Of a stretch of 32,280 bases of DNA, positions 1 through 32,280 are shown piece after piece. Position 1 is the first letter of the stretch; each line of letters starts with the position of its first letter. Under the pieces are notes generated by a model that was not told where the DNA came from, made no database searches, and saw only the letters and a list, made by a program, of their open reading frames with translations. A program made the translations under genes and the position numbers. The DNA is taken from NCBI GenBank assembly GCA_020853015.1, contig JADYZQ010000128.1, forward strand, positions 1 to 32,280, written 5' to 3'. The DNA comes from Deltaproteobacteria bacterium (GTDB lineage Bacteria; UBA10199; DSSB01).

Positions 1-2
1 CC

Positions 3-266
3 GCCGACACCGCGCAGAATCCCGTGAAGCTGCTCTTCAACGACGCGGCCTTCAAGCCCGAGGTGCAGATGAGCATGAAGGCCGACGTCGCCCACCGCTT
101 TTGGCACGGCAAGGTCAACCTGATCGCTGCGCTGACCCGGCGCGAGATGGTGGCGAAGGGGCCCATTCCCAAGATCTTGAAACTGCTGCCCGCCATCAAG
201 CCCGCCTACGACCTTTATCCGGAGTACTTGAAGGAAAAGGGCCTCGAGAACTTGATACTTAAATAG
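3..266 (+). CDS. SCP2 sterol-binding-domain-like protein, C-terminal fragment (gene begins upstream of window)
   Basis: Open frame from the window edge (ADTAQNPVKLLFNDAAFKPEVQMSMKADVAHRFWHGKVNLIAALTRREMVAKGPIPKILKLLP...) resembling the C-terminus of SCP2 domains; stop at 264-266. Confidence 0.6.
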   Translation, partial: ADTAQNPVKLLFNDAAFKPEVQMSMKADVAHRFWHGKVNLIAALTRREMVAKGPIPKILKLLPAIKPAYDLYPEYLKEKGLENLILK

Positions 267-389
267 CCCTTGATCGTCCCTTGTAAACAATTGTAATGGC
301 GTGCTTGACGCACCCAATAAGGTGCGCCAGGCGGTCTATTCGGATTTTTTGTTTTTGAAAATTTTGGATTTACTCATTCGGAGAGAAAA

Positions 390-1541
390 ATGCTCAATTA
401 CGACCTCACCCCCGAACAAGACATGCTTCGCAAGACCATCCGCGATTTCGCCGAGAAGGAAATCAAGCCTGTCCGCCAGAAGCTCGATGAGAAAGAAGAA
501 TTCAGCGTCGAGCTGACCAAAAAAATGGGGCAACTCGGCATGTTCGGCATGACGGTCGATCCGAAATGGGGCGGGCAGGGGCTGGATTACCTTTCCTATT
601 GCATCGCCGTGGAAGAGATCGCCCGCGTCGACGGCTGCCAGGCCGCGACGGTCGCCGCCGAAAATACCTTGGGCATCCTGCCGATCTACCGCTGGGGCAC
701 CGAGGAGCAGAAGAAGAAATACCTCCCCGAACTTTGCAGCGGCGAGAAGCTCTGGGGCTTCGGCCTGACCGAGCCCGACGCGGGCAGCGACGCCGGCAAC
801 AGCAAGACCAACGCGCGCCTCGAAAACGGCCAATGGGTCATCAACGGCAGCAAGATCTTCATCACCAATGCCGCCAATCCGATTACCGCTGGCGTTACCG
901 TTCAGGCCGTGACCGGGAGGGATGGCGACGGAAAGAAAGAGATCAGCTGCATCATCGTCGAGCAGGGCACGCCGGGCTACACCGCCCGCGAGATGCACAA
1001 GAAGCTGGTCTGGCGCAGCTCCAACACGGCAGAACTCTATTTCGAGGACGTGAAGGTCCCCGAGGGCAACCTGCTCGGCAAGCGCGGCGAAGGGTTCAAG
1101 ATGATGCTTTCGACTCTCGACCACGGCCGCCTCGGCATCGCCGCGATGGGCGTCGGCGGGGCCCAGGGCGCCTTCGAGGCCGCGCTCGACTACGCCAAGG
1201 TCCGCAAGACCTTCGGCGTCCCGATCTGCAAGCACCAGGCGATCGCCTTCAAGTTGGCCGACATGGCGATGGAGATCGAAGCGGCCCGCAACCTGCTCTA
1301 CAAGGCCTGCTGGCTCAAGGACCAAGGCCGTCCCTTCGGCAAAGAAGCCGCCATGGCCAAGCTCTACGCCTCGGAAGTGATGAACCGCGTCGTCAACCAC
1401 GCGGTCCAGATCTACGGCGGCTACGGACTGATGGAAGAATACCCCGTCGCGAAGTTCTTCCGCGACCAAAAGCTCCTCGAGATCGGCGAGGGCAGCAGTG
1501 AAGTGCAGCGGATCGTGATCTCGCGGCATCTGGGCTGCTGA
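390..1541 (+). CDS. acyl-CoA dehydrogenase
   Basis: 383 aa; motifs GFGLTEPDAGSDAGN, KIFITNA, RKTFGVPICKHQAIAFKLADM, QIYGGYGLMEEYPVAKFFRDQKLLEIGEGSSEVQRIVISRHL typical of acyl-CoA dehydrogenases. Confidence 0.95.
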   Translation: MLNYDLTPEQDMLRKTIRDFAEKEIKPVRQKLDEKEEFSVELTKKMGQLGMFGMTVDPKWGGQGLDYLSYCIAVEEIARVDGCQAATVAAENTLGILPIYRWGTEEQKKKYLPELCSGEKLWGFGLTEPDAGSDAGNSKTNARLENGQWVINGSKIFITNAANPITAGVTVQAVTGRDGDGKKEISCIIVEQGTPGYTAREMHKKLVWRSSNTAELYFEDVKVPEGNLLGKRGEGFKMMLSTLDHGRLGIAAMGVGGAQGAFEAALDYAKVRKTFGVPICKHQAIAFKLADMAMEIEAARNLLYKACWLKDQGRPFGKEAAMAKLYASEVMNRVVNHAVQIYGGYGLMEEYPVAKFFRDQKLLEIGEGSSEVQRIVISRHLGC

Positions 1542-1567
1542 TCGTTTAATAAAGCCTAAAATAGATC

Positions 1568-1734
1568 GTCCGGTGCGGGGCGCGGAGGGTGTTCCTCGGA
1601 GGCTTTTCCGACTGTTCGAGCGTCCTTAATGAGTCACTCTCATAAGTACCAACTGGATGCTTGGCACGACCATCTAATAAATCGCGAGTTTCGAAAAAGC
1701 CGGAGGGGAACACCCTCCGCGCCCCGCGCCGGAC
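1568..1734. repeat. 44-bp imperfect inverted repeat (1568-1611 / 1691-1734) flanking a 79-bp core
   Basis: Reverse complement of 1568-1611 aligns ungapped to 1691-1734 with 38/44 identities, including a perfect 21-nt core GGAACACCCTCCGCGCCCCGC; counted by hand. Confidence 0.8.
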
Positions 1735-1748
1735 GCACCGAAATTCTT

Positions 1749-4541
1749 CTACCGGCGCCTTCCCCGAAAATACTCCGAGAGATCGAAGAAGCCCGCCTCC
1801 CCCGCGACCCACTTAGGCACCCGCGCCCCCGCGGCCGCCTCCGCCGCCACGTGGTAGACACGCACGCGCGAGGTGTCGACGCCCAAGGCCTCCGCCTGGT
1901 CCAGCAGCTCGCGGGTGCGCGCGGGCGGGATGTGGATCGGCGGGACGCCGCCTTCGATCAAAAAAACCGGCGGCGGGCGCTGCCCCTTCGAGGCCATCAG
2001 CAGGGCGTTGTGGCGCAGGATCTGCTGCGCGCGGCCCACGCTGAGCAGGGGCGGCTCGAGCGCCTGGGCCTGCGTGTGCCGCCAGATGTCGACGTGGTCG
2101 GCGAAGGTGTCCCCGGTGAAGGAAACCACCAGGCGGCCGCGCCGGGCATCGGGCCGGTCGTAGATTTCGAAGCCGATCGTCGGGACGGGATGGAAGGAAT
2201 ATTCGGGCCGCAGGTGCAGGCCCAGGACCTCGGAAAAGCTCTGCGGGTAGATCGGCGAGAAGCTCCACTCTCCGCCCAGCTCGCCCAAGGCCTGGGCGTA
2301 TTGCCGCTGCAGCATCCGGAAGATGGTCGGGGTGGTGTAAAATTTCAGCTCGGGCAGGGCGGCGCGCAGCTGGGGGACGGCGTTGCCGTAGTGGTCGGTG
2401 TGGCCGTGGGTCAGCAGGACGCCGTCGATCGAGGACAAGGGCAGCCGCATGGCGCGGAAATACTCCAAGGTGCTCGAGGGCGGGTCGACGATCACCGTCT
2501 TGCCGCGATTCCAGATCATGAAGCCGCTGGTCTCCTCGCGGGGCGTGAAGCCGTGGCCGGTGCCGATCGGCCAAAGGGCCGGGCGCCCCTCGTTCAGGAC
2601 GCGGCGCCGGGCGTCGCGGGCCGCGGGCTCCGGCCGCGGCGCGGCGGGGGGCGAGGGCAGCGGGAAGCTCGAGAGGTCGACGACGCCCAGGGAGGCGCCG
2701 CCGTCCAGGATCTCGTAGCGGCCCGTATTCAATTTTCTCACCACGACCTCGCCCCAGGCGAATTCCCCGGCCTCGTTAAGGTGTTCGATCTTTCGTAGCG
2801 CCTCGGGCTCGGCCGCGGGGAAGCCGCGACGGATCTCCTCGCCCATGCGCGGCGGCGCGGCGGCGCCCGGGGCGTATTCGCGCAGGACCTGCTCGGTGAG
2901 GTCGGTTTCGCGGGGGCCCAGGTAGGAGAGGTCGAGGAATTCCCGCAGCCGCCGCGCGGTCGGCGCGTCCTGCGTCACCAGGGTCGTCTCGAGGCCCCGC
3001 GTGACGAAGTACATGTATTGCATGAAGTCGGCGGGCAAGAGCCCGTCGTGGCGCGCGACGTAGTCCAGGTCGAAGACGTAGAGGGTGGGCAAGAGCCGCT
3101 TGACTTCCTCGCGCTGCAAGCGTCCGCCGCCGGCCTGGAGGAAGATCTCGAAGGCGTCCTTATTCGTCCACATCGGGACTCCGAGCTGCAGCCAGCCCTG
3201 CGAGGTTTGGACCATCACGCCGCCGCGGGGCAGGGCGCGCAGCCGGTCTGCGGGCACCGTCGTGCGCGGGACCTCGAGGATCGCGACACCGTTGGTATTC
3301 GCCGGCGAGTCGTTCGGCAAGAGAGGTTCCTTGCCGCCCCCCCGGCCCCGCCCGGAGGCCGACATCGCGAAACTCGTCCATTCCCCGACCTGCGAACCGC
3401 GATCCGCTGCGGGTCTCATGCCTGCGAGGGCGCCTTGCGGCGCGAGTTCGAGGAGGCCGGGGCGGGGCGGACGGGGGAGGCGCGCCAACAGCCCCGCTTG
3501 CGCGTCGAGGCCCCGTTCCCAGGCGGCGAAGCGCGGGCCGAAGGCGTGGCGGGTGAGATTTCCCGCGACGTGGAATTGCAGCAGCAGCGCGAGGGAATCG
3601 ACCAGGGTCGTGGCGCCGTCGTGAGCGGGGCGGAGGCCGGCGTATTGCTCGAGCGTATGTCCGAGGAGGATGCCGGACAGCATCCCCGTTTGCTGGAACA
3701 ATGCCTGTAGGGGCCCTTCGCGAACGGCCCCTACGGACCCCGCGATATTGCGATAGCTCGCCCCGCTGGCCCATCCCCCCAAACGCAAGGCACCTAACAA
3801 TAGGTAACTCGAAGCAATATCCCGCCCCCAGGCCGAGGCGTTTCCCTCCTGCCGATGTCCCAGCGTGGCACCCGCCAAGCGCCCCGCGATGACGAAGGCC
3901 GGCGCCTCGGCGGCAAAGCCCGCGAGCGAAGCAAAGCGGCCCGCGCCCAAGACCCGCGTGAAGAGGCCCGGGCTGGAGGCCCCCGCGAGCCGCGACAAGG
4001 TCGCCAGCCGCGTCACGCGGTACACCGCGCCCGCCGCGCCCATGGCGAAGAGGGCGCCGGGCTCGCTGGCTTGGTGGGCGAGGTTGCGGAGGAGGAACTC
4101 GGCGCGGGGGCCGAAGGCGCCGCGGCCGAGCAAAGCGTCGAGTTCTCTTTCTGCGCGACGCTGCAGGGGCCCTTCGCGAACGGCCCCTACGATTACGGCA
4201 AAAACCTCGACGGCCGATTCCAAGCGACCGTTCCGCTCCTGCCGGATGCCAAAATTTAACAGGGATTCAAAAAAAAGACTGGGATCCGTCTCCGCCCGCA
4301 GCGCCGCCAGTTCTCGGCGATCCGTTTGGGAGAGGCCGCCGCGCGAGCGCCCCTCCAGCTGCGCGAGGATCCGCCCGCGCTGGACGCCGAAATCCGTCTC
4401 AGCGGAAGCCTTGCCCGCAGGCGTGGCGGCGGCCCCGTGCCCGAAAAGCCCCTCCGGTCCCGGCGCCGTCCTTGGAAAGCCGATCGTCACTCTTACCTCG
4501 CTCGAAAAACCGCTTTCTAGGTACTGCTTAGGGTGGAACAA
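1749..4541 (-). CDS. large protein with C-terminal metallo-beta-lactamase-fold hydrolase domain and alanine/glycine/leucine-rich N-terminal region
   Basis: 930 aa; C-terminal LLTHGHTDHYGN (HxHxDH), YTTPTIFRMLQRQYA, HPVPTIGFEIYDR, SFTGDTF, FLIEGGVPPIHIP. TTG start as in the ORF track; a downstream GTG start is possible. Confidence 0.8.
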   Translation of the reverse strand: MFHPKQYLESGFSSEVRVTIGFPRTAPGPEGLFGHGAAATPAGKASAETDFGVQRGRILAQLEGRSRGGLSQTDRRELAALRAETDPSLFFESLLNFGIRQERNGRLESAVEVFAVIVGAVREGPLQRRAERELDALLGRGAFGPRAEFLLRNLAHQASEPGALFAMGAAGAVYRVTRLATLSRLAGASSPGLFTRVLGAGRFASLAGFAAEAPAFVIAGRLAGATLGHRQEGNASAWGRDIASSYLLLGALRLGGWASGASYRNIAGSVGAVREGPLQALFQQTGMLSGILLGHTLEQYAGLRPAHDGATTLVDSLALLLQFHVAGNLTRHAFGPRFAAWERGLDAQAGLLARLPRPPRPGLLELAPQGALAGMRPAADRGSQVGEWTSFAMSASGRGRGGGKEPLLPNDSPANTNGVAILEVPRTTVPADRLRALPRGGVMVQTSQGWLQLGVPMWTNKDAFEIFLQAGGGRLQREEVKRLLPTLYVFDLDYVARHDGLLPADFMQYMYFVTRGLETTLVTQDAPTARRLREFLDLSYLGPRETDLTEQVLREYAPGAAAPPRMGEEIRRGFPAAEPEALRKIEHLNEAGEFAWGEVVVRKLNTGRYEILDGGASLGVVDLSSFPLPSPPAAPRPEPAARDARRRVLNEGRPALWPIGTGHGFTPREETSGFMIWNRGKTVIVDPPSSTLEYFRAMRLPLSSIDGVLLTHGHTDHYGNAVPQLRAALPELKFYTTPTIFRMLQRQYAQALGELGGEWSFSPIYPQSFSEVLGLHLRPEYSFHPVPTIGFEIYDRPDARRGRLVVSFTGDTFADHVDIWRHTQAQALEPPLLSVGRAQQILRHNALLMASKGQRPPPVFLIEGGVPPIHIPPARTRELLDQAEALGVDTSRVRVYHVAAEAAAGARVPKWVAGEAGFFDLSEYFRGRRR
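3705..3735. repeat. 31-nt palindromic repeat copy 1, inside the MBL gene (CTGTAGGGGCCCTTCGCGAACGGCCCCTACG)
   Basis: 30/31 identical to 4161-4191; palindrome GTAGGGGCC-C-TTCGCGAA-C-GGCCCCTAC with a single mismatched pair. Confidence 0.85.
4161..4191. repeat. 31-nt palindromic repeat copy 2, inside the MBL gene (CTGCAGGGGCCCTTCGCGAACGGCCCCTACG)
   Basis: 30/31 identical to 3705-3735; same reading frame (peptide VGAVREGPLQ in both places). Confidence 0.85.
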
Positions 4542-4601
4542 GGCCTTGTCGCGGGCCGCTCGAGAAGGTTGTGAGAAAAGGAATGGAACGCCGCGTCAGA
4601 G

Positions 4602-5501
4602 CTAGAGTTTTTTCAGGTAGAACTCGTTGGAGGAGAGGGGGGCGGGGTCCCCCGGCAGCTGGAAGACCCAGCGGAATTTGCCGTAACTGGGCCCCTGGCC
4701 GGCACCCTCGCATTGCAGGCTGGCGGCCGGGAGGCGGAATTCCTGGGTTCCGGTTTCGGCGACCGGGCAGGCGATCCATTTCCCGCGCCGGAACAGCTCG
4801 AGCCTAAGACCCTGCACCCGGTCGGGGGAGAGGCCCTCGGGGAGCGTCCAGGTGAAGAGGAGGGTCTCGCCGGGCAGGTAGTCGTTCTTGTCGCTGGTCA
4901 GTTGCACCGGGGTCTCGGGCCGCAGGACGCCCACCAATTTGCGCGTCCCGGCGCCTTCGCCCCAGCGGCGCACCGGCCCTACGTCGATGTGGATGAAGTC
5001 CATGGGGCCGTAGTAGCCGACGCCGCCTAGTCCCAAGCCCTGCAGATAATCGCGCAGGGTCTCCTCGCGGACCTCGTCGATGTGGATGTCGAGGGCCTGG
5101 CCTTTCGTATGGAGGCTGACGGGGCTCACCGCCCGGCCGCTCTTGAGGAGGCTCTCGTTGAATTCTTTACGGCGGTAGCCTGAGATGATCTCGACGGTGT
5201 CCGCCTGGAAGTGGTCTTGGAGGTGGTCGGCCAAGTCCAAGAGTCTCGGGTCGATGGGGGCCTGCGCGGAATTGTCGCGGGAGCGGAGCAGGGCGTTGAC
5301 CTGGCTCAGTCCTTCCGGGAGTATCTTTTCGCCATCGCGAAAGCGGATCTCGGCGAATTCATTCAAGTGATAGTTAAAGAGGCGGACCTGCCCGTCGCCC
5401 CGAGGGTAGGACTGGGCCGGCGAGGGGGAAGGGATCAGGGCCCACGCCAAGAGTAGTCCGATCGCCGCCGTCCGCCCGCCGCACCTGACGCGCCTCGTCA
5501 T
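4602..5501 (-). CDS. DUF882 / peptidase M15-like (YcbK/MepK-type) murein endopeptidase-like protein
   Basis: IISGYRRKEFNESLLKSGRAVSPVSLHTKGQALDIHIDEV...GVGYYGPMDFIHIDVGPVRRW; N-terminal signal peptide after MTRRVRCGGRTAAIGLLLAWAL. Track start is 5525; 5501 preferred. Confidence 0.85.
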   Translation of the reverse strand: MTRRVRCGGRTAAIGLLLAWALIPSPSPAQSYPRGDGQVRLFNYHLNEFAEIRFRDGEKILPEGLSQVNALLRSRDNSAQAPIDPRLLDLADHLQDHFQADTVEIISGYRRKEFNESLLKSGRAVSPVSLHTKGQALDIHIDEVREETLRDYLQGLGLGGVGYYGPMDFIHIDVGPVRRWGEGAGTRKLVGVLRPETPVQLTSDKNDYLPGETLLFTWTLPEGLSPDRVQGLRLELFRRGKWIACPVAETGTQEFRLPAASLQCEGAGQGPSYGKFRWVFQLPGDPAPLSSNEFYLKKL

Positions 5502-5597
5502 CAAGTTCTTGAATTCCCACAACATTTATGATCTCCCGCCGATACCCAAAGAAGAAGGGTTGCCGTGGGGGTATCTTGCGATTTTGAGGGGTGTGTT

Positions 5598-6659
5598 GTG
5601 AAGCGGAATCTGCTGAAATTCTTCCTGATTTTTCTAGGGCTCGCGGCCTTGGCCGCCTGCGGGGGCGGGGCGCCGCAGATCAGCGGCATCGTGGCCGTCG
5701 CCAATTTCGAGACCACGGCCTGCGTGAAGGCCGAAAAGACCATCCAAATCCGCAACAACGATTCCGAAGAGCCCCAACGGGTGCAGGGCGTGCACTTCGA
5801 GTTCGGCACCAATGATTTCGACAAGGAAGGCATTCGCCCCGAGACCCTGGAAGAGGGCGAGACCTACTTTCAGTTTTTCAAGGTGGAAGAGGTGACGGTC
5901 GGCAACGTCGTCAAACAAGCGGTCAATAATATGGTGACCGAGATGATCCTGCCGCCGGGCGGGGTCATGACCGTGAAGGTCAGCTACACGCCCAAGGTCA
6001 TCACCAAGGCCGAGACCTTCCACAACACCTACCTCGACATCGTCCTCAACGGGCCCAAGCTGGGCGTGATGCAGATCGAGCTGCGCGGCAAGGCCGCGAC
6101 CGCGGCGCCGGGCTGCACGACCGACGGTGGCACCGGACAAGAATTTGAAGTCACCGCCGTCAAGACCACGTTGAGCCATCAGGACAACGGCTCCAACGTC
6201 GTCACCGACCTGGATGTCGCCACCGCCGTGAGCGGCACGCTGAAGCTGAGCGAGGTCGAGGGCGGCAAGGTGAAGGTCCTTCCGGAAAATTGGCCCAAGA
6301 TCACCTTCCCGCTGCCGGCAGGCTCCCCGCTCACCGAGCTGGAGATCAAGCTGGCCGAAGAGACCGGTGAGGCCCCCTTCGGCGACGACGGCGTGCTTAC
6401 CTTCGAGGGCGTGGCCTTCTCGGGATCGAACGTCGTCAACCTCAGCGATCTCACCCTCACCACCGGGACCGTCACGATCGACAGCTCGAAGGCGCCCAAG
6501 GTGGTCGGCGGCACGATCAGCTTCGAGGGTTCGCCCTTGAACGACGCCGGCGAGATGAAGCTCGTCGTCGCCGCGCCGCTCACGGTGCCGCCCGTCGACA
6601 CCGTCGCCAAGGTCGGCGGCGGGGTGTTCGGCATGGAAATTACCTTGAAAAAGAAATAG
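5598..6659 (+). CDS. predicted lipoprotein of unknown function
   Basis: GTG start giving VKRNLLKFFLIFLGLAALAAC|GGG (lipobox LAAC); rest secreted and beta-rich. Confidence 0.75.
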   Translation: MKRNLLKFFLIFLGLAALAACGGGAPQISGIVAVANFETTACVKAEKTIQIRNNDSEEPQRVQGVHFEFGTNDFDKEGIRPETLEEGETYFQFFKVEEVTVGNVVKQAVNNMVTEMILPPGGVMTVKVSYTPKVITKAETFHNTYLDIVLNGPKLGVMQIELRGKAATAAPGCTTDGGTGQEFEVTAVKTTLSHQDNGSNVVTDLDVATAVSGTLKLSEVEGGKVKVLPENWPKITFPLPAGSPLTELEIKLAEETGEAPFGDDGVLTFEGVAFSGSNVVNLSDLTLTTGTVTIDSSKAPKVVGGTISFEGSPLNDAGEMKLVVAAPLTVPPVDTVAKVGGGVFGMEITLKKK

Positions 6660-6758
6660 CCCCGGGGCCTTGTTTCACTCTCCGCGATCCTCAATATTTA
6701 ATCGCGCCAGTATTTTGCCGAAGATGGGCAAATAACCTCAGATTTACTAAACGGCGGA

Positions 6759-9700
6759 TCAAGCCCGGGCCCGCTTCTCCTCGTCTTCCCACGCCGCCTC
6801 CGGCGCCTCCTCCAGCTCCTCGACGTGGTACTTCTTCCGCTCCAGCCACGCCAACAGGCTGTAGGCGCAGGGCACCACGAAGAGGGTGAGCAGGGTCGAG
6901 ATGAAGACGCCGCCGATGATGACCGTCGCCATCGGGACGCGGGTCTCCGAACCGGCGCCCAGTCCTAAGGCCGGAGGCACGGCCGCGGCCAGGGTCGCGA
7001 AGGAGGTCATCAGGACCGGCCGCAGGCGCTGCGGGCAGGCCGAGAGCAGGGCCGCCGTCTTGTCCAGGCCGGCCTCGCGGCGCTGGTTGGTGAAGTCGAC
7101 CAGCAGGATCGAGTTCTTCTTGACGATGCCCATCAGCAAGATCACGCCGATGAAGCTGTAAATATTCAGCGATTGGTTCGTCAGGTAGAGGGCCAGCCAG
7201 GCGCCGGAGACGCTGAAGGGCAGGGCCAGCAAGACCGTGAAGGGATGGATGAAGCTGTTGTACTGGCTGCCGAGCACCATGTAGGCCACGATGATGCCCA
7301 GGACCAAAACGAAGAGGAGGCTCTGGAAGGACTCCTTGAAGGTCTCGGCCGAGCCGCTCAACACCGTGCGGTAGCCGGCGGGCAGGGCCTCTTTGGCGAG
7401 CTTGTCGACCTCTTTGAGCGCCTCGTCCTGCGATTTGCCCGGGCCGACGTTGGCGAAGATGCCGATGGCGCGCTCGCGGTCCTTGCGGGTGATGCTCTTC
7501 AGGGTCTCGCGCTGCTTGATCGTCACCACGTCGCTCAGCTTGACCAGCTCGCCGCGCTGGTTGCGCACGTAAAGCCGGTCGATGTCCTTCGAGCTCTGCC
7601 GCGCGTCCTCTTCCAGGCGCACCCGGATGTCGTTGCGGTGGCCCGCTTCGGTGAACTTGCCCGTCTTGGCGCCGCCGATCATCGCATTGATGACACGCCC
7701 GATGTCCTCCACGCTGACCTGCCGCGCCTGGGCGGCGTCGCGGTTGGGCGTGATCTGGATCTCGGGCTGGCCGAATTGGTAATCGGTGTCGACGTCGACG
7801 AAGTAGGGGTTGCCCTTCATCTTCTTCATCAGGTCTTCCGAGACCTGGGTGAGTTTTTCCCAATCGGGACCGCGCACGGTGAACTCGACCGGAAATCCGC
7901 GCTGGGCGGTGAAGCCGCGGGTGGAGAGGTCTTGGATGACCACCTTCAGGTCGGGGAGGGTGTTCAGCTCCTCGCGGACCCGGGACATCAAGTCGGATTG
8001 CTTCAGCGGGCGCCCCAGCTTCGGGTCGATGGGCCGCTCCTTGGGGTCCTTGAGGGTGACGAAGACGATGCCGGTGTTGACCTCGCCGCCGCCGAAGCCG
8101 CCGACCGCGGCGAAATAACGCACCACCTCGGGGTGCTTGGAGATCATCGCCTCGGCCTGTTTCATCATGCCGTCGGTGTAGGCCAGCGAGGAGCCCAGCG
8201 GGGTCTGCAGGCGGATCAAGAACATGCTCTGGTCTTGGGCGGGGACGAACTCCTTCTTGACCTTCGGCAGCACCAGGAAGGAGGCGGCGAAGAGGGCGAC
8301 CGACACCAAGATCACCGACCAGCGCCAGTTCAGGCCGAATCTCAGGACCCTCTCGTAGACGCGGATCAGGCCGCCGAAGACGCCGTCGACCGCGCGGCCG
8401 AAGCGGTTTTGGTCGCCGTGCTTGACCTTCATGTAGGAGAGCCGCATCGGGGTCAGCGTCAGGGCCTCGATCAGCGAGAGTCCGACCGCGACTGCCATGG
8501 TGACGCCGAACTGGAAGAAGAACTTCCCGATGATCCCCTTCATGAAGATGACCGGGATGAAGATCGCGATGATTGCGAGCGTCGCCGCCACCGCCGCGCC
8601 GGTGATCTCGCGCGCGCCGTCCTTGGCCGCCTGCATCGGAGTCTTGCCCATCTCCTGGTGGCGGACGATGTTCTCCAAAATCATGATCGCGTCGTCGACC
8701 ACGATGCCGATCGCCAGGATCAGGCCGAGCATCGTGAAGTTGTTGATCGTGAAGCCCGCGAAATAGAGGAAAGTGAAGCTGCCGACGATCGAGACGGGGA
8801 TCGCCAGCAGGATGTTGAAGGTCGAGGTGAAGGAGGCCAGAAAGAGCAGGCAGACGATCGCCGTCAGGATGGCCGCCAGGACCAGCTCGTGCTGCAGGTC
8901 GTTGACGGTCTGCTTGATGAAGCGCGTCGAGTCGAAGTTCACCGCCAGCTTGAGGCCCTCGGGGAGGGTGGGGCGGATCTCGTCCATTTTCTTTTTCACC
9001 GCGTCGGCGACGGCCACGGCGTTGGAGCCGCGCTGCTTCTTGATCCCCAGGCCGACGGCGGTCAGGCCGTTGGTGCGGCTGATCCGGCGGATGTCGTCCA
9101 GGCCGGCCTCGACCCGGGCGACGTCGCGCATGTAGATCGGCTTGTAGATGGGCTGGCCGCCGCGGGTGCGGATGACGATGTTGCCGAACTCCTCGGGAGT
9201 GAAGACCTCGCCCATCGAGCGCAGGTTGTATTCCTTCTCCTGGGTCTCGATGCGGCCGGCCGGGATCTCGCGGTGCTCGCTCTGGACAGCGTCGATCACG
9301 TCCTGGACGGTCAGCTCCCAGGCGTCCAGTTTCTTGGGGTCGATCCAGATGCGCAGGTTGGGCTCGACGAAGCCGCTCAGCAGGACCTCGCCGACGCCGC
9401 TCACCGTCTGCATCTTGTCCTTGAGCTGGTCGCGGGCGTATTCCATCAGGAAACGCAGCGGCTTGTCCCCCGAAAGCGAGATCCACATGATGGGCTGGTC
9501 TTCCGGGTTGGTCTTGGTCACGATCGGCGGGTCGATGTCGGTGGGCAGCCGGTTCTGCGCCTGGGCGATCTTGGTCTGCACCTCCTGCAGGGCGACGTCG
9601 ATGTCGCGGTTCAATTCGAACTCGATCGTGATGTTGGCTTCCTCCTGCCGGGAGGAGGAGGTGATGTTGCGGATGCCCTGGATCGAGAGCACGGCGTCCT

Positions 9701-9902
9701 CGATGATGTCGACGACGTCCGACTCCATGATCTCCGGCGCGGCCCCCTCGTAGGTGACGGAGATGTTGACGACGGGGAAGTCCACGTCGGGCATCTCGCT
9801 GATGCCCATACGCGACAAGCTGATCGCGCCGAACAGGATGAGACCGACCATCAGCATCCAGGCGAAGACGGGGTTTTTGATGGAGATGTCGGCTAAATTC
9901 AT
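6759..9902 (-). CDS. RND-family (HAE1/AcrB-like) efflux transporter permease
   Basis: Starts MNLADISIKNPVFAWMLMVGLILFG; GIVVDDAIMILENI (TM4 DD pair) and LLMGIVKKNSILLVDF (TM10 Lys). ATG at 9902 overlaps the upstream stop. Confidence 0.95.
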   Translation of the reverse strand: MNLADISIKNPVFAWMLMVGLILFGAISLSRMGISEMPDVDFPVVNISVTYEGAAPEIMESDVVDIIEDAVLSIQGIRNITSSSRQEEANITIEFELNRDIDVALQEVQTKIAQAQNRLPTDIDPPIVTKTNPEDQPIMWISLSGDKPLRFLMEYARDQLKDKMQTVSGVGEVLLSGFVEPNLRIWIDPKKLDAWELTVQDVIDAVQSEHREIPAGRIETQEKEYNLRSMGEVFTPEEFGNIVIRTRGGQPIYKPIYMRDVARVEAGLDDIRRISRTNGLTAVGLGIKKQRGSNAVAVADAVKKKMDEIRPTLPEGLKLAVNFDSTRFIKQTVNDLQHELVLAAILTAIVCLLFLASFTSTFNILLAIPVSIVGSFTFLYFAGFTINNFTMLGLILAIGIVVDDAIMILENIVRHQEMGKTPMQAAKDGAREITGAAVAATLAIIAIFIPVIFMKGIIGKFFFQFGVTMAVAVGLSLIEALTLTPMRLSYMKVKHGDQNRFGRAVDGVFGGLIRVYERVLRFGLNWRWSVILVSVALFAASFLVLPKVKKEFVPAQDQSMFLIRLQTPLGSSLAYTDGMMKQAEAMISKHPEVVRYFAAVGGFGGGEVNTGIVFVTLKDPKERPIDPKLGRPLKQSDLMSRVREELNTLPDLKVVIQDLSTRGFTAQRGFPVEFTVRGPDWEKLTQVSEDLMKKMKGNPYFVDVDTDYQFGQPEIQITPNRDAAQARQVSVEDIGRVINAMIGGAKTGKFTEAGHRNDIRVRLEEDARQSSKDIDRLYVRNQRGELVKLSDVVTIKQRETLKSITRKDRERAIGIFANVGPGKSQDEALKEVDKLAKEALPAGYRTVLSGSAETFKESFQSLLFVLVLGIIVAYMVLGSQYNSFIHPFTVLLALPFSVSGAWLALYLTNQSLNIYSFIGVILLMGIVKKNSILLVDFTNQRREAGLDKTAALLSACPQRLRPVLMTSFATLAAAVPPALGLGAGSETRVPMATVIIGGVFISTLLTLFVVPCAYSLLAWLERKKYHVEELEEAPEAAWEDEEKRARA

Positions 9903-11173
9903 GGCATCGCTCCCGCGGTGACCTGGAGGGCCAGCCAATCCAGCCAGGTCTGCACCTCGGCCGTGTTGCGCTGGCGGAGGGCGTCCAGCCAGGTCTGCTG
10001 AGACTGCAGCAGGTCGAGGGTGTTGATCAGGCTGTCGGTGAAATCTTTGGCCTGCAGGTTATAGCTGATCCGGGCCTTTTCGGACGCGCTCTGGAATTTT
10101 TGAAATTGGTTCCGCGAGGAGACGTAGCCGTCGTAGGACTTCCGAACCTCGGTGCCGGCGCTGCGGCGCGTGAGCTCTTCCTGAAGCTGGGCCTGCTTGG
10201 CCAGGGTCTTGGCCTCGCGGATCTGGCCCACCGTCTCCCAGTTGAACACCGGGATCCCAACGTTGAAAGTCGCGTCCCATTTGATGTCGCGCTGGAAACC
10301 GGCGCGGTACGGGTAATAGTTGGCGGTCACGTCGGCCTGGGGCAGCAGGTCGCCTTGCCGAATCTTCACCTCGCCTCGGGCCAGTTGCACGGCGTCGCGG
10401 GCGGCTTGGACGTCGGGTCGGGCCTCGACCATGGCGGCGTATTCCGCAAGGGGCTTGAGGTCGCGCACGGGCGGGGAGCCGTAGTCGATCTGCGGCTGGG
10501 GGGTCAGGCCGGTCAGGAAAGCCAGGGTGTCGTAGGCGATTTGGCGCTCGCCCCGCTTGCGCTCGAGCTCGGCTTCGTTGAGCGCGATGTCGGTCTCCAG
10601 CAGGGCGGCCTCGCTGTCTCGGGACTTGCCCAGGCGCACCCGCTCTTTCAGCTCCCCGATGCTGCGCCGCTCCACCTGGATGATCTTTTGGAAGATCTCG
10701 ATGTCGCGCTCGATCTTCACGATGGTCAGGAAGACGATCGCGACGTCCTGGAAGAGCAGCCGCTCGGCGTTGCGCTTAAGCAGGCGCTTCTGAGACTCGT
10801 TCACCTTCGCCAGCTTGAGGGCGCGGAATTCCTTGAAGCCCTTGAAAATGGGCTGCTTCAGCGTCACCGCCACCGAGGGCCGGCTGAATTGAGTGAAGGT
10901 GCTGCCGACCTGTCCCGCGCCGTCGCTCTGCGAGGAGGAGTCCTGGAGGATTTCCTGGACGTTGATCGACAGCTTGGGCAGCACCGAGCCGAGGGCCTGG
11001 GTGTAGAGCGTCTGGGCGCGGGCGATCTCTTGGTCGCTGATCGCGACCTGCTCGCTGCGGGCCAAGGCGAGTTCATAGCACTCCATCATTCCCATCTTCT
11101 TCTCGGCGGCGTCCGAGGGAGGGGCCGCCGACAGGCCGAGGGCGACGAGCGTCAAAATTAAGAGGCGCTTCAC
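9899..11173 (-). CDS. TolC-family outer membrane efflux protein
   Basis: Signal peptide followed by MECYELALARSEQVAISDQEIARAQTLYTQALGSVLPKLSI and a long helical repeat architecture; GTG start overlaps the tetR stop by 4 nt. Confidence 0.9.
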   Translation of the reverse strand: MKRLLILTLVALGLSAAPPSDAAEKKMGMMECYELALARSEQVAISDQEIARAQTLYTQALGSVLPKLSINVQEILQDSSSQSDGAGQVGSTFTQFSRPSVAVTLKQPIFKGFKEFRALKLAKVNESQKRLLKRNAERLLFQDVAIVFLTIVKIERDIEIFQKIIQVERRSIGELKERVRLGKSRDSEAALLETDIALNEAELERKRGERQIAYDTLAFLTGLTPQPQIDYGSPPVRDLKPLAEYAAMVEARPDVQAARDAVQLARGEVKIRQGDLLPQADVTANYYPYRAGFQRDIKWDATFNVGIPVFNWETVGQIREAKTLAKQAQLQEELTRRSAGTEVRKSYDGYVSSRNQFQKFQSASEKARISYNLQAKDFTDSLINTLDLLQSQQTWLDALRQRNTAEVQTWLDWLALQVTAGAMP

Positions 11174-11784
11174 GACCGCACCCCCTTCGTGAAGATGTCG
11201 ACGAAGCTCTCGAGCATTGCGTCTTCGGGCAGGGGGAAGTGATCCTTCGCCTTAAAGACGAGGGTGATGAGGATATAATGATGGATCATAGCGATGAAGG
11301 CCCGGGCCAGGATCGCGGGGTCGAGCCCCCGCGCCTCCTTCACGCGGATCTTTTGATGGAAAAACTCCTGTAGGAATTCCAAGAGCGGCAGCCTCTGCTT
11401 GAAGAAGAGCTGGCCCAGGTGGTGGCTCTCGAGGGCCGCGAACAGCATGACACGGAGGAACCAAAGGTTTTCCCGGTGCTTGTGCACGATGATCTTGGAA
11501 ATCTCCAACAGGCCCTCGGCGATGGGAAGATCGAGGGTCTTGCGCAGCTCCCGGCCGACCTGGGCGTCGAAGTCCTCCAGTTTGACTTGGAGGAGGGCGG
11601 TATAGAGGTCTTCCTTGGTCTTGAAGTGCCGGAATAGCAGGGCCTCGTTCACCCCCGACTCGAGGGCGATGGCTCGGGTGGTGGTGCCGACGAAGCCGCG
11701 CTCGGAGAAAAGCCGGCCGGCGGCCTCGAGGATGCGGGCCTCCCGTTCGGAAAAGGATAGACGCTGGGTCTTGGCGACAGACAT
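11170..11784 (-). CDS. TetR/AcrR-family transcriptional regulator
   Basis: N-terminal HTH ARILEAAGRLFSERGFVGTTTRAIALESGVNEALLFRHFKTKEDLYTALL. Confidence 0.95.
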   Translation of the reverse strand: MSVAKTQRLSFSEREARILEAAGRLFSERGFVGTTTRAIALESGVNEALLFRHFKTKEDLYTALLQVKLEDFDAQVGRELRKTLDLPIAEGLLEISKIIVHKHRENLWFLRVMLFAALESHHLGQLFFKQRLPLLEFLQEFFHQKIRVKEARGLDPAILARAFIAMIHHYILITLVFKAKDHFPLPEDAMLESFVDIFTKGVRS

Positions 11785-11786
11785 AA

Positions 11787-11806
11787 AAGTAAGTGTTTAC
11801 TTACTT
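11787..11806. promoter_or_regulatory. Probable TetR-family operator, perfect dyad AAGTAAGT-GTTT-ACTTACTT
   Basis: 8-bp perfect inverted repeat with 4-nt spacer, 2 nt upstream of the tetR ATG; overlaps a minus-strand TATAAG (+ strand cttata 11804-11809). Confidence 0.75.
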
Positions 11807-11955
11807 ATACCCATCCTTGACTTGGGTCAAACCCTATTTCCGTTGTATCGGGAGGGAGCTGCATCTATTTTCCGATGTTTTTTCAAGACCTGCTGTGACG
11901 CCTCGGCCCCGCCGGCGTCGCAATCTGCAGCAGCGAGGCAGGTTTCAGGATTCGC

Positions 11956-12525
11956 ATGAACCGGAAGCAAAGCCCGAGTCAAGACCCGGATCTCGAGGCC
12001 CTGCGCCGCTGTCGGCAAGGGGATCGGCGGGCCTTTGCCGAAATCGTCGACCGCCACAAGCAGGGGGTGTTTCGCTTGGTCTACCGCTGGCTGGGACAAA
12101 AGGAACGGGCCGAAGAGCTGGCCCAGGAGGTGTTCCTCAAGGCCTACCGCGAGCTTGAACGGTTCCGGGGTGACGCCAAGTTTTCGACCTGGATTTACCA
12201 GATCGCCCTCAATGCCTGCCGCGACGACTGGCGCAGCCGGCGGCGGCGTCCCGAGGCCCGCATCGAGCCCGACTTCCTCAACGCGCAGCCCGCCCCCGAG
12301 GCCTCCGCCGAGTCGGGCCTGATCGCCGAGTCCGAGGCCGAGACCCTGCGCCGCGCCCTGGACGGCCTCCCTCAGATCTACCGCGAGGCCCTGCTGCTGC
12401 GCTACTTCGGCGACCTGAGTTACGAGGAGATGGCTGAGCGAAGCGGGGAAGGGATCAGCAACCTCAAGATGCGCGTGGCCCGGGGCCTCGCGCAGCTGAG
12501 GAAACGATTGGAGAGACAGCCATGA
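11956..12525 (+). CDS. ECF-type RNA polymerase sigma factor
   Basis: Region 2 (AEELAQEVFLKAYRELERFRGDAKFSTWIYQIALNACRDDWR) and region 4 (LPQIYREALLLRYFGDLSYEEMAERSGEGISNLKMRVARGLAQLRKRL). Confidence 0.95.
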   Translation: MNRKQSPSQDPDLEALRRCRQGDRRAFAEIVDRHKQGVFRLVYRWLGQKERAEELAQEVFLKAYRELERFRGDAKFSTWIYQIALNACRDDWRSRRRRPEARIEPDFLNAQPAPEASAESGLIAESEAETLRRALDGLPQIYREALLLRYFGDLSYEEMAERSGEGISNLKMRVARGLAQLRKRLERQP

Positions 12526-13154
12526 CGGCGGAAGAAGCGAAAAGGCAATTGCGCGGGCTCCTTGGACCCGAATTCTCCGAAGAGGAAATCGCGGCGCTTC
12601 TTCGGGAAGAACCCGGGCTGGGCGAGGGCCTCGAGGGTTTCGCCGCGCGCTGGCGATCGCTACGCCGCGAGGTCCCCTCGCTGCCGGCCGACTTCACTGT
12701 GCGGGTGATGGACCGCCTCGAGGCGCCGGGCCTTTGGGAGCGGTTTCGCGCGCGTTGGCTCTCGGTCCCCAGGCTCGCCGCGGCCGGCGCCCTTGCGGCG
12801 GGTTTGGCCGGGGTCCTGTATCTGGGGTATTTTCGCGAGCCCGTCCTGGGGCCGCCCCTGAGCGTGCGCGAGGCCGCGGGCCCCGAGGGCCAAAAGGTCT
12901 ACTTCGTGCGCTTCGCCCTGCGCCAGCCCGGCGCCAAGCAGGTCGCCGTCGCGGGCGACTTCAATCAGTGGAACCCGGCGGCCTTGGCCCCTGTCGCGGA
13001 GGGCGAAGGCCTCTTCACGGTCGAGGTCCCGCTGACGGAGGGTACTTATAGTTACGCCTTCGTCGTCGACGGCAAGCGCTGGGTCGCTGACCCCTCGGCC
13101 GACCGCTGGGTGGATGACGGCTTCGGACAACGCAATTCGGTGATCAACTTGTAA
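12522..13154 (+). CDS. single-pass membrane anti-sigma-like protein with C-terminal CBM48/glycogen-binding-like domain
   Basis: 4-nt ATGA overlap with the sigma gene; one TM segment (LAAAGALAAGLAGVLYLGYF); C-term AKQVAVAGDFNQWNPAALAPVAEGEGLFTVEVPLTEGTYSYAFVVDGKRWVADP typical of CBM48/AMPK-type domains. Confidence 0.8.
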   Translation: MTAEEAKRQLRGLLGPEFSEEEIAALLREEPGLGEGLEGFAARWRSLRREVPSLPADFTVRVMDRLEAPGLWERFRARWLSVPRLAAAGALAAGLAGVLYLGYFREPVLGPPLSVREAAGPEGQKVYFVRFALRQPGAKQVAVAGDFNQWNPAALAPVAEGEGLFTVEVPLTEGTYSYAFVVDGKRWVADPSADRWVDDGFGQRNSVINL

Positions 13155-13155
13155 G

Positions 13156-13983
13156 ATGAAGAAGACCCTCGCCATTGGACTGCTTCTCCTCGGCCTCGCG
13201 GCCGCGGCGCCCCTGCGCGCCCAGGACGATTCCGAGATCGCCCGCCAAGCCGCGGCGTTCGGCGCCCCAAGCCCGGCCCTGAGCGCCTTTTTGACTAAAA
13301 GCGCGGCTGCGGGCGTCTCCCGAGATTTCACCCTGGAGGTGCTGAAAGAGGCCCAGGCGCTCGAGGCGCGCGGCATTCCCTCCGAGCCCTACCTGCTCAA
13401 GGCTAACGAGGGCCTCGCGAAGGGGGTCCCGCCGGCGAAGCTGGCCCCCGCGCTGCGTCAGACCCGGCAGCGCGGCGAGAGCGCCGCGGCCCTCGTCGAC
13501 CGCGTGGTCCCGGGCCGGGCGGCGGACCTGCGCTCGCCGGCGCGGCGGGCGGCGATCCTGCAGGTGCAATCCGCGATGCTGAACGGAAAATCCGCCGCGG
13601 ATTTAGAGAAGGGCCTCAAGTCCAAGGCCAAGGGCGGCAAGCTCACATGGGAAGAAATAGGCTCCGGCGCCCGTTCGCTGCAGCCCCGCCGTCACGGCGT
13701 GGTGTCGGCGAAGTCGACTCCCAAACGCGACGCCCTCGTTTCGCCGCAGATTCCGGCGGTGGAGGTGGATAAGGACAAGGGGCCGAAGGAAAAGGGCCCC
13801 GCGGAACTGCGCGGCCCGGCGCCCCACAAGGGGCTGAAGCCGGGAACCACCCAGAATCCCAAAGGCCGGCCGGAGTGGCATGCGCCCGAACGGCGGGGTC
13901 CCCAGGGCAAAGCGGGGAAAGGCCCCTCGCCATCCCAGAGCTTTTCCGGTAAGTCGAATCCCGGCAAGGGAAAGAATAAATAA
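13156..13983 (+). CDS. secreted protein of unknown function with basic, Pro/Gly/Lys-rich C-terminus
   Basis: Signal peptide MKKTLAIGLLLLGLAAAAPLRAQ; 1-nt gap after the upstream stop; low-complexity tail. Confidence 0.75.
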   Translation: MKKTLAIGLLLLGLAAAAPLRAQDDSEIARQAAAFGAPSPALSAFLTKSAAAGVSRDFTLEVLKEAQALEARGIPSEPYLLKANEGLAKGVPPAKLAPALRQTRQRGESAAALVDRVVPGRAADLRSPARRAAILQVQSAMLNGKSAADLEKGLKSKAKGGKLTWEEIGSGARSLQPRRHGVVSAKSTPKRDALVSPQIPAVEVDKDKGPKEKGPAELRGPAPHKGLKPGTTQNPKGRPEWHAPERRGPQGKAGKGPSPSQSFSGKSNPGKGKNK

Positions 13984-14034
13984 TTGTGACCCGTCGATAC
14001 CAGGGGCGTCCCACGCGGGCATAAGGAGAAAGCC

Positions 14035-14787
14035 ATGAAATCTTTCTGCAAAGTTTTGACCTTCCTCGCAGCCTTCAGCCTGGCCCTGCCCGGCGCCCGG
14101 GCCGTCGACATCAACCTGGTCAACATCGACTTGGGCTCGCCCGAGGCGCGCCGCGCCGAGCAGCTCTACGGCAACGCCTACGGCTTTGCGCCCCAACAGG
14201 TGACGCCGGCCTTGCTGGCGCCCGCCGAAGAGGTGCCCGCGATTATGCAGATCGCGCAGGCGGCGGGGACCTTGCCTCTCTCTGTCTGGATGATGCGCAA
14301 GATGGGCATGAGCTATTCGAACATCCTGCAGAGCTTCTCGGTAGCCCCGCTGGTGGCGATGGGAAGTCCGGTGACGGATCCCTATTATATTCAAACGACA
14401 CGCACTCATTTTTTGCAGAATATCCTGCAAGTCAACCCGATCCTTTTCCCTAAGATCCCTCTGGTCGGCCCCGACTTCACCCGCTTCCTGATCTACCCGG
14501 TGCACAAAGAACACGGCTACTGGATGCCCCCGGGCATCGCCAAGAAATACGGCCTCTGGATCCCGCCGGGCCAGGCCAAGAAGATGGGCCTGTGGGGCGG
14601 GCCCGGCAAGGGCAAGGGCGGCTATTGGGTGGTCGACGACGACGGCGCCAAGGGCAAGAAGGGGAAGTGGGACAACGACGATGACGGCGGCTGGAAAAAA
14701 TCCGGCAAGGGTAAGGAACACGGCCATGGCAAGGGCGGCGGCGGTTGGAAGGCCGCCAAGGGCAATGGCAAGGGTGGCCGCAAATAA
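14035..14787 (+). CDS. secreted protein with 12-aa tandem repeats and Gly/Lys-rich C-terminus
   Basis: Signal peptide MKSFCKVLTFLAAFSLALPGARA; RBS aaggag upstream; tandem GYWMPPGIAKKY/GLWIPPGQAKKM/GLWGGPGKGKG then a GK/D-rich tail. Confidence 0.75.
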   Translation: MKSFCKVLTFLAAFSLALPGARAVDINLVNIDLGSPEARRAEQLYGNAYGFAPQQVTPALLAPAEEVPAIMQIAQAAGTLPLSVWMMRKMGMSYSNILQSFSVAPLVAMGSPVTDPYYIQTTRTHFLQNILQVNPILFPKIPLVGPDFTRFLIYPVHKEHGYWMPPGIAKKYGLWIPPGQAKKMGLWGGPGKGKGGYWVVDDDGAKGKKGKWDNDDDGGWKKSGKGKEHGHGKGGGGWKAAKGNGKGGRK

Positions 14788-14846
14788 TCCGGAACCCGAT
14801 GGATTCCCTGCCGATAATAGGGCGGGTGGAAGAAGGGCGGGCCATT

Positions 14847-14865
14847 CCTTAAGCTGGGCTTAAGG
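14847..14865. promoter_or_regulatory. Perfect 8-bp inverted repeat CCTTAAGC-TGG-GCTTAAGG
   Basis: Direct reading; lies between the GK-rich gene and the ASH-domain gene, 5 nt upstream of a TTGACA (14871-14876). Function unknown. Confidence 0.4.
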
Positions 14866-14921
14866 ATTCGTTGACAAGCCTTCGATTTTCAAGTCATTCT
14901 TCCTCCAAACGAGGAATCCCT

Positions 14922-15494
14922 ATGACGACGCTCTCATCCTTGATTCTGGCCAATGCCCTCCGCGAGGTATGGGTTTCCGGCCAAACCCCGGACCCTTCCT
15001 CGGCCTCCGCGTGCGGAGTGGAAGGTGTCGTCGGATCGACCGGCCTCGTCTCATTGCCCGATTTGCTTTCCCAGGGTTTCGTCGATCCTGCCTCCGCGCT
15101 GTTGCGGAGGGCGGAGTTTTTTGCGGGTCGCTCCCCGGCCGGCGTCACTAAAGAGCTTTCCGGGCCCGCCGAGGGCGCCGAGGCCGTCCCTCTGCAAAAC
15201 TGCTCTAATGTCACGGTTTCGGTCGGATCCATCTCTTTCGGCGACCAGCGGATCAATACTTCCAATACCCGTTATTTCACCATCAACAACCCCAACTGCT
15301 GCGCGGTCAACTACACCATTTCCGGCGGCGCTTACGGATTTACCCTCAGCAGCTCCGGCGGGACCATCCCCGCCAACGGCTCGGTCTCCGTCTCCGTGAC
15401 CTTCACGCCGACCAACGAGCAGTACTACAGCGGATCGATCAGCGTCAGCCCCGGCGGGGCGGGCGTCAACTTCAGCGGTCGCGGCATCCGCTGA
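14922..15494 (+). CDS. ASH (ASPM/SPD-2/Hydin-like) Ig-fold domain protein
   Basis: C-term SVGSISFGDQRINTSNTRYFTINNPNCCAVNYTISGGAYGFTLSSSGGTIPANGSVSVSVTFTPTNEQYYSGSISVS; ATG at 14922 has a gagga RBS (ORF track begins at 14871). Confidence 0.65.
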   Translation: MTTLSSLILANALREVWVSGQTPDPSSASACGVEGVVGSTGLVSLPDLLSQGFVDPASALLRRAEFFAGRSPAGVTKELSGPAEGAEAVPLQNCSNVTVSVGSISFGDQRINTSNTRYFTINNPNCCAVNYTISGGAYGFTLSSSGGTIPANGSVSVSVTFTPTNEQYYSGSISVSPGGAGVNFSGRGIR

Positions 15495-15546
15495 CCTTAG
15501 GGTTAATTTCCTTGAGTCGAAAATCGGCGCTGTGTAATCTTCCGGG

Positions 15547-16941
15547 ATGTCGCATCGCGATCTTCACCTGGATTTCAACGAGGCCTTCGCGCCGCAACAG
15601 CCGGCGGGCATCTCCGAGCCCGAGCTCGAGGCCGCCACCCCCAACTTCATCCAAGTCCACCGGGCCCTGCAGGCCATGCACGAGATCGGGCAGGTCCAGT
15701 TCCTACATCTGCCCTATCTGGACGAGGTCCTGGACAACGTCGAGCGTCGCGCCGAGGAGCTGCGCGGCTCTTTCGACAACATGGTGGTCCTGGGGATCGG
15801 CGGCTCCGGCCTCGGCGCCAAGGCCGTCGAAGAGGCGATCTTCGGGCCGATCTTCGCCGGCGGGGTTCCCTTGCCGGTCAAGCGCCTCTACGTCTTGGAC
15901 ACCCTCGACCCCGATTATTTAAGCCGCCTCTTCGACGGCCTGGATCTCGAGCGCAGCATCTTCAACGTGGTCAGCAAGTCGGGCAACACCGTCGAGACCA
16001 TGGCCCAGTTCATGTACCTCTACGATCTGCTCAAGAAGCGGCTCGGTCCCGAGCGCTTCCGCCGCCATTTGATCATGACCACCGACCCGCAGAAGGGGGC
16101 GCTGCGGCAGATCGCCCGCGAGGAGAACTTCGAGTGTTTCGACATCCTGCCGGGCGTGGGCGGGCGTTTTTCGGTGCTGTCGCCAGTGGGCCTGTTGCCC
16201 GCGGCCTTCCTGGGCGTCTCGATCCGCGAACTGGCCGAGGGTGCGATTCGGATGATCAAGCGTTGCAAGGGGGAGGACATTTGGACCAATCCCGCCGCGA
16301 TGTTGGCGATGGTCACCACCCTCCTGGCCGAACGGCGCGGGCGCAAGAATCTGGTCGTGTTCAATTATTCCGAGCGGCTCAACCGCTGCGCCGAGTGGTT
16401 CCGACAGCTCTGGGCCGAAAGTCTCGGCAAGCGCTACGACCTCGAGGGCAAGGAGGTCTGGGCCGGCATCACGCCCATCCAGGCCAGCGGGCCGCGCGAC
16501 CAGCACTCTCAGATGCAGCTCTACGCCGAGGGGCCGCGCGACAAGATGGTCATGCTCTGGTCGCAGGAAAAATTCGACGCCGATCTCAAGATTCCCAAGC
16601 TCTATCCCGAGATCGAAAGCCTGAGTTACTTGGGCGGCAAGACCTTCGCCGAGGTGCTCCACGCCGAAATGGTCGCCACCGAACAGTCGCTCAAGGAATC
16701 GGGGGTGCCCAGCTTCAAGCTGATGTGCTACGACGCCGACGCCTATACGCTGGGACAGCTCTTCTACCTCTTCGAGATCGCGACGGTCCACGTGGGCGGC
16801 CTGCTGGGCGTGAATCCCTACGATCAGCCCGGCGTCGAGCTCGGCAAGAAATACATTTACGGCAAGTTGGGCCGCACGGGCTCGGAGGAGTTCGGCGCGA
16901 CCCTGGCCCGCAAGCTCAAGGACAAGCGCTACGTCGTTTAG
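15547..16941 (+). CDS. pgi: glucose-6-phosphate isomerase
   Basis: VVLGIGGSGLGAKAVEEA, VSKSGNTVETM, GGRFSVLSPVGLLPAAFLG, QASGPRDQHSQMQLYAEG, GVNPYDQPGVELGKKY. Confidence 0.95.
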   Translation: MSHRDLHLDFNEAFAPQQPAGISEPELEAATPNFIQVHRALQAMHEIGQVQFLHLPYLDEVLDNVERRAEELRGSFDNMVVLGIGGSGLGAKAVEEAIFGPIFAGGVPLPVKRLYVLDTLDPDYLSRLFDGLDLERSIFNVVSKSGNTVETMAQFMYLYDLLKKRLGPERFRRHLIMTTDPQKGALRQIAREENFECFDILPGVGGRFSVLSPVGLLPAAFLGVSIRELAEGAIRMIKRCKGEDIWTNPAAMLAMVTTLLAERRGRKNLVVFNYSERLNRCAEWFRQLWAESLGKRYDLEGKEVWAGITPIQASGPRDQHSQMQLYAEGPRDKMVMLWSQEKFDADLKIPKLYPEIESLSYLGGKTFAEVLHAEMVATEQSLKESGVPSFKLMCYDADAYTLGQLFYLFEIATVHVGGLLGVNPYDQPGVELGKKYIYGKLGRTGSEEFGATLARKLKDKRYVV

Positions 16942-16944
16942 ACC

Positions 16945-18129
16945 TCAACCCCTCCACACGCTGCGGCGCCGCTTCAAGGCGTCGGTGACCAGGTTTTGGA
17001 TGGTTTGGCGCACCCGTTCGCTCAGGCGGTGGATCTCCAGCTCGTCGTCCAGCACTTCCTTGCCGTAGACGCTCAAGTCGATCGGCTTGCCAAAGTAGAT
17101 AGACCATTTCGAGGGCAGGGGGATGAAGCCCAAGGGGCCCAGCAGCGGCAGCGTGGGGGTGAAGGGCACATAGGGAATGCCGAGGGGCTTGGCCAGCAGC
17201 GAGGACTTGAAGAGCAGGGGATGGATCTCCTCGGCCCCGATCACCGCGACGGGGATGATCGGGCTGTCGGTGCGGATCGCCAGCTTGATAAAGCCGCCGC
17301 GGCCGAAGCGCTGCAGGTGGTAGCGCTGCGAGAAGTATTTTCCCAGGCCCTTGACGCCCTCGGGGAAGACCGCGACCAGGTGGTCGGTGTTGAGCAGTCG
17401 CTCGGCGTTCTCCTGAGAGGCGCGGACCCCGCCGATCCGGTACATGAAGGTGCCGACGAAGGGCAGGTAGTAGACGAAATCCTCCACCAAAAATCGCACG
17501 TCGCGTCCGGCGGGATGGTCGTTGGTGACGGCCAGACGGATCATGCTTCCGTCCCAAGGCAGGGTACCGGAATGGTTGCCGACCAGCAGGGCGCGGCCGG
17601 CGCTGGGGAGATTCTCGAGGCCGTGGGTCTCGACCCGCCAGTACTTGTAATACATGAAATCGAAGAAGGGTTTGAGCGTCTGCTCGAAGGCGGGGTCGCG
17701 TCCGAAGGCGTCGTACTCCTCCTCGAGCGCTTGTTTTTCCTGGGAAAACGGCAGGTGTCGCGCGACGAAGTCCAGTCCGGGGATAAGGCCCTTCAAGGCG
17801 CCGAAGACCCCGCGGCCCGGCTCGGCCTTCTCGGCTTCCACCGTGGATTTCAATTTCTCGACGATCTCCTGCATGGCGGGCTCGACGCTGGATTGGAGGT
17901 TCTTGAGCTCCTTGTAGATCTTCTCCTGCGTGCCGTTTTTGCGGCTCTTCTTCGAGCTCAGCTCGCGCTCCATGACCTTGAGGTGCCGTCCCAGCTCCTT
18001 CTCGAGGGAGGCGAGGCGCTTGGCCATGTCGCGGACGAGCTTCTCCAGCCGGCGCTCTTCGGCGGAGCCCTCCGCGCGGCCCTGGGGGAGATAAAAGAGA
18101 TTGTTCCGGGCGTCGGACGCGGATTTCAT
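16945..18129 (-). CDS. lysophospholipid acyltransferase-family protein with N-terminal coiled-coil region
   Basis: LLVGNHSGTLPWDGSMI acyltransferase motif, VAVFPEGVKGLGK, IIPVAVIGAEE; N-terminal heptad-like Lys/Glu-rich segment. Confidence 0.85.
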   Translation of the reverse strand: MKSASDARNNLFYLPQGRAEGSAEERRLEKLVRDMAKRLASLEKELGRHLKVMERELSSKKSRKNGTQEKIYKELKNLQSSVEPAMQEIVEKLKSTVEAEKAEPGRGVFGALKGLIPGLDFVARHLPFSQEKQALEEEYDAFGRDPAFEQTLKPFFDFMYYKYWRVETHGLENLPSAGRALLVGNHSGTLPWDGSMIRLAVTNDHPAGRDVRFLVEDFVYYLPFVGTFMYRIGGVRASQENAERLLNTDHLVAVFPEGVKGLGKYFSQRYHLQRFGRGGFIKLAIRTDSPIIPVAVIGAEEIHPLLFKSSLLAKPLGIPYVPFTPTLPLLGPLGFIPLPSKWSIYFGKPIDLSVYGKEVLDDELEIHRLSERVRQTIQNLVTDALKRRRSVWRG

Positions 18130-19154
18130 AGCGGAGCGGCCTCCTCCTCAAGTCGGATCTCGCGGAGCCGCTCGGCCCCGACGAATTCCAGCAGGGTTTC
18201 CTTGCAGGTGTAGCGCGGCGTCCAGCCGGCCGCCTCGGCGCGGTCGGTCGCCACCACGCAGCTGTATTTCAAAAAGTCGAGATGCGTCGCCGGCGCCGGA
18301 GAGATGTCGAGGAACCATAATAGCTGGACCAGCGACTTGAGCCCGACCAGGCTCAAGGGCAGCGGCACCTTGCCCATCAGCTTGATCGCCTTCGAGAGCG
18401 GCAGTATCCCCTTGCTGGCCAGGTTGAAGATGCCGGGACAATCCCGCAGCGTCGCCATCTGGAAGGCGCGCAGCAGGTCGTCTTCGTGCAGGAACTGCAC
18501 CAGCGGGTCGAAGCCCAGGACCGTGGGGACGAACCAGCGCGAGAGGTAGCGCGTCTTATAGCTTTGGATCTTGGGGCCCAGGATCGTCGCCGGGCGCAGG
18601 ATCGTGACGACGCTCTGGGGATATTTTTTGGCGAAGTTCAAAAACTGCCGCTCGGCGTCGATCTTGTCGGCGAAGAACTTGGATTTGAGGAAGCCCCGCG
18701 GCGACTGGTTTTCGGTGATGTAGGCGGGGTTGTCGGGGAAGGCCCCGTAGACGTCGGCGGTGGAGGCCAGGATCAGCTTGCGCACCTTGGCCTCGGCCGC
18801 CGCGTTGCAGACGTACATGCTGCCCACCGAGAGCAGCTCGTGGGCCCAGGCCATGTTGCGCGGCGGCGTGATCGGGAGGGCGGTGTGGATCAGGGTTTCC
18901 ACCTTCTCCTCGGCGAGGATCTCGTAGAGCTTCACGTCCGCCAGGGTTTCGGTCAGGTCGATGCGGTAGAACTTGGTCTTTTTCAGGATCTCGGTGGGCT
19001 TCTTGTGGTCAAGAAAGACGACGCGCGGGAACTCCGGGCTGTTTTCCAGCCAGCGCAGGATGGAAAGGCCCTTGTAGCCGCTGCCGGTGAGGGCGACGGT
19101 GGGGTAGGCCTTCCTCGCGGCGGATTTGTTTTTGCCGGCCTTGCTCTTGCCCAT
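18126..19154 (-). CDS. NAD-dependent epimerase/dehydratase (SDR)-like protein
   Basis: VALTGSGYKGLSILRWLE (Rossmann start), LILASTADVYGAFP, TILRPATILGP. Start moved from 19241 to the Met at 19154. 4-nt overlap with the downstream acyltransferase. Confidence 0.8.
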   Translation of the reverse strand: MGKSKAGKNKSAARKAYPTVALTGSGYKGLSILRWLENSPEFPRVVFLDHKKPTEILKKTKFYRIDLTETLADVKLYEILAEEKVETLIHTALPITPPRNMAWAHELLSVGSMYVCNAAAEAKVRKLILASTADVYGAFPDNPAYITENQSPRGFLKSKFFADKIDAERQFLNFAKKYPQSVVTILRPATILGPKIQSYKTRYLSRWFVPTVLGFDPLVQFLHEDDLLRAFQMATLRDCPGIFNLASKGILPLSKAIKLMGKVPLPLSLVGLKSLVQLLWFLDISPAPATHLDFLKYSCVVATDRAEAAGWTPRYTCKETLLEFVGAERLREIRLEEEAAPL

Positions 19155-19269
19155 GTCGGATCTTCTTCGAGAACGCGCGGGCGCGTTCGGCATTTCGTCC
19201 AATGCGAAGATAGCACGGAAGAATCCGGAAATGAAAAGCAATTTGCCGAAATGGAGCGAGATGAAAAGG

Positions 19270-20052
19270 CTAGACGCGGATCGCGTTGGAAGGAATGTTT
19301 TGCGTGAAGGCCTCGGCGACCTTGTAGCTGTTGGCGTAACCGAGCACCTTGGGGACGTAGTCCTGGGTCTCGCGGAAGGGCGGGATGCCGCCGTGCTTCA
19401 TGACGTTGCCGGGGCCGGCGTTGTAGGCGGCCACGGCATGATCGACGCGGCCGAACTTATCGAGCATCTGGCGAAGGTACTTGGCGCCGCCGTCGATGTT
19501 TTGCGCGGCGTCGAAGGCGTTGCCGACGCCCAAGCTGGCCGCCGTGGCGGGCATCAACTGCATCAGGCCCATCGCGCCGCAGTGGCTGACCGCGCGGGGA
19601 TTGCCGCGCGACTCTTGCCAGATGACGCCTGCGATCAGCTCGGGCGGGAGGGCGTAGCGCTCGGCGGCGGCGCGGATGTGCGGCTCGTACTCGCGGGCCT
19701 TCGCCATCATGCGGTCGTTGGCCGAGCCGGTGCTGGGGACGTTGATCGGCGCGTTGGCGACCGGCAGCGTGGGGTCGGGGGCGCCGGCGGCCTCGCTGGG
19801 GCGCACGCCGTAGGGCGTCTCGCCGGGCTTTTTCGCCAAATCCTTGGTGACGGGCTCTTTGTTGCCGGTTTCTTTGGTGTTTTTCGAAAGCTCGGGGGGA
19901 AGGGGGTCCTTGGAGGCCTTGGGGGCCGAGGGCGAGGAGGCCGTGTCCAGGCTCTTGGAGAAATTCCGCGCCTCGTCGTACATCTTGCGGTACTCGACGT
20001 ATTTGTTCTTGATAAAGGGGCGCGATTTGCTTGTGCTGATCGAAGTAGTCAT
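19270..20052 (-). CDS. lytic transglycosylase SLT-domain protein
   Basis: PPELIAGVIWQESRGNPRAVSHCGAMGLMQLMPATAASLGVGNAFDAAQNIDGGAKYLRQML...AVAAYNAGPGNV. Confidence 0.92.
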   Translation of the reverse strand: MTTSISTSKSRPFIKNKYVEYRKMYDEARNFSKSLDTASSPSAPKASKDPLPPELSKNTKETGNKEPVTKDLAKKPGETPYGVRPSEAAGAPDPTLPVANAPINVPSTGSANDRMMAKAREYEPHIRAAAERYALPPELIAGVIWQESRGNPRAVSHCGAMGLMQLMPATAASLGVGNAFDAAQNIDGGAKYLRQMLDKFGRVDHAVAAYNAGPGNVMKHGGIPPFRETQDYVPKVLGYANSYKVAEAFTQNIPSNAIRV

Positions 20053-20302
20053 AATCCCAAGAATTTATTATCCATTTCCTGCGCCCCCGGTCAAGGGGGC
20101 CTTCGCTCACGATCCTTCGAAAACTTTATCGTCGGGGGAGGGGGCAGGAATTGCGTCCCAAGTCGCTATTTTTTCACGGGAAAGGACCCCTTCGCCTGAC
20201 GCGGCGCGAAACGGGGCTCGGGGCTTGAAGGCGAGGGGGGAAGGGGCTAGCATGAAAAAATGAATGCTTGCCCCCGGTCTCCGAGGGCATTAACATAAGC
20301 TC

Positions 20303-20734
20303 ATGATCTTTCTAAGAAATTATTACGTCAACACCACGGTCAAGACCGACGTGCTGTTGATCACCCACGACGTGAAGCGCGCGGTGCGCGAATCCGGGGT
20401 GCCCAGCGGCCTGGTGACGGTCCTGATCCCGGGGGCGACGGCGGGGGTGGCGATCTTGGAGAACGACCCCAAGATCCACGAAGAATTGAAAAAATGGGTC
20501 GAGACCCAGATCCCCGCGGAGACCGGCCCGCGGCCCAACCGGCGCTCCGGAACGGGGCGCAACGACGCCCACCTGAGGGCGGCGCTGATCGGCCTCAGCC
20601 TTTCGATTCCCCTCCAGGACGGCAAGCTGATGCTGGGGGCCTGGCAGGAGGTCGTGCTTTTTGATTTCGACGACAATAAGGTAGCGCGTCGGGAGATCAC
20701 CATTCAGGTCATGGGAGAAGGGGCCGCGAAATAA
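20303..20734 (+). CDS. YjbQ / UPF0047 family protein
   Basis: GLVTVLIPGATAGVAILENDP and LSLSIPLQDGKLMLGAWQEVVLFDFD resemble the UPF0047 signature. Confidence 0.8.
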   Translation: MIFLRNYYVNTTVKTDVLLITHDVKRAVRESGVPSGLVTVLIPGATAGVAILENDPKIHEELKKWVETQIPAETGPRPNRRSGTGRNDAHLRAALIGLSLSIPLQDGKLMLGAWQEVVLFDFDDNKVARREITIQVMGEGAAK

Positions 20735-20753
20735 GCGGGGGCCATAAGAATCC

Positions 20754-23105
20754 ATGGGCGAGCACCGTCACATCCGCAGTCTGCGAAACCTCCTCGGGGG
20801 GTTCAAGAAATCCGACTTCAGCTCCTTGAACCGATTCCTTCACTCGGCCTTCTTCGGGTGGATCGTCTTCGGAGTCCTGGTTTTCGCCATCTCCCTGGTG
20901 CTGTCCTTCCACGTCGATTACCTGCCGCCCAACATGAAGGTCGGGCGCGTCGCTCCCAAGGACATCAAATCCGATCAGAACTACGAGATCGTCGACGAAC
21001 GCGCCACCGAGATCAACCGCCAGGAGGCGATGAAGAGCGTGCCTCCGGTCTTCGACTTCGACGAGAACGTCCTGGCCGAGGTCGACCAAAACGTCCACGA
21101 GGCCTTCCAAAAGTCCCGCGAGGCCATCCAGCGCCTGGCCGATGCCGAAGAGATCCAGGACGTTCTGCTCGCGACGCTGGGGCTCCAGCCCACCGACGAC
21201 CAGGTGAAGGCCCTGATGCAGGACGAGTTTTCGGTCGATACCGAGTTCACGCTGCGCAACCTGCTGCGGCAGTCGATGTCGCAGATGATCGTGGCCGGCA
21301 ACAAAGAGCTCGCCAACGCGGGCGAGGGCGGCGTCACCCTGCGGTACGTCCAGAAGCAGAAGAACGCCAGCGAGGACGAGGCCGAGCTCAAGGACCTCAC
21401 CGGGATCAAGACGCTCGACGGCGTCCAAACCGCCCTCCTCGAGCGCGCCAAACAGTCGCCCAAGGAGAAGGACAAGGCGGTGCAGTCCTCTCAGCTCTAC
21501 GAGATCGCCAGCCGCCTGGTGCGGCCCAACCTGAGCTACGACCCCGTCGAGACCGAGTTGCGGCGCGCCCGCGCCGTCGGCAACGTCCGCAACGTCATCA
21601 TCAAGGTGCAGGCCGGTGAATCCATCGTCCGCAGCGGCGACCGCTACGAGCCGCACCATTTGGTCATCCTCGAGGGCATCCGCAGGGTCAAGACCGAGAC
21701 CAGCTTCGCGACCAAGTTCCTCGGCACCGCGCTCTTCGTCTCGATCCTGCTGCTGATCACCTACGTCTTCTCGAAGCGCTTCATCCGAAAGTTCAACCCG
21801 ACCCGCGCCGACCTCTACTTCCTGGGCGGCGTGCTCATCCTGCTGCTGCTCAGCGTGCGGATCGCGGCCGCGCTGTCCTCGGCCTTCCGCGACCTGCTGC
21901 CCTTCGACGTCTCGGTGCAGGCGCTGTACTACGCCATTCCCGTGGCCGCCGGCGCCATGCTGACGCGCTACATCCTCAATTCCGAAATTTCGCTGGTCTT
22001 CGCGATCGTGGCCAGCGCCCTGACCGGGATGTTCCTCGAGGGAGACCTCGACCTGTCGATCTACTACCTGATCTCCAGCATCGTCGCCGCCTCGGCCATC
22101 GCCCACGTCGAGCGGCGCAGCGCGATCCTTCGGGCGGGGGTGATGGTCGGCGCCGTCAACGCCGCGGTGGTGCTCGCCATCAAGCTGGTCACCGTGGTCA
22201 GCGTCGCGAACGTCCTCAATCTGCCCAACATCTTCATGAACATGGGGCTGGCTTTCCTGGGCGGGCTGCTCGCCGCGATCTTCGTCATGGTGCTCGCGCC
22301 GGTGGCCGAGTTGCTCTTCGATTACGTCACCGACATCAAGTTGCTCGAACTGGGCAATCTCAATCATCCGCTGCTCAAGGAGATGATCGTCAAGGCGCCG
22401 GGAACCTACCACCATTCGCAGCTGGTCGCCGTGCTGGCCGAGGCCGCCGCCGCGGAGATCGGCGCCAACCCGCTGCTGGCGCGGGTCGGGAGTTACTTCC
22501 ACGACGTCGGCAAGATGCGCAAGCCCAGCTACTTCATCGAGAACCAACAGGGCGGCGAAAACCGCCACGACAAGCTCGCCCCCTCGATGTCGGCCCTGAT
22601 CATCGCTTCGCACGTGAAGGACGGGCTCGAGTTGGCCCGCGAATACAAGCTGCCGACGCGGATCGCCGACTTCATCCCGCAGCACCAAGGCACCAAGCTC
22701 ATCACTTATTTCTACAACAAGGCCCAGGAGCAGGCGCAGCTGGCGGGCGGCAGCGTCGACGAGAAGGACTACCGTTACCCGGGCCCGCGGCCCCAAACCC
22801 GCGAGGCGGGGATCATCCTGCTGGCCGACGGCGTCGAGGCCGCGGTGCGTTCCATCCCGGAAAAGACGCCCGCCAAGATCCAGGCGATGGTTCAGAAGAT
22901 CATCAATAAAAATTTCACCGAGGCCCAGCTCGACGAGTGCGACATGACGCTGAAAGACCTGCACATGATCGCCGAGAGCTTCGTCCGCGTCCTGGTCGGC
23001 ATCTACCACCAGCGCATCGAGTACCCGGACGTCGAGGAGAAGAAGGCCACCGTCACCCCGATCAAGGACCTGCGGACCCGAGAGAGCGAGGCGAATGTCC
23101 GTTAG
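20754..23105 (+). CDS. 7TM-HD (PgpH-like) HD-domain phosphohydrolase, putative cyclic-di-AMP phosphodiesterase
   Basis: Extracytoplasmic 7TMR-HDED-like N-terminal region, multiple TMs, HD domain GTYHHSQLVAVLAEAAA...SYFHDVGKMRKPSYFIENQ...QHQGTKLITYFYNKA. Confidence 0.9.
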   Translation: MGEHRHIRSLRNLLGGFKKSDFSSLNRFLHSAFFGWIVFGVLVFAISLVLSFHVDYLPPNMKVGRVAPKDIKSDQNYEIVDERATEINRQEAMKSVPPVFDFDENVLAEVDQNVHEAFQKSREAIQRLADAEEIQDVLLATLGLQPTDDQVKALMQDEFSVDTEFTLRNLLRQSMSQMIVAGNKELANAGEGGVTLRYVQKQKNASEDEAELKDLTGIKTLDGVQTALLERAKQSPKEKDKAVQSSQLYEIASRLVRPNLSYDPVETELRRARAVGNVRNVIIKVQAGESIVRSGDRYEPHHLVILEGIRRVKTETSFATKFLGTALFVSILLLITYVFSKRFIRKFNPTRADLYFLGGVLILLLLSVRIAAALSSAFRDLLPFDVSVQALYYAIPVAAGAMLTRYILNSEISLVFAIVASALTGMFLEGDLDLSIYYLISSIVAASAIAHVERRSAILRAGVMVGAVNAAVVLAIKLVTVVSVANVLNLPNIFMNMGLAFLGGLLAAIFVMVLAPVAELLFDYVTDIKLLELGNLNHPLLKEMIVKAPGTYHHSQLVAVLAEAAAAEIGANPLLARVGSYFHDVGKMRKPSYFIENQQGGENRHDKLAPSMSALIIASHVKDGLELAREYKLPTRIADFIPQHQGTKLITYFYNKAQEQAQLAGGSVDEKDYRYPGPRPQTREAGIILLADGVEAAVRSIPEKTPAKIQAMVQKIINKNFTEAQLDECDMTLKDLHMIAESFVRVLVGIYHQRIEYPDVEEKKATVTPIKDLRTRESEANVR

Positions 23106-23565
23106 GATCTTCGCGCGCGCCGGGACCTCCGTGAGGCTGCGGGCCCTGTGCCGCTGCCTCGAGGTCCTGATGCGGAAAGAGGGCTTGGCGGCCGCCGAGT
23201 TGGAGATCAGCCTGGTGGGCGAGCGGCGCATCCGGACCCTCAACCGCAAGCACCGCCGCAAGGACACTGTCACCGACGTGTTGTCCTTCCCGATCGACGC
23301 CAGGGCGCCGAAAGGCGGCCGGCCCTGGTGCCTGGGCGAAATCGTCATCGCGACTCCGGTAGCCGCGCGTCAGGCGCGCCGGGCCCGGCGGACCTTGACG
23401 CAGCAGACGCTGCGCCTGGCGGTCCACGGATGGGTGCACTTGCAGGGGTACGACCACGAGCGCGGCCCCCGCGCCGCCCGGCGCTTCGAGACCCTAGAGG
23501 CGCGCTACCTCGAATATCTCAAGCGGAAAGGCCTGATGCCATGGGATGGCTCCTTGCGGCTTTAA
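23095..23565 (+). CDS. ybeY: endoribonuclease YbeY (rRNA maturation factor)
   Basis: LNRKHRRKDTVTDVLSFPID and AVHGWVHLQGYDHE (HGxxHLxGYDH metal site); position between pgpH-like and lnt genes. Confidence 0.93.
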   Translation: MSVRIFARAGTSVRLRALCRCLEVLMRKEGLAAAELEISLVGERRIRTLNRKHRRKDTVTDVLSFPIDARAPKGGRPWCLGEIVIATPVAARQARRARRTLTQQTLRLAVHGWVHLQGYDHERGPRAARRFETLEARYLEYLKRKGLMPWDGSLRL

Positions 23566-25106
23566 GCGGCGTGATCGCCGCCTTCACCTACCCGACGGTC
23601 TTCGCCGGGCGCATGATGCCCGAGCTGGGTTGGATGGCCTTCTTCGGCTGGGTGCCCCTGTTCTTGGCGATTCGCTCCGCGCGGCCGAGGGCGGCCTTCG
23701 CCAGGAGTTTCTTCGCCGGGCTCTTCCACTACGGCATCGCCATGTACTGGCTTTACACGGCGATGAACTCCTTCGGCGGGCTTTCGCCGGTGGTTTCGGT
23801 ATTGGCCTTGCTGCTTTTGGTCGCCGTTCTTTCCGCCTATTTCGGGATTATTTTTTGGATCAGCCAATGGCTCTGTCGCAAAAACGCCTGGGCCATGCTC
23901 TGGGTGCGTCCCTTCGTCTGGGTAGGGATCGAATACCTGCGCGGCCATGTGCCGGCGGGCGGCTTTCCCTGGAGCCAAATCGGGTACTCCCAGGGGGGGT
24001 TCCTCCACTTCATCCAGTCGGCGGATCTCTTCGGCGTCTACGGCGTCACCTGGCTTTTGGTCTTCTGCAACGAGGCCCTGGCCGAGATCGTCGTGCGCTG
24101 GCGGCGGGGCGAGCGGCCCCGGGCCCTGAAGACGGCGGCGATCGCCGCGGTCCTCGTCCTGGCCAACTTGGCCTACGGCCGCTATCGCCTGGACGGAGAT
24201 ACGGCGGTGCCGACACGCACGCTCCAAGTCGGCGTGGTGCAGGGCAATATCCCGCAGGAGGAAAAATGGCAGCGCTCCGCGGCGGCGCGGAGCCTCGAGA
24301 CCTTCCAGGGGGGGGCCCTGGCCTTGGAGCAGCGGGGCGCCGCGCTCATCCTCTGGCCCGAGGCCTCGATGCCCTACGAGCTTGCCTACGACGCGCCCGA
24401 GGTCGCCTACGACCTTGGTACCCAGCGCGCCGACATCCTCTTCGGCACGATCTCGCGATCGGCTCAGAGCCCGGAGCCGCGGCGGGACCGGCCCTATCAC
24501 AACACCGCGATCCTAGCCGACGCGGCGGGGCGCATCCTGGGGCACTACCACAAGCGGCACCTCGTGCCCTTCGGCGAATACGTGCCTTGGAAGGATTACC
24601 TGTTCTTCGCGCGCAAGATGACCGCGCAGGTCGGGGAGATGATGCCCGGCTCCGACTATTACCCCTTGAAATACCAAGACAGCCTGCTGGGCGTCCTGAT
24701 CTGCTACGAGGACATTTTTCCGGAGATCTCCCGGATCATGGCGGAGAAGGGCGCGAACGTCCTGATCAACATCACCAACGACGCCTGGTACGGGCGCTCC
24801 AGCGCGGCCTACCAGCACCAGGTCTTCAGCCAGTTCCGCGCGGTGGAGACGCGGCGCGCGCTGATCCGCGCGACCAACACGGGCCTGACCTCGCAGATCG
24901 ACCGCCAGGGGAGGGTGCTGTGGCAGGGCGGTCTTTTCACCCGCGAGGACTTCGTCGCGAGCCTGCCGTTTTACGAGGATCTTTCGCCTTACGTGAGGGC
25001 GGGGGACTGGTTGCCGCGGGGCTCCTTGGCTCTGCTGCTCGGCTTGGGGGTCTACTCATGCCTCCGGAAGCCTGCCCGGTCTTCCTCAAAAAGGGAGTCC
25101 CTTTAG
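23541..25106 (+). CDS. lnt: apolipoprotein N-acyltransferase
   Basis: VQGNIPQEEKW, LILWPEASMPYE (Glu), YHKRHLVPFGEYVPWK (Lys), GVLICYEDIFPE (Cys), NDAWYGRSSAAYQH; start ATG at 23541 inside the longer ORF 23148-25106. Confidence 0.93.
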   Translation: MGWLLAALSGVIAAFTYPTVFAGRMMPELGWMAFFGWVPLFLAIRSARPRAAFARSFFAGLFHYGIAMYWLYTAMNSFGGLSPVVSVLALLLLVAVLSAYFGIIFWISQWLCRKNAWAMLWVRPFVWVGIEYLRGHVPAGGFPWSQIGYSQGGFLHFIQSADLFGVYGVTWLLVFCNEALAEIVVRWRRGERPRALKTAAIAAVLVLANLAYGRYRLDGDTAVPTRTLQVGVVQGNIPQEEKWQRSAAARSLETFQGGALALEQRGAALILWPEASMPYELAYDAPEVAYDLGTQRADILFGTISRSAQSPEPRRDRPYHNTAILADAAGRILGHYHKRHLVPFGEYVPWKDYLFFARKMTAQVGEMMPGSDYYPLKYQDSLLGVLICYEDIFPEISRIMAEKGANVLINITNDAWYGRSSAAYQHQVFSQFRAVETRRALIRATNTGLTSQIDRQGRVLWQGGLFTREDFVASLPFYEDLSPYVRAGDWLPRGSLALLLGLGVYSCLRKPARSSSKRESL

Positions 25107-25115
25107 GGACATCCC
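25093..25115. terminator. Hairpin GGGAGTCCC-TTTA-GGGACATCCC spanning convergent stop codons (possible bidirectional terminator)
   Basis: Inverted repeat with one bulge; contains the lnt TAG (25104-25106) and the opposite-strand TAA (25103-25105). No strong T-tract. Confidence 0.4.
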
Positions 25116-26095
25116 ACCTGAGTGACCCCGACGATGCTGGATTTCGTCTCAAAATCGGAAGACACCTCTTCGCCCATTTCAATCCCGTTGGAGTTTTTGG
25201 CGTCGGCCTCGATCCTGATTTCATACCTCTGAGTGCGATCGAGCATTTTTTTGGGGTCGAATAGAAAGGTCTTCTTGTCCGGGCAGGCGGTGACGGTTCC
25301 CTCGACCTCTTCTTCATTAAAATTATTGATACCCGCGGCCACGGTTTTTTTGAGGAGGGATATCTTGTTTTTGACGATACTCGTGGCCATCGGTTGGCTG
25401 AAGACAATATGCAAGGTGGTTTGACGCAGGACGCCCTCGCTGCCATCCGGAGGGTTGATGCTCACGATCCGAGGCGGGGCATCCAGCCCATCCTCGACAG
25501 GGGGTTTGATGCTGAAGTTGCTGGTGAAGGCTTGAAGTATCGGGGTCTGATTGGCGTCTTTCGCCTCGCCGCCGACGGAGATCCGAAAACTCCCGCGAGT
25601 TATAGGATCGATAATCGGAAATTCAAAGACCCTATTGTTGTCGGAAACCACGGAGGCCGCGACGGGCACGACGCTGAAATTTCCCGAGCCGGCGAAGCCG
25701 AAGTTTGTGCGGGCGAGTTGGAAGGCCTGATTCACCGATGCGGGGTCCATGGGGGCGTTAAATTCCACCCTGATGGTGGGAAGGGACGCCGTCAGGATTT
25801 GACCGTCCGAGGGGTTTGAAGAGATGACGGCGGCCGGCTCGTTGTCGGGAAGGGAGCCGGGGGCGGGCTCTAAGGGGCTCGCGGGAGCAGGCCCTGGGGC
25901 GCTCCCGGGGTTAGCCGCTGGGTTGTTGCCGGCGTTGTTACCGGGATCGACGTTGTGTTCGGCAGCTCCGTTGTCCCCGGCGATCGGGGCGTCGGCGGGG
26001 GCGGAGGGGCCGATTTCGGCGCCGCCGCTGCATTGAGCGAGGGCGAGCAGGCATAGAACCGCTGAAAACACTTGAATTTTTCTTGAAAATGGCAT
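25103..26095 (-). CDS. predicted lipoprotein with Asn/Pro/Gly-rich linker and Ig-like (Big_5-type) domains
   Basis: MPFSRKIQVFSAVLCLLALAQC|SGG lipobox; VISSNPSDGQILTASLPTIRVEFNAPMDPASV and IVSINPPDGSEGVLRQTTLHIVFSQPM repeats. Track start 26371 rejected. Confidence 0.8.
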   Translation of the reverse strand: MPFSRKIQVFSAVLCLLALAQCSGGAEIGPSAPADAPIAGDNGAAEHNVDPGNNAGNNPAANPGSAPGPAPASPLEPAPGSLPDNEPAAVISSNPSDGQILTASLPTIRVEFNAPMDPASVNQAFQLARTNFGFAGSGNFSVVPVAASVVSDNNRVFEFPIIDPITRGSFRISVGGEAKDANQTPILQAFTSNFSIKPPVEDGLDAPPRIVSINPPDGSEGVLRQTTLHIVFSQPMATSIVKNKISLLKKTVAAGINNFNEEEVEGTVTACPDKKTFLFDPKKMLDRTQRYEIRIEADAKNSNGIEMGEEVSSDFETKSSIVGVTQVGCP

Positions 26096-26210
26096 GAACC
26101 TTCCCCGATTTTTTTGGAGTGCTGTTAGATTAAGTATATTTGTTATCGTAATGGTCGCACAATGAGTTTCCGGGTCGAGACGATTTTCCTGGAGGCAACA
26201 AGGAAGTCCT

Positions 26211-27306
26211 ATGTCGAAAGAATTGAAAAACCGCATCGCCGCTTTCCAAGAAAAACTCGCCGCCGTCCGGAGGCGGCTTTGACCTCGACCAAAAGCTGAA
26301 ACGCATCGACGAGCTTGAGACCGAATCCACCCAACCGGGATTTTGGGACGACTCCGTCCGGGCCAAGGCATTGAGTCAGGAGCTCGACGGGCTTAAGGCG
26401 ACGGCCGCCTTTTTTAAAGACAATGCAACTAAGGTGGAGGAGGCCGCCCTGATGCTCGAGCTGGCCGAAGAGGCCGGCGACGAGGCCGCTTGGGCCGAGG
26501 CCGAACAGAAGGCGAAGGAGGCCGAGGCCGCGCTGGAAGAGGCCGAATTCCGCGTCATGCTCTCCAAGGAAGAAGACCGGCTCTCCGCCATCCTCACCAT
26601 CAACTCCGGCGCCGGCGGCACCGAGTCCTGCGATTGGGCGGCGATGCTGACGCGCATGTACCTGCGCTATTGCGAGAAGCAGGGCTGGCGCACCCAGCTG
26701 ATCGACTCCACCGAGGGCGAGGGCGCTGGCTACAAGAGCGTGACGGTCACCGTCGAGGGAGCTTACGCCTACGGCTTCCTCAAGGCCGAGAACGGCGTGC
26801 ACCGCCTGGTGCGTATCTCGCCCTTCGACGCCAACAAACGGCGCCACACCTCCTTCGCCTCCGTCTTCGTCTACCCGCAGGTCAGCGACGATATCGAGAT
26901 CGAGCTCAACCCTTCCGATCTGCGCATCGACACTTTCCGGGCGGGCGGCAGCGGCGGGCAGAACGTCCAGAAGAACGACACCGCGGTGCGCATCACGCAC
27001 CTCCCGACCAATACCGTCGTCCAATGCCAGAGCGAGCGCAGCCAGCTGCAGAACAAGACCCTGGCGATGAAGGTGCTGCGCTCGCGTCTCTACGAACAGG
27101 AAATGGAGAAGCGCCGCGCGGCGCGCGAGGCGGTGGAGGCGACGAAAAAGAAGATCGAATGGGGCTCCCAGATCCGCTCCTACGTCCTGCATCCCTATAA
27201 GATGGTGAAAGACCACCGCACCGAGGTCGAGGTCGGCGACGCCGAGCGCGTCTTGGACGGCGATCTCGAGCCCTTCATCCGCGGCTACCTCTTGAGCGAA
27301 GCCTAG
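26211..27306 (+). CDS. prfB: peptide chain release factor 2, expressed by programmed +1 frameshift: join(26211..26279,26281..27306)
   Basis: Short frame MSKELKNRIAAFQEKLAAVRRRL-TGA continues in +1 as DLDQKLKRIDELETESTQPGFWDDS...; SPF motif (RISPFDANKRRH) and GGQ motif (GGSGGQNVQKNDTAVRI). RBS ggagg upstream. Confidence 0.95.
26269..26283 (+). promoter_or_regulatory. prfB: prfB programmed +1 frameshift site (GGAGGCGG CTT TGA C)
   Basis: Internal SD-like GGAGGCGG immediately before CTT-TGA-C; in-frame UGA at 26280-26282. Confidence 0.92.
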
Positions 27307-27532
27307 AATTTCCCGCAACTTTCCGGTCCCCGGGTCTGGCCCGTATCACGCCCCGACTCGAGCGGCACCCCGTCGAGCGGCGGAGAAATCGCGAGACCGA
27401 GGCAAAATCCGATTTTGTCCCGATGATCGACATCGATTTTTTAAGAGCGTGAACGACCGCTTAATTCTTGACGGCCCCCCGCACTTAATCTGCACTTGAC
27501 CCGTCTTAGCCTTTGCAACATAGTCCGCCCCC

Positions 27533-29188
27533 ATGACGGATCGGCTGAAAAAACCCTTAAAAATCCTATTTCTTTGTCTGATGGGACTGGCGTCGGCGCC
27601 GGCCTTCGCGCAGGGCTCGTCGGTGGGCGTGGCCGCCTTTTCGGTCAACGGCCCGAAGGACCAGCAATACCTCTCGGGCGCGGCGCAAGACGCCGTGGTC
27701 GGGGCCTTGATCAAGAAGGGCGTCGCGGCGCGACCTATCGCGCAGGCCCTGGATCCGGACAAGCTCAAGGACGTCTCGCAAGGGAAGGGCCAGGACGCCC
27801 TCTTGGTCGCGGGCCGCATCAACATCGTCGGGCAGACCTACCGCGTGCTGCTGAAGTGGGTGGATGCCGGGGGGCAGGTCGCGCAAGATTACTTGGAAGT
27901 GCCGGACGTCAACCAGCTTTTGCCGCGGCTCGAGGCCTTCGCCGCCTCGCGTCTGCGGGCGCCGAGCGCCGTGAGCGCAGCGCCCCCGGCCTCCGCCCCG
28001 AAGTCCGCCTCCGCGCCCCCTGCAAAGGCGGAGCGCCCGCCCAAGGTCCTCCTCCCCGAGCCCGCCCCGGTTCCGGCCGCTCCGGCCCCGAAGGTCGAGG
28101 AGGCGAAGCGTGAGGAAAGAACCGCCAAGCGAGACAAGGTAGAGCCGAGGCCGAGCCCCAAGGCCGCTCCGGCCGAGGCCCAGAGCGACTACGCGTCGGT
28201 CTCGCAGCGCCTGCCCTACGAGGTCCGCGCCCTGGCCTACGGCGACGCCGACGGCGACGGGAACCCCGAGGTCCTGTTGACCGGACAGAGCGATCTTTAC
28301 GTCTACCGCTTGAACGGCTCCGACCTGCAGGAGGTCGCGCGCTATGCCGGCAAGAAACTGGACCATTTCGTGAAGGTCGACCTCATGCCGGACCCGGCCG
28401 GCGGCAATCCCTGGATCGTCCTGACCAACCTGCGCGGCTCCCTGGCGGCCAGCAAGATCCTGCGCCTGCAGGGCGGCAGCTTGAACTCGGTGATCGAGGA
28501 CATTCCCTATCAGCTCCGCGTGGTTCGACAGGGAGGGGTCGCGCGATTGCTTGGACAGCCCTATCGCGGGGATTCGGGGCGTTATCCGACCTATGAATTG
28601 AAGATCGTCGGAAACAAAATCGAGCCCGGCGAAAAATTGTCGATCCCGACCGAGATCGGCCTGTATAATTTCGACTTCCTGCCCGGCGGGAGCGGCGACG
28701 GTTTTGCGCTGGCGGGGCTCACGCCCTCCGGCAAGCTCAAGCTCTTCAAGGAAGAGGGCGGGAAGTACAAGGGCGCCTGGAGCAGCCGCGAGAGCTACGG
28801 CGGCTCGGCTAACGACGTCCCGGTCGAGGTGAAGGACGCCTTCAACGAGGTCGTGGCCGACTACTACGTCGTGCCGGTGCGGTTGCAGGCCCTGGACGGG
28901 GCCGCGGTGCCGGAGCTGGTGGTGGCCAAGAACGACGCCCTGCTCAAGGACATCATCGGGCGCAAGCCGGTGATCGCGGACGGTCGCATGGTCAAGCTGA
29001 AGTGGGACCCCCTGGGCCTGCAGGAGGCCTGGTCCAGCAAAAAGGTTGACGGAAGCATATTGGATTATTTAGTGACCTCCGGCCCCGGCGTCCGCAAGTT
29101 GATGGTGGCGGTGCGGATGCGGGACCAAGGTTTCTTTGAGGGGATCGGGCGTAAAGATTCGGTCCTGCTTGTTTATGATTTGAATTGA
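27533..29188 (+). CDS. secreted protein with Ala/Pro/Lys-rich linker and FG-GAP/VCBS-like domain
   Basis: Signal peptide (KPLKILFLCLMGLASAPAFA), linker PPASAPKSASAPPAKAERPPK, YGDADGDGNPEVLLTGQSDLYVY calcium-loop-like motif. Confidence 0.7.
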   Translation: MTDRLKKPLKILFLCLMGLASAPAFAQGSSVGVAAFSVNGPKDQQYLSGAAQDAVVGALIKKGVAARPIAQALDPDKLKDVSQGKGQDALLVAGRINIVGQTYRVLLKWVDAGGQVAQDYLEVPDVNQLLPRLEAFAASRLRAPSAVSAAPPASAPKSASAPPAKAERPPKVLLPEPAPVPAAPAPKVEEAKREERTAKRDKVEPRPSPKAAPAEAQSDYASVSQRLPYEVRALAYGDADGDGNPEVLLTGQSDLYVYRLNGSDLQEVARYAGKKLDHFVKVDLMPDPAGGNPWIVLTNLRGSLAASKILRLQGGSLNSVIEDIPYQLRVVRQGGVARLLGQPYRGDSGRYPTYELKIVGNKIEPGEKLSIPTEIGLYNFDFLPGGSGDGFALAGLTPSGKLKLFKEEGGKYKGAWSSRESYGGSANDVPVEVKDAFNEVVADYYVVPVRLQALDGAAVPELVVAKNDALLKDIIGRKPVIADGRMVKLKWDPLGLQEAWSSKKVDGSILDYLVTSGPGVRKLMVAVRMRDQGFFEGIGRKDSVLLVYDLN

Positions 29189-29193
29189 ATGAC

Positions 29194-29267
29194 GGCGGTG
29201 TAGCTCAGCTGGTTAGAGCAGACGGTTCATATCCGTCGTGTCCGGGGTTCGAGTCCCTGCACCGCCA
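29194..29267 (+). tRNA. tRNA-Met (anticodon CAT), elongator type; 3' CCA not encoded
   Basis: Full cloverleaf: acceptor GGCGGTG/CACCGCC, D-arm GCTC..GAGC, anticodon stem GACGG/CCGTC with loop TTCATAT, T-arm CGGGG-TTCGAGT-CCCTG. G1-C72 pair argues against initiator. Confidence 0.9.
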
Positions 29268-29278
29268 CTTTGGAGACG

Positions 29279-29314
29279 TCGCCCTTCTAGGATTCTGGAA
29301 GGGCGATTTTTTTT
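29279..29314 (+). terminator. Rho-independent terminator downstream of tRNA
   Basis: TCGCCCTTC-TAGGATTCTG-GAAGGGCGA followed by eight T. Confidence 0.9.
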
Positions 29315-29417
29315 GTCATTTGACGAAACTTCCTATTCTGTTATTCACGATACACTAGATCGAAGCACTCCTTACCGGCACTCCATAAAATATCGTCCTT
29401 CTGAAGGGGTACCTACC

Positions 29418-30077
29418 ATGCGTCAATCCATTGGGTTTGCCTTGTTTTATTTTCTGATATCCGGCCAGGCCTGGGCGGCGGCCTCCCTGCCGCCCGACCT
29501 CAAGATCACGATTCCCGAACCTCCGGCCGAGGTGGAATTCGGGGGAGAGGTCACCTACCAGCTCCTCGTCGAGAATATCGGAGAGACCTCCAGCAATAAC
29601 GTATCGGTCGCCATGGGGATGTCCGCCGAGGGGAGTGTTGTTTCCGCCGAATCCACCGTGGGGACCTGCGACGCGTTCGTGTTTGCCGAAGGAACAAAGC
29701 TTACCTGCGAGTTAGGCATCGTGGCCCCACTGGTCCCAATCACGGTGACGCTGGTTGTGAAGGCCCCCGAGGTCGTCAGCACCTTGCAATTAAACGCTTC
29801 GGTGTCGGCTCAAGGGGAAAATATCTCCACGAACGGGGACAATGCGGCTACTGCAAGCACCCAAGTCGTCGCCCCTCCGGACACCCCCGTCGCCGACGGC
29901 GGAGGCGATGACGGCGGCAATGCCGGGGCCCAGGACGACGGCGTCGAGGCGGCCGGTGAGCAGGGTGGTTGTTCGCTCCAACCCGGCGAAGCGGCCGCGC
30001 GATCCGGCGTTTTCGGCCTGATCTTGGGGGCATTGACCTTCGGCTTTATCCGCCTTCGAGCGCGGCCGACGCGCTGA
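29418..30077 (+). CDS. secreted DUF11-like protein with C-terminal sorting-tag-like tail (JDVT/MYXO-CTERM-like)
   Basis: Signal peptide MRQSIGFALFYFLISGQAWAA; YQLLVENIGETSSNNVSVAMGM DUF11-like; tail GGCSLQPGEAAARSGVFGLILGALTFGFIRLRARPTR. Start moved from 29238 (which lies within the tRNA) to ATG 29418. Confidence 0.7.
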   Translation: MRQSIGFALFYFLISGQAWAAASLPPDLKITIPEPPAEVEFGGEVTYQLLVENIGETSSNNVSVAMGMSAEGSVVSAESTVGTCDAFVFAEGTKLTCELGIVAPLVPITVTLVVKAPEVVSTLQLNASVSAQGENISTNGDNAATASTQVVAPPDTPVADGGGDDGGNAGAQDDGVEAAGEQGGCSLQPGEAAARSGVFGLILGALTFGFIRLRARPTR

Positions 30078-30129
30078 GCTTATTCCCTTGACGAAAGGGG
30101 ACCTCCTCCTCCAGTGAAGGCGGCAGCCT

Positions 30130-31440
30130 ATGGAGCTCCCCAAGATCGCCATCGTCGGCGTGCCCAATGTGGGCAAGTCGACCCTGTTCAACCGCCTGAT
30201 CGGCCGCAAGCAGGCCATCGTCGACGACATCCCCGGCGTCACCCGCGACCGGCAGTACGGCGTCACGGATTGGGAGGGCCGCTACCTCACGGTCGTCGAC
30301 ACCGGCGGCTTCGTCCCCGAGGCGGCCCAGAACAGCCTGGAGAAGAACGTCAAAGAACAGGCCCTGCTTGCCCTCGAGGAGGCCGACCTGGTTTGCTTCG
30401 TCGTCAACGGCCGCCAGGGCCTCACGCCTGCCGAGGAGTCTCTGGCCCGCATCCTGCGCAAGCAGACCAAGCCCGTCATCCTGGCGGTGAACAAGATCGA
30501 CTCCGTCGACCAAGAGCGCCTCGTCGCCGAGTTCTACAAGCTGGGCTTCCCCGACACCGTCGCCGTCTCGGCCGAGACCTCCCGAGGGATCAGCGACCTG
30601 CTCGACAAGGTCCTTCAGATCTTGCCCATCCCCGCCGGCAACGAAGAGACGAAGAGCGACCTCAAGCTCGCCATCCTGGGCCGTCCCAATGTGGGCAAGT
30701 CGACCTTGCTCAACGCGTTGCTCGGCGAGGAGCGGGCGGTGGTCCACCACGAGGCCGGCACCACCCGCGACCCGCTCAACATCCGCCTGCAGCGCGGCGC
30801 CCGCCTCCTCGAGATCGTCGACACCGCCGGGATCCGGCGCAAGGCCCAGACCGAGGGCAAGCTGGAGAAGGTCTCGGTGATGAAGGCGCTGAAGACGGCC
30901 GAGAAGTCCAACCTGATCCTCTGCGTCGTCGACGCCAAGGAGGGCGTGACGGCGCAGGACGCGAAGGTGCTGGGCTACGCGGAGGAGCGGGGCAGGGGGG
31001 TGATCCTCGTGCTCAACAAGTGGGACCTGGTCCCCGCCGGCACCAAGATCAAGGATTACAAGAAGGCGGTGTTCCAGAAGTACAAGCGCCTCGACTACGT
31101 CCCGGTGATCGCGGTCTCCGCCAAGCACCGCCGCGGCATGAAGCCGCTCTTCGACCTGATCGACAAGGTGGCAGATAACTTCCAGCGCCGCGTCGGGACG
31201 GGGGCGCTCAATCGGGTCTTCCAGAAGGCGCTCGACCGGCAGCCCGTGCCGACCCAGTCCGGGCAGAACGTCCAAATCTACTACGCCACCCAATCCGGCT
31301 ACTCGCCTCCGACCTTCGTCCTGTTCTGCAACCGCCCCAAACTTGTGAAAGAATCCTATTTGCGCTACCTTGAGCGGGTCTTTCGCGAGAACTTCGACTT
31401 CGAAGGGGCCCCGATCCGATGGCTATTGCGCAAAAAATGA
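30130..31440 (+). CDS. der: ribosome biogenesis GTPase Der (EngA)
   Basis: Two G domains: GVPNVGKSTLFNRL...VDTGGF...NKID and GRPNVGKSTLLNAL...VDTAGIRRKAQ...NKWDLV, plus C-terminal KH-like domain. Confidence 0.97.
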   Translation: MELPKIAIVGVPNVGKSTLFNRLIGRKQAIVDDIPGVTRDRQYGVTDWEGRYLTVVDTGGFVPEAAQNSLEKNVKEQALLALEEADLVCFVVNGRQGLTPAEESLARILRKQTKPVILAVNKIDSVDQERLVAEFYKLGFPDTVAVSAETSRGISDLLDKVLQILPIPAGNEETKSDLKLAILGRPNVGKSTLLNALLGEERAVVHHEAGTTRDPLNIRLQRGARLLEIVDTAGIRRKAQTEGKLEKVSVMKALKTAEKSNLILCVVDAKEGVTAQDAKVLGYAEERGRGVILVLNKWDLVPAGTKIKDYKKAVFQKYKRLDYVPVIAVSAKHRRGMKPLFDLIDKVADNFQRRVGTGALNRVFQKALDRQPVPTQSGQNVQIYYATQSGYSPPTFVLFCNRPKLVKESYLRYLERVFRENFDFEGAPIRWLLRKK

Positions 31441-32279
31441 TCGGCCTGCCGCGGCTGGCGCGGCATACCTACCGCGTGGTCCGCCTGGCGGTGCACGAGT
31501 TCCGCGTCGACGATGGCTTCAACCTCTCCGCGGGCCTGGCCTTTTTCACCATCCTCTGCGCGACGCCGCTCATCCTCATCGTCATCTCGGTCTTGGGCCA
31601 CGTGATCGGCCAGTCCGAGGCCCTGTTCCAGCAGATCAGCGCCTGGGTCGAGTCAACCATCCCCTCGGTGGGACCGGACTTTTTGGCCTTTCTCCGCGGC
31701 CTGGTCGACAAGAAGGTGACCAGCGGCTGGATCGGGATCGCCTTCCTCTTCTTCGTCGCGTCCTTCCTCTTCACCAACATGGAGCACATCCTCGACAAGG
31801 TGCTGAAGAGCGGGAAGAAGCGCAACTTCTGGCACAGCCGCGCGCTGTCGATCGGCCTGATCTTCTTCTCCGCGCTGCTCTTCTTCGTCCCGGCCCAGGT
31901 GAATTTATTGACGGGGCTTCTGCCGCAGGAATACGGCCTGGGCCCGGCGCTCGAGTGGTTCCGCGGCAATCTGGCGTATTTTTTCGCCCACGTGGTCGCC
32001 TTCTTCCTGCTGCTGCGCGTGGTGCCCAACCGCGACATGCACACCAAAGAGCTGCTCGCCGGCGCCCTGTTGTTCGGCGCCTTGACCTTGCTCGCGCGCT
32101 TGATGTTCCGCTGGTATATGGGCTGGGCCCTGGAGAGGTACAACTTCGTCTATGGCTCGATGACCATCCTGGTGGTCATTGTGCTATGGATCTACTACTG
32201 GAGCCTGATCTTCGTATTTTGCGCCGAGGTAGTGAGCGCCTTGCAGCAGCTTTACCCCCGAGAAGCTCCTTCCGAATGA
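31419..32279 (+). CDS. YihY/BrkB-family inner membrane protein
   Basis: FRVDDGFNLSAGLAFFTILCATPLILIVISVLG and WYMGWALERYNFVYGSMTILVVIVLWIYYWSLIFVFCAEV; overlaps der by 22 nt. Confidence 0.88.
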   Translation: MAIAQKMIGLPRLARHTYRVVRLAVHEFRVDDGFNLSAGLAFFTILCATPLILIVISVLGHVIGQSEALFQQISAWVESTIPSVGPDFLAFLRGLVDKKVTSGWIGIAFLFFVASFLFTNMEHILDKVLKSGKKRNFWHSRALSIGLIFFSALLFFVPAQVNLLTGLLPQEYGLGPALEWFRGNLAYFFAHVVAFFLLLRVVPNRDMHTKELLAGALLFGALTLLARLMFRWYMGWALERYNFVYGSMTILVVIVLWIYYWSLIFVFCAEVVSALQQLYPREAPSE

Positions 32280-32280
32280 G

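Follow-up and report, generated by a model that had tools for sequence, protein, structure and literature searches.

A dispersed GTAG/CTAC-ended palindrome resides in frame at recurrent protein loops and is length-neutral in most loops compared

Introduction

The GTAG-tagged REPs are short dispersed elements with lineage-specific stems that occur in single and two-hairpin forms; they are mostly intergenic and some lie in ORFs (PMC3733652). The super-family includes intragenic members (Di Nocera et al. 2013, PMC3733652), which sometimes occur as two copies in a single ORF or at nearly the same position of recB in two species, and a GTAG motif left unpaired at one end of the stem-loop is a defining feature (PMC3733652). 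The Rickettsia palindromic elements (RPEs; Ogata et al. 2000, cited in PMC2635572 and PMC3733652) are likewise palindromes that lie in frame in functional protein genes. In-frame palindromic repeats have so far been treated as insertions that the protein tolerates.

The palindrome described here is related in kind to the GTAG-type REP elements, and GTAG-tagged REPs in ORFs (PMC3733652) are the closest known kind. The likeness lies in its 28-bp length, its many dispersed copies (42 in the draft genome studied, G000, and 67 in the congener G001), its GTAG ends and its partly intragenic location. It differs in that GTAG pairs with CTAC and leaves no unpaired tag, in that no linked RAYT gene was found, in the placement of about half of the copies in one paralogous family and in an apparently length-neutral entry. 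It works like a GTAG REP, but because its GTAG is paired and no linked RAYT was found we do not class the 28-mer as a member.

Three other systems invite comparison. Sister elements with two inverted hairpins between GTAG and CTAC (L068, L148, L153 and the LeuRS of G004) resemble REPINs (Bertels and Rainey 2011, PMC3116915), whereas the 28-mer is a single hairpin and does not flank the Y1 loci read in G001. As with RPEs, palindromes lie in frame inside functional genes with one frame favoured, here in several unrelated genes; RPEs are described as inserts, while most loops here gain no net residues. PARCELs (Roske et al. 2010, PMC2996958) likewise combine a palindromic DNA sequence with a protein-coding role and are shuffled within and between genomes, but they form tandem arrays of a 25-residue motif, unlike the single units of 9-10 residues found here, which lie 152 residues apart in unrelated flanks.

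Results

The preliminary description of the window (the whole 32,280-nucleotide stretch of DNA that was analysed) reported a palindromic repeat at 3705-3735 and 4161-4191, with 30 of 31 positions identical and a spacing of 456 bp. Both copies were said to lie in one frame in a 930-aa MBL gene and to encode VGAVREGPLQ, with no internal duplication of the surrounding protein sequence. All of this holds. The palindrome proper is 28 bp long, GTAGGGGCC(G/C)TTCGCGAA(C/G)GGCCCCTAC, and the MBL fold is assigned by Pfam to the C-terminal part. The features of the gene are as follows.

1749..4541, minus strand: host gene, 930 aa, with an N-terminal family domain and an MBL-fold C-terminal part (ORF and Pfam)
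3510..4328, minus strand: N-terminal domain of ~273 aa with acceptor loops A and B (~70 paralogues; no Pfam or PDB match)
4163..4190, minus strand: 28-bp palindrome, site A copy (first in gene orientation), VGAVREGPLQ; 12 of 14 base pairs match
3707..3734, minus strand: 28-bp palindrome, site B copy, VGAVREGPLQ; 13 of 14 base pairs match
2106..2528, minus strand: MBL-fold part of the host gene (Lactamase_B / Lactamase_B_2 matches; Pfam, residues 672-812 converted to window coordinates)

The 456-bp spacing places sites A and B 152 residues apart, and their unrelated flanks rule out domain duplication as the source of both copies. The core of the palindrome has four matches on the two strands of the window and none in 100 dinucleotide shuffles which, with the absence of control matches in the genome (below), rules out a chance palindrome. 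A separate 45-nt inverted repeat (1567-1735; 87% complementary, 79 nt apart) lies between an acyl-CoA dehydrogenase-like gene and the end of the MBL gene.

The draft genome (2.73 Mb, 349 contigs, 81% complete) was searched with the pattern GTAGGGGCCNTTCGCGAANGGCCCCTAC, allowing up to 3 mismatches, and with the reversed pattern as a control. The palindrome pattern was found at 42 places and the control at none; the palindrome is therefore a dispersed repeat. When all places and their flanks were read and the spanning ORFs scored, 20 of the 42 copies fell in one protein family and 22 outside it, of which one lies in a HEAT-repeat protein (L018) and the rest in no convincing gene. There were 67 copies in the congener G001 and none in the congener G002. 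The preliminary description had proposed a dispersed palindromic element that can sit inside proteins in frame and had called for a genome-wide search for more copies; that search bears the proposal out, with about half of the copies outside recognised genes.

The 28-mer is part of a wider set of GTAGGGGC...GCCCCTAC palindromes that extends across the class and several phyla. Palindromes of this form with lineage-specific centres were present in 18 of the 40 genomes searched, in up to 59 copies, against 0-1 matches in the controls. The present type itself was matched exactly in genomes of Nitrospinota, Acidobacteria, Thermogutta, Chloroflexi/SAR202, Abyssobacteria, Glassbacteria and Desulfobacca. 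A palindrome that differs in its centre (GTAGGGGCTGGACGTGTCCAGCCTCTAC, VGAGRVQPLQ) is read in frame at L043:3075-3102, in a 673-aa ORF resembling an NHL-repeat protein. No credible Rfam family was found for the palindrome, and the literature searched for the DNA word GTAGGGGC held nothing related among the matches listed. Viral carriage was considered and set aside, as the tested pattern had no match in the viral contigs of the collection searched.

Candidate mobilisers were sought as Y1 (RAYT) transposase genes. There were none in G000 (81% complete) or in G017 (98% complete), which has 13 related palindromes. G001 carries three, and the loci read (C5, C6) are not flanked by the palindrome; a RAYT-linked REPtron was thus not found in G000, G001 or G017. 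Nearly identical Y1-type (RAYT-like) genes of 236 aa in G001 (L215, 7577-8284, plus strand; L216, 2702-3409, minus strand) adjoin no GTAG palindrome. Among the G000 and G001 loci compared there was no clean 28-bp empty site, most copies being common to both genomes and the differing sites differing by larger segments; no target-site duplication was seen in this comparison, and no strain pair differing only by the palindrome was found. Two intergenic segments of about 125-150 bp that bear the palindrome occur in G001 but not in G000 (L154, about 4176-4307 and 6422-6594, compared with L165), with flanking genes that match well.

A search for the N-terminal domain of ~273 aa gave 71 matches in G000; the congeners G001 and G002 had at least 63. 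Elsewhere in the same taxonomic family, G003 has 37 matches and G004 at least 63; further out, G007, of the same order, has 4, and three other genomes of the class have single weak matches. The domain is nearly confined to one GTDB family, and neither a Pfam model nor, by profile, a PDB chain matched it. The C-terminal parts joined to it are very diverse and include the MBL fold, sigma-70 regions, a PALP enzyme, acetyl-CoA carboxylase-type domains such as biotin carboxylase/carboxyltransferase, histidine kinases, helicase-like parts and HTH (alignment A1; L047, L142, L163, L165, L166, L169, L174, L178). This uncharacterised domain may be a common targeting or scaffold module.

Within the domain the palindrome occurs at only two places, sites A and B, and these two fixed loops hold about half of the G000 copies. 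At both loops, most paralogues lack a palindrome and have an unrelated sequence. In other paralogues the loops are occupied by other GTAG/CTAC-ended palindromes, namely a 49-bp long form of the same palindrome, whose two orientations give the peptides VGAVRACPPDGGNGPLR and VGAVPPLTGDKREGPLQ; VGANLVFAP...GGRTQGSPLQ, in which two hairpins lie between GTAG and CTAC; VGTEHVQPLR; and one about 103-140 bp in length. Removing the inner 19-21 nt of the long form yields the short one. At L022 and L030, G000 has the short form where G001 has the long one, and in the orthologous pair L066/L154 the two forms differ by a 21-nt gap within the palindrome. Alternation of short (28 bp) and long (47-50 bp) forms at the same loci is seen in L022/L160, L030/L158 and L066/L154, the inner hairpin being 19-21 nt.

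G002 keeps palindrome-like sequence at some sites, with 9-11 mismatches at A and B and 10 in HEAT, so that part of the similarity may be ancient. Native loops have a loosely similar pattern, for example LGAAPEGPQRN in G002. Such loops, and the half of the copies that lie in the family, would be expected if the palindrome had been born as native coding sequence of the family and had later escaped to intergenic sites. We consider this origin very improbable: the same palindrome is present in genomes and phyla in which no copy of the domain was found, and also in LeuRS, RecG and YggS; the variants that mark genic copies are seldom seen in intergenic ones; and the loop sequence is unrelated in most paralogues.

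Loop lengths at A and B were measured between fixed anchors. At site A, the 20 loops with the 28-mer measure 32 aa in 12 cases, 38 aa in 7 and 47 aa in 1; the mode in the element-free loops of G002-G004 is 32 aa. At site B all 20 loops with the 28-mer are 38 aa long, and element-free loops range from 30 to 48 aa, with a median of 38 in G002-G004. Residues are in fact added in the longer site A loops (38 and 47 aa) and by the long forms, loops with long and two-hairpin forms reaching 69 aa.

The palindrome also resides in proteins unrelated to the family. The HEAT protein carries it in G000 and G001, and among the class relatives it was found in LeuRS (G012 and, in the same loop, G001), in RecG (G039) and in a YggS-like protein (G032); the names LeuRS, RecG and YggS-like rest on recognised sequence motifs and not on a database match. 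The proposed ability to sit in frame inside proteins thus extends to unrelated genes. Simple insertion predicts a gain of 9 to 10 residues, yet the net length differences from orthologues over these four proteins range from -5 to +3 aa. HEAT orthologues align gap-free in G002 and G005 and are 1-2 residues short in G004. LeuRS has changed by about -1 to +2 residues and the YggS-like protein by -5. The RecG of G039 has gained 2 residues (6 nt) relative to an orthologue 84% identical to it, and in this pair the palindrome takes the place of the native DNA, with good matches on either side. In the HEAT gene of G002, the site of the palindrome is the best match to it in that gene (10 mismatches; the next has 13), which suggests either decay or a pre-existing similarity.

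The preliminary description held that each copy adds VGAVREGPLQ and looked to alignment for palindrome-free orthologues shorter by 9-10 aa. No such gap appeared, and loops with the palindrome have native length, so this claim is not supported. Length neutrality is a property of the loops compared, ancestral loop lengths not being known.

These lengths bear on the main rival to substitution, an RPE-like in-frame insertion of about 28-30 nt followed by trimming of the loop under selection. REPs and RPEs inside ORFs, as described or cited in PMC3733652, are a precedent for it; short native loops exist as possible recipients; and some loops are indeed longer (38 and 47 aa at A, up to 69 aa in the long or two-hairpin forms). 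However, insertion would have had to be followed by trimming to near-native length at A, at B, in HEAT, twice in LeuRS, in RecG and in YggS, and repeated exact trimming is not parsimonious; the RecG copy is only 6 nt longer than an orthologue of 84% identity. We regard insertion with trimming as possible but rather doubtful.

One LeuRS loop holds GTAG palindromes of three different sequences in G001, G004 and G012, and other hairpin-forming repeats in G010 and G031. Repeats of several types were thus found in this loop in five of about 30 genomes compared. The five in-frame repeats are in L274 (G001), L275 (G004), L270 (G012), L294 (G031) and L295 (G010), and the two of non-GTAG type read PSPFPSPSRGEGEGGG and LTLTLSPKGRG...PLGGEGARRADEG. 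The mixed contents of this loop and of loops A and B are evidence that certain loops take up such repeats time and again and are recurrent acceptors.

All 53 elements at A and B (40 short and 13 other) are read in phase 0; these 53 share ancestry. Phase 0 is also used in the independent cases of HEAT, of LeuRS in G012, G001 and G004, and of the YggS-like protein, while the RecG of G039 uses phase 1. As read from the sequence, phase 2 of the palindrome gives a TAG stop. The earlier suggestion of a single tolerated frame agrees with 53 of 53 elements at A/B and with every independent case but one, and fails at RecG; one frame is favoured and not required. The same description had asked whether the peptides fall in loops of a modelled structure. 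A single-sequence AlphaFold model (mean pLDDT 47) is reliable only for about residues 1-80, a part that includes site A, modelled as a helix-turn-helix. VGAVREGPLQ at residues 47-56 is predicted to close one helix, turn at 50-53 and open the next. Site B lies beyond the reliable part of the model.

Among the paralogues the 28-mer is far better conserved than its surroundings (0.86-0.89 identical, against 0.50-0.55 for the next 30 nt at A and 0.60-0.76 at B). Two diagnostic variants common to the genic A and B copies occur in 26 of 42 of these and in 4 of 49 elsewhere, the copies not being independent. Between G000 and G001, orthologues whose proteins are 86-93% identical have different loop contents, the differences lying mostly in short patches around the loop. 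These patterns in the aligned sequences suggest that short tracts are exchanged among the paralogues, probably by gene conversion.

Two further explanations can be weighed against these data. In the first, the palindrome is kept in genes for a function in DNA or RNA (a protein-binding site, a hairpin or a recombination site), with the peptide as a by-product. Near-identity of the 28-mer among paralogues with diverged flanks would fit this, as would the strong hairpin fold of the one LeuRS copy folded; we nevertheless think it improbable, since both loops lack the palindrome in most paralogues and G002 has none, different palindromes replace the 28-mer at the same loop, and asymmetric variants, in which a pair is broken, are frequent among the genic copies (16 of 42). 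In the second, a single ancient acquisition in the ancestral domain was followed only by gene duplication and decay, as might be read from the single length of all 20 site-B loops with the 28-mer and from the palindrome-like remnants in G002. For the family as a whole this is largely refuted by the conservation of the 28-mer over its flanks among old paralogues, by the several different palindromes in the same loops and by orthologue pairs that differ in loop content; as a general account its chance is slight, and it may hold for single site B lineages.

Discussion

The palindrome is a dispersed element that resides in frame in proteins at recurrent loops. The explanation towards which we lean, with a little better than even confidence, is that of a dispersed GTAG/CTAC-ended repeat which occupies intergenic DNA and a few acceptor loops, enters the latter in a length-neutral manner and is converted among paralogues. 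On this explanation the palindrome would fill acceptor-loop positions that orthologues hold with ordinary residues, as it is seen to do in loops A and B, in the HEAT turn and in the LeuRS, RecG and YggS loops, and it is this occupation that makes entry by length-neutral substitution probable. Persistence could be due to the encoded VGAxxxxPL(Q/R), which would supply the end of a helix, a turn and the start of a helix, as one partial model and the alignments suggest. The ~70 paralogues would then exchange loop palindromes among themselves. Against this explanation, no clean event was caught among the G000 and G001 loci, and trimming after insertion is possible, given that native loops vary and the lengths of the ancestral loops are not known.

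We also offer, tentatively, the bolder idea that such repeats overwrite coding sequence instead of interrupting it, by templated length-neutral exchange at recurrent loops, with the family using its two loops as interchangeable cassettes. Should entry prove length-neutral and keep recurring at the same loops, the repeats would be a source of loop replacement, and the route would have to be substitution by repair or recombination, not transposition alone. With two genomes rich in copies and one that has none, the genus allows the question to be tested directly by strain comparison. If overwriting is true, proteins would acquire repeat-encoded turns at unchanged length.
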